Assembly (NCBI RefSeq): GCF_015776785.2
Contig: NZ_LFMD02000007.1
Location: forward strand, 1,187,895 to 1,251,894
DNA length: 64,000 nucleotides
Direction: 5' to 3'
From: Kitasatospora sp. SUK 42
GTDB taxonomy: Bacteria > Actinomycetota > Actinomycetes > Streptomycetales > Streptomycetaceae
In this document: piece by piece, positions 1 through 64,000 of the stretch
Numbering within the stretch: the stretch's first letter is position 1
Layout of the letters: each line of letters starts with the position of its first letter
Translations under genes and position numbers: made by a program
The notes under the pieces: model-generated
What the model was told of the DNA's origin: nothing
Database searches by the model: none
The model's input: the letters and a program-made list of their open reading frames with translations, nothing else

Positions 1-130
1 CGGTGGCGCCGACCGGTGCGACGGCGGCCTGCGGGGTGCCGGGGCTGGTCGGCCCGCACGCGGCGGCCCCGGCGAGGATGAGGGTGAGGAGGGCGGGGCC
101 GGCGGCCCTGCCTATCGAGGGTTTGAACAC
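1..130 (-). CDS. Lipoprotein, N-terminal fragment (gene runs off the window)
   Basis: Reading from a GTG at 130 the first 43 codons give a lipoprotein signal peptide: a short basic start (VFKPSIGRAAG), a hydrophobic stretch (PALLTLILAGAAA) and a cysteine in a lipobox-like LAGAAAC context, followed by a Pro/Thr/Ala-rich tail. The product should be an extracytoplasmic lipid-anchored protein; its mature function cannot be seen. It lies 78 bp downstream of the L/F-transferase gene on the same strand, so it may belong to the same transcription unit. No strong ribosome site precedes the GTG; an ATG ten bases upstream is in another frame. Confidence 0.6.
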   Translation of the reverse strand, partial: MFKPSIGRAAGPALLTLILAGAAACGPTSPGTPQAAVAPVGAT

Positions 131-208
131 GCGGCGTCATGTTACTGACGGGGAATAAGTTTGTCGAAAACACGCCAACGACCGAGCGGGGACGAACGAA
201 GTCGCAGG

Positions 209-991
209 TCAGACCAGCCGCGCGACAGGCAGCCGGCCAGTCGGCAGCGGCCCCGCCCGAACGGTCGACACCAGCTCTGCCAGGTACCGGGAGCGCCCCA
301 TCGGCGCCGCCCCGAGGCTGCGCACGTGCGGACCGTCCCACTGCGCGTCGAGCAGCCGCCCGCCCGCCGCGCCGAACCGTGCCCCGAGGTCGGCGACGGC
401 GACCCTGGCGGCGTCGGACCGCCGGTGGAACATCGAGTCCAGACTCAGCACCGGCCCGACGGCCACCCCGAACACCCCGCCGACCAGCTCATCCCCCTCC
501 CACACCTCGACGCTGTGCGCCGCGCCGCGCGCGTTCAGCTCCACCAGCGCAGAGGCCAACTCCTCGGTCAGCCAGACCGGTTGACGGCCTGCGACGCAGG
601 CTGCGAGCACCTCGCCGAAGGCCCGGTCCGCCGTCGTCCACCACTGCGCCCCGTTGCGCAGCCGCCGGGCGAGGCGGCTCGGCAGCCGTACGCCGTCGGG
701 CCGCAGCACCGGCCTGGGATCCGGCGACCACCACGCCAGTGCGTAGGGGTCGCTCACGCCCGACAGCAGCGCCACCCCGTCCACTTCCCCGTACCTGGCC
801 TCGTTGTAGGCGCTCGCGTACACGTCCGCCGCCGGTAGCGGGAACAGGCCGTGCCCGTACGCCGCCAGCAGCTCGCCCGCGTCCAGCGACCCGCCGAACG
901 CCACCGGCCCGTCCGCCGGGGCCCGTTGGAGATCGAGGCCGTCGAAGGCGCTCGCCCTGCCAACCCCGTTCACCCTGCCAACCCCGTTCAC
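209..991 (-). CDS. Leucyl/phenylalanyl-tRNA-protein transferase homologue in an NRPS operon
   Basis: About 260 aa, close to the length of bacterial Aat (E. coli about 234). It carries the family hallmarks YGHGLFPLP near residues 45-53 and WWSPDPRPVL near 82-91, and a GNAT-like core with GRSRYLAELV near the C-terminus. Aat normally moves Leu or Phe from charged tRNA to the N-terminal Lys/Arg of proteins (N-degron pathway). Here the GTG start at 991 overlaps the stop of the upstream NRPS by four bases (GTGA), so the two are translationally coupled; a second in-frame GTG lies at 973. The context argues for a biosynthetic role: Leu/Phe transfer onto the amino group of the NRPS-bound basic amino acid. 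That role is inferred; the family assignment is strong. Confidence 0.85.
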   Translation of the reverse strand: MNGVGRVNGVGRASAFDGLDLQRAPADGPVAFGGSLDAGELLAAYGHGLFPLPAADVYASAYNEARYGEVDGVALLSGVSDPYALAWWSPDPRPVLRPDGVRLPSRLARRLRNGAQWWTTADRAFGEVLAACVAGRQPVWLTEELASALVELNARGAAHSVEVWEGDELVGGVFGVAVGPVLSLDSMFHRRSDAARVAVADLGARFGAAGGRLLDAQWDGPHVRSLGAAPMGRSRYLAELVSTVRAGPLPTGRLPVARLV

Positions 992-3900
992 CCGGCCGCC
1001 CCCGTCCGCCCGGCCGGTCCCGCTCGCCCGACCGCCCCCAGGAATCCGTCCGCCTCCAGCCGCGCCAGGTAGTGGTCCAGCAGCACGGCGTCCACCTCCG
1101 GCAGCTCGATCCCGCTTCCCTCCAGCGCCGCCTCCGCGTTCGCCCGGTCGAACTGGGGGAACGTCGGCCGGAAGTACAGTTCGCTGATGGACAGTTCGGT
1201 CCCCGGCGCCCGGTCCACGAACAGCGGGACGAACGGCGTGATCGGGTGCGTCGGGTGCCCGGCGGCGAACCGGACCAGTCGCCGCACCCATTCCCCGTAG
1301 GGCAGTTGGGCGATCCGGTGGCCGCGCGACCGGAGCCGGTCGGCGAGGTCCGCGAGGGCTGCCGGGCCCGGCGAGGTGAGGTGGTAGACCTCGCCGTCGG
1401 CAGGTGCGCGGGCCGCGATGTGGACCATCGCGCGGGCCAGCCGGTCGGCCGGGACGAAGTCGAGCGGCAGCTGCACCGCCGGACAGGTGCCGCTGTCGGC
1501 GAAGTAGCGGATCAGCGCGCAGAGTTCGGTGCCGGTGTTCATGACGCCGGCCCCGAGGCCCCCGGTGACGTCGTTGGTGCGCAGCACCGTCACCGGCAGT
1601 CCGTCCGCCGCCGCGTTGTGCAGCAGCTGCTCGGCGACCCACTTGCTCTCGACGTACCCGACGCCGAGCCGGTCCGGGTGCGCGAGCGGCGTCCGTTCGG
1701 TGACCTCCGGAACGCCGGCCGCGCCGAACCCGGCGAGCACGGCGAGGGTGGAGAGGTAGTGCACGGGGACGCCCCGGCTGTACCCGGCGAGCCGGACGAT
1801 CTCCCGGGTGCCGCCGACGTTGGCCGCGCGCAACTGGTGGTACGGGTAGAGGAAGTTGACCCGCCCGCCGAGGTGGTAGACCGCGTCCAGGTGCTCCGCC
1901 AGCCAGGTGAACCGACCGTCGGCCAGCCCGAGGCCCGGCAGGGCGAGGTCTCCGACCAGCGGAACCACCCTCGGCTCCGCCAAGTCGCTCAGCAGATAGC
2001 GCTGTTGGGAGGCCTGCAACCGTTCCAGCGCGCGCCCTTCGTCCGGGGCGCGGACCAGGCAGTGGATCCGGGCCCGGGTGGTGGAGAGCAGGGTGCGCAG
2101 CAGGTGGGAGCCGCAGAAGCCGGTGGCGCCGGTGAGCAGGATCTCGGCGGGATCGACCCGGCAGGGCGCGGGGCTCCAGGACTGCCGGACGGCGTGGGTG
2201 AGTTGAGCTTCGGCGCACCAGTCGACGGCGGCCTCCCCCGGGCCTGTGGCGCCGCCACTGCCGGCACCGCAGCCACGGGCCTCCTGCAGGGCGGCCGTGA
2301 AGGAGTGCAGCACGGGCGAGCGCAGCAGCGCCCGGGTGAGGGTGCGCACATGGCCGACGTCCAGGCCGAACATCATCCGGGCCCGGGCGAGCATCTCCAT
2401 GGCGAGCAGCGAGGTGCCCCTGAGGGTGAAGAAGTCGTCGTCGGGGCCGACGAGTTCGACTCCGAGCAGCTCCGCCCACAGCTGCCCTACGGCCCGCTCC
2501 ACCCCGCTCGCGTCCACCCCGCTCGCGTCCGCCTCGGCAACCACCCGCACCGGCTCGCGCCCTGGCTCCCGCACGGACGCAGGCCCGGGCGCCCGTGGCA
2601 GCGAGCGCCGGTCGATCTTCCCTGCCGGTGTGAGCGGCATCGCCTCCAGCGGCACGAACGCGGTCGGGACGAGGTGCTCGGGCAGCCGCTCCGCGAGGAA
2701 CGCCCGGATCCCCTCGCGCGGGACGCCGACGTCCCTCGTCGTGTAGTAGGCGGTGAGCGCCCGGCCGCCGTCCGGCGAGGTGCCGTCGGCGGCGATCCGG
2801 GCCTGCCGCACGCCGGGGTGGGCGGTCAGGACGGCCTCGATCTCGGCCGGGTCGACCCGGTACCCGCGCACCTTCACCTGCTCGTCGAAGCGCCCGAGGA
2901 TCTCCAGCCGCCCGTCCGCCCGCCAGCGCCCGGCGTCGCCGGTGCGGTACATCCGCGCGCCGGGCAGCGGCGCGTACGGGTCGGGCAGGAAGCGTTCGGC
3001 GGTGAGCCCGGGGCTGCGCCAGTAGCCGCGGGCGAGGCCGGGCCCGCCGAGGTGGATCTCGCCCTTCCCGCCGGGCCGGACCGGGCGCAGCCGTTCGTCC
3101 AGCACGTACACCCGCACACCGGGCAACGGCCGCCCGATCGGTACGGGGGCGGCCGAGGAGCCCAGCACCTCGGGGGTGATCTCGCAGAGCAGCGAGGTCA
3201 CGGCCGCCTCGGTGACCCCGTAGGCGTTGAGCAGCCGTACGCCGGGCAGCCGGTCCAGGCCGGTCCGGCAGTCCTGGCCGTACAGCAAGTCCCCGCCGAC
3301 CACCACCAGCCGCAGGCCTTCCGGCGCGGGCCCGCCGGGCGGCAGCAGGTCGAGCAGGTGGTGCCAGTAGGCGGGCATGAAGTCGGCGACGGCCAGGCCG
3401 AGCCCGGGCAGCCGCCGCACCAGTTCGGTCGGTGCCCAGGTGCCGCTTCCGGTGCCGGGGCCGGGGCCGGAGCCGGAGCCGGTACCAGTGCCGGGCCCGG
3501 GCCCGGAGCCACCGCCCAGCACCACCGTCGCCCCGGAGAGCAGCGCGGCGAAGACCTGTTCCAACGCGGTGTCCGACCCGAGCGCGGCCAGTTGCAGCAC
3601 CCGCTCGCCGGGCGCGAGCCCGTACGCGTGCGCGACCCGGTCGAGGGTGAACAGCAGCGAACGGTGGGTGACCGGCACGCCCTTGGGCCGCCCGGTGGTG
3701 CCGGAGGTGTAGATCAGGTAGGCCAGGTCGTCGGCGGAGGCGTCGGAGGCGTCGGAGGCGTCGTCCGGCGGCACCGCCCCGACGGCGTCCACTCCCACCC
3801 GTTCCACCCCCGCGAACCCCCTCCCCGCGATCGCCACCCGCGCCCCGCAGTCCGCCACCAGCCCGCCGAGCCGCCGCTCCGGGTGCGCCGGGTCCAGCGG

Positions 3901-4266
3901 CAGGAACGCCCCGCCCGCCTTGAGCACCCCCAGCCACGCCACCACCAGCTCCACCCCGCGCTCCAGGCACACCGGCACCACCTGCTCCGGCCCCACCCCC
4001 CGCGCCCGCAGCCCGGCCGCCAGCCCGTCGCTGCGCCGGTCCAGCTCGCGGTAGCTCAGCGTGACGTCCTCCCCCACCACCGCGACGGCCTCCGGGGCGC
4101 GCGCCGCCCGCGCACGGAACACGCCGTGCACCGTCCGCGCACCACCACCCGCTTCAACCCGACGGTCAAACCGGCGATCAACCCGCCGATCGGCCCGCCG
4201 ATCGACCCGACGAGCAGCAGCATCCACCCGCGCCCGGCACTCCGCCCGCCCCACCGCCCCGTACAC
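988..4266 (-). CDS. Stand-alone NRPS: adenylation - thiolation - thioester reductase (partial MbtH N-terminus)
   Basis: 1,092 aa from a GTG at 4266. Residues ~45-560 are an adenylation domain (YLIYTSGTTGRPKG near 180, YRTGD near 438, PAGKIDR near 547). A thiolation domain follows, with an atypical serine context (LRGTSLLAM instead of LGGHSL, near 617). Residues ~700-1075 are a Rossmann thioester reductase (LLTGATGFCGSHLL near 705, Thr in YLSTLAVL, YVESKW near 870). There is no condensation domain. Aligned by eye to GrsA, the pocket reads D-T-E-D-V-G-A-V-T-K, with acidic residues at 239 and 278, pointing to a basic amino acid (Arg/Lys/Orn). The reductase should release an aldehyde. Residues 2-19 (YGAVGRAECRARVDAAAR) look like the second half of an MbtH domain. 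A Gly-rich insertion sits between A4 and A5. The GTG follows the upstream TGA by three bases, suggesting re-initiation. Confidence 0.85.
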   Translation of the reverse strand: MYGAVGRAECRARVDAAARRVDRRADRRVDRRFDRRVEAGGGARTVHGVFRARAARAPEAVAVVGEDVTLSYRELDRRSDGLAAGLRARGVGPEQVVPVCLERGVELVVAWLGVLKAGGAFLPLDPAHPERRLGGLVADCGARVAIAGRGFAGVERVGVDAVGAVPPDDASDASDASADDLAYLIYTSGTTGRPKGVPVTHRSLLFTLDRVAHAYGLAPGERVLQLAALGSDTALEQVFAALLSGATVVLGGGSGPGPGTGTGSGSGPGPGTGSGTWAPTELVRRLPGLGLAVADFMPAYWHHLLDLLPPGGPAPEGLRLVVVGGDLLYGQDCRTGLDRLPGVRLLNAYGVTEAAVTSLLCEITPEVLGSSAAPVPIGRPLPGVRVYVLDERLRPVRPGGKGEIHLGGPGLARGYWRSPGLTAERFLPDPYAPLPGARMYRTGDAGRWRADGRLEILGRFDEQVKVRGYRVDPAEIEAVLTAHPGVRQARIAADGTSPDGGRALTAYYTTRDVGVPREGIRAFLAERLPEHLVPTAFVPLEAMPLTPAGKIDRRSLPRAPGPASVREPGREPVRVVAEADASGVDASGVERAVGQLWAELLGVELVGPDDDFFTLRGTSLLAMEMLARARMMFGLDVGHVRTLTRALLRSPVLHSFTAALQEARGCGAGSGGATGPGEAAVDWCAEAQLTHAVRQSWSPAPCRVDPAEILLTGATGFCGSHLLRTLLSTTRARIHCLVRAPDEGRALERLQASQQRYLLSDLAEPRVVPLVGDLALPGLGLADGRFTWLAEHLDAVYHLGGRVNFLYPYHQLRAANVGGTREIVRLAGYSRGVPVHYLSTLAVLAGFGAAGVPEVTERTPLAHPDRLGVGYVESKWVAEQLLHNAAADGLPVTVLRTNDVTGGLGAGVMNTGTELCALIRYFADSGTCPAVQLPLDFVPADRLARAMVHIAARAPADGEVYHLTSPGPAALADLADRLRSRGHRIAQLPYGEWVRRLVRFAAGHPTHPITPFVPLFVDRAPGTELSISELYFRPTFPQFDRANAEAALEGSGIELPEVDAVLLDHYLARLEADGFLGAVGRAGPAGRTGAAG

Positions 4267-4269
4267 CCG

Positions 4270-4359
4270 TCACCACCCGCCCGGCACCGTCAAGTCCCCC
4301 GGCCACACCGCATACTGCCCGTTGTCGTTCCGGACCACGGCGTGACGGCCGAAGCTCAC
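4270..4359 (-). pseudogene. First half of an MbtH-like domain, cut from the NRPS by an in-frame TGA
   Basis: From a GTG at 4359, 29 codons read MSFGRHAVVRNDNGQYAVWP and then GDLTVPGGW, ending at TGA 4272-4270. NDNGQYAVWP...VPGGW is the conserved first half of MbtH proteins, which bind and activate adenylation domains. The frame is the same as that of the NRPS: after the TGA come CGG and then GTG-TAC-GGG, giving RVYGAVGRAEC, which matches the second half of MbtH. Counting the TGA as one residue restores normal MbtH spacing between GW and YG. The simplest reading is an MbtH-NRPS fusion with a nonsense mutation or a base-call error. If the stop is real, this is a 29-aa orphan peptide. Confidence 0.7.
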
Positions 4360-4606
4360 ATCCGTTCGTACGCCCCGTGCGCTGTCGGCTGCGTCATCCA
4401 CCGGCTTGACCTCGTGGTGTGGCGGCAGAATGCTGGGAGGTGCGACATTTCCGACTATACGCACCCACGGAACACCGACAACGTCCGTCACGAACCACCG
4501 CCGGACGCCGCTGCGCCGTGGGCCGACCCCCTCCGCCACCCACCCCGCCCTCGCCCGAACTCCCTCGCCCGACCGGCGGGGTGACGTCGCGGAGGAGGTA
4601 GCCCCG
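4360..4606. other. Divergent intergenic region between the NRPS operon and the GGDEF-EAL gene
   Basis: About 250 bp between divergent genes, with no credible coding content apart from the MbtH half described separately. Promoters for both directions should lie here. No confident -35/-10 pair was identified. A strong ribosome site for the plus-strand gene is at its right end. Confidence 0.5.
4591..4598 (+). promoter_or_regulatory. Ribosome binding site deciding a TTG start
   Basis: GGAGGAGG lies 8 bp before TTG 4607-4609 and identifies that rare start codon as the beginning of the GGDEF-EAL protein. The open frame extends about 200 bp further upstream but without a comparable site. Confidence 0.7.
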
Positions 4607-7600
4607 TTGACTCGCCGGCGCCAACGCCTGATGGCCTGTTACCTGCTCTGGATGGTGCTGTTCACCGGCGTCTACTACGCCGACCCCGGGCAGCGGATCA
4701 TCTGGTGGCCGGGCATCGGCCTCGGCGGCGTGGCCGCCATCCTGATCGGCGTCCACCTCAACCGCCCCCGGCACCCGCTGTTCTGGTACCTGCTGGCGCT
4801 CGCCAACCTGACCTTCACCCTGGGCGAGGTGCTCCAGGCCTTCCAGTTGGACATCCTGCACCTGCCCAACCCCTTCCCCTCCGTCGCCGACGGCTTCTAC
4901 CTGGCCGAGTTCGCGCTGTACGCGGCCGGAGTGCTCGGCTTCATCCGCTGGCGAACGGCCCGTCAGGACCGCGCCGGGCTGCTGGACGCGCTGATCCTCA
5001 CCATCGGCCTCGCGCTGCTCGCCTGGATCTACCTGATCCTCCCGTACGCCCGGAACCCGGACCTCGGCTGGTTCCAGAAGGCCGTCTCGATCGCCTACCC
5101 GCTCGGCGACGTGGTCGTGATCGCCCTGCTGCTGCGGCTGTTGACCCCACGCGGCGGCAACTCCCGCTCCCTGCAACTGCTCGCCGTGGGCACCCTCGGC
5201 ATGCTCGTCTCCGACGTGCTGTACGGGCTGATCCAGCTGCACGGCACCTGGCACATCGGCACACCGGTCGAGCTGGGCTGGGCGGCGTTCTACACCGCCT
5301 GGGGTGCGGCCGCGCTGCACCCGTCGATGGTGGAGCTGACCAGGCCCGTGCCCACCCAGCAGCCGGACCTCTCCGCCGGGCGCCTGGCCCTGCTCACCAT
5401 GGCCTCGCTGATCGCGCCCGCCATCCTGATCATCGAGTCACTGGCCGGGGACACCCGCAACGCGGGCGTGATCGGTGCCTTCTCCGCCCTGCTCTACCTG
5501 CTGGTGCTGGCCCGGCTGGCGGTCGTCGTGGTCGCCCGCCGGCAGGCGGTGGCCCGGGAGCGGACGCTGCGCGAGGCGGGCGCCCGGCTGAGCGCGGCCG
5601 TCACGGTGGCCGAGGTCGCGGACGCCGTGCAGTCCGCCGCCTCCGCCCTGATGCCCGCCGAGCCCGGGCACGTCGCCCTGCTGGCGGTCGCCGAGTCGGG
5701 GGTGCTGCACGTGCGGCACGCCGAGCACGGCGCGACGCGGCACCGCCTGGTGCCGGGGCACGGCGACGACGAGGTGCTCGCGCTCGCGGCCCGGCGCGAG
5801 ACCCGGCTGCTGCCCGCCGGCTCCGTCGAGCTGCCCGCGTACCTGGACGGCATGCCCGCCGCCCTGGTCTGCCCGCTCACCCTGGCCGAGCGCCCCTCCG
5901 GCGACCCGCTGATCGGCGCCCTCGTCGTCACCGGCACCGAGCAGGAGCTGACCAGCCTGTGGGGCTCGCTGGAGATCCTCGCCGCCCAGGCGGCGCTGGC
6001 CGTCGAGCGGGTGGTGCTGAGCCAGGAGGTCGTCCGCCGCGACAGCGAGCTGTACTTCCGCACGCTGGTGCAGAACGCCAGTGACGTCATCCTGATCCTC
6101 GACGCGGACGACAGCGTGCGCTACGCCTCCTCCTCGGCCGAGCGCGTGCTGGGCCATCCCGGCCTGGACGGCACCCTGTTCACCGACCTCGTCCCGCCCG
6201 AGGACAGCCGGGAGGTCGGCCAGGCGCTGGCCCGGATGCGCGGGTCCACCGAACCGGGCCAGGGCGAGTGGCCCCGGAGCGAGCGGCCCCGGAGCGAGCG
6301 GCCCCGCGAGCACTGGCGGCTGCTGCGGCAGGACCGCACCCCGATCGAGGCCGAGGTCCGCTACACCGACCTGCGCGCCGATCCGACGGTCGGCGGCCTG
6401 GTGCTCACCCTGCGCGATGTGACCGAGCAGCGCCGGATGGAGCGCGAGCTCACCCACCGGGCCTTCCACGACTCGCTGACCGGGCTGGCCAACCGGGTGC
6501 TGTTCCAGGACCGGGTGGGCCACGCACTCTCGCGCGGCGAGCGCAGCGGCTCGGTGACCGGGGTGCTCTTCATCGACCTGGACGACTTCAAGGTGGTCAA
6601 CGACACCCAGGGGCACGCGGTCGGCGACGAACTGCTGGTGGCGGTCTCGCTGCGGATCTCCACGGCGCTGCGCAGCTCGGACACGGCGGCCCGGCTGGGC
6701 GGGGACGAGTTCGCGGTGCTGGTGGAGGACGCGCTGCGCCCCGCCGACGTGGACACCATCGCGGGCACGGTGCTGTCGGTGTTCGCCGAGCCGTTCAAGC
6801 TCAGCGCGGGCGCGGTGCGGGTGAACGCGAGCATCGGCGTGGCCACCACCGAGGACAGTGTGGACGCGGCCGAACTGCTCACCCACGCCGACCTGGCGCT
6901 CTACGCGGCGAAGGCGTCCGGCCGCCGCCAGTGGTGCCACTACCGGCCGGCGTTGCAGGCGGGGCTGGTGGAGCGGCACGAGCTGAACGAGAACCTGGAT
7001 TCGGCGATCGCAGAATCGGCCTTCCAGCTGTACTACCAGCCGATCGTCGACCTGCGCACGGGCGAGCTGGTCGCCTTCGAGGCGCTGCTGCGCTGGCCGC
7101 ACGACCGGCGCGGCATGGTGCTGCCCGACGAGTTCATCGCCCTCGCCGAGGAGAGCGGCCAGATCGTCCCGCTCGGCGCCTGGATCCTGGAACGCGCCGT
7201 CCAGGAGGCCGCCCTCTGGCACGCCGCCAGCTCCGCCACCCGGGAGGCCGCCGGCCGCCCCCCGCTACGGGTCAACGTCAACGTCTCCGCCCGGCAGTTC
7301 CGCGACGCCGGCTTCGTGGACGTCGTCCGCCACGCCCTCACCGCCTCCGGCATCGACCCGCACACCCTCGTCCTGGAGCTCACCGAGTCCGTCCTGATGC
7401 GCCGCGACGACCGTCTGCGCACCGACATGGCCACCCTCGGCGAACTCGGCGTCGGCCTCGCCATCGACGACTTCGGCACCGGCTACTCCTCGCTCTCCTA
7501 CCTGCGCGAGTTCCCGATCTCCATCCTCAAGATCGACAAGTCCTTCATCGACGGCCTCGGCCTCTCCCCCCAGCAGTACGCCCTCGTCGAGGGCATCGCC

Positions 7601-7777
7601 CGGATCGCCGACACCCTCGGCGTCCAGGTCATCGCCGAGGGCATCGAGCACCCCGAACAGCGCGACCTCCTCGCCGCCATGGGCTGCCCCCTCGGCCAGG
7701 GCTACCTCTTCGCACACCCGATGGACGGCCCCCAGGCCCGCGTCCTCGTGCGCGGCACGTCGTACGAACCGGCCTGA
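4607..7777 (+). CDS. Membrane-anchored GAF/PAS-GGDEF-EAL protein (c-di-GMP synthase/phosphodiesterase)
   Basis: 1,056 aa from TTG 4607. Residues ~8-290 contain several hydrophobic helices (a multi-pass membrane sensor). A GAF-like segment follows at ~305-460, then a PAS domain at ~480-600. The GGDEF domain has an intact RLGGDEFAVL motif near 698. The EAL domain has intact AFEALLRW near 824, LELTES, DDFGTGYSSLSYL, ILKIDKSFI and AEGIE. Both catalytic halves look active, so the protein could make or degrade cyclic di-GMP, the second messenger that controls development in Streptomyces through BldD. A short 15-bp repeat near 6273-6305 encodes PRSERPRSERPRE in the PAS-linker region. It seems to be transcribed alone. 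Confidence 0.93.
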   Translation: MTRRRQRLMACYLLWMVLFTGVYYADPGQRIIWWPGIGLGGVAAILIGVHLNRPRHPLFWYLLALANLTFTLGEVLQAFQLDILHLPNPFPSVADGFYLAEFALYAAGVLGFIRWRTARQDRAGLLDALILTIGLALLAWIYLILPYARNPDLGWFQKAVSIAYPLGDVVVIALLLRLLTPRGGNSRSLQLLAVGTLGMLVSDVLYGLIQLHGTWHIGTPVELGWAAFYTAWGAAALHPSMVELTRPVPTQQPDLSAGRLALLTMASLIAPAILIIESLAGDTRNAGVIGAFSALLYLLVLARLAVVVVARRQAVARERTLREAGARLSAAVTVAEVADAVQSAASALMPAEPGHVALLAVAESGVLHVRHAEHGATRHRLVPGHGDDEVLALAARRETRLLPAGSVELPAYLDGMPAALVCPLTLAERPSGDPLIGALVVTGTEQELTSLWGSLEILAAQAALAVERVVLSQEVVRRDSELYFRTLVQNASDVILILDADDSVRYASSSAERVLGHPGLDGTLFTDLVPPEDSREVGQALARMRGSTEPGQGEWPRSERPRSERPREHWRLLRQDRTPIEAEVRYTDLRADPTVGGLVLTLRDVTEQRRMERELTHRAFHDSLTGLANRVLFQDRVGHALSRGERSGSVTGVLFIDLDDFKVVNDTQGHAVGDELLVAVSLRISTALRSSDTAARLGGDEFAVLVEDALRPADVDTIAGTVLSVFAEPFKLSAGAVRVNASIGVATTEDSVDAAELLTHADLALYAAKASGRRQWCHYRPALQAGLVERHELNENLDSAIAESAFQLYYQPIVDLRTGELVAFEALLRWPHDRRGMVLPDEFIALAEESGQIVPLGAWILERAVQEAALWHAASSATREAAGRPPLRVNVNVSARQFRDAGFVDVVRHALTASGIDPHTLVLELTESVLMRRDDRLRTDMATLGELGVGLAIDDFGTGYSSLSYLREFPISILKIDKSFIDGLGLSPQQYALVEGIARIADTLGVQVIAEGIEHPEQRDLLAAMGCPLGQGYLFAHPMDGPQARVLVRGTSYEPA

Positions 7778-7885
7778 GGCGTCAATCCGTTTGCGCTCAC
7801 ACCGTGTCAACGGCGAAGATCTGTACCCGAACCCCGCCCGCCGTGCCTTCCAGAGGAACCCGGGAAGCACACGTCAGGAGCACGC

Positions 7886-8014
7886 ATGGACGTCATCATC
7901 TCCGGGCTGGTCGTCGTCGGCCGCGGGATCATCCGTGTCCTCGACTGGGGCAATACCGTGGAAGGGTTCAGGATCCTTTCCCGGGAGCTCCGGGGGAAGT
8001 CCCGGGAGAACTGA
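7886..8014 (+). CDS. Small protein of 42 aa, unknown function
   Basis: ATG at 7886 is preceded by AGGAG at 7876-7880 with normal spacing. The product starts MDVIISGLVVVGRGIIRVLD, a short amphipathic or weakly hydrophobic helix, then has a basic tail (RILSRELRGKSREN). It lies 50 bp before the DUF4288 gene on the same strand and is probably co-transcribed with it. It matches no family I know. Support is the good ribosome site and the plausible composition only. Confidence 0.5.
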   Translation: MDVIISGLVVVGRGIIRVLDWGNTVEGFRILSRELRGKSREN

Positions 8015-8064
8015 CCATTCGGCCCCGCGCTGCCCGACCCGGCCTGTCACTCAAGGAGATCACC

Positions 8065-8880
8065 ATGACGGCGGCGAACGAGGCCGACGAGCAGTCCTGG
8101 TACGCGGTCCGCTGCGTCTTCCAGTGGAACGGCCGCGGCGGCACGTACGAGGAGCGCCTCACCCTGTGGCGGGCCGCCTCCGCGGACGAGGCCATCAGCC
8201 GGGCCGAGAACGAGGCCCACGACTACGCCCGCGACAACGGCCACCTCTACATGGGCCTGGCCCAGAGCTACCACCTGGCCACCGACGGGCGCCCGGGCGA
8301 CGGCGACGAGGTGTTCTCCCTGCTCCGCGACAGCCACCTCGACGGCGACGCCTACCTGGACCGCTACTTCGACACCGGCGACGAGCGCCAGCACACCGCC
8401 CCCGGCCCCGATCCGACGTCCTCGGCGTCCGCCGAACACCCCGAGGCACCAGGGAGCCGTACGGAGCTGGTGAGCGCGATCAAGCAGGCTGCCGAAGCCG
8501 GCGTGTGGCGCGGCACCGGAAACCTGTACGAGGAGGCGCTGGAGAACATCGAGCACTTCCCCGCTCCCCCCACCGGCTCCGAGATCCCCGACCGGGAGGC
8601 CTTGGCGGCCGCGCTGGCGGACACCGTGGAAGCCTGGCGGCGGGACGCCGCGTCCGACGGGACGGGAAGGCCTGGAGTCATCTACTCGTGGTACGACGAC
8701 CAGGCCCGGCAGTTGCGGATGTCGTTCGTTTCCGGCGGTCGCGGCGACATCCCCTTCCGGGCGCCCCTGCGGTTCGTCGATCGCGCACAGGACGTCGTGG
8801 ACGCCTTCCTCGCCGGTGAGTACCGCGATCCCGACACCCCGTTGAAGGTCTTCGCCCTCGAACTGGCGGGAGAAGCCTGA
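8065..8880 (+). CDS. DUF4288 domain protein
   Basis: 271 aa; ATG 8065 follows AAGGAG at 8053-8058. Residues ~10-95 (WYAVRCVFQWNGRGGTYEER, later AENEAHDYARDNGHLYMGLA and SYHL) match the DUF4288 pattern of small proteins that start with an aromatic WY(A/S)V strand. The remaining ~175 residues are acidic and contain a segment with YSWYDDQARQLRMSFVSG, perhaps a second small alpha/beta domain. Biochemical role unknown. The 42-aa gene lies just upstream. Confidence 0.7.
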   Translation: MTAANEADEQSWYAVRCVFQWNGRGGTYEERLTLWRAASADEAISRAENEAHDYARDNGHLYMGLAQSYHLATDGRPGDGDEVFSLLRDSHLDGDAYLDRYFDTGDERQHTAPGPDPTSSASAEHPEAPGSRTELVSAIKQAAEAGVWRGTGNLYEEALENIEHFPAPPTGSEIPDREALAAALADTVEAWRRDAASDGTGRPGVIYSWYDDQARQLRMSFVSGGRGDIPFRAPLRFVDRAQDVVDAFLAGEYRDPDTPLKVFALELAGEA

Positions 8881-9120
8881 GCGCTGGGCGAGGACCGCAT
8901 CCTCTCCATCGACGGCATGTCAATCCCGGCTGACCGAGCTGGAAGCGGGTGACTGCACGCCGGACCTGACCGATCCGGGGCACGCGCTCAGGGAGTTCCT
9001 CCCGCATGACGACTTCACCGAGCTGTTCACCGCGCACAGACTCCGCGACGGCGGCAGCGAGGTGCTCGCCGGGGAGGTCGAGCAGACGCCGAGGAGGAGC
9101 ACAACTCCGGGTGACCACAA
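8881..9120 (+). pseudogene. Decayed coding fragment
   Basis: After the DUF4288 stop, coding-like composition continues but is broken. One frame gives RILSIDGMSIPAD and then stops; from about 8932 another frame gives LTELEAGDCTPDLTDPGHAL and then DDFTELFTAHRLRDGGSEVL without a good start. This looks like the remnant of a frameshifted gene or a degraded 3' end. No family was recognised. Confidence 0.35.
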
Positions 9121-9134
9121 CCGACAAGTGAGAG

Positions 9135-9168
9135 CGGCCCTGCTCCGGAGTCCTCGGGAGCAGGGCCG
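9135..9168. terminator. Stem-loop terminator
   Basis: Perfect 12-bp stem CGGCCCTGCTCC / GGAGCAGGGCCG with a 10-nt loop, lying between the plus-strand DUF4288 region and the convergent end of the candidate immunity genes. There is no clear T-run, as is common in high-GC actinobacteria. Confidence 0.75.
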
Positions 9169-9177
9169 TCCCGTGCC

Positions 9178-9894
9178 CTACTCCGGACGTGCGAGAGTCC
9201 GCCGCACCGAACGCGGCACCCGGTACGGCAACTGCGCGGACCGCTCCCGCACCCAGGCCCGACCGGCCGGGCGGTCCCTCGTCCAGCCGTCCGCGATCCG
9301 CGCCGGGAACCGGAAGGCGGTCAGCCACGGAAAGTCCGAGAACGGGCCCGGAATCCGGTGGCAGGCCCCCGCGATGTCAGCGATCAGCCGCCAGTCCACC
9401 GGGCCGTCCGTCACCGAGGCGAGACGACGCATGTCCACCAGCCCGGCCAGCACGATGTCATCACACCAGCGCCCCACCGACCCCCGCCCCGCCCTCGGCA
9501 CCACCTCCCCCGGTGCCGTGGACGACGGGTACCGCGCCGCCAACCGCCGCACCGGCTCGATCGCCGCACCCCGGCGGTACCCCCGCGCCTGCCGCGCCAT
9601 CCAGTGCCGTCCGTACTCGTCCGCCGCCGCCCACACCCTCCCCAGCAACTCCCGGTCAGACGGACACCGACGACCCGAGTACCGGGAACACAGCACCCGG
9701 ACGTGATGGGTGACGGACGCCACCGACGCCGCGTACTCCCCCGCCACCAATTCACCCGGCCAGTCGGACGCCGCCTCCAGGCTCTCTCCGCTCAACCCGT
9801 CCCACGCCACGGACCGCAGCTCGATCAGGCCCCCGTCCCCGAGCTCCTCCACCAGAAAGCAGGCCGTAACCCCATGCAAGGGGTCAACCCCCAT
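9178..9894 (-). CDS. Candidate immunity protein, one copy of a ~235-aa domain
   Basis: 238 aa. Its whole length aligns by eye with each half of the upstream 471-aa protein: a first part ending ASVASVTHHVRVL, then GRVWAAADEYGRHWMARQ, DDIVLAGLVDMRRLASVTDG, ACHRIPGPF, and a signature tail RAWVRERSAQLPYRVPRS. The ATG at 9894 overlaps the stop of the upstream gene by 11 bp, so they are co-translated. The position directly behind an Rhs toxin gene, on the same strand, is where immunity genes sit, and repeated immunity domains are known for polymorphic toxin loci. The function is inferred from position; the domain is not one I recognise. Confidence 0.7.
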   Translation of the reverse strand: MGVDPLHGVTACFLVEELGDGGLIELRSVAWDGLSGESLEAASDWPGELVAGEYAASVASVTHHVRVLCSRYSGRRCPSDRELLGRVWAAADEYGRHWMARQARGYRRGAAIEPVRRLAARYPSSTAPGEVVPRAGRGSVGRWCDDIVLAGLVDMRRLASVTDGPVDWRLIADIAGACHRIPGPFSDFPWLTAFRFPARIADGWTRDRPAGRAWVRERSAQLPYRVPRSVRRTLARPE

Positions 9895-11299
9895 GGTCCA
9901 CCGCCTCCAGCGTCCGCAATATCGAGCGCGGCACCCGGTACGGCAACTGCGCGGAGCGCTCCCGCGCCCAGGCCCGGCCAGCGGGCGACATCATGGACCG
10001 CCCTTTGGCAAAGCGCCCCGAATACCGGAGGGAGGCCATCAGACGGTTCGACGGAGGAAAGGGCACCCGGTAGCAGACACTCAGGATGTCGGTGATCCGC
10101 TGCCAGTCCACCGGGCCGTCCGTCACCGAGGCAAGGCGGCGAATATCCACCAGCCCGGCCCGCACGATGTCCTCACACCAACGCGCGATCACCCCACGCC
10201 CCGAATCCGTCAGTTCCTCCCCCTGCACGGCCGCGGACTCGTACTCCTCCGCCAGCCGACTCAGAGCCCTAGAAGCCAGACCCCCCACAGCCAGCCAGCA
10301 GCAGCGCGTCAACCAGTGCCGCCCGTACTCGTCCGCCGCCGCCCACACCCGCGCCATCACCTCCAACTCGGACATCCGCGGGCCACCCGGGCGTCGCGAA
10401 CTCAACAACCGCACATGGCGGGTGACGGACGCCACCGACACCACGTACTCCGACTCCACCAATCCGCCGGGCCATTCGTACTCCGCAGACGGCCGCTCGC
10501 CTCTCAGGTGGGCGTGGGCCACGGAGCCGATCTCGCCCAGGCCCTCGTTCGTGCACGTCCTCACCAGGGCACGGGCATCGGCCTGACTCAACGGATCACC
10601 CCAGTCCGCCGGCTCCGGCAACCCCAACGTCCGCTGGATCGAGCGCGGCACCCGGTACGGCAACTGCGCGGAGCGCTCCCGTACCCAGGCCCGGCCGGTC
10701 CGCGACGTCGAGAACCAGCTTTCCCCCAGGTGCCGGGGGACCAGCACCGGCCGCACCGGCGCCAACATGGCCGCCGGATAAGGAATCCGGTGGCAGGCGT
10801 CGGCAATCTCCTTGATCTGCTGGCGGGCCTCCTCCGCCAGTTCGCCCGGCGCGTGGGCCGAGGCCAGCTCGTAGACGTCCTCGAACCCCGCGCTGTGCAG
10901 GCCCTGACACCACCGCACCGACGCCACGTGACGCCGACGCCGGGCAGTACCGCCCACCGGAGCGGTCCGCAGCGCCGCCACCAGTGCCCGGTACACGGTC
11001 TCACCGCCGTACTCACGGCAGGTGGCCAGCAGCCAGCGCTGCCCGATCGGATCCGCCGCCCGCAACCCGGCCACCAACGCCACCTCCGCCCCGGACCCTT
11101 CCGCCCAAGCGCTCCTGACCCGTCGACAGACGTCCGCCACCCCCGCCAAGTACTCCGCCAGCGCCTCAGCCCCCGGCGCCACCCCGGCCACGGCCGCCTC
11201 CGCCTCGAACACTTCGGCAGACCGCGCGACGCCCCGCACGGTCAGGAACCCCTGCAACGTGCACCACTTCAGCACCCATGCCGCATCGGCTCGCTTCAT
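9884..11299 (-). CDS. Candidate immunity protein with two tandem copies of the ~235-aa domain
   Basis: 471 aa; ATG 11299 follows AGGAGG and lies 34 bp after the Rhs stop, indicating co-expression with the toxin. Unit 1 covers residues ~1-232 and ends in RAWVRERSAQLPYRVPRS; unit 2 covers ~235-471 with the near-identical RAWARERSAQLPYRVPRS. Shared landmarks between units are VASVTRHVRLL/HVASVRWCQGLH, (Y/W)GRHWL-type segments, ACHRIPYP/VCYRVPFP and the tail. There is no signal peptide or membrane segment, so it should be cytosolic, as expected for protection against a nuclease-type toxin. A third unit is the following gene. Confidence 0.75.
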   Translation of the reverse strand: MKRADAAWVLKWCTLQGFLTVRGVARSAEVFEAEAAVAGVAPGAEALAEYLAGVADVCRRVRSAWAEGSGAEVALVAGLRAADPIGQRWLLATCREYGGETVYRALVAALRTAPVGGTARRRRHVASVRWCQGLHSAGFEDVYELASAHAPGELAEEARQQIKEIADACHRIPYPAAMLAPVRPVLVPRHLGESWFSTSRTGRAWVRERSAQLPYRVPRSIQRTLGLPEPADWGDPLSQADARALVRTCTNEGLGEIGSVAHAHLRGERPSAEYEWPGGLVESEYVVSVASVTRHVRLLSSRRPGGPRMSELEVMARVWAAADEYGRHWLTRCCWLAVGGLASRALSRLAEEYESAAVQGEELTDSGRGVIARWCEDIVRAGLVDIRRLASVTDGPVDWQRITDILSVCYRVPFPPSNRLMASLRYSGRFAKGRSMMSPAGRAWARERSAQLPYRVPRSILRTLEAVDHGG

Positions 11300-11333
11300 C
11301 GGTCCCGTCCTCCTGGTCGACTCCGGACGCCAC

Positions 11334-11669
11334 CTATCGAAGCCGATAGACGTATATCGGCGTGTCCCACGGGATCTTTCCATCGATCGCCTTCTGCCTG
11401 AGGACGAAGAGCCGGTGGTTCCCGTTGTCGACCGTCTTGCCGTCGCTCAACAGAGTCGGGTACATGCCGTCTGCGGGCCGGAAGATCGACTGCAGCAGCT
11501 TGCCCTTGTCGAACAGCCTCTGTGCCTGCTTCAGCTTCTTGTCGCTCTCCGCGTTCCCATGGATGACGTCCCGGAACCACTTCCCGTTCAGGTCGGCGAT
11601 GGTTCCGTTCGGCTCCGGCTGCCGACGCAGGAAGACCCGCTGGAACTTGTTGAAGTTCGGGTAAGGGGC
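11334..11669 (-). other. Toxin tip domain of the Rhs protein, ParB/sulfiredoxin-like
   Basis: Encodes the 111 residues after the HINT cysteine. Notable segments are FNKFQRVFLRRQPEPNG, GKWFRDVIHG, FRPADGMYPTLLSDG, VDNGNHRLFVLRQKA and WDTPIYVYRLR. The order strand - DG - (D/E)xGNHRL - helix resembles the ParB/Srx nucleotide-binding fold, whose members include nuclease toxins. The DNA here is visibly less G+C-rich than the Rhs repeats, consistent with an exchangeable tip. The fold call is by motif only. Confidence 0.55.
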
Positions 11670-14600
11670 ACAGTTGTGCACCAGCACCGGTGTCCCGCCG
11701 GCCACCACGTAGTACGTGTGGACGTCCGCGACGGTGAGGTCGTACGCGGCGCGCGGGGTCGTGGTGTAGCTGGTCGCCGAGGTGACGGTGGCGCCGGTGC
11801 CGTCGGCGGTCAGGACCTCGTGGCCCGGCTGGAGTTGGCCGGCCTCGACCCAGCGGTCGGCGGTGACGTCCCAGAAGGGGTGGGTCACCGTGACGGTGAG
11901 CCGGGCGGACGCGCCGTCGGCGGGCCGCAGGGCGAGGTCGGTGAACTGTCGGTCGTCGGGGGTGGTGATGGTGGCGGTGACGGCCTTCGGTTCGCTGCGG
12001 CCGGTCTGCGGGTCGGTCGTGGCGACCTGGTCGGCCACGGCGACCTGCTCGATCGGCTTGGCGGTGCCGTCGGCCAGCATGACCAGGGTTCCGGCGGGGA
12101 AGCTGTGGCAGGCCTCGAAGAGTTCGGCCACCTTCGGCCCGAGGGTTTTCAGCAGACTCGCGCCGACGATGCTCGCGCCTTCGCCGACGAGGGCGGAGCC
12201 TGCGCCCTCCACGGTTCCTTGCAGCAGGCTCTGCTGCTTGTCCTTCGGGCTGAGCAGGTTGTGCGCCGCGGTGCCCGCCGCGCCGGCCGCCGCGCCGCAG
12301 CCGGCCACGCCGGCGACCAGGCTGGCGCCGCCGGTCTCGGGGGCGGCCAGGCCGGCCGCGCTGTAGCAGCCGATGTAGGTGACGCCGCTGACGATGGCTC
12401 CGCCGATGTCGGCCTTGTGGTCCCACAGGCAGCCGAACAGGCGTTGCAGGCAGCCCTTCTTCTTCTTGGGTTGGGTTCCGCCGTGCCCGTTGCCGTTGCC
12501 GCTGGTGGTGGCGATCTTGGCCGGGGCGTAGCGGGCACTGGCCCAGTAGCTTGCCGTCGACGTGCCTTGGGCGCACTCGATGGTGGCGCAGAAGCTGGCC
12601 GGGGCGAAGACGGGTTGTGGGGCGGTCGGGTTGTAGATGCCCTTGCCGCAGCCGTTGGGGTAGCAGTCGTCGGGTATGAGGCCGCTCGGGTCGCTCTGGT
12701 TGACCGGGTCGTTCTCGCTGTACGCGTACCCGTTCCACTGTTGCGGGTTGCCGACGTCGAGCAGGAGGTCGGGGTTGATGAACCGTCCGGTCCTCGGGTC
12801 GTACTCGCGGGCACCGAGGTTGGTCAGGCCGGTGGTGTCGTCCTTGAGCCCGCCCACGAAGCCCTTCTGCCCTGCCCAGGAACCGGCATCGGGCTGGGTG
12901 CCGCGGGGGTTGCCGAAGGGGTCGAGCGGACGGCGGGTGACGGCCATGCCGGCGGCGGTGTTGACCTGCACGTTGCTGGTGCCGTGCGGGTCGCTGGCCT
13001 GGACCAGCAGGGTGCCGCCGCCGATGGCCGAGGTGACCCGGGTGAGCGAGAGTCCTCCGGGGGCACCGAAGTAGCGGGTGTTGCTGGTGCTTCCGTTGCT
13101 GCTGCTGGTGTCGAGGGTGAGTTCGTCGGTGGTCAGGCTGAGCGTGGTCTGCCCGGGGTTGCGGCGGATCAGCAGGCCGCCGTCGGCGTCGTACAGGTAG
13201 GTGGTGGCGCCGGGCTTGGCGGTCTGGCTGTCGCCGGCGAGGCGGTCCTCGCCGTCCCAGGTGAGGGTGGTGGTGCCGGTGGTGTCGGTGATCGAGGCGG
13301 TGTTGCCGGCCGCGTCGTACTGGTAGGTGACGGCCTTGGGGCCGGCGGCCGAGGTGGTGGTGGAGCTGAGCAGGGCGTGCGGTCCGCCGGTGCCGCCGCC
13401 GGTGTTGGGCGCGATGGTCGGGGTGTTGACGCTCTTGGCGGCGCCGAAGGTCTGGGTGGTGGTGACGTCCTTGGCGGTGTTGCCGGTGACGTCGTGCTGG
13501 ACCAGGCCGGTGCGGTTGCCGGTGGCGTCGTAGCTGTAGCTCTGCCAGTACGGGCTGGGCCCGCCGACGGTCTTGCCGCCGTTCGCCGTGGTGGCCGGGC
13601 CGGTGGCGTTGTCGCAGCCTCCGATGCCGGGCACGACGTTGGAGCTGCCGGTGCCGTGCTTGGTGCCGGAGGTGTCGGTCCAGTCGGCCGTGGTGTGGAG
13701 GGAACCGGTGTCCGTCCAGGCCTGGGTGAGCCGGCCGAGGTAGTCGTAGGTGAAGCACTGGGTGTCGGTGGCCTTGGCGTCCTGGATGTTGGATGCCGAG
13801 GTCAGCCGACCTGAGGCGGTGTAGGTGTAGCCGGTCTGGTCGACGGCGACGGTGCCGTTCTGCCGGTCCAGGAAGGAGTTGATGACCCGTCCGGTGGCCC
13901 CGTCGATCTGCGTGGTGCTGACGGTCTGCAGGCCCGGCGGTCCCACCACGGTGCGCACCGGCCGGGACATCGCGTCGTAGGTGACCCCGGCGACGAGGGT
14001 GTCGCCGGCGGTGTTGGCGGTCTGCAGCAGCCCGGTGTCGCTGTAGGAGTAGTAGACCGTCTCGGCAGGCAGGCCGCCCGCGGCCGGGAGGTCCATCGAC
14101 TGCAGCGTGCCGATGTACGGGTAGTAGGTGAAGTTGGTGGTGTACGTCCCGGCGAGCGCGCCCTCGGTCGAGGGGATCGTGGTGGAGCTGCCGGTGGGGC
14201 GGTCCATCGCGTCGTAACCGGTGACGGCCTTGGTGTAGGCGGCGGCGCCCGGTACCGCTCCGCCGACGTAGCGGGTGGAGGAGGCCGGCAGGCCCTTGGT
14301 CACGGTGTCGTACGTCCAGGCGGCCAGTTGGTTGGCCGGAGCGACGGTGCCGGTGTACATGCCGGTCTTGCGACCGATCAGGTCGTAGGTGTAGGCGAGG
14401 GTGTTCCCGCGGGCGTCGGTGGTGTGGTCGATGCGGGAGTTGGCGTCGTACGCGGTGCGGCTGGTGCCGGAGTCGGGGTCGGTGAGGCTGGTCAGGCGGC
14501 CGCGCTGGTCGTAGGAGTAGCTCCAGGTGTTGCCGGAGGAGTCGGTGCGGGTTGCGGGCTGGCCGCTGGGGGTGTACGTGAAGGTGGAGATGTCCGCGTC

Positions 14601-17600
14601 GGCGGGCTTGCCGGTCGGGGTCGGCGTCCGGTACTGCCAGCTGGCGACGACCCGGCCGCGGGAGTCGCTGATGCTGGTGCTCGGGGCGGCACCGTCCGGG
14701 GGTGTGGTGTCGACGCGGTCGGCGCCGGGGTAGGCGGTGGCGGTGGCCCACTGGAGGTTGCCGTAGGAGCGGGTCTCGGCGCGCACGATGCGGCCCTGGC
14801 CGTCGAAGGTGTTCCAGGTCTGGGAGGGGACCTGGGAGTCCTGCGGCAGGTAGATGTTGCTGGTCGGGGCGGAGGTGGCCTCGTAGTACGGCGCGGAGGT
14901 CTTGATCGGCCAGCCGTGCGAGTCGTAGACGGTGTCGGTGATCAGCCGGCCGGTCTGGCGGGCGTCGCTGGTGCGCTGGGTCTGGCGCAGCCGGCCGAGG
15001 CCGTCGTAGAGGTCGCGCTGGCCGGAGTAGGCGTTGCCGGTGCGCTTGAGCCACTCGCTGGTGATCACCGAGGGCCCGTTGACGCCGTTGACGCTGTAGG
15101 AGTAGCGGTAGCTCGGGGAGAGGCTGGTGTCGCGTTCCGGGGTCCAGGCGGCGGTGAGGCGGCCGAGGCCGTCGTACTGCTGGGTGGTGGTGCGCCCGTT
15201 GAGGTCGGTGGAGGAGGTGGTGGCGCCGCGGCCCTGGTCGACGGTGACGGTGGTGGTCCAGCCAGCGCCCATGGGGCCGGTGGTGACGACGGTGCCGGCG
15301 AGTTCCCCGGTGGCGGGGGTGTAGTTGGTGGTGGTCACGCCCGGGGTGGTGCTGGGGGCGGCGATCCGGGTGCCGCTCGCGTCGTAGCCGGAGCCGTCGG
15401 TGGAGGTCGAGCTGGTGATGCGGCCGTAGTCGTCACGGGTGGTGGTGCCGTTGAGGGCGTAGACCGCGTTGCCATTGTCGTACCGGTCGAGGGTCTGCGA
15501 GCTGGTGGCGTCGCCGGTGGCTCCGGCCCGGCCGTACGGCTTGCCGTCGTAGAGGGTGCGGCTGACGCTGACGGTGTTGCCCGGGCCGGGGTCGGTGCCG
15601 CACGCCCCGGTGGTGACGGCGGTCTGCGCGATCAGTTCGGTGAGCAGCGGGTTGTCGCTCTGGCTCACGTACGTGTTGGTGGTGCAGGTCGGTGGGGTGG
15701 CGGCGGTGCCGTCGCCGAGGTCGGCTACCGACAGCAGGCGGTTGCCGTTGGCCGGGTCGCTGGTGGCGACGCTGGTGGTGGTGCGCCAGGTGCCGTCGCT
15801 CAGCAGGGCCTTGGCGATGCTGGTGACCTTGTTGGCCGGGTAGCGGGCGAGCAGGTCGGGCATGCCGCCGGACTGCGCGTGGGTGGCGGTGGCTTTCTGG
15901 GGTGTTTCGGAGAGCGTGCCGTTGATCGACACCACGGTGCCGCCGACCTGGTCGAAGGTCTCGGTGGCGACGACCTGGCCGGCCTGCCACTCGTTGTCCG
16001 GAACGGCGCCGCCGAGCGGGCTGGGAACGTCGGGGACGGTGCGCAGGGTCGTGCTGTCAGCGAGGTGGTCGCCGACCATGCCTTGCAGGTAGGTGACCCT
16101 CTGCTGGGTCTTGGGCGCCTCTCCCGGGTACGCGCTGCCGGTGGTGGTGGTCACCGTCCGGAAGCCTCGGAACTGGTCCCAGGTGCGGGTCTTGGGGTCG
16201 GCGAACTCGGCGTCGTTGCGGTGCCAGGCGGCGCCGCCGTCGTAGCTGTAGGCGGTGGTCTTGGTGACGGCAACACCGGTGACGGCGTCCTGTTCGCTGA
16301 CGTCCTTGACGAGCGGCTTGTCGAACCAGTCGTCCACCGGATCGGTCGCGCCGGGCTTGTACCACTTGACCGGCATGCACGGCATGGAGTTGTTGTCGGC
16401 GGAGGACGGCATCCGGTTGTTGACCCGGGAGCACGCGGCGGTGGAGTAGTTGACGACGATCCGGCCGCCGGTCTCGGTGGTGATCTGGGAGATGCGCGGG
16501 CGGATGAACTTGGGCTGCGCCGGGTCGAGTCCGTCGATCCGGTTGGCGATCGGGACGGCGGTGAAGGAGACGGCGGGCAGCGCGGCGGCGGCGCGGCCGT
16601 TGGTGCCGGTGCGGGTGATCGAGTCGAGCCAGAGGGTCTTGGCGGTGTTGTCGCCCGGGTTGAAGAAGGACTGTCCGAGGTCCCAGCGGTCGACGGTGAC
16701 GGGTGAACCGTTGACGGTGACCTGGGTGGTGATCGTGGTGAGGCGCTTGGTGGTGAAGAACGTGGGGCTGGTGTTGGGGCAGCTTCCGGTGCCGGTGCAC
16801 AGCTGGTCGATCGGCGTGTCCGACCAGTTGGCGGCGTTGGCGGTGGTGCGGTCGCTCTCCTTGCAGGTGAAGGAGCCGGCGGGGAAGCAGCGTTCGGCCG
16901 TGGTGAAGAGCACGCTGGCGGCCGGCTTGCGGCTGCCCTTGGCGGCGATCTGCTCGGGCAGCCGCTGGCCGTAGTCGATCCGGCTGAGCGTCGCGGCGCG
17001 CTGGTAGCCGGTCGGGCTGCCGTTGGCGCTGGTCGGGCTGCCGCCGCGGTTGTAGGTGTTGGTCTCCGGCGCGTAGCTGTACGTGGTCAGGTTCCTGTGG
17101 GTGTCGACGACGTAGTCGAGGTTCCACCGCCAGCCCATGGTGCACCACGAACCCTTGCCGCTGGAGGCGGAGTTGCACGGGTCGCCACTGTTCGGCGAGT
17201 AGACCGGGACGGCGAGGGCGGCGTTGCTCGCGGGGTCGCTGCCGTCGCCGCCGGGCAGGTGGTTGAGGCCGAAGTAGTACTCGATGCCGTCGTGGGTGGA
17301 GACCTTCCAGTACTCGCCGGTGCTGGTGCCGTTGGCGGCGCCGGTGAGCTGCTCGACCGTGGTGCCGTCGTCGCCCTGGAGGTGCCAGACACCGCTGCTG
17401 TCGTCCTTCACCAGGGCGCCGGAGTGGCCGCCGAGGGCGAGGCTGGCGTTCTGGCCGCCCCAGCAGAGGTCGCCGGACTTGTCGATGCCGGCCTTGTCAC
17501 ACGGCTTGTAGGAGCGCTCGATGAAGCCGGGGTCGTAGCTCCAGCCGTCGCCGATCCAGGAGGACTGGCTGTTGGTGGCCGAGGTGCGGCCATCCACGGC

Positions 17601-18605
17601 GGCGGAATTGTAGTCGAGCGAGATGGCGGGGGTGGCGCCGCCGAGCGCGGGCGGCAGGGCGATCGGGTACGCGTAGGTGAAGTTGCCGAGGTTGGAGCCG
17701 GCGCCCCAGGCCATGGACGGGGTGAGCGGGCTGGCCGCGAAGTTGCCGCCGGCCCCACCGGGGGTGGTGTCGGCGGTGAGGACCAGCGAGGTGGGGGCCG
17801 GCGCGGTGCGGGCGATGCCCTTCGTGGACGCGGCGTCGCCGGTGGGTGCGACAGGCAGCTCGACCGAGGCGGTGATGGTGCCGGCGCCCGGGTCGACGCT
17901 CGCCTCGACCGGAGTCTTGGTGCGGCACTCGGGGCGGTCAGGCGTGGTGAGCGCGCAGGCTGGCAGCGTCACCAGCCTGGCCCGGTCGGCCCAGTTGGCC
18001 GGCTGCCAGGCTGAGAGGTCCAGGGAGACCCTGACGTGCTGCGGGGCGCCGGGCCGAGCCGAGGGGCCGGCCGACACGGCAACCAGTGGCGCGTCGACAC
18101 CCACCGAGCGCCCGGCGGCCCGGTCGGTGACGGCGACCTCGGCCTCGTGCACCGGTTCGACGGCCTTCGGGTCCGCCGCCACCCGGACAGGCAGGTCGCC
18201 GGCCCGGGCGAAGGTGGCGCCGGCCGTTGCGGGCGAGCCGCCGCCGGTGGCGGCCAGGGCGGCCTTGGCCTCAGTGCTGTCGGGGCCGAAGGTGACGAGG
18301 GCGCTGCCGGTCTTGAGCGCCGGGAGCGCGGTCGGGGTGGAGTTCGCGGCGCCGGTGTCGCCCGTGGCGGGCAGCGGCGGAAGCGGGGTGACGGTGAGGT
18401 CGGTGCCCGGTACCGAGGCGGTGTCGTCGCCCAGCGGTGTGTTCGGCGGGTTCCAGACCTTCGGCGGCTCGTCGTTCGCCGCGGCCCACGCTGCGGCGGG
18501 CGGCACGCTCACCAGCCCGAGCGCGACGGCCAGTACGGTCGTCAGCCCGACCAACCGGCCGCCGGTCTGCTGCCCCGCCCGAGAACGGGCACGCCAAAGC
18601 GACAT
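11334..18605 (-). CDS. Secreted Rhs/YD-repeat polymorphic toxin with HINT domain and ParB-like tip
   Basis: 2,423 aa; ATG 18605 follows GGGGGGA. Residues 1-~40 are a Sec signal peptide (basic start, LVGLTTVLAVALGLVSV, AAAWA). A Ser/Thr-rich N-terminal region leads into dozens of YD/Rhs repeats (YDGLGRL, YDAMSRPV, YTYDLIGRKTG). The Rhs core closes with GAREYDPRTGRFINPDLL and NPVNQSDPSG. A hydrophobic pre-toxin region comes next, then a HINT domain (~2166-2312, CHSFPAGTLVMLADGT to PVLVHNC) that should cut itself to free the tip. The last 111 residues are the toxin, with a ParB/sulfiredoxin-like VDNGNHRLFVLRQKA. The Rhs shell should encase the toxin. Candidate immunity genes follow 34 bp downstream; a large secreted protein gene is divergent. 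Confidence 0.92.
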   Translation of the reverse strand: MSLWRARSRAGQQTGGRLVGLTTVLAVALGLVSVPPAAAWAAANDEPPKVWNPPNTPLGDDTASVPGTDLTVTPLPPLPATGDTGAANSTPTALPALKTGSALVTFGPDSTEAKAALAATGGGSPATAGATFARAGDLPVRVAADPKAVEPVHEAEVAVTDRAAGRSVGVDAPLVAVSAGPSARPGAPQHVRVSLDLSAWQPANWADRARLVTLPACALTTPDRPECRTKTPVEASVDPGAGTITASVELPVAPTGDAASTKGIARTAPAPTSLVLTADTTPGGAGGNFAASPLTPSMAWGAGSNLGNFTYAYPIALPPALGGATPAISLDYNSAAVDGRTSATNSQSSWIGDGWSYDPGFIERSYKPCDKAGIDKSGDLCWGGQNASLALGGHSGALVKDDSSGVWHLQGDDGTTVEQLTGAANGTSTGEYWKVSTHDGIEYYFGLNHLPGGDGSDPASNAALAVPVYSPNSGDPCNSASSGKGSWCTMGWRWNLDYVVDTHRNLTTYSYAPETNTYNRGGSPTSANGSPTGYQRAATLSRIDYGQRLPEQIAAKGSRKPAASVLFTTAERCFPAGSFTCKESDRTTANAANWSDTPIDQLCTGTGSCPNTSPTFFTTKRLTTITTQVTVNGSPVTVDRWDLGQSFFNPGDNTAKTLWLDSITRTGTNGRAAAALPAVSFTAVPIANRIDGLDPAQPKFIRPRISQITTETGGRIVVNYSTAACSRVNNRMPSSADNNSMPCMPVKWYKPGATDPVDDWFDKPLVKDVSEQDAVTGVAVTKTTAYSYDGGAAWHRNDAEFADPKTRTWDQFRGFRTVTTTTGSAYPGEAPKTQQRVTYLQGMVGDHLADSTTLRTVPDVPSPLGGAVPDNEWQAGQVVATETFDQVGGTVVSINGTLSETPQKATATHAQSGGMPDLLARYPANKVTSIAKALLSDGTWRTTTSVATSDPANGNRLLSVADLGDGTAATPPTCTTNTYVSQSDNPLLTELIAQTAVTTGACGTDPGPGNTVSVSRTLYDGKPYGRAGATGDATSSQTLDRYDNGNAVYALNGTTTRDDYGRITSSTSTDGSGYDASGTRIAAPSTTPGVTTTNYTPATGELAGTVVTTGPMGAGWTTTVTVDQGRGATTSSTDLNGRTTTQQYDGLGRLTAAWTPERDTSLSPSYRYSYSVNGVNGPSVITSEWLKRTGNAYSGQRDLYDGLGRLRQTQRTSDARQTGRLITDTVYDSHGWPIKTSAPYYEATSAPTSNIYLPQDSQVPSQTWNTFDGQGRIVRAETRSYGNLQWATATAYPGADRVDTTPPDGAAPSTSISDSRGRVVASWQYRTPTPTGKPADADISTFTYTPSGQPATRTDSSGNTWSYSYDQRGRLTSLTDPDSGTSRTAYDANSRIDHTTDARGNTLAYTYDLIGRKTGMYTGTVAPANQLAAWTYDTVTKGLPASSTRYVGGAVPGAAAYTKAVTGYDAMDRPTGSSTTIPSTEGALAGTYTTNFTYYPYIGTLQSMDLPAAGGLPAETVYYSYSDTGLLQTANTAGDTLVAGVTYDAMSRPVRTVVGPPGLQTVSTTQIDGATGRVINSFLDRQNGTVAVDQTGYTYTASGRLTSASNIQDAKATDTQCFTYDYLGRLTQAWTDTGSLHTTADWTDTSGTKHGTGSSNVVPGIGGCDNATGPATTANGGKTVGGPSPYWQSYSYDATGNRTGLVQHDVTGNTAKDVTTTQTFGAAKSVNTPTIAPNTGGGTGGPHALLSSTTTSAAGPKAVTYQYDAAGNTASITDTTGTTTLTWDGEDRLAGDSQTAKPGATTYLYDADGGLLIRRNPGQTTLSLTTDELTLDTSSSNGSTSNTRYFGAPGGLSLTRVTSAIGGGTLLVQASDPHGTSNVQVNTAAGMAVTRRPLDPFGNPRGTQPDAGSWAGQKGFVGGLKDDTTGLTNLGAREYDPRTGRFINPDLLLDVGNPQQWNGYAYSENDPVNQSDPSGLIPDDCYPNGCGKGIYNPTAPQPVFAPASFCATIECAQGTSTASYWASARYAPAKIATTSGNGNGHGGTQPKKKKGCLQRLFGCLWDHKADIGGAIVSGVTYIGCYSAAGLAAPETGGASLVAGVAGCGAAAGAAGTAAHNLLSPKDKQQSLLQGTVEGAGSALVGEGASIVGASLLKTLGPKVAELFEACHSFPAGTLVMLADGTAKPIEQVAVADQVATTDPQTGRSEPKAVTATITTPDDRQFTDLALRPADGASARLTVTVTHPFWDVTADRWVEAGQLQPGHEVLTADGTGATVTSATSYTTTPRAAYDLTVADVHTYYVVAGGTPVLVHNCAPYPNFNKFQRVFLRRQPEPNGTIADLNGKWFRDVIHGNAESDKKLKQAQRLFDKGKLLQSIFRPADGMYPTLLSDGKTVDNGNHRLFVLRQKAIDGKIPWDTPIYVYRLR
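11670..12110 (-). other. HINT (Hedgehog/intein-type) autoprocessing domain of the Rhs protein
   Basis: Starts with CHSFPAGTLVMLADGT (nucleophilic Cys), contains VTVTHPFWDV (block-B-like TxxH) and ends with HTYYVVAGGTPVLVHNC, the usual C-terminal strand and His-Asn-Cys junction. Cleavage at the Asn should release the toxin tip. Confidence 0.85.
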
Positions 18606-18886
18606 CTCGCTGTCCCCCCGGTGCTGTGGCACCCAACCAGGAACGCACGGTCGTCGTGCGTCAAAGTGGTCCAGACCATAGGGCCCCGACGATCGCCCGC
18701 GCCAGGGCTCGACCGGATCGATCCCGAACACTTGGGGAAGGCTTTGCTTTTCTCGTGACAGTCAATCAGGACATGTGCGCATAAGGCGAATTGGGGTTGA
18801 CCGAACCCTTGGGGAGACAGCATCGTTCCGCCCCGAACTCCCGTCCGTCCGGGACGGGCACACGGATAGGGGATGCGACGCCCACG
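18606..18886. other. Divergent intergenic region between two large secreted-protein genes
   Basis: 280 bp upstream of both the Rhs gene and the FG-GAP/ricin gene, less G+C-rich around 18735-18800. It must hold both promoters. A TTGACT on the minus strand (near 18760) and a TTGACC on the plus strand (near 18797) are possible -35 elements, but no matching -10 was convincing. Confidence 0.4.
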
Positions 18887-21800
18887 ATGTTCACCACGAA
18901 ATGGACACTTCCGAACACAAGGCGACGAGGCGGTTCATCGACCCCCAAACGCCGCCTCCGCGCGGCCGCGGCCGTCGGTGCGCTCCTCCTCGCGCCGCTC
19001 GCCGCCCCGGTCGCACACGCCGATCCGGCACCCACGCACGGCCCGGCCACCCTGCCGCCGCCGAGCGGGCCGGACTCGGCCGCGATGACCCCGGAGCAGC
19101 GCGCCGTGACCGACGCGGCCGCCCGGGCGAAGACCACCGGGCAGCCCGTGGTGGTCGACGCGCTCACCACCGAGCGCAGTCAGGCGGTGGTCAAACCGGA
19201 CGGGCGGCTCAGCGTCACCGAGTCGGCCCGAGAGGTGCGCACGAAGAAGGGCGGCGGCTGGGCCGACCTCGACCCGACCCTGCACCGGAACCCGGACGGC
19301 ACGCTCGGCCCGGCCGTCTCCTCGACCGGCCTCGCACTCTCCGGCGGCGGCACCGGCCCGATGGCCACACTGACCACCGAGGACAGCCGCAAGCTCGCCG
19401 TCACGGCCCCGTTCGCGCTGCCCGCGCCGACTCTGGACGGCGCCTCGGCGCTCTACCCGAACGTGCTGCCGGACGTCGACCTCAAAGTGACCGCCCTGCC
19501 CGCGGGCGGCTGGCGCGACGTGCTGGTGGTCCGGACGGCGGCCGCGGCCGCGAACCCGGCCCTCAGGACGCTGCGCTTCGCCACCACCACGACCGGCCTG
19601 ACCGTCGGCGCGGACGCCAGCGGGAACATCAGTGTCACGGACGACACCGGCAAGGTCCGCTTCGGCGCCCCTCCCCCGCAGCAGTGGGACTCCGGCACCC
19701 TCGCCACGGCCCCGGCCACCGCCGGCGCCGCCAGGTCCGCCGCCCAAACCGCCGCACCGGCCGACCCCGGTACCCTCTCCACCCCGGAGGCACCGGGCGA
19801 CGGCGCGAAGGTCGCCTCGATCGCCGCCAAGGTGACCTCCGGCGGCATCGAACTCACCCCGGACCCGGCCGCGTTGGGCCAGGGCACCGGCCCCTGGTAC
19901 CTCGATCCGACGCTCGCCGCCACCAGCACCACCCAGGGCTCGGCCGAGGTCCAGGAGAACGTGCCGGGCGCCCAGAACTACAACAAGCAGAGCGAGGTCG
20001 CCACCGGCTACTGCGGCTTCAGCGACTGCGCCGGCTACGGCCGCGAACGCGCCTACTTCCAGTTCTCCGTCAACTCGGCGCTGTTCACCCAGCCCTCCGG
20101 GGCGCCGTACCGCCCGACGGTCTTCGGGTCGACGCTCTACACCAACGTCACCTACGCCTCCAGCAACGGCACCCAGACCCCGCTGGCGGTCTACTGGGCC
20201 CCGCGCGGGATCGACACGGGCACCAACTGGTACAACCAGCCCTGCGGGACCGGCGGCCTGACCCCGGCCTGCCCGAAGGCCACCGACAGTCGTCCGATCA
20301 CCGGCTACGGCCCGCTCAACTTCGACGTCACCGGCCCGATGCAGCAGGCGGCCCGGGCCGGCGGCGGCACCTGGACGATCGTGATCGCCCCCGATGACGA
20401 GAGCCGGAAGGAGTTCCGGCACCGGATCGCGAGCAACCCCGTGATCACCACCGACTACGACATCACCCCGAGCATCTGGTACCCGAGGTTCTCGCCGTAC
20501 GCCGGCTTCGCGAGCACCAACCAGATCACCGAGTGCAACACCGGCGGGGCCCACCCATGGGACAACGCGGGCTGGATCGGCAACAACCAGAACATCTATC
20601 TGGCCGCCAACAGCTGGTCCCCGGCCGGCTTCAACCTCTCCACGTCCTTCCAGGTCTGGGACGACAACGACCCCAATTTCGGCATCGCGCCGAGTACTTC
20701 GGGCGGAAACTACAACAACCCGGGATCGCCCGTCCCGGTCGGATCGCTCGCCGACGGCCACCAGTACGGCTTCCTCGCCCGCGCCTCCGATGGCACGCTC
20801 ACCTCGGACGCCTCGGCCTGGTGCTACTTCCGGGTCGACCGCACCAACCCCCGGCTGAGCATCGGCTCCGCCGACTTCCCGCCCTCGGGCACCCCCAACG
20901 ACAACCCGACGAAGTTCTCCGAGGACGCCGGCACCTTCACCTTCTACGGCCAGGACCCTGCGCCGGGCCCGGGCCTGCTGGCCTCCGGCGTCGCCTGCTT
21001 CCGCTACAGCTGGGACTCCTCCGCCGTCACCGGCTGGCACTGCGGTGACCAGAACACGGTCCTCGCCGACGGCAACGGCAACGCGTCCAAGGGGCTGACC
21101 CCGCCGCACTGGGGCACCAACATCCTCTGGGTCCAGGCCCAGGACAACGCGGGCAACTACAGCCAGCCCGCCACCTACGCCTTCTACGCCCCGTTCAAGC
21201 CCGGCAGCCGGCCCGTCCTGGGTGACACCAACGGGGACAGGATTCCGGACATCCTGGTCGCCGACGCCGACGGCTCGCTGCGGGTCATCAACGGCAACGC
21301 CGAGGTCACGCGCGCCACTTCGGCCACGGCGGCCAGCGCCCCGCGCCGGGACGTCAACGACACCAAGACCACGTGGAAGGACTACCAGGTCACCCACCGG
21401 GGCGCGCTCAACAAGTCCGGCTCGGTGGACCAGATCATCGCGCACAACACCGTCGACCCGATCCTGAAGCAGGACCTCTACCTGCTCCAGAACGACGGCT
21501 CCGGCCACTACGACGTCATGCCGCAGAGCTCGCTCGACCCGCCGACCGCCACCGCCTGCGCCAACGCCCCGAGCGGCGCGGTGCCCTGCCCGGCCACCCG
21601 CAGCTTCGGCAGCGACTGGTCGAACGTTTCGCAGATCGTCGCCATCGGTACCCCCGAGGGCGAGCAGACCGGGCCGTCCGACACCCCGCCCGGCCAGCCG
21701 CTGATCCTGTCGAAGACCTCCCTGCTGGCCGTGGTCGGCGACCAGCTGTGGCTGCTCAGCCCCGGCATCGGCGACAACACCCTGGACCGCACCGCCCGGC

Positions 21801-22612
21801 TGATCCCCTCGCCGGCCGGTGCGTGGAGCAAGTACGACCTGATCAACCCTGGCAACGCCAACGGCCCGACCATCACCGCCGACGGCAAGCAGCTGCTGCA
21901 GACCACCGTCTGGGCCCGCAACCGGGACACCGGAGACGTCCGCGCCTACCCGATCACCGGCGGCGCCACCCCCGACTTCAGCGCGCTCACCAACCCGGAC
22001 GCCGGCACGCTGATCCTCTCCGGCGCGGCCGCGGGCACCACCAGGGCCAACTACCCGCGGATCGGCTCCTCCGGCGACCTCAACGGCGACGGCCTGGCCG
22101 ACCTCTGGGCCATCGACAACAACAACGTGCTGCAGGTCTGGCGCGGCACGAACAGCAGCACCGTCCCCGGCCGGGTCACCGCATTGGCCGGGCCCAATGC
22201 CCTGGGCAACAGCACCGCCGCCGTCGAGATCCAGTCGGTGTGGCGGCCGGACATCTGCGCCGATGCCTGGGGCGGCACGAACAAGGGCGGGATGGTCGCG
22301 ATCTACAGCTGCTACGGCGGCCCCAACCAGCAGTTCACCTTCGGCACCGACGGCACCATCCGCCACCAGGGCCTGTGCCTGTCGACCACCGAGACCGACC
22401 TGCGCGACGGCGTGAAGGTCAGCCTGGACACCTGCGACGGGCGGGTCGGCCAGAGCTGGGTGCGCAACACGGACGGGACCATCCGGACCGCCCAGTCGGG
22501 CTACTGCCTGGAGCTGCCCGGATGGGCTGACAAGCCCGGCACGCAGTTCGGCATCTGGAGCTGTACCGGCAACCCCAACCAGGCGTGGAGCCTGCCCCCG
22601 GTCACCGGCTGA
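18887..22612 (+). CDS. Large secreted protein with FG-GAP/VCBS-like and ricin B lectin domains
   Basis: 1,241 aa from ATG 18887. A basic start (TRRRGGSSTPKRRLR) and hydrophobic AAAAVGALLLAPLAAPVAHA form a Sec signal peptide cut before DPAP. The middle carries beta-rich modules, including a DNRLRE-like region with YCGFSDCAGYGRERAYFQF, then VLGDTNGDRIPDILVADADG (~777) and GDLNGDGLADLWAID (~1062), calcium-binding FG-GAP/VCBS-type loops. Residues ~1115-1241 are a ricin B-type lectin fold with repeated QxW-like endings (GPNQQFTF, GQSW, NPNQAW). It is divergent from the Rhs toxin gene. It probably acts outside the cell, in carbohydrate or surface binding; whether it helps the toxin is unknown. Confidence 0.8.
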   Translation: MFTTKWTLPNTRRRGGSSTPKRRLRAAAAVGALLLAPLAAPVAHADPAPTHGPATLPPPSGPDSAAMTPEQRAVTDAAARAKTTGQPVVVDALTTERSQAVVKPDGRLSVTESAREVRTKKGGGWADLDPTLHRNPDGTLGPAVSSTGLALSGGGTGPMATLTTEDSRKLAVTAPFALPAPTLDGASALYPNVLPDVDLKVTALPAGGWRDVLVVRTAAAAANPALRTLRFATTTTGLTVGADASGNISVTDDTGKVRFGAPPPQQWDSGTLATAPATAGAARSAAQTAAPADPGTLSTPEAPGDGAKVASIAAKVTSGGIELTPDPAALGQGTGPWYLDPTLAATSTTQGSAEVQENVPGAQNYNKQSEVATGYCGFSDCAGYGRERAYFQFSVNSALFTQPSGAPYRPTVFGSTLYTNVTYASSNGTQTPLAVYWAPRGIDTGTNWYNQPCGTGGLTPACPKATDSRPITGYGPLNFDVTGPMQQAARAGGGTWTIVIAPDDESRKEFRHRIASNPVITTDYDITPSIWYPRFSPYAGFASTNQITECNTGGAHPWDNAGWIGNNQNIYLAANSWSPAGFNLSTSFQVWDDNDPNFGIAPSTSGGNYNNPGSPVPVGSLADGHQYGFLARASDGTLTSDASAWCYFRVDRTNPRLSIGSADFPPSGTPNDNPTKFSEDAGTFTFYGQDPAPGPGLLASGVACFRYSWDSSAVTGWHCGDQNTVLADGNGNASKGLTPPHWGTNILWVQAQDNAGNYSQPATYAFYAPFKPGSRPVLGDTNGDRIPDILVADADGSLRVINGNAEVTRATSATAASAPRRDVNDTKTTWKDYQVTHRGALNKSGSVDQIIAHNTVDPILKQDLYLLQNDGSGHYDVMPQSSLDPPTATACANAPSGAVPCPATRSFGSDWSNVSQIVAIGTPEGEQTGPSDTPPGQPLILSKTSLLAVVGDQLWLLSPGIGDNTLDRTARLIPSPAGAWSKYDLINPGNANGPTITADGKQLLQTTVWARNRDTGDVRAYPITGGATPDFSALTNPDAGTLILSGAAAGTTRANYPRIGSSGDLNGDGLADLWAIDNNNVLQVWRGTNSSTVPGRVTALAGPNALGNSTAAVEIQSVWRPDICADAWGGTNKGGMVAIYSCYGGPNQQFTFGTDGTIRHQGLCLSTTETDLRDGVKVSLDTCDGRVGQSWVRNTDGTIRTAQSGYCLELPGWADKPGTQFGIWSCTGNPNQAWSLPPVTG

Positions 22613-22635
22613 GGTCTCCGGTTCCACCCGATCGA

Positions 22636-22663
22636 GCGGCGGTCAGGGGAACCTGGCCGCCGC
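22636..22663 (+). terminator. Stem-loop after the FG-GAP/ricin gene
   Basis: 10-bp stem GCGGCGGTCA / TGGCCGCCGC (one G-T pair) with an 8-nt loop, 23 bp after the stop codon. Confidence 0.7.
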
Positions 22664-22692
22664 TTCGCGCCCGTCGCAGGCCGGTGCCGGGC

Positions 22693-22731
22693 GTCGCTAC
22701 CCGTACAGCGGGCTGCTGTACGAGTAGCGGC
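22693..22731 (-). terminator. Stem-loop after the CocE gene
   Basis: 17-nt arms GTCGCTACCCGTACAGC / GCTGTACGAGTAGCGGC pair except for two weak positions, with a 5-nt loop, just downstream of the minus-strand hydrolase. It may serve both converging genes. Confidence 0.7.
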
Positions 22732-22743
22732 GCCCTGGCGTCG

Positions 22744-24549
22744 TCAGCCGAGCGGCAGCTCCAGCCGGGCCTCGCTCCCGCTCACCGAGGTGATGGTGGT
22801 GGTGGTCAGGGCGGGGAGGTCGGAGCCCGCGTAGGAGTACAGCGGGTCGCGGCTGTTGATCACCAGGGCGAGGCGGTGCCCGACCGGCAGGTCGTAGGAG
22901 GCGGCCTGGAGGCGCCAGGTGACGGTGGTGTTGACCTTCGGGGTCAGGTCGGTGACCGTCAACGGCTCGTGGGTGATGATCCGGGCGGTGCCGTCCGGAG
23001 CGACGTCGTACAGGTAGGCGATCACCGTGGCGGCGTCGGTGCTGCTGCGCACGGTGAGCTGCACGGTGGCGGTGCCCCTGATCCGGCGGGCCACCTCACC
23101 GGAGCCGGTCAGCGGGTCGGTCGACCAGACCAGCAGCTGATCGCGCTCGAACTTCGCCAGCTCGTACGGATCGGGGTTGCCGAACCACTCCCGCTGCCCG
23201 GTCTTGAGCAGCTCGCCCGCGACGGAGGAGGTCAGGGCACCGGCCGCGAAGTCCCGCGACCACCCGACGGTCGGCTTGTCGGTCAGCGCGCCGTCACCGG
23301 TGTCGCCGGCGCCGGTGAGGTACCAGTCCTCGCGGCCGGTGGTGACCTCGTGCCAGGACGCGTACGTCTCGCGGCGCGCCGGGACGGTGATCAGGTTGGT
23401 GCCGCCCGGGATGGCGACCGTCTGGTAGGTGAACATGCTCTGGCTGTTCACCGCCGGCCAGTTCGGCACCTCGTTGTCGACGCCGAGCAGGTGGTGGTCC
23501 AGCCACTCGTAGGCCTCCCGCGTCGGCACCGCCAGCCCGGGGAACGGCAGGCCGGTCACCAGCCCGGCCAGGCCGGGGCCTTCGGGGGCGCCGTGGTCGC
23601 CGATCCACAGGTTCAGCCGCTTCGGGACGGTGAGCCGCTCGAAGAGGTCGGTCACCGGGTTGACCGGGAACAGCGTCTCGTGCCAGGTGTTCGAGATGAA
23701 CGTCGGGATGCCCCGCGCGTTCGTCTGGTCGACGTAGGCCTCCGGGGAGCGCTCGGTGCCCCAGGCGACCACCTCGTCGAGGTCCCGGCCGCTCAGGAAG
23801 TCCTTGAGGAGCTGCTGCGTCCCCTCGTCGAACTTCTCCTCCAGCGGTCCGCCGGTGAAGTCGATCAGCGCCTGCACGGCCTCCAGGTGCCGGGTGCCGT
23901 TGTTGTACAGGCTGGTGGCGAGGTTCCCCCAGGTGCTCAGCGCGACCACGGCGGAGACGCGGGCGGCCGGGTCGTGCGCGGCGACCAGCTGGCTGATCCC
24001 GGAGCCGTAGGACTCGCCGAGGAAGCCGATCCGGCTGGGCTCCAAGGACTCCTGCGCGTAGTCGATCACGGCCGAGCCGTCGGCCCAGTCGTTGGGCCCG
24101 GCCACGTCGATGAAGCCCTCGGAGGTCGACGGCCAGTCCTTGATGCCGATGCCGCGCGGGGAGTAGGCCAGCACGTGGTAGCCGCGCTGCGCCAGCTTGA
24201 AGTACGCGTAGAGGAAGGGCAGCCAGCCGAACGGGTTCCACCCGGCGGGCACGATCACCACCGGGTGCGGGGCGTCGTCCTTCAGCTTGATCGAGAACGC
24301 CGACAGCCGGACACCGTCGTGCGCGACGATGCGGGGGAACGCGGTCGTGGCGATCCGCTGCACCTCGGCCACCAGCTCCGAGAGCTCCGGCGGGAGTTCG
24401 ACGCCCTCCTCGCCCTGGGTGGCGGCGAGCAGCGCCCGGGACACGTCGACGACGGCCTGATTGACGCTGTGGCCTGGGCCCCAGAAGCCGTTGGTGGCGA
24501 TGTCGGTGAGTGTCGCGTTGGTGACCGACGGAGTCTGGTCACTGGTCAT
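22744..24549 (-). CDS. CocE/NonD (X-Pro dipeptidyl-peptidase S15) family hydrolase
   Basis: 601 aa; ATG 24549 follows AGAAGGTGG. The N-terminal half is an alpha/beta hydrolase: HPVVIVPAGWNPFGW, YHVLAYSPRGIG, the nucleophile elbow GESYGSG near residue 177, and a GDHG histidine region. The C-terminal third is the beta-jelly-roll that defines this family (VQLTVRSSTDAATVIAYLYD, then RLALVINSRDP). Such enzymes cleave X-Pro peptides or esters. No signal peptide is visible, so it is probably intracellular. Substrate unknown. An inverted repeat lies in its upstream region. Confidence 0.88.
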   Translation of the reverse strand: MTSDQTPSVTNATLTDIATNGFWGPGHSVNQAVVDVSRALLAATQGEEGVELPPELSELVAEVQRIATTAFPRIVAHDGVRLSAFSIKLKDDAPHPVVIVPAGWNPFGWLPFLYAYFKLAQRGYHVLAYSPRGIGIKDWPSTSEGFIDVAGPNDWADGSAVIDYAQESLEPSRIGFLGESYGSGISQLVAAHDPAARVSAVVALSTWGNLATSLYNNGTRHLEAVQALIDFTGGPLEEKFDEGTQQLLKDFLSGRDLDEVVAWGTERSPEAYVDQTNARGIPTFISNTWHETLFPVNPVTDLFERLTVPKRLNLWIGDHGAPEGPGLAGLVTGLPFPGLAVPTREAYEWLDHHLLGVDNEVPNWPAVNSQSMFTYQTVAIPGGTNLITVPARRETYASWHEVTTGREDWYLTGAGDTGDGALTDKPTVGWSRDFAAGALTSSVAGELLKTGQREWFGNPDPYELAKFERDQLLVWSTDPLTGSGEVARRIRGTATVQLTVRSSTDAATVIAYLYDVAPDGTARIITHEPLTVTDLTPKVNTTVTWRLQAASYDLPVGHRLALVINSRDPLYSYAGSDLPALTTTTITSVSGSEARLELPLG

Positions 24550-24626
24550 TCGGAACCACCTTCTCTGTGAACGGATGCCGAGCGGCATCATGATCAGAGC
24601 AGGGGGATACCAAACTGACGTCTCAT

Positions 24627-24653
24627 CAACATTCACTGGAAATAGTGAAGTTG
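24627..24653. promoter_or_regulatory. Inverted repeat, possible operator
   Basis: CAAC-(A)-TTCACT / AGTGAA-GTTG around a 6-nt centre GGAAAT, with one bulged base. It lies in the AT-richer divergent region between the CocE and Trypco2 genes and could bind a dimeric regulator of either. No regulator gene is adjacent. Confidence 0.45.
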
Positions 24654-24800
24654 TGGCGATAGATGCCAGTGCGCGCCCCGTTCACGCTACCCACTACGAG
24701 GCCTCCCCTTCGTCGCCGTCGTCGGTTTTCGGCTGCGCCGACCGGCGCACCGGCCCTACGGTGTCCGCAACGACTGAGCATCAGGTACGAGGTGGTTGTG

Positions 24801-25133
24801 GTGGACATTCCCCTGGCGGACATGGTGGCCGCGGTGAAGGACGAACTGCTCGACGCCGCGGCCAGAGCCGGGGAGCACCCGGAGGTGGTGTTCGCGGTGG
24901 GGCCGGTGGAGATGGAGTTCGAGGTGGAGGTGCGCGCGGACGCGAAGGCCAAGGCCGGGTTCAAGCTGTGGGCGGTGGGCGCCGAGACGGAGGCCGGCGT
25001 CTCCCGGGGACGCACCCACCGCGTCTCCTTCACCCTGACCCCCCAGGGGCCCGACGGCGGCGACATCGTCGTCCGGTCCACGCAGGCACGCCCGGCCCGG
25101 CCCGGGAACACCCCGCCGCGCATCGACGGCTGA
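24801..25133 (+). CDS. Trypco2-type protein (trypsin-co-occurring domain)
   Basis: 110 aa from GTG 24801, eight bases after GAGG (24789-24792); GTGs at 24798 and 24792 are alternatives. An N-terminal helix (VDIPLADMVAAVKDELLDAA) leads to three strands (EVVFAVGPVEMEFEVEV, KAGFKLWAVG, HRVSFTLTP), the small alpha+beta fold of the trypsin-co-occurring domain 2 that is found next to trypsin- or STAND-NTPase conflict proteins. It lies 100 bp before a protein of exactly that type. It may act as adaptor or sensor for the protease; that is inferred from family context. Confidence 0.75.
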   Translation: MDIPLADMVAAVKDELLDAAARAGEHPEVVFAVGPVEMEFEVEVRADAKAKAGFKLWAVGAETEAGVSRGRTHRVSFTLTPQGPDGGDIVVRSTQARPARPGNTPPRIDG

Positions 25134-25233
25134 CGGGGACCGGCCCCGGTCGCGGACGTGGTCCGTGGCCGGGGCCACACTGTTCGCAGGACGAACGTAT
25201 GGGGTGTTCGTACGACGAGCGTGTGGGGTGGGA

Positions 25234-28200
25234 GTGGAGCGGGAGCGTCTTGCCGCGGTGACCGGCGCGGGCGGAGCTGGGTCCGGGTACGCGGTGGGCG
25301 GCAGGCTGGTGCTGTCCTCCGCCCATGTCACCGGCCCGGCCGGTACCCGGGTGGAGGTCTTCCACCCGGGCGGCCCCAGCGCGGTCGGCGCGACGGTCGT
25401 GTGGGCCGGAACCCCGAAGGAGCGCGACGACGCCGCCCTCCTCCTCGTCGACGACAGCCCCGACTGGCACCCGCCGACCACACCGGTGGGCTGGGGACTC
25501 CTCGTCACCAACCGGCCGGGCACCGCCTGCGAGACCTGGGGCATGCCGGACGAGGCGCAGCGCCCCGGCCGCGACACCGAGGCCTCGCACCTCGGCGGCC
25601 AGGTCAATCCCGGCAGCGGCTTCGTCAACTACCAGTACGTGATGGACCTCGCCCAGCCTCCCCCGCAGGAAGCCGCTGCGGGTACCTCACCGTGGGGCGG
25701 CCTCTCGGGCGCCGCGGTGTTCTCCGGCCGCCTGCTGATCGGGGTCGTCGCCGCCGACCGCTCCCGCTCCGCCCACGGCCGGCTGAACGTCGTCCCGTCC
25801 TACGTCCTCCACCACGACGAGGCCTTCCGCGCCGCCCTCGCCGAGCACGGCGCCGGGGCAGGGGGCGGGAGCGGGGCCGGGGGCGGGGGCGGGATCGGGC
25901 CCGGGGCAGGGGCCGGAACCGTCGCGGGGCTGGGGGCCGTGGAGTTCCAGGGCCTCGCCGACCCCGCCCACGACCACGCCGGACGCCGCCGGCCGGCAAC
26001 ACCGGCCGCACTGCTGGAGGCCGGACGCCAGGTCGTCCCCTTCCACGGCCGCACCGAGCTCCTGGACGAACTGCGGGCGTGGTGCGGGCTGGGCGGATTC
26101 GGCGCCTGGCTGCTGCACGGCCCCGGCGGCCAGGGCAAGACCCGCCTCGCCCACCACCTCTCCGGCCTGCTGGCCGCCGAGGGCTGGGCGGTGCTGTGGC
26201 CGCGCACGGACGCCGGCGCGGCGCAGCTACGGGAGGTACGGCACGCGGGCAGACGGCTGCTGGTCGTCCTCGACTACGCCGAGACCCGCACCGACCAGCT
26301 CACAGCGCTCGTGGAGGCGGCCGCCGAGCACCCCGGCACCAGCGCGCTCAAGTTCCTGCTGCTGGCCCGGACGGACGGCGACTGGTGGCTCGACGCCACG
26401 ACGCGGAGCCGTCTCGCCGAGAGCCACTTGGCCGGGGCCCGCAGCCACCGGCTCACCCCGCTGGAGGACGACGCCGGTCAACGGCCCGCGCGCTACCGGG
26501 AGATCGTCCGGGCCCTCGCCGCGGCCCTGCCGCTGGTGGACGGGCTGGCCGGGCACGACTGGAGCACCCCGCCCCCTGCGCGCGGGCTGGACGAGGACGC
26601 GTACGGCAACGCGCTGACGCTGCACATGACCGCCCTCGCGGACCTCCTCGACATGGCCGATCCCGTACGTGCCGCACACGACGAGGCGCACACGGTCGAG
26701 GACCGGCTACTGGGCCACGAGCGCCGCTACTGGCGCCAGAACGCGACCATCCGCGGCCTCATCCCCACCCTCGGCGCCGCGACGCTGGAGACCGCACTCG
26801 CCGCCGCCCACCTCACCGGCGCCACCGACCGCGAGGACGCGGACCGGCTGTGGCAACGCCTGCCCGCCCTCGCCGACCAGCCCCGCACCGTCCGCGACCA
26901 GGTCACCGCCTGGCTCGCCGCCCTCTACCCGGCCGGGCCCGAACTCGGCGGACAGCCCTGGGGACACCTCCAGCCCGACCGCCTCGCCGAACGCCACATC
27001 GGCCGCGTCCTGGAAGCCGACCCCCACCTCGCCGAGCACCTCCTCGACGACGCCGACGACAGCCAGGCCGGCCAACTCCTCACCGTCTACAGCCGCACCG
27101 CCGCGCACCCGGTGTTCCAGCAGCGCCTGGCCGAGCGGCTCACCGACCTCTGCGTCCGCCACCAGCAGCAGTTGGCCCCGCACGTCATCAAAACCGCGAT
27201 CCGCGCCGACCACCCCGCCCCGCTCGTCAGTGCTCTCGACGCCGTCGTCGCGGAGCCCACCACTCCTCTCAACGGCCTCAAAGCTCTCCAAGACCTGTTT
27301 CCCCACTCCAGCCGACGGCTCGCCGCCACTGCCGTCAAGCTCGGACGCGCCCTTGTCGACCGCCACCGCGCTCTCGTAGGGGAAAATTCGAGCGGTTACC
27401 TGTCCGATCTCGCCATGGCCCTCAACAACCTCTCCGTCTGTCTGAGTGAGGTGGGTCAACGGGAGGAGGCCCTTGCCATCAGCCGGGATGCCACCGGCCA
27501 CTACCGCACACTCGCCGACGCAAACCCGGACGCCCACCTGCCCAACCTCGCCATGGCCCTCAACAACCTCTCCGTCAATCTGGCCGACCTGGGGCGGCGG
27601 GAGGAGGCCCTCGCCATCAGCCGGGATGCCACCGACCGCTACCGCACACTCGCCGACGCAAACCCGGACGCCCACCTGCCCAACCTCGCCAAGTCCCTGA
27701 ACAACCACTCCAACCGGCTCAGTGCAGTAGGCCAGCGCGATGATGCCTTGACTGCCAGTCAGGAAGCCACCAACCACTACCGCACACTCGCCGACGCAAA
27801 CCCGGACGCCCACCTGCCCAACCTCGCCATGGCCCTCAACACCCTCTCCATCCGGCTGGGTGAGGCCGGTCAACGGGAAGAGGCTCTGGCCACCAGCCAG
27901 GAAGCCACCAACCACAACCGCACACTCGCCAAGGCAAACCCGGACGCCTATTTGCCCGACCTCGCCGCTTTCCTCAACAACCTCTCCAACCGGCTGGGTG
28001 AGGCCGGTCAACGGGAAGAGGCTCTGGCCACCAGCCAGGAAGCCACCAACCACAACCGCACACTCGCCGACGCGAACCCGGACGCCTACCTGCCTAACTT
28101 CGCCGCTTCCCTCATCACTCTCTCCGTCCGGCTGGGTGAGGCCGGTCAACGGGAAGAGGCTCTGGCCACCAGCCAGGAAGCCACCAACCACTACCGCAAA

Positions 28201-28287
28201 CTGGCGCGTGCCTACCCCGAGCTCTTCAAAGCCGAGCTACAGAAGACCCAGAATGTGGCCGCCTGGCTCGAAACCCTCGAACCGTAG
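25234..28287 (+). CDS. Trypsin-like protease - STAND NTPase - helical repeat protein (conflict system effector)
   Basis: About 1,017 aa from GTG 25234 (GTG 25228 and 25165 are alternatives; no start has a strong ribosome site). Residues ~10-200 are a trypsin-like protease with intact triad: His in LVLSSAHV (~30), Asp in DDAALLLVD (~66), Ser in GGLSGAAVF (~158). After a Gly-rich linker (~210-235), residues ~275-560 are a STAND-type NTPase with Walker A GPGGQGKTRL (~296) and Walker B RRLLVVLDYAETR (~346). The C-terminal quarter is six 46-residue TPR-like repeats. In such proteins the repeats sense an invader or danger cue, the NTPase oligomerises and the protease is switched on. A Trypco2 gene precedes it. 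It is probably cytosolic. Confidence 0.88.
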   Translation: MERERLAAVTGAGGAGSGYAVGGRLVLSSAHVTGPAGTRVEVFHPGGPSAVGATVVWAGTPKERDDAALLLVDDSPDWHPPTTPVGWGLLVTNRPGTACETWGMPDEAQRPGRDTEASHLGGQVNPGSGFVNYQYVMDLAQPPPQEAAAGTSPWGGLSGAAVFSGRLLIGVVAADRSRSAHGRLNVVPSYVLHHDEAFRAALAEHGAGAGGGSGAGGGGGIGPGAGAGTVAGLGAVEFQGLADPAHDHAGRRRPATPAALLEAGRQVVPFHGRTELLDELRAWCGLGGFGAWLLHGPGGQGKTRLAHHLSGLLAAEGWAVLWPRTDAGAAQLREVRHAGRRLLVVLDYAETRTDQLTALVEAAAEHPGTSALKFLLLARTDGDWWLDATTRSRLAESHLAGARSHRLTPLEDDAGQRPARYREIVRALAAALPLVDGLAGHDWSTPPPARGLDEDAYGNALTLHMTALADLLDMADPVRAAHDEAHTVEDRLLGHERRYWRQNATIRGLIPTLGAATLETALAAAHLTGATDREDADRLWQRLPALADQPRTVRDQVTAWLAALYPAGPELGGQPWGHLQPDRLAERHIGRVLEADPHLAEHLLDDADDSQAGQLLTVYSRTAAHPVFQQRLAERLTDLCVRHQQQLAPHVIKTAIRADHPAPLVSALDAVVAEPTTPLNGLKALQDLFPHSSRRLAATAVKLGRALVDRHRALVGENSSGYLSDLAMALNNLSVCLSEVGQREEALAISRDATGHYRTLADANPDAHLPNLAMALNNLSVNLADLGRREEALAISRDATDRYRTLADANPDAHLPNLAKSLNNHSNRLSAVGQRDDALTASQEATNHYRTLADANPDAHLPNLAMALNTLSIRLGEAGQREEALATSQEATNHNRTLAKANPDAYLPDLAAFLNNLSNRLGEAGQREEALATSQEATNHNRTLADANPDAYLPNFAASLITLSVRLGEAGQREEALATSQEATNHYRKLARAYPELFKAELQKTQNVAAWLETLEP
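27421..28248 (+). repeat. Six in-frame 138-bp repeats in the STAND protein
   Basis: Units begin at 27421, 27559, 27697, 27835, 27973 and 28111, each encoding 46 residues of the form LNNLSxxLxExGQREEAL, then ATxHYRTLADANPDAxLPNLA. Units 4-6 share long stretches of identical DNA (for example the segment encoding GQREEALATSQEATNH), so recent duplication or gene conversion is likely. Confidence 0.9.
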
Positions 28288-28313
28288 CCCGGCGACTCCC
28301 TCACAGGCAGGCG

Positions 28314-28338
28314 AGGACGGCACTCACACGGCCGTCCT
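28314..28338. terminator. Stem-loop between convergent genes
   Basis: Perfect 8-bp stem AGGACGGC / GCCGTCCT with a 9-nt loop, between the STAND gene and the PEP-mutase family gene. Confidence 0.65.
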
Positions 28339-28368
28339 GTGGCCGGATGGGGCCTTGTCACCTCTCCG

Positions 28369-29178
28369 TCATCCCCTGGTGAAGAGGCCGTTGAGGTCCG
28401 GGTAGTCGATGCCCTCCCGGACGGAGTCGTAGCGACCAGCCCCGTGCAGGTCGAGCGCCGCGCGCCGTACTGCGGCGTAGGCGGACTGCGCGACGCCCGA
28501 GCCGAGGCTGACGCGGGCCACGCCCAGGGCGCCCAGCTCGGCCACCAGCGGCATGCCCGGCCCGGCCATGACGTTGAGGGGGACGGTGAGGGCCGCGGCC
28601 AGTTCCCTGATGGCGGCGGTGTCGGCGAGGCCGGGGACGAAGATCCCGTCCGCTCCGGCGTCGACGTAGGTGCGCGCCCGTTCCAGGGTCTCCGCGAGCC
28701 GGGTGGCGGGGTTGCCCGACCCGAGCAGGTAGGTGTCGACGCGGGCGTTGACGAACAGGTCGGCACCCGCCGTCCGGGCCGCACGGCGGGCGGCGCCGAG
28801 GCGTTCGGCGAGTGCGGCCGGCGGGCGGGGGCCGTCCTCGATGTTGATGCCCACCGCGCCGGCTTCCAGCAGCAGGGTGACGGTCCGTGCGACGTCGTCG
28901 GGGGTCTGCCCGTAGCCGCCCTCGATGTCCACGGTCACCGGGACGCCGACGGCTACCGCGATGCGGGCGACGACATCCAACACCTGGTCCCGGGGGACGG
29001 AGTCCCCGTCCGGGGCGCCGAGCGACCAGGCCACTCCGGCACTGGTGGTGGCGATCGCGGAGGCACCTGCCGCCTCCACGATGCGGGCGCCGGCGACGTC
29101 CCAGACGTTGGCGAGCGCGAGCGGACGGGCGGGGCTGTGCAGGGAGCGGAAGACCGAGGACTTGTTCGCGTTGATCAT
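28369..29178 (-). CDS. Isocitrate lyase/PEP mutase family protein
   Basis: 269 aa from ATG 29178; an in-frame ATG at 29229 is an alternative. Family landmarks are PLALANVWDVAGARIVEAAG, TTSAGVAWSLGAPDG, the metal-binding VDIEGGYG, VGINIEDG (Glu-Asp) and DLFVNARVDTYLLG. The fold is a TIM barrel that cleaves or forms C-C or C-P bonds next to a carboxylate using Mg2+. The KKCGH-type motif of true isocitrate lyases is absent, so it belongs to the broad oxaloacetate decarboxylase-like/2-methylisocitrate lyase-like group of unknown substrate. It forms a minus-strand run with the DUF2785 gene. Confidence 0.85.
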   Translation of the reverse strand: MINANKSSVFRSLHSPARPLALANVWDVAGARIVEAAGASAIATTSAGVAWSLGAPDGDSVPRDQVLDVVARIAVAVGVPVTVDIEGGYGQTPDDVARTVTLLLEAGAVGINIEDGPRPPAALAERLGAARRAARTAGADLFVNARVDTYLLGSGNPATRLAETLERARTYVDAGADGIFVPGLADTAAIRELAAALTVPLNVMAGPGMPLVAELGALGVARVSLGSGVAQSAYAAVRRAALDLHGAGRYDSVREGIDYPDLNGLFTRG

Positions 29179-29249
29179 GTCCCTGAGCCAATCAGTGGGT
29201 GAGGACGTTGTCCGGCAGAAAACGGACATGAACGTGGGCCCCTGGACGC

Positions 29250-30041
29250 TCAGCGCTTGACGATCTGGTCGAGGACGGCGGCGACGCCGGACTTCACCGC
29301 GTCGCGGTGGTGGAGGGGCTCCGCGGGCAGGTCGCTGGTGGGGCGCACGCCCCGGTCGGCGAGGAGGTGGAGCATGCGCAGGGTGCGCAGGCAGTTGCTG
29401 ATGTGGGCGGGCACCGGGGTGCTGATGCGGTCGGCCCCGAAGCGCTCGGCGATGGGATCCAGCCAGCCGACGGCGTCGCGTTCGCTCAGGTCGGTGCGGG
29501 TGAGGATCCGGGCGACGGCCCGGGCCAGGCGGTCGTCCTCCATCTGGTCGTAGACGTGGTCGGTGGGGGCTGTCAGCCGCGCGGCGGCCAGGTCCAGCAT
29601 CCGTACCGGCGCCACCTCGGGGTGGCGGCCGAAGCTGCCGAGCAGGTCCGCGCCGTGCGCCACGGCGTGGAGCCAGCCGAGCGTCTCGTCGTGGCCGCGC
29701 AGGTCCTGCTCCGCCGGGTACCAGCGCTCGAAGGCGTCCACCCAGCCGGACTTGACGTCCCCCTTGGCCACCAGCATGTCGAGCACGAGGGGCGCGAAGG
29801 TGCGGGCCTCGATGCGCGGGTCGCCGAACCGCTCGGCCATCTCGTCCCCCAGCTCCAGCCGCCGGGGCGCATCGATCACCCCGCGGGCTATCCAGGTCGC
29901 GAGGACGGCGTAGGGCTCGCCGTCCCGGACCAGGGGGTCCGGGTCCGCCAGGGCACGGGACAGCTCGCGGACGAGTTCTTCCAGGGGCCGGTCCGCGGGC
30001 ACGGCGTAGTCGGCGGCTTCGATGGTCTTCCAGTCGGTCAC
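29250..30041 (-). CDS. DUF2785 domain protein
   Basis: 263 aa starting GTG 30041. Mostly helical, with RHPEVAPVRMLDLAAARL, GHDETLGWLHAVAHGADLLG (conserved His-rich centre) and DRLARAVARIL, the pattern of DUF2785. Function unknown. A TATCCT sits seven bases before the start, so the message may be leaderless. It lies 42 bp after the ArsR-type gene on the same strand. Confidence 0.75.
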   Translation of the reverse strand: MTDWKTIEAADYAVPADRPLEELVRELSRALADPDPLVRDGEPYAVLATWIARGVIDAPRRLELGDEMAERFGDPRIEARTFAPLVLDMLVAKGDVKSGWVDAFERWYPAEQDLRGHDETLGWLHAVAHGADLLGSFGRHPEVAPVRMLDLAAARLTAPTDHVYDQMEDDRLARAVARILTRTDLSERDAVGWLDPIAERFGADRISTPVPAHISNCLRTLRMLHLLADRGVRPTSDLPAEPLHHRDAVKSGVAAVLDQIVKR

Positions 30042-30083
30042 AGCGCGCAGGATAGGTCCTCGCCGTGGCCGTGCGCCTGCGAA

Positions 30084-30761
30084 TTACGCCGGGACGATCA
30101 GGCCGAGGTGGTCGCGCAGGGCCCGCCGGCCGGTGGTGGTGACGGTGAGGGCGCGGGTGGTGCCGACCCGGGTGAGCCATCCGGCGGTGAGGGCGTGGGT
30201 GCACAGGGCGGCACCGGCGGCGCCCGCCAGGTGGGGGCGGCGCTCGGTCCAGTCGAGGCACGCGCGGACGGGCGGGCGGCGTGATCCGCCGGGCAGCGTG
30301 ATCCCGAGTTCGGCGAGCCAGGCCGCGCCCTCACCGGTCAGTGCCGGCTGCGGCCCCCACGCCAGCAGGCCGCGCTCGACCATGGCGTCGGTGACCGCCA
30401 GCGCGACGGAGCCGGCCAGGTGGTCGTAGCACAGCCGCGCGCGGGCGAGCGCCCGCTGGCGGCCGGAGGCGGCCAGCGAGCGCGGCCGAGGGGGCTGCTG
30501 GGGAGCGAGCGCCGCGAGGCTCTCGATCAGCTCCACGACCCTTCGGTCGGCCAGCCGGAGGTAGCGGTGGCGTCCGTGCCGTTCCTCGGCGAGGAGGCCC
30601 CCGGCGACGAGCAGGTTCAGGTGCGAGGTCGCGGTCGAGGGCGCCACCCCGGCGTGACGTGCGAGTTCGACGGCCGTCCAGGCCCGGCCGTCGAGCAGCG
30701 CCAGGCAGAAGGCGGCCCTGGTCCCGTCGGCGAGCAGTCTGGCCACGGCGGCCAGGTCCAC
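30084..30761 (-). CDS. ArsR-family winged-helix regulator
   Basis: About 225 aa. The winged helix is at the N-terminus: ARLLADGTRAAFCLALLDG, WTAVELARHAGVAPSTATSH, LLAEERHGRHRYLRLAD. The C-terminal ~130 residues (YDHLAGSVALAVTDAMVERG and LCTHALTAGWLTR) are typical of larger ArsR-like repressors that carry an extra effector domain. No CVC metal site is seen. I chose GTG 30761 because AGGA lies seven bases before it; earlier in-frame GTGs at 30767, 30779, 30794 and 30809 fall in or near a repeat that may be operator DNA. It is divergent from a GNAT gene, with a palindrome between them. Confidence 0.8.
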   Translation of the reverse strand: MDLAAVARLLADGTRAAFCLALLDGRAWTAVELARHAGVAPSTATSHLNLLVAGGLLAEERHGRHRYLRLADRRVVELIESLAALAPQQPPRPRSLAASGRQRALARARLCYDHLAGSVALAVTDAMVERGLLAWGPQPALTGEGAAWLAELGITLPGGSRRPPVRACLDWTERRPHLAGAAGAALCTHALTAGWLTRVGTTRALTVTTTGRRALRDHLGLIVPA

Positions 30762-30781
30762 GCCCACGTCCTGTTCCACGC

Positions 30782-30826
30782 GTCGAGCGTCCACCAGTCG
30801 ATTGTCCACCCGTCGATTGTCCGTCG
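30782..30826. repeat. Three 15-bp direct repeats at the ArsR gene start
   Basis: GTCGAGCGTCCACCA, GTCGATTGTCCACCC and GTCGATTGTCCGTCG follow each other without spacing at 30782, 30797 and 30812. They overlap the upstream-most possible starts of the ArsR gene and could be regulator sites. Confidence 0.6.
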
Positions 30827-30832
30827 GCGTTC

Positions 30833-30850
30833 CTTCGACGCCCGTCGAAG
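30833..30850. promoter_or_regulatory. Palindromic operator candidate, ArsR/GNAT divergent promoter
   Basis: CTTCGACG-CC-CGTCGAAG is a perfect 8+2+8 inverted repeat between the divergent ArsR and GNAT genes, the size and position expected for an autoregulated ArsR repressor. Confidence 0.6.
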
Positions 30851-30901
30851 CGTCCGCACCGTAGCCTCGCCCGGCAACGCTCCCACACCCCTGGAGGAAC
30901 C

Positions 30902-31369
30902 ATGTCCGTACCCGGAACGACCCGCCCCCGGGCCGACCTGGTCGTCACCGACGCCCCCGCACCCGCGGACTTCGCGACGATCTCCGACGGGCTGGACCGC
31001 TTCAACGTCGAGCGGATCGGGGTCGACGACCGCAGGCCGCTCGCCGTCCTGGTCCGCGACCCCGAAACGCACCGGACGGTCGGCGGGCTGACCGGGCGCA
31101 CCTCGCTCGGGCTGTTCTTCGTCGACCTGTTCTTCCTGCCGCCCGAGCTGCGCGGCGGCGGGCTGGGCAGGGAGGTCCTCCGGCAGGCCGAGAGCGAGGC
31201 CCGCGCCCGCGGGTGCCGCACGGCCGTGCTGTACACGATCAGCTTCCAGGCCCCCGGCTTCTACCGGAAGGAGGGCTGGCAGCTCCTGGGCGAGGTCCCC
31301 TGCGATCCGCCGGGGACCAGCCGCGTCTTCATGACCAAGGAGCTCACCGCGCCGCCGAGCCCGGAGTAG
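30902..31369 (+). CDS. GNAT-family N-acetyltransferase
   Basis: 155 aa; ATG 30902 follows GGAGG at 30892-30896. The acetyl-CoA loop is PPELRGGGLGREVLRQAESEA (R-G-G-G-L-G) after a strand LGLFFVDLFFLP; the C-terminal part has TISFQAPGFYRKEGW. It resembles GNATs that act on small molecules or antibiotics. It is divergent from the ArsR-type gene and probably controlled by it through the shared palindrome. Confidence 0.85.
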   Translation: MSVPGTTRPRADLVVTDAPAPADFATISDGLDRFNVERIGVDDRRPLAVLVRDPETHRTVGGLTGRTSLGLFFVDLFFLPPELRGGGLGREVLRQAESEARARGCRTAVLYTISFQAPGFYRKEGWQLLGEVPCDPPGTSRVFMTKELTAPPSPE

Positions 31370-31637
31370 CACCCGCCGTCGCCCGCCCCCTCCCCGGACC
31401 ACCTGCCCGTCCCTCTCCGGAGACGACGGCTTCTCAGGCACGGCTCAGACAGTCGTTTAAGGGTTTCTCATCTTCGGGCCCGACCTTTGGGCAGGGGCGT
31501 CCCGGTGCCGATCCGGTGCCGACCCGGTGCCGAACTCGGATGGGACGACCACGGGGTGGGATTTCGGCCGTTGCCGACATGGCCGTGACCAAGGCGGATA
31601 CGGGCCCTGAGACGGGGCGGGCGGGGACGGGTGGGGG
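31370..31637 (+). other. Intergenic region before the histidine kinase
   Basis: 268 bp with no recognisable gene. It contains three CGGTGCCGA repeats near 31504-31530. The response regulator gene that usually precedes such a kinase is absent. Confidence 0.4.
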
Positions 31638-33125
31638 ATGTCTCGGTTGCGTGACGGGTGGTTCGGCCGGATGACCCTGCGGGGTCGGCTGGCGTCGTTC
31701 ACGGCCGCGGCCGTGTCACTGGCTGTGGTGCTGTCCGCGGTGACCGGCTGGTTCGTGGCCCGTGGGGAGATGACCGCTCAAGTCGATCAGACGCTGACGC
31801 GCACCTGGGCGCCGAACGCCCATGCGTCCCCCCAGTCCGAGATCAGAGCGATTTACGACTGGTGCCGCGGGGTCGTTCAGCCGTGGATGACGAGGGACGC
31901 CATTCCCACGGTGATCTTCGCGGACGGGACGTCCTGTCCGCCGAACGACTCCCGGTCCGTGAAAGTCACGGATGACGATCTGCCGGTGGCGCGCAGCGGG
32001 ACAAGGGGAGCACACGCGCGCTCCCACTTCCGCGACGGCCAGCTGGCCAACGGTGACGACGTGCGCGTGTACGTGGTCAGCTACGGACCGATCGAGTTCA
32101 ACGGCGAACGCACCACCGCGGCCGTCGCGCTGTCCCAACCCCTGCGCCCGGTACGCGACGCACTGTTCGGACTCGCCCTGATCACGACCTTCGCGGCCGC
32201 ACTGGTGATCGCGGCCTCGGCCTTCGGCGCGCTGTGGCTAGCGCGCAGGGCCCTGCAGCCCGTCGACCGTCTCACCCAGGCGGCCGAGTACATCGCACGC
32301 ACCCAGGAGCCGGGGACGACCATCGACGTGACCGGCCGTGACGAGATCGCCCGCCTCGGCCAGGCGTTCAACGCCATGAGCACCGCGCTCGCCCATTCCC
32401 GCGACAGCCAGTCCCAGCTCATCGCCGACGCCGGCCACGAGCTGCGCACCCCGCTGACCTCCCTGCGCACCAACATCGACCTGCTGGTCCGCAGCGAGGA
32501 GACCGGGCGGGCGATCCCCGAGGGCACGCGCGCGAAGCTCTTCACCAACCTGAAGGCCCAGACGGTGGAACTGTCCACCCTCATCGGCGATCTGCTGGTC
32601 CTCTCCCGCCCCCTCCCGGCCGCGGGTACCGCTCCTGTCGCCGCACTGGGGCTGCACGATGTCGTCTCCCGCGCGCTGGACCGCGCAAGGCTGCGCGGAC
32701 CCTCTCTGGTGTTCAACGTCGACCTACAACCCTGGTACGTACGGGCGGACACGCACACCATGGAGCGGGCCGTCGTCAACCTCCTCGACAACGCGGTGAA
32801 GTTCAGCCCGGCCGACGGCGCCATCGAGGTTTCACTGGCCTCCGGCGTCCTCACGGTTCGCGACCACGGCCCGGGCATCGCGCCCGAGGACGTGCCGCAC
32901 GTGTTCGACCGGTTCTGGCGCGCGCCGTCCGCGAGGCAGCTGCCCGGATCCGGCCTGGGCCTGGCGATCGTCGCCCAGGCGATCCGCGGCGCCGGCGGCG
33001 AGGTGGCACTCGCCCCCGCGGCCCCCGGACCGGACGGCACGACGGGCGGCACGGTGGCCACCGTGAGGCTGCCGGGCTCGCCGACACCTCCCGCTCGCAC
33101 GGCTCCGGCCTCCCCGCACAACTAG
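31638..33125 (+). CDS. Orphan sensor histidine kinase (HAMP-HisKA-HATPase)
   Basis: 495 aa. TM1 at ~18-38 and TM2 at ~170-193 flank an extracytoplasmic sensor domain of ~130 residues. A HAMP linker follows (ALQPVDRLTQAAEYIA). The H-box is DAGHELRTPLTSLRTN (His ~267), then N-box VNLLDNAVKFS, G1 VRDHGPGI, F-box FDRFWR and G2 GSGLGLAI. It resembles TcrY/MprB-like EnvZ-class kinases. No response regulator is encoded next to it on either side, so its partner must lie elsewhere. The start has only a loosely placed GGGTGGGGG; ATG 31671 is an alternative. Confidence 0.9.
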   Translation: MSRLRDGWFGRMTLRGRLASFTAAAVSLAVVLSAVTGWFVARGEMTAQVDQTLTRTWAPNAHASPQSEIRAIYDWCRGVVQPWMTRDAIPTVIFADGTSCPPNDSRSVKVTDDDLPVARSGTRGAHARSHFRDGQLANGDDVRVYVVSYGPIEFNGERTTAAVALSQPLRPVRDALFGLALITTFAAALVIAASAFGALWLARRALQPVDRLTQAAEYIARTQEPGTTIDVTGRDEIARLGQAFNAMSTALAHSRDSQSQLIADAGHELRTPLTSLRTNIDLLVRSEETGRAIPEGTRAKLFTNLKAQTVELSTLIGDLLVLSRPLPAAGTAPVAALGLHDVVSRALDRARLRGPSLVFNVDLQPWYVRADTHTMERAVVNLLDNAVKFSPADGAIEVSLASGVLTVRDHGPGIAPEDVPHVFDRFWRAPSARQLPGSGLGLAIVAQAIRGAGGEVALAPAAPGPDGTTGGTVATVRLPGSPTPPARTAPASPHN

Positions 33126-33149
33126 AGCGCCGGAGCGGCGGTGGTTAGC

Positions 33150-33386
33150 TCAAACCTCGGTCGTGGCAGCGAAGGTGAGGAAGGACTGCCAGGCGGTCGG
33201 GGTGAAGGTGAGGTGCGGGCCGGCGGCGTCCTTGGAGTCGCGGACAAGGACGGCGGTGGTGGTCTCGGCGACCTCGACGCACTCCGCGCCCTCGTTGCCG
33301 CTGTAGCTGCTCTTGCGCCAGGCGATCTCGACGCAGGCGGCGCCCTCGTTGCTGCTGTGGCTGCTCTTGAACCAGACCAGTTCCAT
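33150..33386 (-). CDS. DUF397 protein with a duplicated N-terminal motif
   Basis: 78 aa from ATG 33386. DUF397 proteins start with W(F/R)KSSYSxNEGxxCVEVA and end with [25 protein letters not shown]. Here the first motif is present twice, as [18 protein letters not shown] and [18 protein letters not shown], followed by one normal C-terminal half, so an internal duplication has occurred. DUF397 proteins are small partners of HTH-DUF5753 regulators (whiJ/abaA-type systems); one such regulator lies upstream. Confidence 0.85.
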
Positions 33387-33404
33387 GCCTTCTGACGGTA
33401 CGCC

Positions 33405-33437
33405 AACGGCCCGCCGCCGGGAAGGCGGTGGGCCGTT
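33405..33437 (-). terminator. Stem-loop between the two DUF397 genes
   Basis: 14-bp stem AACGGCCCGCCGCC / GGCGGTGGGCCGTT (one G-T pair) with loop GGGAA. It should end most transcripts after the first DUF397 gene and lower expression of the second. Confidence 0.7.
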
Positions 33438-33451
33438 GAGGGGAGGTTGTC

Positions 33452-33637
33452 TCAGACCTCGGCAGTGGCGGCGAACGTCACGAACGCCTCCCACGCGGCC
33501 GGCTCGAAAGCCAGCTGGGGGCCACTCTTGTCCTTGGAGTCACGCACGTGGACAATGCCGGGGGTCTCGGCGACCTCGACGCAGTTAGCGTCCTCGTTGG
33601 TGCTGTAGCTGCTCTTGAACCACGCCAGCTCGGCCAT
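33452..33637 (-). CDS. DUF397 protein
   Basis: 61 aa, the usual family length: [19 protein letters not shown] then [20 protein letters not shown] and FVTFA. The start lies 2 bp after the stop of the HTH-DUF5753 gene, so they are co-translated. Members of this family are thought to modulate the paired regulator. Confidence 0.9.
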
Positions 33638-33639
33638 GC

Positions 33640-34512
33640 CTATCGCTCTCCCAGAATCTGTTCGATCAAGGCCAGGGACTCCCTCAGGCTAAGCGCCTGA
33701 GCCCGGATGCTGCTGTACCGTGCGGCCATATTACGGACTTCCGCCGGGTCCGTGATCAACCGATTTACGTGCTGCGCTGCCACATAGCCGATCTGCGGCC
33801 GATTGGGCGGAGTCAGGAGGGTAAAGGAGCCGCCCATCCCAGCATGGGTCAGCCGATCGAGCGGCATGATCTGAAGTTCAGGGCCTCGCATCTTTCCCAC
33901 CTTGAGGAGATGCTGGAGCTGCTCGCTGTGAACGTCCCATCCCCCGAGGGGGCGCCGCAGAACGCTCTCATCAACCACCCACGTCACAACGGGCATCGGC
34001 CAGCGAGCCAGGATCTCCTTGCGTGCCAGTCGAGTCGCCACCCACTCGTCGACCTGCTCGGGCGAAAGCAGCGGGCGCCGCATCTCGTACAGCGCCCGGA
34101 TGTACGCCTCGGTCTGCAACAAGCCCGGGATGACCATCGTGCTGTAGTCGTGGATCTCGATGGCCCGGTGCTCTTCGGACGTGAAGGCCTTGGAGAAAGC
34201 CGGATGCCGCTCGCTGACCCGGATCTTCGCCTTCATCACGTCGTCCGCGATGACCTTCAGCGCACCCTCTGCGTTGAGGAGGCCGTCCACCAGCGTCAGG
34301 TACTCGATTCTCGGGGTCCGCACACCCCGCTCGATCGCGCCGACCAGGTCCTCGCTGTAGCCGCTCATCTTGGCCAACTGCCGCTGCGTCAAGCCGGCCC
34401 GCTCGCGGAAGAACTTGATCAGTTTCCCCACCGCGCTGTAGAACTCCGCGACGCCATCGGAGATTCCCGCCGTCTCTCCGTCATCGAACACCGTGCGCTC
34501 GACGCCACCCAT
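33640..34512 (-). CDS. HTH-XRE regulator with DUF5753 (WhiJ-like)
   Basis: 290 aa; ATG 34512 follows GGGAGGG. Residues ~20-75 are an XRE helix-turn-helix (LIKFFRERAGLTQRQLAKMS, GYSEDLVGAIERGVRTP). The rest is DUF5753, with the signature YSTMVIPGLLQTEAYIRAL and the late QIGYVAAQHVNRLITDP. This architecture is the WhiJ-like family of streptomycetes, which with DUF397 and an anti-sigma-type ATPase affects development and antibiotic production. All three components are present: two DUF397 genes downstream and the ATPase gene divergent. The DNA is less G+C-rich than its neighbours. Confidence 0.92.
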   Translation of the reverse strand: MGGVERTVFDDGETAGISDGVAEFYSAVGKLIKFFRERAGLTQRQLAKMSGYSEDLVGAIERGVRTPRIEYLTLVDGLLNAEGALKVIADDVMKAKIRVSERHPAFSKAFTSEEHRAIEIHDYSTMVIPGLLQTEAYIRALYEMRRPLLSPEQVDEWVATRLARKEILARWPMPVVTWVVDESVLRRPLGGWDVHSEQLQHLLKVGKMRGPELQIMPLDRLTHAGMGGSFTLLTPPNRPQIGYVAAQHVNRLITDPAEVRNMAARYSSIRAQALSLRESLALIEQILGER

Positions 34513-34641
34513 GGGAACCACCCTCCCATTGCTCGATTGATTCGGGCCAGCCGACAAGCCAACCCTCCGCATTCGCACAGACACCCTCCGTGCCTGCCGA
34601 ATCCATGGTCAGCGTACGTCCGCCCCGCCACGCTTTTGCCC

Positions 34642-35106
34642 ATGAAGTCCGAAACCCCCCTCGACAGACCGCGTTCCCACACCACCCTCCTCCACGCCAC
34701 CCCCAAGGGCGCCGCCATCTGCCGACGCATCGCCAGGCGTCAACTCACCGCCTGGGGACTGAATTCGACGCACACCGAACCCTTCTACTCGGCGCTCCTG
34801 ATCGTCGCCGAGCTCGCCGCGAACGCGATCACGCACGGACGCATTCCGGGGCGCGGGTTCGAGCTTCACCTCGCGCTCACCACCACCGTGCGCCGGGGCA
34901 CGACCCTCCGCATCGAGATCTCGGACCCCCGGGGCGAGCGACTCCCCCTCCTCCCCACCGTCCACACCCCCAACTCCCAGTCCGGGCGCGGCCTCGTCCT
35001 CATCAGCGCCCTCGCCGACCGCTGGGGCACCATCCCCCGCCACCCCAACGCCAAGACCGTCTGGGCCGAGCTCGACCTCACCCCCACCACTCCCGAAGCC
35101 CCCTGA
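34642..35106 (+). CDS. ATP-binding protein, anti-sigma-factor (RsbW) type
   Basis: 154 aa from ATG 34642. A GHKL/HATPase_c_2 fold: N-box IVAELAANAITHG, G1 IEISDPRGE, G2-like SGRGLVLISALADRWG. Such proteins bind ATP and may act as anti-sigma kinases. It is divergent from the HTH-DUF5753 gene and completes a whiJ/abaA-type module. Confidence 0.9.
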   Translation: MKSETPLDRPRSHTTLLHATPKGAAICRRIARRQLTAWGLNSTHTEPFYSALLIVAELAANAITHGRIPGRGFELHLALTTTVRRGTTLRIEISDPRGERLPLLPTVHTPNSQSGRGLVLISALADRWGTIPRHPNAKTVWAELDLTPTTPEAP

Positions 35107-35114
35107 AACGCCGA

Positions 35115-35149
35115 GGAGTGGGAAGTCGGCCCCACCGACTTCCCACTCC
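35115..35149. terminator. Strong stem-loop after the anti-sigma-type gene
   Basis: Perfect 15-bp stem GGAGTGGGAAGTCGG / CCGACTTCCCACTCC with loop CCCCA, nine bases after the stop. It shares its arm sequence with the hairpin at 35887 except for one base. Confidence 0.85.
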
Positions 35150-35336
35150 AAACCCGCGCTACAGGACCACTCCAGCCAGTGCTGTGACCGCGTAGGTTCA
35201 TCGGGTGACGTCCATTCGACCGCTGGAGGCGCGGCGGCTGAGCCTGTCCGTGTACGCAGATTGACCGACCGCGAACCGCAGCCCCGGAGTGCCGAAAGGG
35301 ACAAGTTCACGAGAAGGACAGCGACAGAAGGACGAC

Positions 35337-35714
35337 TCAGGAGGCGGACGGCTCGATCTCGCCCGCAAAGACGATGACCTGGTCGATGCGGTTCCGCCGC
35401 AGATGGACGACGTCCGTTCCCGACAGGCGGGGGCCTCCATCCGGCGTGGTGAAGACCCACTGGTACCGGGCCCACTCGTCAGGCATGTCCACCTCCGAGC
35501 AGCGCGCCATCGTGCCGGTCCCCGCCGGGTGGCGCCGGATGTCCAGCACGAACCGCTCGACCGCCGCGATTCCTTCGCTGCGGCCCAACGGCCCCCAGAA
35601 GACCACGTCCGAGGTCAGGGCCTGGGAGAGCAGGGCAGTCACATAGCTGTCGTCCGAGGCGTTGAACGCGGAGATGAACGTGTCGATCGCGGTGCGTGCC
35701 GTCTCTTCCTGCAT
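35337..35714 (-). CDS. SnoaL-like/NTF2-fold protein
   Basis: 125 aa from ATG 35714. The alpha+beta cone fold is suggested by TAIDTFISAFNASDDSYVTALL, DVVFWGPLGRSEGIAAVERF and YQWVFTTPDG, ending IDQVIVFAGEIEPS. Family members are small enzymes or binding proteins of diverse function. It stands alone between two strong terminators. Its exact role is unknown. Confidence 0.75.
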   Translation of the reverse strand: MQEETARTAIDTFISAFNASDDSYVTALLSQALTSDVVFWGPLGRSEGIAAVERFVLDIRRHPAGTGTMARCSEVDMPDEWARYQWVFTTPDGGPRLSGTDVVHLRRNRIDQVIVFAGEIEPSAS

Positions 35715-35886
35715 CCCCCAGTAATACCAGCCGTTACGCGTGCGCTCGCCCCGCGAGCCGCCTTCGGATCACGGTGGACCATCCCGGTCACAGCACCAGT
35801 CGCCCCGGACCCCGAAGCCGACGGACCCTCCCCATTCCTCACTCGTTCGAGTGAAGATCCGACATCACTCGGGCCGAAGTATTGAC

Positions 35887-35921
35887 GGAGCGGGAAGTCG
35901 GCCGGGCCGACTTCCCGCTCC
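35887..35921. terminator. Strong stem-loop between the RRM and SnoaL genes
   Basis: Perfect 16-bp stem with arms starting GGAGCGGGAAGTCGG / ending CCGACTTCCCGCTCC and a 3-nt loop. Same family as the hairpin at 35115. Confidence 0.85.
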
Positions 35922-35935
35922 ACGGCAAGGTGAAC

Positions 35936-36310
35936 TCACCAGCTCGTGGCGCCGGCCTCCCCACCCACGCTGCCGGCGCCGTAGCCGCCGTAGCCTCCGC
36001 TGACGCCGCCCCCGTAGCCGCCGTACGAGCCCGAGACACCGCCCGAGACCGTACCGGCCGGCTCGCTGGAGGCGATCACGACGACGGTGATCCGGCTTCC
36101 GTCGAGCTCCTGCCCGTTCAGCGCGGCCACGGCGGCGGCCGCGTCCTGTCCACTGCTGTACGTGGCATAGCCGAAGCCCTTCGACGCCCCGGTGTCGCGG
36201 TCCCTCATGATGATGGAGTCGAGCACCTGCCCGTACTGCGCGGCCACTTGGAGCAGGGTGTCGTCCGTGGTCGACGAACTCAGGTTGCTGATCTTGATCT
36301 TGGCAGCCAT
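35936..36310 (-). CDS. Glycine-rich RRM RNA-binding protein
   Basis: 124 aa; ATG 36310 follows GAAGGGG. Residues 1-~82 form a single RNA recognition motif with RNP2 IKISNL and RNP1 KGFGYATY in the right order and spacing, plus AVAALNGQELDGSRITV. The tail (~85-124) is Gly/Ser/Tyr-rich (SYGGYGGGVSGGYGGYG), as in cyanobacterial Rbp and plant glycine-rich proteins linked to cold or stress. It should bind single-stranded RNA in the cytosol. It seems to be a one-gene unit ending at the 35887 hairpin. Confidence 0.9.
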   Translation of the reverse strand: MAAKIKISNLSSSTTDDTLLQVAAQYGQVLDSIIMRDRDTGASKGFGYATYSSGQDAAAAVAALNGQELDGSRITVVVIASSEPAGTVSGGVSGSYGGYGGGVSGGYGGYGAGSVGGEAGATSW

Positions 36311-36557
36311 GGCAGGACCCCTTCGAAGCGCTGACGACGATCCGTCGCGCCAGGATCGCAGGGCGCCCGCTCCGCGCAGGGCCGAATCCCACGATCCGTC
36401 CGGGAACGACCGTCCAGCCTCCACCTCCCTCGCACATCCGGAACGGAACCGTTCGGAGGTTCGGGATTCGCCAAGGGTCCACTTTGTAAAGGCCGTTGCA
36501 TATCCCACCCATCAGGGCACAAGGTGGATGCTTCGGGTACGCGGACAGGAGCGGATC

Positions 36558-37790
36558 ATGGGGATATTCGGCCGGAAGCGGAAGCGCGAGCAGGAGCAGG
36601 AGCAGCCCTCGGGCGGCGGGATCGACATCGGCGGCGGGATGCGGGTGCACCTGGAGGTCAGTCCGGAGCAGATGCGGCAACTCACCGACCAGGCCCGGCA
36701 GGCGGCCGAGGCCGGGGACGTCAAGGCCATGTTCCACCTGGCAGGGTTCCTGGAGCACCAGGGCAAGGTGCAGGAGGCCGCGAACTGGCACCACAGGGCC
36801 TCCTCCGCCGGCAACGCGGACTCCGCGGCCTGGCTCGCCGACAGGCTGCTCAAGCAGGGCCAGACCGAGCAGGGCCTCGACTACCTGCGGCTCGCCGCCC
36901 AACTCGGGCACGTCTCCGCCACCTTCAACCTCGCGGTCCTACTCCTCGGCGAGAACAGCGAGGACTACGAGGGTGCCCGGTGGATGCTGCGCGCCGCCGA
37001 GGCGGGCCACCAGAAGGCGATCGACTACCTCGGGATCAACATCGAGGAGGTCCGCAAGGCGCGGGCCGCCGTCGAGCGGGACATCGCCAAGGCCGAACAG
37101 GGCGACGTGGCCGCCGCGCACCGGGCCGCCGTCGGGCTGATCGACCTCGTCGAGGACGAGCAGGCCGACCACTGGTTGGAGGTCGGAGCGCGGGGCGGGA
37201 ACGCCGACTCCGCCTACGAGTTGGCACAGCGACTGCGCGACGGGGGCGAGACGGAACGCGCCCTGGAGCTGATGAAGCAGGCCGGGCAGCTCGGCCGCAA
37301 GGACGCGACCCGGGTCGCCGGGGTGTGGCTGTACACCGACGGCGACCCGGCCGCCGCCGTACCGCTGCTGCGGCAGGCCGTGGCGGACGGCGAGGAGCTC
37401 GTCGTCCCGATCCTCGGCGCCGCGCTCGCCGCCGCCGGCGATCTGGACGGCGCGGAGGCCGTGATGCGCCCGGCCGCCGAGGCGGGCGACTGGCAGGCGC
37501 AGTACAACCTGCTGTCCGTCCTCCAGCAGCAAGCGGCCCGCGCCGGGACGCAGCCGAGCCCGGAGGAGCAGGAGCTGCTCATCCGCGCCTCGGAGGGTGT
37601 GCACGACGCCGCCCAGGAGCGACTGGACGCCGGCCGGCCGGACCAGGCCGTCCACATGCTGCGGATCGCCGCCCGGGCCGGCGACCCGGTGGCGCAGCGC
37701 TCCCTGGGAAAGCTGCTGCTGGCCATGAACCCGAAGGACCCCGAGGGCCGGGAGTGGAAGCAGCGCGCGGACAGCGTCCTGGGGCGGTAG
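36558..37790 (+). CDS. Sel1/TPR-like repeat protein
   Basis: 410 aa; ATG 36558 follows AGGAG. A short charged start (GIFGRKRKREQEQEQPSGGG) leads to about nine Sel1-like helical repeats of the type AEAGDVKAMFHLAGFLEHQG, SAGNADSAAWLADRLLKQG and AQLGHVSATFNLAVLLLGE. Such solenoids are protein-interaction scaffolds. There is no signal peptide. No partner is evident; it is followed by a terminator and a convergent regulator. Confidence 0.85.
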   Translation: MGIFGRKRKREQEQEQPSGGGIDIGGGMRVHLEVSPEQMRQLTDQARQAAEAGDVKAMFHLAGFLEHQGKVQEAANWHHRASSAGNADSAAWLADRLLKQGQTEQGLDYLRLAAQLGHVSATFNLAVLLLGENSEDYEGARWMLRAAEAGHQKAIDYLGINIEEVRKARAAVERDIAKAEQGDVAAAHRAAVGLIDLVEDEQADHWLEVGARGGNADSAYELAQRLRDGGETERALELMKQAGQLGRKDATRVAGVWLYTDGDPAAAVPLLRQAVADGEELVVPILGAALAAAGDLDGAEAVMRPAAEAGDWQAQYNLLSVLQQQAARAGTQPSPEEQELLIRASEGVHDAAQERLDAGRPDQAVHMLRIAARAGDPVAQRSLGKLLLAMNPKDPEGREWKQRADSVLGR

Positions 37791-37809
37791 TCCTGGGACG
37801 GAAGGAGGC

Positions 37810-37828
37810 GGCCCGCCGGGAGCGGGCC
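37810..37828 (+). terminator. Stem-loop after the Sel1-repeat gene
   Basis: 7-bp GC-only stem GGCCCGC / GCGGGCC with a 5-nt loop, 20 bp after the stop. Confidence 0.55.
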
Positions 37829-37843
37829 GGGCGACGAATTTCA

Positions 37844-37883
37844 GCGAACAGATAACAGATTTCGAAATCTGTCATCTGTTCGC
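37844..37883. repeat. 40-bp inverted repeat followed by direct repeats
   Basis: GCGAACAGATAACAGATTT and its near-perfect inverse AAATCTGTCATCTGTTCGC (18 of 19 positions) meet at a central CG. ATCTGTTCGCTGT then recurs at 37875 and 37888, running into the end of the HxlR gene. It is AT-rich for this genome. It may be a bidirectional terminator between convergent genes. Confidence 0.7.
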
Positions 37884-37899
37884 TGTTATCTGTTCGCTG

Positions 37900-38310
37900 T
37901 CACCTGTTACCCGCCCGAGGGGGCGCGGCCGCGCCGCTCCGGTGTTCCAGGAGCTCCACGCCGGTCCGATACAGCTCCACCAGCAGCGGCCGCAGCGCCT
38001 CGCCGGTCGGCGTCAGCCGGTACGAGGTCCGCACCGGGAAGCCGAGCAGCCGCTCGCGGGCCACCAACTCCCGCTCCCCCAGAGTCTGTAGACGCTCGGC
38101 GAGCACCTTCGGGCTGATCTCCGGCAGGCGCTCGCGCAGCTCCCCGTACGACGCGGGGCCGTGCATCAGCTCGCGCAGCACCAGCGTGGTCCAGCGGCCC
38201 GACACCGCCGCCAGCGCCACCTCCACCGGGCAGTCCGGCTCCGGGCGCACCGTACGGCCGCGCGCGTCCGGCACCAGCTCGGCGTCCCAGCGGGTGTCGG
38301 TGCGGGGCAC
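37900..38310 (-). CDS. HxlR-family winged-helix regulator
   Basis: 136 aa from GTG 38310, preceded by GGGAAG. Family landmarks are CPVEVALAAVSGRWTTLVLR, then GPASYGELRERLPEISPKVL, ERLQTLGERELVARE and VRTSYRLTPTGEALRPLL. HxlR proteins have a lone Cys in the CPV segment used for redox or aldehyde sensing, and it is present here. It is divergent from a SnoaL-like gene with only 48 bp between them, so it probably controls that gene and itself. Confidence 0.9.
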   Translation of the reverse strand: MPRTDTRWDAELVPDARGRTVRPEPDCPVEVALAAVSGRWTTLVLRELMHGPASYGELRERLPEISPKVLAERLQTLGERELVARERLLGFPVRTSYRLTPTGEALRPLLVELYRTGVELLEHRSGAAAPPRAGNR

Positions 38311-38358
38311 GTCGCTTCCCGTTTGGTGACCTACGACGGCCGCGGATTCACTGCTCGC

Positions 38359-38751
38359 ATGACTCACCCCACCAGCCTCCCCCTCACCAGCGACCCGGCA
38401 CAACACCCGGCCGTCTTCGCCGCCGCCTTCAACAGCGGCGACCCGGCCGCCCTCGCCCAGGTCTACGACCCCGCCGCGCTCTTCGTCCCCTCCCCCGGCA
38501 CCACCGCCACCGGTGCCCAACTCCACCGCGCCAACGCCGACTTCCTCGCGCTCGGCCTGCCCATCACCGTCCACCCCCGGCACACCTACGTCGCCGACGA
38601 CATCGCCCTGCTCATCGTCGACTGGACCATCTCCGGCACCGCCCCCGACGGCACCGACGTCCACCTCACCGGCACCGCCACCGACGTCGCCCGCCGCGGC
38701 CCGGACGGCCGCTGGCGCTACCTCATCGACAACCCCTTCGGCACCGCGTAG
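38359..38751 (+). CDS. SnoaL-like/DUF4440 NTF2-fold protein
   Basis: 130 aa from ATG 38359. HPAVFAAAFNSGDPAALAQV, DPAALFVPSPG and the C-terminal RRGPDGRWRYLIDNPFG are typical of SgcJ/EcaC-type or DUF4440 NTF2-fold proteins. It is divergent from the HxlR regulator, the common arrangement for a regulated small oxidative or detoxification enzyme. Exact reaction unknown. Confidence 0.82.
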   Translation: MTHPTSLPLTSDPAQHPAVFAAAFNSGDPAALAQVYDPAALFVPSPGTTATGAQLHRANADFLALGLPITVHPRHTYVADDIALLIVDWTISGTAPDGTDVHLTGTATDVARRGPDGRWRYLIDNPFGTA

Positions 38752-38818
38752 ACGCCGTGCCAGACGTCGTACCAGGCGCCGCGCAGGGCGCCGTGCAGGG
38801 CGCCGCTACGCTGGGCCG

Positions 38819-39541
38819 ATGCTGCTCCCCACCGTCCCGCGCACCCGCGTACGACCCTCCGCGCGGCCGGCCATCGCGACCCCCTTCGGCCCGCTGACCT
38901 TCGTCACCGCCGTCGGGGACACCGCCCTGCCCTCCCTGCCCGAGGAGCTCTTCGAGCTGCCGGGCGGCCGCACGATCGCCCGCTGGACGCTCCCCTCGGC
39001 CCGCGTCGAGCTGCTGCTGACCCCGTACGACGCCCAGCTCGACCCGGACCACTGGGGGCCGTTGACCGACTGCCAGGCGGCGGTGTGGCGGATCGACGCC
39101 CTGGCGCCGCTGCCCCGGGTGTGGTTCTCCGCGAGCCTGCCGGCCCAGCTCCCGGAGGGTGCCGGCGCCTACTGGGACGGGGGCCAGGCGCTGACCGCGT
39201 TCACGGTGGAGGACGAGAGCACCAAGCTCACCGTCGGCGGCCACGACGAGGAGGCGATCTGCTCGGCGGCCGATGCGCGCGAGGTGCCCCGACGGTGGGC
39301 GGCACTGATCGACGAGGTCCACGAGCGTTCGTCCAGCACCTGGGGCGTGGACTTCAACACCGACGCCGACGCCGACCGCGGCATCGTCTGGCGGCTGCCC
39401 CCGCTGGAGGCCGGCGAGCACTGCGAGCTGCCGGTGGTCGCTGCCTGGGCCTCGGCCGACGACGAGACCGAGAACACCTGGTACGCCGTCATGCCCTCGC
39501 CGACGGTCCTGCTGCGCCAGGTCACCGCCGCTGCGGCCTGA
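38819..39541 (+). CDS. Hypothetical protein, 240 aa
   Basis: Starts MLLPTVPRTRVRPSARPAIA, with a possible -10 (TACGCT) a few bases before the ATG, suggesting a leaderless message. The body is beta-rich (FGPLTFVTAVG, ARVELLLTPYDAQLDPDHWG, LTAFTVEDESTKLTVGGHD) with no signal peptide or membrane helix. It ends at a strong terminator. No family was recognised. Confidence 0.65.
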   Translation: MLLPTVPRTRVRPSARPAIATPFGPLTFVTAVGDTALPSLPEELFELPGGRTIARWTLPSARVELLLTPYDAQLDPDHWGPLTDCQAAVWRIDALAPLPRVWFSASLPAQLPEGAGAYWDGGQALTAFTVEDESTKLTVGGHDEEAICSAADAREVPRRWAALIDEVHERSSSTWGVDFNTDADADRGIVWRLPPLEAGEHCELPVVAAWASADDETENTWYAVMPSPTVLLRQVTAAAA

Positions 39542-39552
39542 TCGAAGAGCCG

Positions 39553-39584
39553 ATGGGGGACTTCCCCGGCGGGAAGTCCCCCAT
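39553..39584. terminator. Strong stem-loop between convergent genes
   Basis: Perfect 14-bp stem ATGGGGGACTTCCC / GGGAAGTCCCCCAT with loop CGGC. The GGGAAGTC arm resembles the hairpins at 35115 and 35887. Confidence 0.85.
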
Positions 39585-39611
39585 GCGGTCAGACCGTCCG
39601 GCCGCGTACGG

Positions 39612-41687
<2,076 letters not shown>

Positions 41688-41688
41688 T

Positions 41689-41700
41689 TACTGAACAGTA
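41689..41700. promoter_or_regulatory. Inverted repeat in the fadH promoter
   Basis: TACTG-AA-CAGTA, a TetR/FadR-type half-site pair, lies 35 bp before the fadH start. Confidence 0.5.
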
Positions 41701-41712
41701 GGGTACGGTCGC

Positions 41713-41740
41713 GGCGCTATGCAACTAGTTGCATAGCGCC
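41713..41740. promoter_or_regulatory. 28-bp perfect palindrome upstream of fadH
   Basis: The half-site GGCGCTATGCAACT is followed directly by its exact reverse complement; the core TGCAACTAGTTGCA is MarR-like. It lies 59-86 bp before the fadH start and is not followed by a T-run. It is best read as an operator, though a cruciform or terminator role cannot be excluded. Confidence 0.65.
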
Positions 41741-41753
41741 GATGGGCATGGAA

Positions 41754-41799
41754 AAGCCCCGGCCTCCCGGAGCTCGGACTCCAGCGGAGGGCGGGGCTT
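41754..41799 (-). terminator. Stem-loop after terD
   Basis: AAGCCCCG + CCTCC pairs with GGAGG + CGGGGCTT, with one mismatch, 16 bp downstream of the TerD stop. Confidence 0.65.
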
Positions 41800-41814
41800 C
41801 CCCGGCCGACTGCG

Positions 41815-42390
41815 TCAGACGTTCACGCCGTAGTCGGTGGCGATGCCGCGCAGGCCGGAGGCGTAACCCTGGCCTATCGCGCGGAACTTCCATTCGGCGC
41901 CGTTGCGGTACAGCTCGCCGAAGACCATCGCGGTCTCGGTGGAGGCGTCCTCGGACAGGTCGTAGCGGGCGATCTCCTGCCCGTTGGCCTGGTTGACGAT
42001 CCGGATGAAGGCGTTGCGGACCTGGCCGAAGTTCTGCAGCCGGGCGTCGGCGTCGTAGATCGACACCGGGAAGACGACCTTGGCGACGTCGACCGGCACC
42101 CGGGCGAGGTCGACCTTGATCTGCTCGTCGTCTCCGTCGCCGCCACCGGTCAGGTTGTCGCCGCTGTGCTCGACCGAACCCTCGGGGCTGCGCAGGTTGT
42201 TGAAGAAGACGAAGTGCTGGTCCGAAACCACCTTGCCGAGCGCGTTGCACAGCAGCGCACTGGCGTCCAGGTCGTAGTCGGCCCCGGTGGTGGTGCGTAC
42301 GTCCCAGCCGAGACCCACGATCACGGCGCTCAGTCCGGGCGCCTCCTTGCTCAGCGAGACGTTGCCGCCCTTGGCCAGCGAAACTCCCAC
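41815..42390 (-). CDS. terD: TerD-family stress protein
   Basis: 191 aa, exactly the family length; GTG 42390 follows GAGGAGG. It begins [19 protein letters not shown] and has the calcium-binding pattern YDLDASALL with [22 protein letters not shown] and [10 protein letters not shown]. TerD proteins bind calcium and are linked to tellurite and general stress resistance; in Streptomyces they occur in many copies. It is a single gene ending at a terminator. Confidence 0.95.
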
Positions 42391-42587
42391 AATGCCCTCC
42401 TCGGATCTCTCCCTAGCGGACGAATCTACAACACTGTAGAGATCACGAGAATCCGCCTGCAGGCGGGCTCCGCCCCGGGGATTTCTCAGGGACTTCGGCA
42501 GGAACCGATCGCCGGGGAGCCCGGTCCGCACGACCACCCTAGACTGGCGGTGGATTCCCGTTCCAGGCCCTGTCGCCGGAGGTTCCG

Positions 42588-42881
42588 ATGCGCCAGCGGT
42601 ACAGCTTCCACCTCGACCAGGGCGGGCACTCGGTGACCGTCAACGTCCGCTCCGGCCTGATCACCGAGACCGAGGTGCTGGTGGACGGCAAGGAGTGCGC
42701 GTTCCACCGCGTCCACGGCCACGGCGACTACCCGCTCACCCTCTCCGCGCAGCTCGCCGGGGAGCCGCCGAGGCCGCTGTCCGTACAGCTGGACCGCACC
42801 GGGGTGGCGGAGCACCCGCTGGCCTGCGTGCTGGAGATCGGGGGCGCCGAGCACCCGATGCCGGAGCACACGGCGCGCTGA
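42588..42881 (+). CDS. Hypothetical small beta-rich protein
   Basis: 97 aa; ATG 42588 follows [45 protein letters not shown] and [17 protein letters not shown] suggest a single beta-sandwich, faintly like FAIM1-type domains (strand, VDGKE, strand). It is divergent from TerD. Function unknown. Confidence 0.7.
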
Positions 42882-42918
42882 CGCGACCACCGCACTGACG
42901 CGACCACCGCACTGACGC
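42878..42918. repeat. 17-bp direct repeat, two and a half copies
   Basis: CTGACGCGACCACCGCA at 42878 and 42895, then CTGACGC. It starts inside the stop region of the 97-aa gene and fills the gap before the convergent glpD. No function is evident. Confidence 0.7.
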
Positions 42919-42993
42919 CCGGCGCGGGGAGAGGCCGGGCCCGGCCGTGCGTGACAGCGCGGTCCGGGCCGTCCGCCCCTCCGTGGTGGTGCG

Positions 42994-44562
42994 CTACTCC
43001 GCGCCGATCTCCGCGAGGATCTCCTCGACCGCCTTCCGGGCCCGCTCGGCGTCCTCCGCGACCAGGCCGATCCTGGTCCGACGGTCGAGGACGTCGGCGG
43101 CGTCCAGGGCGCCCTCATGGGTGACGGCGTAGGCGATCTCGGCGCGCGTCACGTCGACGCCCTCGGCCACCGGCTCCAACTCCCCCGCCGCCAGCACCTC
43201 GTGAGCCGCGCCGCCATGGCGGGCGAGCAGTGAGACGGGGATGCCGGCGGCCGGAACCGGGCGGCTGTCCCCGTGCCCCGGGGCGCCGACCAGCGGCAGG
43301 CGGGCCGTCCAGCAGGTGCGGGCGGGCAGGCCGCGCAGGCGGACGGCGGCGTCCACCGCGTCCTCGGCCATCCGACGGTAGGTGGTGAGCTTGCCGCCGA
43401 CCACGGTGACCACCCCGGACGGGGACTCCAGCACCGCGTGCTCCCGGGAGATGTCGGCGGTGTTCCCCCCGCCGGTGTCGATCAGCGGGCGCAGTCCGGC
43501 GTACGCGCCGCGCACGTCCGCCCTGGTCAACCCGGTGGCGAGGGCCGCGTTCACGGTGTCCAGGAGGAACGTCAACTCTGCTTCGGTGGGCTGCGGTTCG
43601 TCCGGGATCGGGCCCGGGGCGTCCTCGTCGGTCAGCCCGATCGCCACCCGGCCGAGCTGCTGCGGCAGGGCGAAGACGAAGCGGCTGGTGGAGCCGGGCA
43701 CCGGCACGGTGAGCGCGGCCGCCGGGTGGCCCAGCACGGCGGCGTCCACCAGCAGATGGGTGCCCCGGCTGGGGCGCAGCCTGATGGAGGTGTCCACCTC
43801 GCCCGCCCAGACGCCGGTGGCGTTGACCACCGCGCCCGCGGTGACGGTCAGCGCCTGCCCGCTCAGGGTGTCGACCAGCCGGGCGGAGGTGCCGGTGACG
43901 TCCTCGGCCCGCACCCGGGTCAGCACCCTCGCCCCGTACTGCGCCGCGGTGCGCGCCAGGGCGACCACCAGCCGCGCGTCGTCCACGAGTTGGCCGTCGT
44001 GCGCGACCAGCGCGCCGCGCAGGCCCGCCGTCCGGACGCCCGGCACCAGCTGCCGCGTCCGGGCCGCGTCGATCCGGCGCATCCGGGGCAGCAGGGCTCC
44101 CGGCGTCCCGGCGCTCAACCGCAGCGCGTCCCCGGCGTGGAAACCCGCCCGGATCAGCGAGGCCTGGCCGGGGCGCAGCAGGTCAGGCAGCAGCGGCACC
44201 AGTTGGGGCAGGGCGCGGATCAGGTGCGGGGCGGTGCGGGTCATCAGCACACCGCGCTCGACGGCGCTCTCCCGGGCCACCTTGACCCGACCGGAGGCGA
44301 GGTAGCGCAGGCCGCCGTGCACCAGCTTGGAGCTCCAGCGGCTCGTCCCGAAGGCGAGGTCGCGGGCCTCGACCAGCACCGTGCGCAGGCCGCGCGCGGC
44401 GGCGTCCAGGGCGACCCCGGCGCCGGTGACGCCGCCGCCGATCACCAGCAGGTCGACGCGCGGATCGTCGGCGAGCGCGTCGAGCTCCAGGGAGCGGCGA
44501 CGGGCGTTGAGTCGAGTGGTTCCCGCGTACGGGCCGGCGGGCGTGCCTGCGGTGGGCGTCAT
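42994..44562 (-). CDS. glpD: FAD-dependent glycerol-3-phosphate dehydrogenase
   Basis: 522 aa. FAD-binding VDLLVIGGGVTGAGVALDAA near residue 37, then GTSRWSSKLVHGGLRYL, the substrate-region RPSRGTHLLVD and GGKLTTYRRMAEDAVDAA near the C-terminus, all GlpD hallmarks. It oxidises sn-glycerol-3-phosphate to dihydroxyacetone phosphate and passes electrons to quinone at the membrane. Its ATG overlaps the TetR stop by four bases. Across the promoter lie an alkyl-DHAP-synthase-like enzyme and a lipid kinase, so this copy may serve lipid rather than glycerol catabolism. Confidence 0.93.
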   Translation of the reverse strand: MTPTAGTPAGPYAGTTRLNARRRSLELDALADDPRVDLLVIGGGVTGAGVALDAAARGLRTVLVEARDLAFGTSRWSSKLVHGGLRYLASGRVKVARESAVERGVLMTRTAPHLIRALPQLVPLLPDLLRPGQASLIRAGFHAGDALRLSAGTPGALLPRMRRIDAARTRQLVPGVRTAGLRGALVAHDGQLVDDARLVVALARTAAQYGARVLTRVRAEDVTGTSARLVDTLSGQALTVTAGAVVNATGVWAGEVDTSIRLRPSRGTHLLVDAAVLGHPAAALTVPVPGSTSRFVFALPQQLGRVAIGLTDEDAPGPIPDEPQPTEAELTFLLDTVNAALATGLTRADVRGAYAGLRPLIDTGGGNTADISREHAVLESPSGVVTVVGGKLTTYRRMAEDAVDAAVRLRGLPARTCWTARLPLVGAPGHGDSRPVPAAGIPVSLLARHGGAAHEVLAAGELEPVAEGVDVTRAEIAYAVTHEGALDAADVLDRRTRIGLVAEDAERARKAVEEILAEIGAE

Positions 44563-45149
44563 GGCGCGAGGTATCCGTTCAGCGCTCTGGCCAGTTCGCG
44601 CCGCCAGGCCGCCTCGGGCAGCAGGGAGGCGACCATGCGGTGCGACTGGACGGTGGACTGGGCGATCAGCAGGACCATGGCGGCCAGTTCGGTCGGCTCG
44701 CCGGCGCGGATCGAGCCGTCGGCCTGGCCCAGCTCGATGCCGGTGCGCAGCGCCTCCAGCAGACCGCGCTGGCTGGCGCCGAGCCGCTCGACGACGTACC
44801 GGAGCAGCAGGTCGGAGTCGTCGGAGTGGAGCAGCGCGCCGAGCACCGGGTGGTCGCGCAGCCGCACCGCGACCTCGACCACCCGCGCCACGAAGGTCTC
44901 CCGGTCGCGGACGGCCAGCGCGGTGCCCTCCAGGGTGGCCAGGATCTCCCGGGTGAGCAGCGCCCCGATCACCGCCTGGACGTCCGGCCAGCGCCGGTAG
45001 ACGGTCGGGCGGCTGACCCCGGCACGGCGGGCGATCTCCGCCAGCTGGGTCCGGCGGACGCCGAGCTGGACGACCAGGTGGGCGGCGGCGTCCAGGATCG
45101 CGTCGTCGGTGCTGCGGGGCTGCTCGGATGCGGCGTTACTACTTGACAT
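44559..45149 (-). CDS. TetR-family regulator
   Basis: 196 aa from ATG 45149. The HTH is AILDAAAHLVVQLGVRRTQL, then AEIARRAGVSRPTVYRRWPD. The C-terminal part is helical (LLRYVVERLGASQRGLLEAL). It is the first gene of a TetR-glpD unit and is divergent from the flavoenzyme/kinase pair with only 20 bp between start codons, so it very likely represses both directions. No ribosome site is present, suggesting a leaderless message. Confidence 0.9.
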   Translation of the reverse strand: MSSSNAASEQPRSTDDAILDAAAHLVVQLGVRRTQLAEIARRAGVSRPTVYRRWPDVQAVIGALLTREILATLEGTALAVRDRETFVARVVEVAVRLRDHPVLGALLHSDDSDLLLRYVVERLGASQRGLLEALRTGIELGQADGSIRAGEPTELAAMVLLIAQSTVQSHRMVASLLPEAAWRRELARALNGYLAP

Positions 45150-45169
45150 GATGTGTGAAACTGTAACGC
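45150..45169. promoter_or_regulatory. 20-bp divergent start region of the TetR/flavoenzyme operons
   Basis: The two ATGs face away from each other with 20 bases between. TTGACA at 45143-45148 and TGTAAC at 45162-45167 resemble promoter elements, and GTTAC (45135) / GTAAC (45163) are inverted. Promoters and operator must overlap the coding starts, and both messages are probably leaderless. Confidence 0.5.
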
Positions 45170-46792
45170 ATGGCACCTGAGACGCAAGCGGGACCGGCCG
45201 GCGCCGCCCTTCCGCTCCCCCCGATGAAGTGGGACGCCTGGGGCGACCCGGCCCTCGCCAAGGAGCTGTCCGCGGACATCAAGGGGCTGCTCGCCGCCGC
45301 CCTCGGCGTCACCGGCGACGCCACCCCCGGGCCGGACGCCGCCGAGGTCGTGCTGCGCCCGTCCCGGATCACCGCCGAGGACCTCAAGGCCCTGGCCTCC
45401 GCCGTCGGCGAGGCGCACGTCAGCGCGGCCGACGCCGACCGGCTGCCGCGCGCCGGCGGCAAGTCCACCCCCGACCTGCTGCGCCGCCGCAGCCGCGAGC
45501 CGCAGGACGCGCCCGACGCCGTCGTCCTGCCCGGCAGCGAGGACGAGATCGCCGCCGTCCTCGCCGTCTGCGCCGAGCGCCGCCTCGCCGTCGTCCCGTT
45601 CGGCGGCGGCACCAGCGTGGTCGGCGGCCTCGACCCCGAGCGCGGCCCGTTCGAGGCCGTCGTCTCGCTCGACCTGCGCCGCTTCGACCAACTCCTCGAC
45701 CTCGACGAGACCTCCGGCGAGGCCGTCCTCGGCGCCGGACTCACCGGCCCCGCGGCGGAAGCCCTGCTCGCCGAACGCGGCTGGGAACTCGGCCACTACC
45801 CGCAGAGCTTCCGCTACGCCACCATCGGCGGCTTCGCGGCCACCCGCTCCTCCGGCCAGGACTCCGCCGGATACGGGCGCTTCGACGAGATGGTGCGCGG
45901 CCTGCGCGTCGTCACCCCCGCCGGGATGCTCGACCTCGGGCGCGCCCCCGCCTCCGCCGCCGGGCCCGACCTGCGCCAGCTCTTCCTCGGCTCCGAGGGC
46001 ACCCTCGGCGTCATCACCGCCGTCCGCCTGCGCGTCCACCCGCTGCCCGCCGTCAAGGCCTACGAGGCGTGGAGCTTCCCCGACTTCGCCACCGGCACCG
46101 CCGCGCTGCGCACCGTCGAACAGCAGGGCACCGGGCCGACCGTCATCCGGCTCTCCGACGAGGCCGAGACCATGGTCAACCTCGCCATGACCGAACAGAT
46201 CGGCGGCGCCCCGGCGGTCAGCGGCTGCCTGGCCGTCACCGTCTTCGAAGGCAGCGCCGAACAGGTCGCCGCCCGGCAGGAGCTCACCCGCGAGGCGCTG
46301 CTCGCCGCCGGCGGCACCTCGCTCGGCGACGGCCCGGCCCGCTCCTGGGAGCACGGCCGGTTCAACGCCCCCTACCTGCGCGACTCCCTGCTCAGCGCGG
46401 GCGCGCTGTGCGAAACCCTGGAGACCGCCGCCGCCTGGAGCCGGCTCGCGGGACTGCGGGTCGCCGTCACCGAGGCGCTGACCGGCGCCCTGCCCGGCGC
46501 CCTGGTGCTCTGCCACATCTCGCACGTGTACCCGACCGGCGCCTCGCTCTACTTCACCGTCGTCGCCGCCCTCGGCGAGGACCCGCTCGACCGCTGGGCC
46601 ACCGCCAAGCGGGCCGCGGGCGACGCCATCCTCGGCGCCGGCGGCACCATCACCCACCACCACGCGGTCGGCACCGACCACCGGCCCTGGATGAGCGAGG
46701 AGATCGGCGACCTCGGCGTGCGCATCCTGCGCGCCGTCAAGGCCGAACTCGACCCGGCGGGCATCCTCAACCCCGGCAAGCTGATCCCATGA
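45170..46792 (+). CDS. FAD-binding oxidase/alkyl-DHAP synthase-like protein
   Basis: 540 aa from ATG 45170 (a second Met, MKWDAWGD at codon 19, is where many homologues begin). A PCMH-type FAD domain has VVPFGGGTSVVGGLDP and HYPQSFRYATIGGFAATRSSGQDSAGYGRFDE, the AGPS-like signature. The C-terminal half has THHHAVGTDHRPWMSEEIG, the catalytic His cluster of alkyl-dihydroxyacetonephosphate synthase, and AVKAELDPAGILNPGKLIP. The stop overlaps the next gene's ATG (ATGA). With glpD producing DHAP across the promoter and a lipid kinase downstream, a role in ether-type or unusual glycerolipid metabolism is possible; D-lactate-type oxidases share this fold. Confidence 0.85.
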   Translation: MAPETQAGPAGAALPLPPMKWDAWGDPALAKELSADIKGLLAAALGVTGDATPGPDAAEVVLRPSRITAEDLKALASAVGEAHVSAADADRLPRAGGKSTPDLLRRRSREPQDAPDAVVLPGSEDEIAAVLAVCAERRLAVVPFGGGTSVVGGLDPERGPFEAVVSLDLRRFDQLLDLDETSGEAVLGAGLTGPAAEALLAERGWELGHYPQSFRYATIGGFAATRSSGQDSAGYGRFDEMVRGLRVVTPAGMLDLGRAPASAAGPDLRQLFLGSEGTLGVITAVRLRVHPLPAVKAYEAWSFPDFATGTAALRTVEQQGTGPTVIRLSDEAETMVNLAMTEQIGGAPAVSGCLAVTVFEGSAEQVAARQELTREALLAAGGTSLGDGPARSWEHGRFNAPYLRDSLLSAGALCETLETAAAWSRLAGLRVAVTEALTGALPGALVLCHISHVYPTGASLYFTVVAALGEDPLDRWATAKRAAGDAILGAGGTITHHHAVGTDHRPWMSEEIGDLGVRILRAVKAELDPAGILNPGKLIP

Positions 46793-47697
46793 CCGACACG
46801 AGAACCGTCCGCAGGGTCGTCGTTCTCACCAACCCGGCGGCGGGCATCGGCCACGCCGAGTCCGCCGCCCGCCGGGTCGTCGCCCGCCTGCGCGCCCTCG
46901 GAGTCGAGGTCGAACCGCAGGCCGGGCGCTCCACCGAGGACGCCGTACGCCTCGCCCGCGAGGCCGCCGCCGACGGCGTGGACGCGCTGGCCGTCGTCGG
47001 CGGCGACGGCATGATCAACCTGGCCCTCCAGGCCCTCGCCGACACCTCCGTACCGCTCGGAGTGATACCCGCCGGCACCGGCAACGACCACGCCCGCGAG
47101 TACGGCCTGCCGCTCGGCGACCCCGAGGCCGCCGCCGACGTCGTCGCCGCCGGGCGCACCCGCGGCATCGACCTCGGCCGGATCACCGGCCCCGACGGCG
47201 CGGCACGCTGGTACGGCTCCGTCCTCGCCACCGGCTTCGACTCCCTGGTCAGCGACCGCGTCAACCGGCTGCGCTGGCCGCGCGGGCGGATGCGCTACAA
47301 CCTCGCCATCCTCGCCGAGTTCGCCAACCTGCGCCCGCTGCCGTTCCGGATCACCCTCGCCGACGGCACCGTCATCGAACGCGACCTCACCCTCGCCGCC
47401 GTCGGCAACACCCGCAGCTACGGCGGCGGCATGCTGATGTGCCCCGACGCCCTCCCCGACGACGGACTGCTCGACCTCACCCTCGTCGACGCCATGCCCC
47501 GGCTGCGGATCGCCCGCTTCTTCCCCACCCTCTTCAAGGGCACCCACACCACCCACCCGGAGGTCACCACCCTGCGCACCGAGTCCCTGCGGATCGAGTC
47601 CCCCGGCATCACCGCCTACGCCGACGGCGAGTTCATCGCGGCCCTGCCCGTCGAGGTCACGGTGCGACGGAAGGCCCTACGCCTGCTGGTGCCGTGA
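46789..47697 (+). CDS. Diacylglycerol/lipid kinase family protein
   Basis: 302 aa; translationally coupled to the flavoenzyme by a 4-bp overlap. LTNPAAGIGHAESAARRV, the nucleotide loop VVGGDGMINLALQAL and PLGVIPAGTGNDHAREYGLP define DAGK/YegS-type lipid kinases; the C-terminal beta domain ends AYADGEFIAALPVEVTV. It phosphorylates diacylglycerol or a related lipid at the membrane face. The pairing suggests the kinase works on a product of the upstream enzyme. Confidence 0.92.
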   Translation: MTDTRTVRRVVVLTNPAAGIGHAESAARRVVARLRALGVEVEPQAGRSTEDAVRLAREAAADGVDALAVVGGDGMINLALQALADTSVPLGVIPAGTGNDHAREYGLPLGDPEAAADVVAAGRTRGIDLGRITGPDGAARWYGSVLATGFDSLVSDRVNRLRWPRGRMRYNLAILAEFANLRPLPFRITLADGTVIERDLTLAAVGNTRSYGGGMLMCPDALPDDGLLDLTLVDAMPRLRIARFFPTLFKGTHTTHPEVTTLRTESLRIESPGITAYADGEFIAALPVEVTVRRKALRLLVP

Positions 47698-47725
47698 GAA
47701 CCTGAGGCCAGGGAGGGCAGCCACC

Positions 47726-47875
47726 ATGCAGCTCGCAGTGAACGTGACACCCCACGGCATCCCCGTGTTCGAACTCCTCATCGGCCTGGCCCCACTCGCC
47801 GTCGCCGGCTCGGCCGTCATGGCCGCCGGCCTCGGCCTCACCAACCACTGGCGCTGGACCCGCCGCCCCAACTGA
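47726..47875 (+). CDS. Small single-pass membrane protein
   Basis: 49 aa; ATG 47726 follows GGGAGGG. MQLAVNVTPHGIPVFELLIG, then LAPLAVAGSAVMAAGLGL as one hydrophobic helix, and a basic end NHWRWTRRPN. It lies 28 bp after the lipid kinase on the same strand and may be part of that operon. No family recognised. Confidence 0.55.
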   Translation: MQLAVNVTPHGIPVFELLIGLAPLAVAGSAVMAAGLGLTNHWRWTRRPN

Positions 47876-47929
47876 CCGCCCGCGCCCGCGCCGAGAGCCA
47901 CGGGAGCGAGCCGGTCGTGCGCGCCGTCC

Positions 47930-48388
47930 TCACAGGTGCGCCCTGATCTGCCGTACCGGGTGACCGAGCGCGGCACCGATCGCCGCCAACTGCGGCTCGG
48001 TGAACCAAAGGCACTCCGGGTTCCACACCTCGACCTCGAACCGGGCGAAGCCGCACGGCCAGTCGTACTCCAGCACCTCCAGCGTCGTTTCCGCCCCGCA
48101 GCACGGCACCGTGACCACGAGCGTCGCGAAGCCGTCCTCGGCGTGTTCCTCCAGCAGGTCGCCCCACCAGTCCGGCCCGAGCGTGCCGCCACAGTGCGGG
48201 CAGCCGATCCTCTCCAGGTTCTCCCCGCAGTCGACCGCCGCCGTCCGCTCGTGCCAGGTCAGCTCCAGCTCCGCCCCGTCGTCCGCACCGAGCAGCCCGA
48301 CCACCACCGCCCGCGCCCGCTCGGCTGCCGATGGATCCGGCTGCCAGCGCGGGTCGGTGGGGATCACCGACAGCACGTCGTCACTCAT
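47930..48388 (-). CDS. Hypothetical protein with paired Cys motifs
   Basis: 152 aa. CPHCGG and, 38 residues later, PCCGAE probably bind zinc (zinc-ribbon-like). Other segments are ELELTWHERTAAVDCGENLE and a C-terminal FTEPQLAAIGAALGHPVRQI. Similar proteins occur in actinobacteria as uncharacterised cytosolic proteins. Its ATG overlaps the upstream stop by eight bases. Confidence 0.75.
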   Translation of the reverse strand: MSDDVLSVIPTDPRWQPDPSAAERARAVVVGLLGADDGAELELTWHERTAAVDCGENLERIGCPHCGGTLGPDWWGDLLEEHAEDGFATLVVTVPCCGAETTLEVLEYDWPCGFARFEVEVWNPECLWFTEPQLAAIGAALGHPVRQIRAHL

Positions 48389-48764
48389 GCGGATCCCCCT
48401 CGGCGTCCAGCATCAGCGGGGCGGCCGGCTCCGGCGCCGGGCCCAGGTCGAGCGGCCGCCAGTCCAGGCCCTCGCCCCAGCCCGGCTCGGCCCGCGCCCA
48501 GGCCGTCATCGCCGCGATCACCGGCTCGGGCCCCTCCAGGTGCACCTCGAAGTGCCGGTCGGCGGAGCCGTCGCGGTGTTCCAGCGCGTAGTGGCGGCCG
48601 GCCTTGTGCCACACCTGGATGTAGACGTCCGGCAGGTCCGGTATCCGCTGCACGACGAGGAAGCAGTCGCCCCCCGCGCCGATGCGCCGGACCAGCCCCG
48701 CGAGTTCCTCCGCGCCCACCCTCAGGTGCCGCGCATCGTTCGTCTGCACCGCGATCGCCAACAT
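48381..48764 (-). CDS. Hypothetical protein, 127 aa
   Basis: First gene of a two-gene unit, overlapping the zinc-ribbon-like protein. RRIGAGGDCFLVVQRIPDLP, DVYIQVWHKAGRHYALEHRDG and FEVHLEGPEPVIAAMTAWAR suggest an alpha+beta fold of four strands. No signal peptide. No family assigned. Confidence 0.7.
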   Translation of the reverse strand: MLAIAVQTNDARHLRVGAEELAGLVRRIGAGGDCFLVVQRIPDLPDVYIQVWHKAGRHYALEHRDGSADRHFEVHLEGPEPVIAAMTAWARAEPGWGEGLDWRPLDLGPAPEPAAPLMLDAEGDPHE

Positions 48765-48932
48765 GCGGTCACCCTGGCACGCACCACTGACAATCGGGCG
48801 GGGCGGTCCGGCGGTTCAGGCCCGTACGGGACTCCGCTGACAGGGCCGACCGAGAAGGCCAGGGCCGAGATGCCGGTACGGACGGTGACCCGGCCGGGGC
48901 CGGTCAGTGCAGCCCCCTTGCCCGTGGGCGCC

Positions 48933-49475
48933 CTATGCGCCGTGGTCCTCCCGGCGGAGGCGGAAGACGACGTTGCGCCGCGCCGGGTCCTGTGGGGCGT
49001 CGGGGTCGGCGAAGTCCTCGGCGGGGTCGTGGGTCATCCCGAGGCGGTGCATCACCTTCTGCGAGCGCAGGTTGGCGGCGGTGGTGATGGCGAGGATCTC
49101 GGGGAGGGCGAGCGCGTCGAAGCCGTGGGCGAGGACCGCCCGGGCCGCCTCCGTCGCGTAGCCGTGGCCCCAGGCCGACCGGGCCAGGCGCCAGCCGATC
49201 TCGACTCCGCTGACCGGGTCCTGCTCCTCGACCTCGTCCAGGCCCGCGAAGCCGATGAACTCGCCGCCCTCCCGGGTCTCGACGGCCAGCCACCCGTGCC
49301 CGCGCCGCTCCAGCTCCGCCTCGAACCGCGCCACCGAGGAGTCGCTCTGCTCGCGGGTGAGGATGCCGCCGAGGTGCTCGCGGACCTCCGGGTCGGCGTT
49401 CATCGCGGCCCACGGCACGAGGTCGGACTCCCGCCAGCGGCGGATCAGCAGGCGTTCGGTGATCATTTCGTTCAT
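48933..49475 (-). CDS. GNAT acetyltransferase, RimJ/RimL type
   Basis: 180 aa from ATG 49475. MITERLLIRRWRESDLVPWA, VEIGWRLARSAWGHGYATEA (acetyl-CoA loop) and ILAITTAANLRSQKVMHRLG are the RimJ/RimL family landmarks. It acetylates an amino group of a protein or small molecule. It stands alone. Substrate unknown. Confidence 0.9.
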   Translation of the reverse strand: MNEMITERLLIRRWRESDLVPWAAMNADPEVREHLGGILTREQSDSSVARFEAELERRGHGWLAVETREGGEFIGFAGLDEVEEQDPVSGVEIGWRLARSAWGHGYATEAARAVLAHGFDALALPEILAITTAANLRSQKVMHRLGMTHDPAEDFADPDAPQDPARRNVVFRLRREDHGA

Positions 49476-49768
49476 GCCCCAACCCAACGGCACACCGCCC
49501 GCGCGGGCAAGCGAAAAACGGGGTGCCCCGCCGCGCCCTGCCCGGGTAGCGTGCGGGGCATGTCGAGCCCTGAGGCATCCAAGGTGGGGGCACGCGGTCA
49601 CGCCGTCTGCCCCCTGAAGCACTGCTGACACTGCTGAACCGCTGAGTTCAGCGACCCGATCGTGCGTGTGGCCGGTCGGGCGGGTGCGTGTGCCCTCGGT
49701 GGGGGGGCGGGCTGTGGTGACGAGACGGACGGTTCCTGTCCCGACTTCCACCCTCCCGGAGTCTCTCG
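49476..49768 (+). other. Intergenic region upstream of the efflux pump
   Basis: About 290 bp. It has a repeated CACTGCTGA (near 49620) and an inverted repeat noted separately. No gene is supported. Confidence 0.4.
49633..49652. promoter_or_regulatory. Inverted repeat upstream of the MFS pump
   Basis: GCTGAAC-CGCTGA-GTTCAGC, perfect 7-bp arms, 117 bp before the start codon. Possible operator or leader hairpin. Confidence 0.45.
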
Positions 49769-50917
49769 ATGCCTGTTCCGCTGTACCTGCTCGCCCTGGC
49801 CGTGTTCGCCATGGGCACCTCGGAGTTCATGCTCGCCGGCCTGCTGCCGGGCCTCGCCGCCGAGCTCGGCGTCCCGCTCGGGACGGCGGGCACCCTCACC
49901 TCCGCCTTCGCGCTCGGCATGGTGGTCGGCGCGCCGCTGATGGCCGGGCTGGCCCGCAGCCGGCCGGGGCGCGCCACCCTGTTCGGCTTCGTGCTGGTGT
50001 TCGCGGCGGCGCACGTCGTCGGGGCCGTCACCACGAGTTTCCCGGTGCTGTTCGCGAGCCGTGTCGTGGCCGCGCTCGCCGATGCGGGCTTCCTCGCCGT
50101 CGCGCTGACCACCGCCACCGCGCTGGTCCCGCCGGACCGCAAGGGACGGGCGCTCGCCGTACTCCTCTCGGGCACGACGGTGGCCACGGTCGCCGGGGTG
50201 CCCGGGGGCGCGGTCCTGGGCGCGCTGCTGGGCTGGCGGGCGGTGTTCTGGGCGGTGGCCGCGCTCTGTCTGCCCGCCGCCGCCGGCATCCTGCTCGGCC
50301 TCCCGGCGCCCGCCGCAGCGGGGCGGGCGCCGGGCCGCCCCGACCTGCGCGCCGAACTCTCCGAGCTGCGGCGGCCGGGGCTGCGGAAGGTCCTGCCGCT
50401 GGCCGCGCTGGTGAACGCCGCGACCTTCGGCGGCTTCACCTTCCTCGCCCCGGTCGTGACCGGCCCCGCCCGTCTCGGCGACCTGTGGGTGCCCGTCGCC
50501 CTGGTGCTGTTCGGGGCCGGTTCCTTCCTGGGCGTCACCGCCGCCGGGCGGCTCGCGGACCGCCGCCCCGGCCTGGTCCTCGCCGTCGCCGGTCCGCTGC
50601 TGCTGATCGGCTGGCCCGCGCCGGCCGTTCTGGCACACGAACCGGCCGTCCTGCTCCCCCTCGTCCTCCTGCTGGGCGCGCTGTCCTTCGCCCTCGGCGG
50701 CACCCTGATCACCCGAGCCCTGTACGCAGCGCCGGGCGCCCCCACCATGGCCGGCGCCTACGCGACCGCCGCCCTCAACCTCGGTGCCACCGCCGGCCCC
50801 CTGGTGGCCGCGACCACCCTCACCACCCCCGCCGGGCCGCTCGGCCCGTTCTACGCCGCCGCTCTCCTCATCGCGGCCGCCCTCCTGCTCGCCGCGCTCC
50901 CGCCGAGGCTCGGCTGA
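49769..50917 (+). CDS. MFS efflux transporter, Cmx/CmlR (chloramphenicol) type
   Basis: 382 aa, about 12 membrane helices. The start VYLLALAVFAMGTSEFMLAG-like (here MPVPLYLLALAVFAMGTSEF), then LTSAFALGMVVGAPLMAGLA and SRVVAALADAGFLAVALTTA, match the DHA1 subfamily that exports chloramphenicol (Cmx/CmlR) and similar drugs. Motif A is weak. It should be an H+-coupled drug exporter; the substrate cannot be told. Next to it are truncated oxidoreductase and TetR genes, which may once have regulated this locus. Confidence 0.88.
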   Translation: MPVPLYLLALAVFAMGTSEFMLAGLLPGLAAELGVPLGTAGTLTSAFALGMVVGAPLMAGLARSRPGRATLFGFVLVFAAAHVVGAVTTSFPVLFASRVVAALADAGFLAVALTTATALVPPDRKGRALAVLLSGTTVATVAGVPGGAVLGALLGWRAVFWAVAALCLPAAAGILLGLPAPAAAGRAPGRPDLRAELSELRRPGLRKVLPLAALVNAATFGGFTFLAPVVTGPARLGDLWVPVALVLFGAGSFLGVTAAGRLADRRPGLVLAVAGPLLLIGWPAPAVLAHEPAVLLPLVLLLGALSFALGGTLITRALYAAPGAPTMAGAYATAALNLGATAGPLVAATTLTTPAGPLGPFYAAALLIAAALLLAALPPRLG

Positions 50918-50920
50918 GCC

Positions 50921-51178
50921 TCAGTCGACCACCGTCAGCACGATCTTCCCCTGGAGGTGCCCCAGTTCGGCCCTGCGGTGGGCGGCCGCGGCCTCGCGCA
51001 GCGGGTACACGCTGTCCAGCGCGACCCGGACGCGGCCGTCCACCGGCAGTTCGGCCAGTTCGGCGAGGTCGCTGCCGCTGGAGCGGACCTGCCAGATGCC
51101 CTCGTGGAGGACGATCCCGAGCTCGGCCGCCCGCTCGGGCCGGTAGTCGCCGAGGAAGGCCGACACCCTCGGCGCCGA
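50921..51178 (-). pseudogene. 3' end of a zinc-type/quinone oxidoreductase gene
   Basis: About 80 C-terminal residues remain: VSAFLGDYRPERAAELGIVL, then VDGRVRVALDSVYPLREAAA and AHRRAELGHLQGKIVLTV, the closing helix and strand of MDR oxidoreductases. The catalytic and NADPH-binding parts are missing; the frame runs into the antisense of a TetR remnant at about 51,175. Confidence 0.8.
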
Positions 51179-51506
51179 GGGGCCGGCCGAACCCGCCCTG
51201 ATCGCCTGGCTCACCGAGTTCATCCTCGGCGCGGGCGCCCACCAGGGCCTGCCCGCCACCCTGATGGCCACCCTGGAGAACCCGGACTCCGCCCTGCACG
51301 CGAGCTGCCTGCGGATGCGGCAGGCCGGTGGCCGGCTGCTCGCCGCCGCCCAGCGGGACGGCGCGGTCCGCCCGGACGTCACCCCGCTCGACCTCTTCGC
51401 CCTCGCCAACGCCCTGAGCTGGATCACCGACCAGGCCCCCACCCTGGCCGAGCGCCGCGACCACCTCCTCGGCCTGGTCCTGGACGGCCTGCGGGCCCGC
51501 GTCTGA
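51179..51506 (+). pseudogene. 3' end of a TetR-family regulator gene
   Basis: About 108 residues remain: LGAEGPAEPALIAWLTEFIL, GLPATLMATLENPDSALHAS, RLLAAAQRDGAVRPDVTPLD and LANALSWITDQAP, which is the ligand-binding C-terminal domain of SbtR-like TetR proteins. The DNA-binding HTH is gone. Head-to-head with the oxidoreductase remnant, this marks one deletion that removed both 5' ends and their shared promoter. Confidence 0.75.
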
Positions 51507-51512
51507 ACGGCG

Positions 51513-52871
51513 TCACACCCCCCGGGTCGCGGTGATCCGGCCGGCCTCGATCGCCTCGACCAGCTGGGCGTGGTCGGCGGCCGTGCGGTCGGCGTAGTGG
51601 AGGGCGAAGTCGGCGACGGCGTCGGCGAAGGTGTCGGCGGTGCCGAGGTAGGCGGCGATGGCGAGGCGGTCGCCGGTGCGGGCGTGGGCGCGGGCGAGGG
51701 TGCGGCCGCACAGGTCGGCGTAGGAGCGCAGCAGGTCCGGGGACATGGTGTCGATGTCCGCCGAGCCCTTCATGTCGCGCAGTTGGCGGCCGTAGTAGTG
51801 CCGGCCCGCGGGGCCGGCGGTCCAGCCGAGGAAGATGTCGCTGTGCGCCTGCATCAGGTGCTGCCCGGTGACCACCCGGCGCCCGCCCTGGTGGGCGGCG
51901 ACCTCCGCGTCGACCCGGGTGGGCGGCAGGTGGTCCTCCAGCACGGACCGGCCGGCCTCCTTGAGCTGGAGGAACAGCGGGTCGCCGCTGTTCCGGCCCT
52001 CCAGCAGGACGATGTAGCAGCGGGTGCCGACGCTGCCGACGCCGACCACCTTCATCGCCGCGTCCACGAAGCGGTAGCGGTCCAGCAGCACCCGGCGGTC
52101 CTCGGCGAGGGTGGCCCGGTAGTCGCCGAACAGCTTGCCGATGCCCCGCAGTTCGGACTTCTTCAGCGACTCGATCAGCGGCGGCTCGCTGACGATCCGC
52201 CGCCGCCCGTCCCGCTCCTCGGTGAGCTTGCCGAAGGCCTGGAGGCTGGTGCACCGCCGGGCACGGGCGAGCTCGGCCGCGACCTGCCTGCGCTGCTCGG
52301 GCTCACGGACGAGCGGCAGCAGCTCGGCGGTGTCGACCCGGCTGTACCAGACGTCGAGCTCACCCAGCCCGGCCAGTCGGCGCAGCGCGACGGCGTAGCC
52401 CTGTGCGGCGGTACGGGCGGCGCGCCGGGCCGAGTCGTCGTCCTCGCCGCGATCGCGGGCCGCGACGGCGATGCTGGCCGCGAGGCGCTTGACGTCCCAC
52501 TCGAAGGGGCCGGGGTAGGTCTCGTCGAAGTCGTTGACGTCGAAGAGCAGCGCGCGTTCCGGCGAGGCGTACACGCCGAAGTTCAACAGGTGGGCGTCGC
52601 CGCAGAGTTGGACGGTGAGCCCGGTGTGGGGGACGGCGGCGAGGTCGGCGGCCATCACGGCGGCGGCGCCACGCAGGTAGGCGAAGGGGGTGGCGGCCAT
52701 CCGCCCGTAGCGGATCGGCAGCAGCCTGGCGACCCGGTCGGCGCCCTGCGCCTCCAGCACGGCGAGCGGGTCGGGGCGGTCGGCGGCCGGGATCCAGCGG
52801 CCGTGGTCGGAGCGGGTGGCGCGCTCGCGGGCGGCCCGGCCGCTGCGGCGGCGTTCGGCGGGGGTGGTCAT
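51513..52871 (-). CDS. DUF2252 family protein
   Basis: 452 aa from ATG 52871. DUF2252 markers: LPIRYGRMAATPFAYLRGAA, VQLCGDAHLLNFGVYASPER, LLFDVNDFDETYPGPFEWDV and KRLAASIAVAARD. This kinase-like fold (aminoglycoside phosphotransferase-related, with HxxNFG and DxNDFD) suggests a phosphotransfer or ATP-binding role, but function is unknown. No signal peptide. It is a single gene. Confidence 0.9.
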   Translation of the reverse strand: MTTPAERRRSGRAARERATRSDHGRWIPAADRPDPLAVLEAQGADRVARLLPIRYGRMAATPFAYLRGAAAVMAADLAAVPHTGLTVQLCGDAHLLNFGVYASPERALLFDVNDFDETYPGPFEWDVKRLAASIAVAARDRGEDDDSARRAARTAAQGYAVALRRLAGLGELDVWYSRVDTAELLPLVREPEQRRQVAAELARARRCTSLQAFGKLTEERDGRRRIVSEPPLIESLKKSELRGIGKLFGDYRATLAEDRRVLLDRYRFVDAAMKVVGVGSVGTRCYIVLLEGRNSGDPLFLQLKEAGRSVLEDHLPPTRVDAEVAAHQGGRRVVTGQHLMQAHSDIFLGWTAGPAGRHYYGRQLRDMKGSADIDTMSPDLLRSYADLCGRTLARAHARTGDRLAIAAYLGTADTFADAVADFALHYADRTAADHAQLVEAIEAGRITATRGV

Positions 52872-53011
52872 GCGGCGGCTCCGTCCGTCCCTGGGTCTCC
52901 ACAGTGATATGCCCGGAAACGGGCGCACCTCATCGCGACGCTAGGGGCCCGGTGCCGGAGGGCGCAGCGCGGCGCCCTCCGGCACTGGGCCGCACGGGTG
53001 AACCGACCGGC

Positions 53012-54592
53012 TCACCGCACGGTGAAGTCGGCCATCATCGCCATGTCCTCGTGCTCCAGGTTGTGGCAGTGCAGCATGTACGTCCCCGCGTAGTCGCCGA
53101 AGCTCACCAGCACCTCCACCGCCTCGGCCGGGCGCAGGTCGACGGTGTCCTTCCAGCCCGCGTCCCACGGGCCCGGGTCCTCGCCGTTGCGCCCGATCAC
53201 CTGGAAGTGGCTCAGGTGGACGTGCACGGGGTGGTGCACGTCGCTGGAGAAGCGCCAGCGCTCGACGGTGCCGAGGGCGGGCGCGGCGAGGCTGTGGCCG
53301 GGCCGGTACGGGCGGCCGTTGATGGTCCAGCCGTCCTTGCGGCTGCGGCGGAACCGGAAGTCGCGGGTGGCGACGGCCTCGGAGGCGTTCAGCTCCTCGA
53401 CGGTGGAGAGCCGCTCGGGCACCCGGGCGTCGTCGTCGACCGGCCGCGAGGAGACGTCGAAGCACATCACCTCGGCGGCGCGGTCCTCGCCGAAGCGGTT
53501 GAGCAGGCGCACCCGGGTGCCGGCCGGGTAGCGGGAGAAGTCGACCACCACGTCGAAGCGCTCGCCGGGGGCGATCTCGATGGCGTCGTGGGCGACGGGG
53601 GCGGCGAGCAGGCCGCCGTCGGAGCCGATCTGGACCAGCGCGTCGCCGCCGGCGGGCTGCGGGTCGAGTGCGAGCCGGTAGAGCCGGGCGTTGGAGGCGT
53701 TGAGCAGCCGCAGCCGGTAGTGCGCGCGGTCGGTGTCCAGGCGGGGCCAGGGCGCGCCGTTGACCAGGACGACGTCGCCGAGGACGCCGTTCATGTAGGC
53801 GTCGGTGACGCCGGGTTCGACGAGAGCGGGGTCGGCGACCGGGTAGCGGAAGGAGCCGTCGGCGGCGAAGGAGCGGTCGGTGAGCAGCAGCGGGAGGTCG
53901 CGTTCGCCGCGCGGCAGCGGCAGGGCGTCCTCCTCCTCGTCGTGGACCAGGTGGAAGCCGGCCAGGCCGCGCCAGACGCCGAGGCCGGTGAAGCCCATCC
54001 GGTGGTCGTGGTACCAGAGGGTGGCGGCGCGCTGCTTGCCCGGGTAGGTGTGGGTGCGCTCGCCGACCACGGCGCGGACCTCCGTCTGCGGCATCCCCGG
54101 CATTCCCGGCATGTCCGCCATCGGCGCCGGCCGTGGGGGCGCGGCGGAGCCGACCGGCAGCAGCAGGTCCGTCGGGTAGCCGTCGCTGTCGGCCGGGGTG
54201 TGCCCGCCGTGCACGTGGACCACGGTCGGCACCGGCAGTTCGTTGCGGTGCCTGACCATCGCCGCCCGCCCGGAGCGGGTGACCACCGTCGGCCCGGGGA
54301 AGGTGCCGCCGTACGTCCAGGCCTCGGTCCTCACTCCGGGCAGGATCTCCACGGAGGCGACGCGCTGGGTGATTTCGTAGTGGTCGCCGGTCGCGTCCGA
54401 CAGCACGGGCCGGAGCACGGGTGGCACCGGCAGCGGGACCTGGAAGGCCTCGGGCAGGTCGAGTTCACTGGAGAGCAGCCGCCCGGGGCGGCCCTCCACG
54501 AGCAGCCGGGCGGCCGAGGGGCCGGCGACGGCGGCCAGCGCGCCCGCGCCGAGCACCGAGGCGCCGAGGCCCAGGAACCGGCGGCGGTTCAC
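53012..54592 (-). CDS. Multicopper oxidase with Tat-type signal
   Basis: 526 aa; GTG 54592 is preceded by GGAGGTG and overlaps the upstream stop (GTGA). The N-terminus [20 protein letters not shown] is a twin-arginine signal. Copper ligands: HVHGGH, WYHDHRMGF, HPVHVHLSHFQVIG and HCHNLEHEDMAMM, giving the complete type 1/2/3 sites. A Met-rich loop (PMADMPGMPGMP) is like that of CueO. It resembles bilirubin oxidase/phenoxazinone synthase/CueO-type enzymes, oxidising phenols or Cu(I) outside the membrane. The preceding small membrane protein is co-translated. Confidence 0.93.
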   Translation of the reverse strand: MNRRRFLGLGASVLGAGALAAVAGPSAARLLVEGRPGRLLSSELDLPEAFQVPLPVPPVLRPVLSDATGDHYEITQRVASVEILPGVRTEAWTYGGTFPGPTVVTRSGRAAMVRHRNELPVPTVVHVHGGHTPADSDGYPTDLLLPVGSAAPPRPAPMADMPGMPGMPQTEVRAVVGERTHTYPGKQRAATLWYHDHRMGFTGLGVWRGLAGFHLVHDEEEDALPLPRGERDLPLLLTDRSFAADGSFRYPVADPALVEPGVTDAYMNGVLGDVVLVNGAPWPRLDTDRAHYRLRLLNASNARLYRLALDPQPAGGDALVQIGSDGGLLAAPVAHDAIEIAPGERFDVVVDFSRYPAGTRVRLLNRFGEDRAAEVMCFDVSSRPVDDDARVPERLSTVEELNASEAVATRDFRFRRSRKDGWTINGRPYRPGHSLAAPALGTVERWRFSSDVHHPVHVHLSHFQVIGRNGEDPGPWDAGWKDTVDLRPAEAVEVLVSFGDYAGTYMLHCHNLEHEDMAMMADFTVR

Positions 54593-55059
54593 CGGTTCAC
54601 CTCCAGCGGCCCGCCGGGGCGCGGCAGCCGTCCGCCGCCGTCCTGGCCGGTGTCGCGCAGGGCCTCCCGGGCGGGCAGCGGCAGCCGCCAGGCGCCGACC
54701 AGGACGAACAGGATGCCGCTGACCAGCAGCACGCCGAGGGTGATGTGCAGGCTGACCGCCCGCGCGTAGCCGGCGCCGATCTGGCCGACGACGGCGAGGG
54801 CGAGCAGGGCGGTGGTCCCCAGCGGCCAGCGCGGGCCCCGGCCCGGCCGGAGCACCAGCGCGGCCACCGCCAGCTGGAGCACGACCACGGTGGCCAGCAG
54901 CATCGCGGCGCCCTCGTGGCCCTTGAGGGAGTCGTAGGCGCCGTCGAGGAAGCTGCCGGCCAGCACGGTCTGGAGCAGGGCCAACAGCGCCAGGGCGGCG
55001 GTGGAGATCCGCAGCAGGATCAGCGGCCAGCGGGGCGCGGCGGCGGGGGGACTGCTCAT
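54589..55059 (-). CDS. Four-helix membrane protein coupled to the multicopper oxidase
   Basis: 156 aa with four hydrophobic helices ([79 protein letters not shown]). His residues in the fourth helix could ligate haem or copper. Stop and start of the next gene overlap, so it likely works with the oxidase, perhaps as electron carrier or anchor. Family not recognised. Confidence 0.8.
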
Positions 55060-55239
55060 GTCGGGCTACTCTCTGCGTCGGCGGGTCGGGCGGGGGCGGG
55101 CGAGAGCGTAGCTGATCAACCGTCACGATCAGCTGAATCGAAGGTGCTTGGCCTTGATCACCACCCCTTCGAGCCCGATCCCTCCGACGGTCGTCCCCCG
55201 TACGGCCGCCACCCGTACGGCCGTCACCCGTCCAGGGGA

Positions 55240-55265
55240 ACGCCCCCGGGTCTCCCCGAGGGCGT
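55240..55265 (-). terminator. Stem-loop after the ABC exporter operon
   Basis: ACGCCCCCGGG / CCCGAGGGCGT, 10 of 11 pairs, loop TCTC, 17 bp past the permease stop. Just beyond, CCCGTACGGCCG recurs as short direct repeats at 55197-55230. Confidence 0.6.
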
Positions 55266-55282
55266 CACCCGTACGGACGCGG

Positions 55283-57877
55283 CTACTGCCGGGCCGCGCC
55301 CGCCGCCACCGGCCTGGTCCGCAGCAGCAGCCGGGCGGGCAGCCCGGTCGCGCCCAGGCAGAGCAGGACGGCTCCGGCGGCCAGCGGCACGGCGAGGGTC
55401 GCCGGGACGTACGGGGAGGTGCCCGCCACCCCCCGGGCGACCGGGACCAGCGTGATCCAGGCGATCACGGCACCGACCGCCAGCCCGGCCGCGGCGACCA
55501 GCAGCGCCTCCCAGCGCAGCATGCCGCGCACCTGGCGCCGGGTCGTCCCGGCCAGCCGCAGCAGCGCGACCTCGCGGCGCCGGTCCAGGACGGTCATCAC
55601 CAGGGTGTTGGCGGCCGTGACGGCGGCGAACCCGCCGAGTACGGCGGCCATCACGGTGTTCGCCCAGCTGTTGAGCTCCATCATCCTGTCGGCCTGGGCG
55701 ACGAACCCGGCCCGGTCGGTCACCATCGCGCCGCCCGGTCCGCCGAGGCCGCCCAGCGCGGCGGCCACCGCCGCACGGTCGGCGCCGGGGGCGTCGGCGA
55801 CCAGCACCTGGCTGTCGTACCCGGCGGTGACGTGCGCGGCGACGGCGGCCCGGGGCAGCAGCGCCCGGCCGAAGCCGAGGCCGCGGTCGTACACGGCGAC
55901 CAGCGTGGGGCGCACGGCGGTGCCGTCGCCGAGCCAGAGCGCGACGCGCTCGCCGACCTTCGCGTCCAGCGCGTCGGCCAGGGTGGCGTCCAGGGCGACG
56001 GTGTCGGCGCCCCGGCCGAGGTCGGCGAGCGAGCCGCTGCGCACGCCCAGGTCGAGCACCCGGGGCAGCCGGGCCGGATCGCCGTCCACGCCGAGGGCGG
56101 GGGCGGAGCCGAGCTGGCCGCTCTGCCGGTAGACGACGCCGGTGCGCAGCACGCCGACCGCGCTGTCCACCCCCGGCACCTTCGCCGCCCGCTCGGCGGT
56201 GCCCGCGGGCAGGCCGGGGCCGGTGGCGGCGAGCACGTGGTCGGCGGTGATGCCGGCGCGGACGTTCTCCCCGGTGGTGTGGCGCAGGGTGCTCTGGAGC
56301 ACCAGCAGGGTGCCGCAGAACGCGGTGACCAGCACGATCGGGGTGATCGCGGAGGCCAGCCGGCGGGCGTTGGCGCGGGAGTTGTCGGCGGCCAGCGAGC
56401 CGGTGGCACCGCCCGCCCGCAGCGGGGCGCCGAGCACCGCGGCGGCGATCCGGGCCAGGTGCGGGCCGAGCAGGGCGACGGCCATCATGAAGCACATCAC
56501 CGTGCCCTGCGCGGTCTGGGCGGCCTTGGCGCCGTCCAGCGCGGAGGCGACGGCGGCGGTCACCACCCCGCCGGCGGCGAAGACCAGGCCGAACGCGATG
56601 CGGACCTTGCCCGGCCGGGGCGGCTCGACGGCGGCCTCGCCGAGCGCCTGCCCGGGGCGCAGCCGGGACGGGCGGCGCGCGGCCAGGAAGCCGGCGGCGA
56701 GCGCGGCGAGGGAGCAGGCGAGGACGGCGGCGAGCATCGGCAGCGGGCCGACGTCCAGCCGGACGCCCGCCGGGACGGCGTCGCGGTCGACCAGCTGGTC
56801 GAACCACCAGTGGGCGAGGGCGAGTCCGGGCAGGACGCCGAGCGCGCCGGCGACGGGGGCGACGAGCATCGCCTCGGTGGCGATGGTGCGGCGGATCTGG
56901 CGCGGGGTGGCGCCGATGGCGCGCAGCAGCGCGAACTCGCGGGCGCGCTGGCCGGTGGCGAGGGCGACGGTGCTCATCACCACGAAGACGGCGGTCATGG
57001 TGGCGTAGCCGCCGAAGACGCCGCCGAGCTCGGTCAGCAGGGTGCGGGCCTCGCCGAGGGCGGGCTGTTCGACGGTGGCGCGCTCGTCCCCGGTGAGGAC
57101 CTCGGCGTCGGCGCCGACGGCCTGGCGGACCTGGGCGGCCAGGGCGGCGGGGGTGACGCCCTCGCGGGGCTGGACGGCGATGGCGTCGATCCGGCCGGGG
57201 TGGCCGGAGAGGCGGTCGGCGGTGGCGTCGGCGAACCAGGCGGTGGGCCCTGCGGTGGATCCGGTAGCGGAACCGGTAGCGGGCCCGGTAGCGGACCCGG
57301 TAGCGGACCCGGCGGTCTGAGCGGCGGCGAGGCCGGAGACGCGGTAGCTCGCGGTGCCGCCGGGCGCGGTCAGGGTGATGCTCGCACCGGGCGCGAGGTG
57401 GGCGGCACGCGCCGTGTCGACGTCCAGCACCACCTCGTTCGCGCCGGGCGCGCGGCCCTCGACGAGCTTGTCCTGCGGTCCGGCGATGCCGAGCGCGGCG
57501 TAACCCCGGCCCGTCAGCGAGGGGATGGCAGGGGTGGGAGTCAACGGGAAGGCGGTGTCCGGTCGGGCGGCCGCGACCCTGGGCAGGGCGGCGATCCGGC
57601 CCACCAGTGCGGCGTCCGTACGGGCCCGCTCGGGCGTGGTCTGCCGCTCGGTCTCGGTGTCCTCGCCGACCTTCCGTTCGATCGTCACCTCCTGCCCGGC
57701 CGCCACCACCACCGGGCTCGCGGCGTAGCGCACCGGCGGGAGGCTCGCGGTCAGCCCGGTCTGCAACAGCGTGCCGCAGGCCACCACCACGGCGGCGCCC
57801 AGCAGCAGGGCGACCAGGGTGCCCACGAAGGAGGCGGGACGGAAGCGCACCGAGGCGCGGGCGAGTCCGTTCGTCAT
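55283..57877 (-). CDS. FtsX/MacB-like ABC transporter permease
   Basis: 864 aa. Ten or so membrane helices with two FtsX-type cores: one around residues 265-395 (TMTAVFVVMSTVALATGQRA, then REFALLRAIGATPRQI) and one at the C-terminus (NTLVMTVLDRRREVALLRLA). TM1 (FVGTLVALLLGAAVVVACG) starts the large extracellular domain. Its ATG overlaps the ATPase stop by four bases. MacB-type systems move lipids, peptides or antibiotics out. A 12-bp repeat near 57261 makes a SATG linker. Confidence 0.92.
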   Translation of the reverse strand: MTNGLARASVRFRPASFVGTLVALLLGAAVVVACGTLLQTGLTASLPPVRYAASPVVVAAGQEVTIERKVGEDTETERQTTPERARTDAALVGRIAALPRVAAARPDTAFPLTPTPAIPSLTGRGYAALGIAGPQDKLVEGRAPGANEVVLDVDTARAAHLAPGASITLTAPGGTASYRVSGLAAAQTAGSATGSATGPATGSATGSTAGPTAWFADATADRLSGHPGRIDAIAVQPREGVTPAALAAQVRQAVGADAEVLTGDERATVEQPALGEARTLLTELGGVFGGYATMTAVFVVMSTVALATGQRAREFALLRAIGATPRQIRRTIATEAMLVAPVAGALGVLPGLALAHWWFDQLVDRDAVPAGVRLDVGPLPMLAAVLACSLAALAAGFLAARRPSRLRPGQALGEAAVEPPRPGKVRIAFGLVFAAGGVVTAAVASALDGAKAAQTAQGTVMCFMMAVALLGPHLARIAAAVLGAPLRAGGATGSLAADNSRANARRLASAITPIVLVTAFCGTLLVLQSTLRHTTGENVRAGITADHVLAATGPGLPAGTAERAAKVPGVDSAVGVLRTGVVYRQSGQLGSAPALGVDGDPARLPRVLDLGVRSGSLADLGRGADTVALDATLADALDAKVGERVALWLGDGTAVRPTLVAVYDRGLGFGRALLPRAAVAAHVTAGYDSQVLVADAPGADRAAVAAALGGLGGPGGAMVTDRAGFVAQADRMMELNSWANTVMAAVLGGFAAVTAANTLVMTVLDRRREVALLRLAGTTRRQVRGMLRWEALLVAAAGLAVGAVIAWITLVPVARGVAGTSPYVPATLAVPLAAGAVLLCLGATGLPARLLLRTRPVAAGAARQ
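57261..57308 (-). repeat. 12-bp tandem repeat in the permease gene
   Basis: CCGGTAGCGGAC-type unit four times in frame, encoding a (Ser-Ala-Thr-Gly) linker in the extracytoplasmic domain. A likely place for length variation. Confidence 0.75.
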
Positions 57878-58680
57878 GCCGCCACCGCCACGCCCACCGG
57901 GCGGGCGGTCAGCGCGACCATCCGGTCCGCGACGGCCTGCGGGCCCGGGTACGGCAGGTCGTCCACGATCGCGCCGCCGGCCAGGAACAGCACCCGGTCG
58001 GCGAAGGAGGCGGCCACCGGGTCGTGGGTCACCATGACGACGGTCGCGCCCAGGTCGTCCACCGCCCGGCGCAGTAGTTCGAGCACCTCGTGCGCGGTAC
58101 GGGTGTCCAGCGCGCCGGTCGGCTCGTCGGCGAACACCACGTCCGGGCGGGTGATCAGCGCCCGGGCGATCGCGACCCGCTGCTGCTGGCCGCCGGACAG
58201 CTGCCCGGGGCGGCGCCGGGCGTGCTCGCCCAGCCCCACCTGCGCCAGCAGCTCCCGCGCCCGGGCGCGGTCCTGGCGCTCACCGGCGAGCCGCTGCGGC
58301 AGCAGCACGTTCTGCTCGACGGTCAGCGAGGGCAGCAGGTTGAAGGACTGGAAGACGAAGCCGATCCGGCTGCGGCGCAGCTTGGTGAGCCGGTTCTCGC
58401 TCAGCTCGGTCAGCTCCTCGCCGCCGAGCCGGATCCGGCCCTCGTCCGGGCGGTCCAGGCCCGCCGCGCACTGGAGGAAGGTCGACTTGCCGGAGCCGGA
58501 GGGGCCCATGACGGCGGTGAAGCTGCCGTGCCCGAGCGCCAGGTCGATCCCGCGCAGCGCCTGCACGGTCTCGCCGCCGCGACCGTAGCTGCGGCGCACC
58601 CCGAGCAGTTCGATCGCGGGGCCGGCTTGCGGTGCGGCGGCGTACGGACCGGTGGTCGGGCGGTCGTGGCGGCGTGCCAT
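57874..58680 (-). CDS. ABC transporter ATP-binding protein, MacB/LolD type
   Basis: 268 aa. Walker A VMGPSGSGKSTFLQC, Q-loop FVFQSFNLLPSLT, signature LSGGQQQRVAIARAL, Walker B VVFADEPTGALD and H-loop VTHDP, all intact. GALD and the Q-loop are typical of LolD/MacB ATPases that power FtsX-type permeases. It is coupled to the permease. ATG 58680 follows GGAAGG. The upstream DNA carries three 19-bp repeats. Confidence 0.95.
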   Translation of the reverse strand: MARRHDRPTTGPYAAAPQAGPAIELLGVRRSYGRGGETVQALRGIDLALGHGSFTAVMGPSGSGKSTFLQCAAGLDRPDEGRIRLGGEELTELSENRLTKLRRSRIGFVFQSFNLLPSLTVEQNVLLPQRLAGERQDRARARELLAQVGLGEHARRRPGQLSGGQQQRVAIARALITRPDVVFADEPTGALDTRTAHEVLELLRRAVDDLGATVVMVTHDPVAASFADRVLFLAGGAIVDDLPYPGPQAVADRMVALTARPVGVAVAA

Positions 58681-58779
58681 GGATGGGGCCTTCCTTCGGG
58701 AATCGTCACTGGTCGGCGACGTGTTCCACGCTAGGGAGGCGGGCGTCCGCGAACCATGGAGGCCGCTGGCGGACGCGGG

Positions 58780-58836
58780 GTGGGGCTATCCCTACCAAGT
58801 GGGGCCGTCCCTACCAAGTGGGGCTGTCCCTACACC
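58780..58836. repeat. Three 19-bp tandem repeats upstream of the ABC exporter
   Basis: GTGGGGCTATCCCTACCAA, GTGGGGCCGTCCCTACCAA and GTGGGGCTGTCCCTACACC follow each other at 58780, 58799 and 58818. The last overlaps the 3' end of the aminotransferase gene. They lie 100-157 bp before the ATPase start and look like repeated regulator sites. Confidence 0.8.
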
Positions 58837-59618
58837 TCGCCGGAGGCGACCCCCAGGTAGGCGGCGCGCAGCTCGGCGAGCAGCGGGTGCGCGGGGTCGA
58901 AGGCGGTGGAGTCCACGGCGGCGAGCGGGCGCGGGCCGACGCCCGCGTTCACCGCGAAGGCCGCGTCGAAGCGGCCGAGCTCAGCCACCCGGAGCGGCTC
59001 ACGGGACTGCGGGCCGCCGTACGCCCCGGCCAGCAGCGCCTCGGTGACGCCGGGCAGGCTGGGGCCCTCCGGCCACACCAGGTGCTCCCCGGCCAGGAAG
59101 CCGACGTTCCAGGTCGCGCCCTCGCACACCAGGCCGTGCTCGTCGGTCAGCAACACGTCGTCGAAGCCGGAGAGTTGGGCCAGGCGGCGGTGGTGGACCA
59201 GGCCGAACAGGCCGACGTGCTTCACCCCGGGCAGCTCGCGCCGGTACGCCGTCGTCCGCACCCGCAGCGGGGCGGGCGCGACCGCCCCCGCCGGACGGGT
59301 GGTCACCAGCAGCGCGGGCGCGGCCGGGGCGGCGGGGCGCTCCAGGCCGAGCGCCGGGTCGTACACGGTCACCCGGACGATCACCGGCGCGCCGTCGGCG
59401 GGCAGCACCGCGCGGATCCGCTCGCGCACCGCCGCCCGGTCCAACTCGGCGGCGAACAGCGTCCGGCAGTCACGGACCAGCCGGTCCAGGTGCAGCTCCA
59501 GCCCGCGCGCCCGGCCCGCCTCGACACGCAGGGTGGTGAAGTGCCCGTAGTTGAGCAGCCCCAGGGCAGCGAGCCGCGCCGCGTCGGCGGGCGCGCCGTC
59601 GATCTCGATCTCAGCCAT
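58830..59618 (-). CDS. Class-IV aminotransferase (PabC/branched-chain type)
   Basis: 262 aa. A PLP fold-type IV protein: LLNYGHFTTLRVEAGRARGL, LHLDRLVRDC, TAYRRELPGVKHVGLFGLVH (Lys for PLP), DDVLLTDEHGLVCEGATWNV and VTEALLAGA. Members include 4-amino-4-deoxychorismate lyase and D-amino acid or branched-chain aminotransferases. The ATG overlaps the upstream GNAT stop by eight bases, so the two act together in an unknown pathway. Confidence 0.85.
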   Translation of the reverse strand: MAEIEIDGAPADAARLAALGLLNYGHFTTLRVEAGRARGLELHLDRLVRDCRTLFAAELDRAAVRERIRAVLPADGAPVIVRVTVYDPALGLERPAAPAAPALLVTTRPAGAVAPAPLRVRTTAYRRELPGVKHVGLFGLVHHRRLAQLSGFDDVLLTDEHGLVCEGATWNVGFLAGEHLVWPEGPSLPGVTEALLAGAYGGPQSREPLRVAELGRFDAAFAVNAGVGPRPLAAVDSTAFDPAHPLLAELRAAYLGVASGEV

Positions 59619-60678
59619 CCCCCGAGTCTGCCAGCTGCGGGGACGCCGCCGGCCCGGGTCCGGGCTTCCGCTCCGGTTCGCACCCGGGTTCGCACTTGGG
59701 CTCGGGCTCGCGTTCCTGTCCAGGCAGGCGCACCGGGCGGTACGGGCTCACCGGCGTGCGCCCCGCCGTACGGGCGGCCTGCTCGAACTCCTCGATCTTG
59801 TACGCCAGGCCCTCCGGCTCGCCCGCGTCCGACCAGCGCCACGCCTCCGCCCACCACTGCGGCCCGCGCACCAGCGGACGGCCAGCGAGCGCCAGGTACA
59901 GCGCCAGCGTCGAACGGGCGTACTCGTGCACCCAGCCGTCGCAGCCCCGGTAGTCGGCGGTCTCGTCCAGCCGCAGCCAGCGGCCCTCCCGCCCGGCGGC
60001 CAGTATCGGCACCCAGCCGCGCGCCCGGTCCGCGACCAGCAGGAGCAGCCGCCCGTCCTCCTCCCGCACCCGGTGGAGCGGGAGTTGGGGCATCCGGGCC
60101 AGCGAGATCGACCGCTTCCAGCCGACCACCCACAGGCCCCGGCGCAGGTAGTAGCGCACGGCCGACTGCCAACTCCAGTGCGCCTCCAGCTGGAAGCCCG
60201 GCAGGCCCTCGGCCGTCGCCGCCCCGTACACCTCGTCCAGCGCGGCGGCGGCCAGCCCCCGGCCGCGCGCCCCGGGCCGCACGTAGAGGGAGGAGACGGC
60301 GAGTTGGCTCGGGCCCTTGGTCCAGTTGTCCACCGCGACCGTCCCGGCGACCGCGCCCCGCTCGTCCAGGATCCAGTAGCGCCGCCGGTACAGCTCACCG
60401 CCCGGCCACTCCCGGCCGCTCTCCCCCAGCCGCTCGCGCCAACCACGCTCGACCGGCGGCGCCAGCCCGTCCGGATCCACCAGCTCGCCCAGCTCGCCCT
60501 CCACCAGGGACGCCAAGTCCCAGAGGGCGAACCGCCGTTCCTCCCCCGCCAAGCAGGCCCGCAGCCGCGTCCCGGCCCCCAGCCGGTCCTGCGCCCGCTC
60601 CACCGCCGCATCCCACGACCTCACCACAGCGCCACACCATAGCGGCCCTCCGGGCACGACCCGTAATCCGTCAGCCAC
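59611..60678 (-). CDS. GNAT acetyltransferase, 355 aa
   Basis: The central GNAT domain has GTVAVDNWTKGPSQLAVSSL, then YVRPGARGRGLAAAALDEVY (acetyl-CoA loop) and WSWQSAVRYYLRRGLWV. The C-terminal ~120 residues form an extra domain followed by a Pro/Glu/Lys-rich tail. GTG 60678 is the longest start; GTG at 60657 or 60627 is equally possible because no ribosome site is clear. It is coupled to the class-IV aminotransferase. Confidence 0.8.
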   Translation of the reverse strand: MADGLRVVPGGPLWCGAVVRSWDAAVERAQDRLGAGTRLRACLAGEERRFALWDLASLVEGELGELVDPDGLAPPVERGWRERLGESGREWPGGELYRRRYWILDERGAVAGTVAVDNWTKGPSQLAVSSLYVRPGARGRGLAAAALDEVYGAATAEGLPGFQLEAHWSWQSAVRYYLRRGLWVVGWKRSISLARMPQLPLHRVREEDGRLLLLVADRARGWVPILAAGREGRWLRLDETADYRGCDGWVHEYARSTLALYLALAGRPLVRGPQWWAEAWRWSDAGEPEGLAYKIEEFEQAARTAGRTPVSPYRPVRLPGQEREPEPKCEPGCEPERKPGPGPAASPQLADSGDG

Positions 60679-60783
60679 CGAACGTCAGCCCGATCCGGGG
60701 CCGGGCGATGGTGGGGAAAACCCGACCACAGGAGTCGACTTGGCCGTGCTGACCGCGCCGACCTGCGCCGATGCAATGGAGGG

Positions 60784-62172
60784 GTGAGCGAACGGGCGTG
60801 GTGGTGGTGCGGCGGGTGGCTGGTCGCGGCCGGGTGGGCGGGGGTTTTCCCGCTGGTGTCCGGGCTCGGGCCGCACCGGATGTGGGGGGCCTGCGCGGCC
60901 CTCGGGTACGGGGCGGCGGCGCTCGCCGCGGTGGTGGTGCGGCGGCGCGGACGCGAGGTGTCCGTGGCCGTCGCGCTGGTCGGGTCGGTGCTGGTGCCGC
61001 TGCTCGCGCTGGTGCTGACCGGGCGGGGGCAGAGCGAGGTCGGGGTGATCGAGCGCTCCGGGGTGCTGCTGCTGCACACCGGGACGCCGTACCTGGCCGA
61101 GCCGCGGACCGTCGACGAGTACAACCCGTACCTGCCGGGGATGGCCCTACTGGGCCTGCCCCGGGCGGTGCTCGGCGCCTCGCCGTTCGGGTCCTCGCCA
61201 TTCGGCGATGCGCGGTTGTGGTGCGCGCTGGTGTTCCTGCTCTGCGCGCTGCGGACGGTGCCCGCCGGGCGCCGGCTCGGCGGGCACGCGCTCGGCGGGT
61301 ACACGCTCGGCAGGCACGCGCTCGGCGGGTACGCGCTCGGCGGGCACGCGCTCGGCGGGTACGCGCTCGGCAGGCACGCGCTCGGCGCCTACACGCTCAC
61401 CGCCTCGCCGGTGGTCGCCCTGCCGTTGTGCGTCAGCGGCGTCGACCTGCCGCTCACCGGCCTGTGCTGGCTCGCGCTGGTACGGGCCGGTGAACGGCGG
61501 CCGGTGGCGGCCGGGTTGGCGCTGGCGGCCGCCTGCTCGCTCAAGTGGACGGCCTGGCCGGCCGTCGCCGTGGTCGCCGCGCTGCTGGCGGCCACGGCCG
61601 GACGGCGCGCGGCGCTGCGCGGGGCCGCCGTCGCGGTGGGCGGGGCCGCGCTGCTGGTGCTGCCCGGCGCGCTGCGGTCGCCGGGGCCGCTGGTGCGGCA
61701 GGTGTTCGCCTTCCCCACCGGGCGCGGCGACCTGCCCACCCCGGCCGCCAGTCCGCTGCCCGGGCAGCTACTGGCCGGGTTCGGCCCGCCCGGCTGGTAC
61801 GCCGCCGTCGGCCTGCTGCTGCTCGCCGGGCTCGCCGTCGGGGCCTCCCTGCTGCTGCGCCCACCCCTGAACACGGCGGGCGCGGCCCACCGGCTGGCCC
61901 TCGGGCTCACCGCGGCCTTCCTGCTCGCGCCCGCCGGCCGCTTCGGCTACCTCGCGCTGCCGCTCGTCCTCGTCCTGCTCGCGTCCACATCCGTTCGGAA
62001 AGGCCTGCCATGGGCTCCACCCTCGTCGTCACCAACGACTACCCGCCCCGCCAGGGCGGCATCGAGACCTTCGTCCACGCCATGGCCGCCCGCCTGCCCG
62101 GGGAGGTCGTGGTCTACACCTCCGCCGAGCCCGGCGCGGCCCGCCACGACGCAGGCCTCCCCTTCCCGGTGA
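60784..62172 (+). CDS. GT87-type membrane mannosyltransferase
   Basis: 462 aa as open, with about 10 membrane helices. EPRTVDEYNPYLPGMALLGL, ACSLKWTAWPAVAVVAALLA and GFGPPGWYAAVGLLLLAGLA resemble the polyprenyl-phosphate-mannose-dependent alpha-1,2-mannosyltransferases (GT87/DUF2029). A tandem repeat interrupts the sequence near residues 165-205. The frame overlaps the next gene by 163 bp, and the last ~55 residues (SSSPTTTRPARAAS...) look like an out-of-frame reading of that gene, so the real C-terminus or a frameshift near 62,000 is uncertain. GGAGG lies very close to GTG 60784. Confidence 0.75.
   Translation: MSERAWWWCGGWLVAAGWAGVFPLVSGLGPHRMWGACAALGYGAAALAAVVVRRRGREVSVAVALVGSVLVPLLALVLTGRGQSEVGVIERSGVLLLHTGTPYLAEPRTVDEYNPYLPGMALLGLPRAVLGASPFGSSPFGDARLWCALVFLLCALRTVPAGRRLGGHALGGYTLGRHALGGYALGGHALGGYALGRHALGAYTLTASPVVALPLCVSGVDLPLTGLCWLALVRAGERRPVAAGLALAAACSLKWTAWPAVAVVAALLAATAGRRAALRGAAVAVGGAALLVLPGALRSPGPLVRQVFAFPTGRGDLPTPAASPLPGQLLAGFGPPGWYAAVGLLLLAGLAVGASLLLRPPLNTAGAAHRLALGLTAAFLLAPAGRFGYLALPLVLVLLASTSVRKGLPWAPPSSSPTTTRPARAASRPSSTPWPPACPGRSWSTPPPSPARPATTQASPSR
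61276..61395 (+). repeat. Eight 15-bp tandem repeats in the GT87 gene
   Basis: The unit CTCGGCGGGCACGCG and variants (CTCGGCGGGTACGCG, CTCGGCAGGCACGCG) encode LGG(H/Y)(A/T) repeated eight times. In frame, so length change would not break the gene; a probable variable site. Confidence 0.85.
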
Positions 62173-63188
62173 TCCGCGACCGCGCCCGCACCCTGCTGCC
62201 CACCCCGCGGGTCACCCGCCGCGCCGCCGAACTGGCCCGCGCGCACGGCTGCGACCGGGTCTGGTTCGGCGCGGCCGCCCCGCTCGCCGCGATGACGCCC
62301 GGCCTGCTGCGCCTGGCCCCGGACATCCGGCGCACCGTCGCCACCACCCACGGCCACGAGATCTGGTGGGCCCGCACCCCCGGCGCCCGCCGGCTGCTGC
62401 GCCGGATCGGGAGCAGCGTGGACGCGGTCACCTACCTCGGCGAGTACACCCGCGCCCGGATCGCCCCGGCGCTCGGGCCGGACGCCCGGCCGGCGCGGCT
62501 GGTGCCGGGCGTCGACCCGGCGGTGTTCCGGCCGGCCGGCGGCGTCCGGGGGCCGGGCCCGGTGATCCTGTGTGTGGCCCGGCTGGTCCCGCGCAAGGGG
62601 CAGGACGTGCTGATCCGCGCCCTTCCCGCGATCCGCCGGGCCGTCCCCGGGACGGTCCTGGTGCTGGTCGGGCGGGGCCCGTACGAGGACCGGCTGCGCG
62701 CGCTGGCGCTGCGGCACACCGAGCCGGGCAGCGTCGAGTTCGCGGGCGGCCTCGACCACGCCGCGACCGCCGCCCACTACGCGGCCGCCGACGTGTTCGC
62801 CATGCCCTGCCGCACCCGCCGCCTGGGGCTGGAGGCCGAGGGCCTCGGCATCGTCTACCTGGAGGCGGCTGCCGCCGGCCTGCCCGTGGTGGCCGGCCGC
62901 TCCGGCGGCGCCCCCGACACCGTCCTGGACGGCGTCACGGGTTCGGTCGTCGACGGCCGCAACCCGGCGGAGGTCGCCGCCGCCCTCACCCGGCTGCTCC
63001 TGGCGTCGCCCGCCGAGCGCGCCCGGATCGGCGCGGCGGGGCGGCGCTGGGCCGCGGAGCACTGGAGCTGGGAGTCCTCGGCGCGGCGGCTGGCCGAACT
63101 CCTGGACCCTGAGCTGCCGTTCACCGCTCCGGGCGATCCGACGTCGGCGCCCGGCCGGGTCACTCCGGCTGGCCCCGCCGGAGCCTGA
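62010..63188 (+). CDS. GT4-family glycosyltransferase (PimB-like mannosyltransferase)
   Basis: 392 aa; ATG 62010 follows GGAAAGG. GT-B fold: STLVVTNDYPPRQGGIETFV at the start, RLVPGVDPAVFRPAGG, ILCVARLVPRKGQDVLIRAL and the donor-site EAEGLGIVYLEAAAAGLPVV. It looks like PimB/MgtA-like GDP-mannose enzymes that build phosphatidylinositol mannosides or lipoglycans, and pairs with the GT87 protein. The last ~19 residues (APGDPTSAPGRVTPAGPAGA) derive from DNA that is antisense to a duplicated gene tail. Confidence 0.9.
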   Translation: MGSTLVVTNDYPPRQGGIETFVHAMAARLPGEVVVYTSAEPGAARHDAGLPFPVIRDRARTLLPTPRVTRRAAELARAHGCDRVWFGAAAPLAAMTPGLLRLAPDIRRTVATTHGHEIWWARTPGARRLLRRIGSSVDAVTYLGEYTRARIAPALGPDARPARLVPGVDPAVFRPAGGVRGPGPVILCVARLVPRKGQDVLIRALPAIRRAVPGTVLVLVGRGPYEDRLRALALRHTEPGSVEFAGGLDHAATAAHYAAADVFAMPCRTRRLGLEAEGLGIVYLEAAAAGLPVVAGRSGGAPDTVLDGVTGSVVDGRNPAEVAAALTRLLLASPAERARIGAAGRRWAAEHWSWESSARRLAELLDPELPFTAPGDPTSAPGRVTPAGPAGA

Positions 63189-63483
63189 CCAGTTGCGCGA
63201 CCGCGTGCGTCCCGCCGCCGCGACGGACCGCCTTCACCCACTTGCGGGCCTGGCTCCGCATGTCGTCGCGGCGCGGGCACGCGTAGCTGAACGCCTGGGC
63301 CCTGTCCGGGCGATCCGATGTCGGCGCCCGACCGGGTCACTCCGGCTGACCCCGCAGGCGCCTGACCAGTTGCGCGATCGCGCGTGCCCCGCCGTTGCCC
63401 TGCACCGCCGCCACCCACCTCCCGGCCTCGCCCCGCAGGTCGTCGCGGCGCGGGCAGGAGAAGCTGAACAGCCAGACGTGGGC
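63131..63483. repeat. Degenerate ~177-bp tandem duplication
   Basis: The segment from 63131 (GGGCGATCCGACGTCGGCGC) recurs from 63308 (GGGCGATCCGATGTCGGCGC) at roughly 80% identity by eye, including CGGGTCACTCCGGCTG, CTGACCAGTTGCGCGA and GTCGTCGCGGCGCGGGCA. The first copy contains the 3' end of the glycosyltransferase gene, the second the 3' end of the minus-strand small gene. Confidence 0.8.
63166..63306 (-). pseudogene. Duplicated 3' fragment of the downstream small gene
   Basis: Reads QAFSYACPRRDDMRSQARKW, then VKAVRRGGGTHAVAQLVRLR and RGQPE on the minus strand, matching the intact gene's FSFSCPRRDDLRGEAGRWVA ... AIAQLVRRLRGQPE. It has no start and no N-terminal half. Confidence 0.65.
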
Positions 63484-63717
63484 GGACAGATCGCGTTCCG
63501 GCAGGGCCTGCCAGGCCTCGCCCCCGGCCTCGTCCAACGCCTTCGCGCAGGCCGCCAGGGCGCGGTCGCCGTCCGCGTCCCACTCGTGCCGCAGCCACAG
63601 CAGGAAGTTCGTCTCGGCCGCCGTGGCGTCGTCCCTGCTCGCCTCGCCCTTGAGCAGCCGGTTGACGATGGCGCTCTGCGGTTCCCGTACCCTTGCCATG
63701 ACGCCATCGTTGAGCAT
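63337..63717 (-). CDS. Hypothetical protein, ~126 aa
   Basis: From ATG 63717 (ATG 63699 and GTG 63726 are alternatives; no clear ribosome site). Helical throughout: QSAIVNRLLKGEASRDDATA, AETNFLLWLRHEWDADGDRA, DLSAHVWLFSFSCPRRDDLR and AIAQLVRRLRGQPE. No known family. Its 3' end has been copied into the neighbouring glycosyltransferase end. Confidence 0.65.
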   Translation of the reverse strand: MLNDGVMARVREPQSAIVNRLLKGEASRDDATAAETNFLLWLRHEWDADGDRALAACAKALDEAGGEAWQALPERDLSAHVWLFSFSCPRRDDLRGEAGRWVAAVQGNGGARAIAQLVRRLRGQPE

Positions 63718-63765
63718 CACCACCACGGTGACAAGTGGGCGAATCGGCTCCGCCCCGCGGCGGGT

Positions 63766-64000
63766 TCACTCCCCCCGCAGGTGCGCCAGCACGGCCAGCA
63801 CCCGCCGGTTGCCCTCGGTCGGGTCCAGGTCGAGCTTCATGAAGATGTTGCCGCAGTGCTTGACCACCGAGGCCTCGGTGATGCTCAACCGGCCCGCGAC
63901 GGCCTGGTTGTTGAGACCCTCCGCCATCAGCGCCAGCACCTCGCGCTCGCGCGGGGTGAGGCGGGCCAGCGGCCGGTCGGCGGACTGGGAGCGCAGCAGG
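63766..64000 (-). CDS. LuxR-type (NarL/FixJ) response regulator, C-terminal part
   Basis: Only the last ~77 residues lie in the window. LTPREREVLALMAEGLNNQA, VAGRLSITEASVVKHCGNIF and MKLDLDPTEGNRRVLAVLAH form a GerE/LuxR helix-turn-helix as in NarL-type response regulators. The receiver domain and probable sensor kinase would lie beyond the window edge. Confidence 0.9.
   Translation of the reverse strand, partial: LLRSQSADRPLARLTPREREVLALMAEGLNNQAVAGRLSITEASVVKHCGNIFMKLDLDPTEGNRRVLAVLAHLRGE

Follow-up and report, generated by a model that had tools for sequence, protein, structure and literature searches.

The stretch of Kitasatospora sp. SUK 42 DNA analysed here (64,000 nucleotides, hereafter the window) carries an NRPS-like gene and an L/F-transferase gene on the minus strand, adjoined on the plus strand by a gene for a membrane PAS-GGDEF-EAL protein (c2), with the following features:

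209..991, minus strand: L/F-transferase (Aat) family protein, NRPS-associated type; GTG start at 991; PF03588, 141.8 bits
988..4266, minus strand: A-T-R NRPS-like protein; predicted start at 4266, the first GTG after the TGA
2599..4119, minus strand: adenylation (A) domain, residues ~50-556; PF00501/PF13193/TIGR01733; pocket D T E D V V A V T K
2356..2493, minus strand: carrier (T) domain; PF00550; LRGTSL, as against LGGxSL in most relatives
1039..2142, minus strand: thioester reductase (R) domain; TIGR01746, 268.4 bits; TGATGFCG and GYVESKW kept
4270..4359, minus strand: MbtH remnant; PF03621 positions 10-35 of 53; in-frame TGA at 4272-4270
4377..4466, no strand assigned: block conserved in an alignment of 22 loci, in the intergenic region that separates the divergent genes
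4607..7777 (approximate), plus strand: c2, membrane PAS-GGDEF-EAL protein; PF00990 148.6, PF00563 241, PF00989 29.3

Profile searches of the A-T-R ORF returned PF00501, PF00550 and PF07993/TIGR01746 and no Condensation domain, giving an NRPS of A + PCP + R content without C or TE domains, and the condensation-free architecture proposed in a sequence-only reading of this locus was therefore upheld. That reading had named a nearby condensation domain as evidence against itself; 41 C-domain matches were found genome-wide, none of them in the window, and the nearest on the same contig lies ~55 kb away. The GTGA overlap between the NRPS and transferase genes was likewise located, at 991-988. Both the carrier serine and the reductase motifs are retained. 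The A-domain pocket, located by motif against the GrsA positions that we take to define it, was compared in 59 sequences: DTED is present in 58, including livipeptin-type loci L039, L040 and L042, the single exception being L127, which is out of frame. The full window pocket (DTED..A.TK) is identical to that of the three livipeptin-type loci.

The MbtH frame (4359-4273) stops at the TGA, beyond which the remaining domain continues in frame but is eroded; the same TGA was also found in the genome search. MbtH is joined to the NRPS in frame and without a stop in 59 of the 61 loci of the MbtH-A-T-R type, the two exceptions being the window (TGA) and L127 (frame difference). Of the MbtH-A-T-R protein originally described, the A-T-R ORF (4266-988) stands, whereas an uninterrupted fusion is ruled out by the in-frame TGA. 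Five other MbtH matches occur elsewhere in the genome, and these copies might help the window NRPS in trans. Together, the TGA in MbtH and a G644R substitution in the carrier motif suggest that the window copy may be weakened. It could even be a decaying relic, as the eroded MbtH end would allow, along with pairwise A-T-R dN/dS values of 0.36-0.44 for the window as compared with 0.29 between two relatives, and frame breaks in some relatives (L146, L177 and L127). However, the window A-T-R departs at 1 of 235 near-invariant positions and its Aat at 1 of 64, at or below the relatives' medians (3 and 1, respectively), with the equivalent count for c2 inflated because the L108 edge cuts that gene. 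As comparison with five relatives also gave dN/dS of 0.31-0.44 for A-T-R and Aat, we consider decay very unlikely.

The PF03588 match supports the Aat-family identity first given to the transferase, though at 130.5 bits the protein misses the 143.55-bit cut-off of the TIGR00667 'aat' equivalog. A structure-based search agreed, as the closest solved structures by sequence and fold are those of the E. coli LF-transferase (2z3k, 2dps and 2cxa; TM ~0.7-0.8). Residues were compared using the roles that we presume for W49, W111, E156, D186 and Q188 of E. coli Aat, for which the literature consulted gave no confirmation. The window transferase keeps the D186, Q188 and W111 equivalents, while W49 is replaced by L and E156 by D; on the earlier caveat that tRNA- or peptide-binding residues might be lacking, most L/F-transferase positions were thus found in place and two were changed. 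This pattern recurs across 61 transferases (drawn from 60 c2 loci and from L163; L132, missed at the ORF step, was left out), with the W111 equivalent kept in 61/61 and those of D186 and Q188 in 60/61, the exception being a gap in truncated L177. At the W49 position, M, L, F or I is found in 61/61, and at the E156 position D in 60/61, whilst all six housekeeping Aat sequences compared have W and E. Placement of the transferase in a natural-product clade rests on these shared residues, not on a transferase tree. By homology in the pocket, reductase motifs, carrier serine and D186/Q188/W111 equivalents, the livipeptin-like character first proposed for the locus was borne out.

A genome search identified the window transferase as the sole Aat-family gene, as would be expected of an ordinary protein-acting N-degron enzyme encoded beside an independent NRPS, and in a second family (f18) a housekeeping-like Aat does follow a GGDEF-EAL gene in surroundings free of NRPS matches. 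Against this stand the score under the equivalog cut-off, the W49 and E156 changes, which are not found in the f18 Aat, and the fusion of NRPS and transferase in six loci (L109, L115, L127, L133, L136 and L164), making it the least probable of the alternatives that we weighed.

The extent originally given to the feature (209-4359) omits c2, which our comparison places within the unit. The c2 gene, whose candidate starts are 4607 (TTG) and 4631 (ATG), has counterparts directly adjoining the NRPS in 61/61 MbtH-A-T-R loci, divergent in 50 and tandem in 11, with 4-base overlaps in two tandem loci (L121 and L126). These 61 loci were selected by MbtH and NRPS matches alone, and selection by presence of c2 gives the same result. 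GGDEF and EAL catalytic motifs are intact in all 61 proteins, so that c2 looks able to make and break c-di-GMP; its membrane part was predicted with a pLDDT of 51. Only three genes are common to all 61 loci, the next most frequent occurring in 15, and the outer neighbours are varied, falling into 39 clusters on the c2 side and 28 on the aat side. Of 394 Streptomycetaceae genomes, 61 have both transferase and c2, 7 only the transferase, 1 only c2 and 325 neither, a count that ignores shared ancestry and uses a 54% identity threshold chosen after viewing the list (the next match below being 51%), with one of the searches scoring only three candidates per genome. The intergenic block at 4377..4466 is a possible shared control region; Rfam gave no match in 3900-5000. 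Plasmid relatives amounted to 30 records, all at <60% identity, with Streptomyces absent from the organisms named.

In the c2 tree, from which row L237 (a merged ORF) was left out, the tandem form makes up one clade together with four unlinked copies, and the orientation may therefore have changed just once. Unlinked relatives comprise four close copies (L228-L231, 59-60%) as well as a more distant clade with 14 members (48-55%). A single family tree could account for much of the linkage and the tandem arrangement is one clade, both of which are compatible with c2 being a passively inherited neighbour without functional connection to the NRPS. Yet just three genes have been retained amid differing outer neighbours, in two orientations and with 4-base overlaps, and both catalytic motifs persist in every copy, which leaves passive inheritance quite unlikely in our view.

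In 13 of 14 f18 loci, an L/F-transferase without an NRPS has a GGDEF-EAL gene from another clade upstream of it. A shared origin with the Aat-adjacent GGDEF-EAL of Streptomycetaceae was rejected on the basis of a tree built from 62 GGDEF-EAL stretches (30 EAL loci, of which 27 were usable; 15 f18 Aat-linked rows, including three repeats), where the f18 rows group separately from c2 as a distinct clade (0.999).

Livipeptin activity requires all three genes of its cluster, the third encoding an N-acyltransferase, according to Table 1 of PMC10548850. No N-acyltransferase is among the genes of the window locus, the 61 loci share no recurrent acyltransferase-like gene, and the acyltransferase candidate of L039, used as one divergent query without a positive control, had no match in the genome. 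The protease-inhibiting aldehyde first suggested for this locus consequently lost support. A plain livipeptin cluster, with its acyltransferase encoded elsewhere and an acylated aldehyde acting as protease inhibitor, would share the pocket and the NRPS-Aat core order seen here. It is at odds with three genes alone being universal, and the livipeptin-type loci L039, L040, L042 and L151 lack c2 and any detected MbtH and are followed by genes in near-fixed order; we therefore regard this explanation as doubtful. With no N-acyltransferase in the locus, ring closure between the free amine and the aldehyde is probable, and cyclisation to a (dihydro)pyrazinone is more likely than persistence as a protease-inhibiting aldehyde.

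From the gene content, motif conservation, linkage and co-occurrence described above, we infer the substrates, product, signalling direction and function of the c-di-GMP link as follows. The reading that we favour, with moderate confidence, is a unit of three genes, akin to the livipeptin system but of a Kitasatospora type, combining a tRNA-fed dipeptide, release by the R domain and a link to c-di-GMP, in which the enzyme pair probably joins two amino acids via charged tRNA instead of the usual bond-making domain. The A domain would activate a basic amino acid, probably arginine, and load it onto the T domain. Next, in place of a C domain, the L/F-transferase relative, with its changes close to the acceptor site, would take Leu, Phe or another hydrophobic residue from aminoacyl-tRNA and attach it to the residue on the carrier at its free amino group. 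The R domain would free a dipeptide aldehyde, which probably cyclises through its free amine to an imine or a pyrazinone, and the membrane GGDEF-EAL protein, as a true member of the unit, would either control production or respond to the product. We put forward tentatively a further possibility, that of a self-contained signalling cassette in which a tRNA-built dipeptide aldehyde or pyrazinone is controlled or sensed by its own membrane c-di-GMP enzyme. A product made under, or sensed by, such an enzyme would report aminoacyl-tRNA supply to c-di-GMP, and f18, with its L/F-transferase and other GGDEF-EAL clade but no NRPS, would then be a second case of this coupling.

The use of an L/F-transferase for a condensation domain is already published for livipeptin, as set out in sections of PMC10548850, and the NRPS-transferase pair as first noted thus adds one more example. 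The novelty would lie in the form common among the Streptomycetaceae sampled, which lacks an acyltransferase, bears a fused MbtH and was always found with one GGDEF-EAL protein; this suggests that the product may be a signal instead of a protease inhibitor. Our literature searches found no paper joining c-di-GMP with a peptide aldehyde, none on gene clusters of GGDEF with phenylalanyl-tRNA transferase, none on dipeptide aldehyde, pyrazinone, Streptomyces and arginine together, and none combining L/F-transferase, NRPS and aldehyde; a search for phenylalanyl-tRNA-protein transferase with c-di-GMP returned a single qPCR paper.

Among known systems, E. coli Aat shares its fold and the D186, Q188 and W111 equivalents with the window transferase, which differs in its replaced W49 and E156 equivalents and its longer segment after FPx. 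We know of no tRNA-using enzyme in the AusA system. There, as outlined in parts of PMC12153313, an R domain frees a dipeptide aldehyde with a free amine, which then cyclises to a pyrazinone; the same release is predicted for the window locus, whereas AusA contains a C domain as well as a second A domain. Livipeptin (Sli0883-0885 of S. lividans 66; MIBiG BGC0001168) is the closest relative in logic, in which an L/F-transferase relative comes after a C-minus A-PCP-R NRPS in the order NRPS-Aat, and the window A-domain pocket equals that of the livipeptin-type loci sampled here. In sections of PMC10548850, RNase suppresses livipeptin activity, to an extent on which the paper's figures differ (near-complete loss in Table 1; ~87% for trypsin and 37% for papain in the legend of Fig. 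4), livipeptin itself lacks structural identification, and its clade already takes in entries from Kitasatospora (3) and Streptacidiphilus (6) as well as transferase-NRPS fusions. The terms GGDEF, diguanylate, c-di-GMP and MbtH have 0 mentions each in the main text of that paper. The window locus differs in having no neighbouring N-acyltransferase, O-methyltransferase or acyl-CoA dehydrogenase, and its type in the N-terminal MbtH on the NRPS (broken in the window) and the GGDEF-EAL partner. In architecture that partner resembles CdgF of S. venezuelae, a 10TM-PAS-PAC-GGDEF-EAL protein, in its membrane N-terminus, PAS, GGDEF and EAL domains and preserved key motifs. Passages of PMC6205966 describe the signals of CdgF-kind membrane c-di-GMP enzymes as unknown and give no biosynthetic neighbour for CdgF, in contrast to c2, whose adjoining NRPS and transferase offer a candidate biosynthetic partner for an enzyme of this kind.

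The condensation-free NRPS and L/F-transferase system of the window is real and of a kind already known, and its locus is a variant in which the acyltransferase is absent, the MbtH domain is broken and there is a c-di-GMP partner, the last being present in every locus of this type seen. The features are:

4266-988, minus strand: A-T-R NRPS-like protein (adenylation, carrier and thioester reductase domains; PF00501, PF00550, PF07993; TIGR01746)
991-209, minus strand: L/F-transferase-family protein (PF03588, 141.8 bits)
4377-4466: conserved 90-base block with GTGCG...CGCAC arms, lying between the NRPS and the divergent GGDEF-EAL gene; a possible control region (alignment)
about 4607-7777, plus strand: c2, a membrane protein with PAS, GGDEF and EAL domains (domain scan)

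Domain matches and ORF coordinates agree with the sequence-only reading of an A-T-R NRPS whose gene overlaps, at GTGA, an Aat-family gene. That reading had named a nearby condensation (C) domain as evidence against itself; the genome has 41 C-domain matches, none in the window, with the nearest on the same contig about 55 kb away. The genome has no PF03588 match besides the transferase, which does not reach the cut-off set for the aat equivalog model; by both sequence and fold (its AlphaFold model has pLDDT 92), its nearest solved structures are those of the E. coli LF-transferase. Near-invariant positions are changed at 1 of 235 sites in A-T-R, in the carrier motif (LRGTSL versus LGGxSL in most relatives), and at 1 of 64 in the transferase; dN/dS in comparisons with five relatives comes to 0.31-0.44, a little higher than the 0.29 between two relatives. 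From these few changes and dN/dS values, both genes look alive. Two relatives (L146 and L177) have an A-T-R split by a frame break, reflecting decay or sequencing error.

The NRPS had been described as MbtH-A-T-reductase, of which the A-T-R part stands and the intact MbtH does not. The frame preceding the A domain matches positions 10-35 of the 53 in the MbtH model and then meets an in-frame TGA at 4272-4270, as also found by whole-genome scan. We counted as window-type any locus with both MbtH and NRPS matches upstream of its transferase, which gave 61 of 77 non-duplicate loci (after excluding L031-L038 and L155, nine loci repeating genomes of the compared set). In 59 of these 61, MbtH and the A domain share one open frame with no stop between them, the exceptions being the window (TGA) and L127 (frame difference). 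Near relatives L150, L166 and L179 have CGG at the TGA, and the end of the MbtH domain in the window has drifted besides. If MbtH help is required, it would perhaps come from one of five other MbtH matches in the genome.

A transferase lacking tRNA- or peptide-binding residues was another result that the reading had named as evidence against itself; compared with six housekeeping sequences, the positions examined are kept in part. Across 61 transferases (60 window-type loci, L132 being missed by the ORF step, and L163, on a contig that stops short of the NRPS), the equivalents of E. coli Aat W111, D186 and Q188 are kept in 61, 60 and 60, whilst W49 is replaced by M, L, F or I in all 61 and E156 by D in 60; the sole gap at D186, Q188 and E156 is L177, a truncated transferase. 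Four transferases of livipeptin-type loci, which resemble the livipeptin system of S. lividans 66, have F and D at the W49 and E156 places. The FPx-to-WWSPDP segment spans 33-42 residues in 35 of 37 measurable transferases versus 8-9 in housekeeping enzymes, the pattern failing on 24 of the 61 and on all four livipeptin-type sequences. Transferase and NRPS are fused in six loci.

By our own ORF caller, c2 immediately adjoins the NRPS in 61/61 window-type loci, a set picked independently of c2. It is divergent in 50; in the other 11 it precedes the NRPS in the same direction, and the two genes overlap by 4 bases in L121 and L126. After the shared genes, the most frequent one occurs in 15/61, and outer neighbours fall into 39 different clusters on the c2 side and 28 on the transferase side. 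All 61 c2 proteins retain the catalytic GGDEF and EAL motifs, and the four A-T-R loci without c2 are all livipeptin-type. Raw counts across 394 Streptomycetaceae genomes, ignoring kinship, give 61 with both transferase and c2, 7 with only the transferase, 1 with only c2 and 325 with neither, scoring three c2 candidates per genome at 54% identity or more, a threshold chosen after viewing the list (next lower match, 51%). The seven show other architectures, and the c2-alone match (G129) lies on a 3.6-kb contig. The intergenic block is strongly conserved across 22 aligned loci and gave no match in Rfam. In the c2 tree the tandem form is one clade, containing four unlinked copies; unlinked relatives include L228-L231 (59-60%) and a clade of 14 (48-55%). 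A glycosyltransferase-like gene (c51 relatives) recurs near c2 in L109, L110, L123, L133 and L228-L231, most of which also have a small gene (c13 relatives) there; our guess from sequence is that these genes may belong to an exopolysaccharide locus controlled by c-di-GMP. The open-access literature searched contained nothing relevant on a c-di-GMP link of L/F-transferase/NRPS systems.

A class-wide search matched the transferase in 179 of 394 genomes, and 18 regions were fetched, of which 14 belong to another family, f18 (32 genomes listed). In 13 of these 14 (L269-L277, L279, L280, L282, L283) the transferase is immediately preceded by a GGDEF-EAL gene in the same orientation; by our ORF caller the two overlap in 7 and are 10-350 bases apart in 6. 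The fetched stretches of these 13 hold no NRPS match, and L278 has no such neighbour over more than 9 kb upstream. The f18 transferases are housekeeping-like, keeping FPW and the E156 equivalent in 14/14. The GGDEF-EAL proteins paired with them fall into a separate clade that is not sister to c2, so this pairing would have arisen independently, possibly only once. The four regions from other families hold no c2 match.

Divergent L/F-transferases also adjoin NRPSs in other clusters (L139, L145, L155 (=L041); L167, L172, L176; L174; L135). All four loci scanned have C domains: L139 (C-A-T, carbamoyltransferase nearby), L167 (A-T-C-A-T and C-A-T), L174 (C-A-T-TE) and L135 (A-T plus stand-alone C). 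The Q188 equivalent is E in L139, L145 and L041. An orphan livipeptin-type transferase (L268:8723-9493), 69% identical to that of L039, lies near Vsr endonuclease, cytosine methylase and NADH dehydrogenase genes, in a 19-kb stretch with no NRPS match.

The suggested likeness to the livipeptin system is supported by a common core and by an A-domain pocket shared with livipeptin-type loci. Pocket positions, located by motif in GrsA numbering, read DTED-xx-A-V/I-T-K/R in 58 of 59 NRPSs, three livipeptin-type ones included; the exception, L127, is out of frame. Gene order in L039, L040, L042 and L151 resembles that of livipeptin, the NRPS and transferase being followed by a protein of ~250 residues where the N-acyltransferase would lie, then by an O-methyltransferase and an acyl-CoA dehydrogenase. 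The N-acyltransferase identity is putative, resting on gene order; Pfam gave no match for this protein in L039, the one livipeptin-type locus scanned. None of the N-acyltransferase candidate, O-methyltransferase and acyl-CoA dehydrogenase genes is shared by the window type, and a single acyltransferase query of the window's own genome, run without a positive control, found no match. PMC10548850 describes the same NRPS-transferase core, with members in Kitasatospora and Streptacidiphilus. In that study three-gene mixes lost activity under RNase, almost completely according to Table 1 but by about 87% (trypsin) and 37% (papain) according to the Fig. 4 legend. The proposed protease-inhibitor aldehyde finds no support at this locus, given that the acyltransferase is missing from it and that the published two-gene mix of NRPS and transferase gave no protease inhibition (PMC10548850, Table 1). 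The part of PMC12153313 on AusA provides a precedent for cyclisation of a dipeptide aldehyde with a free amine, and that of the window system would be expected to cyclise likewise. By this analogy, and because the window type has no acyltransferase, we infer that a cyclic imine or pyrazinone is a more likely product than a protease inhibitor.
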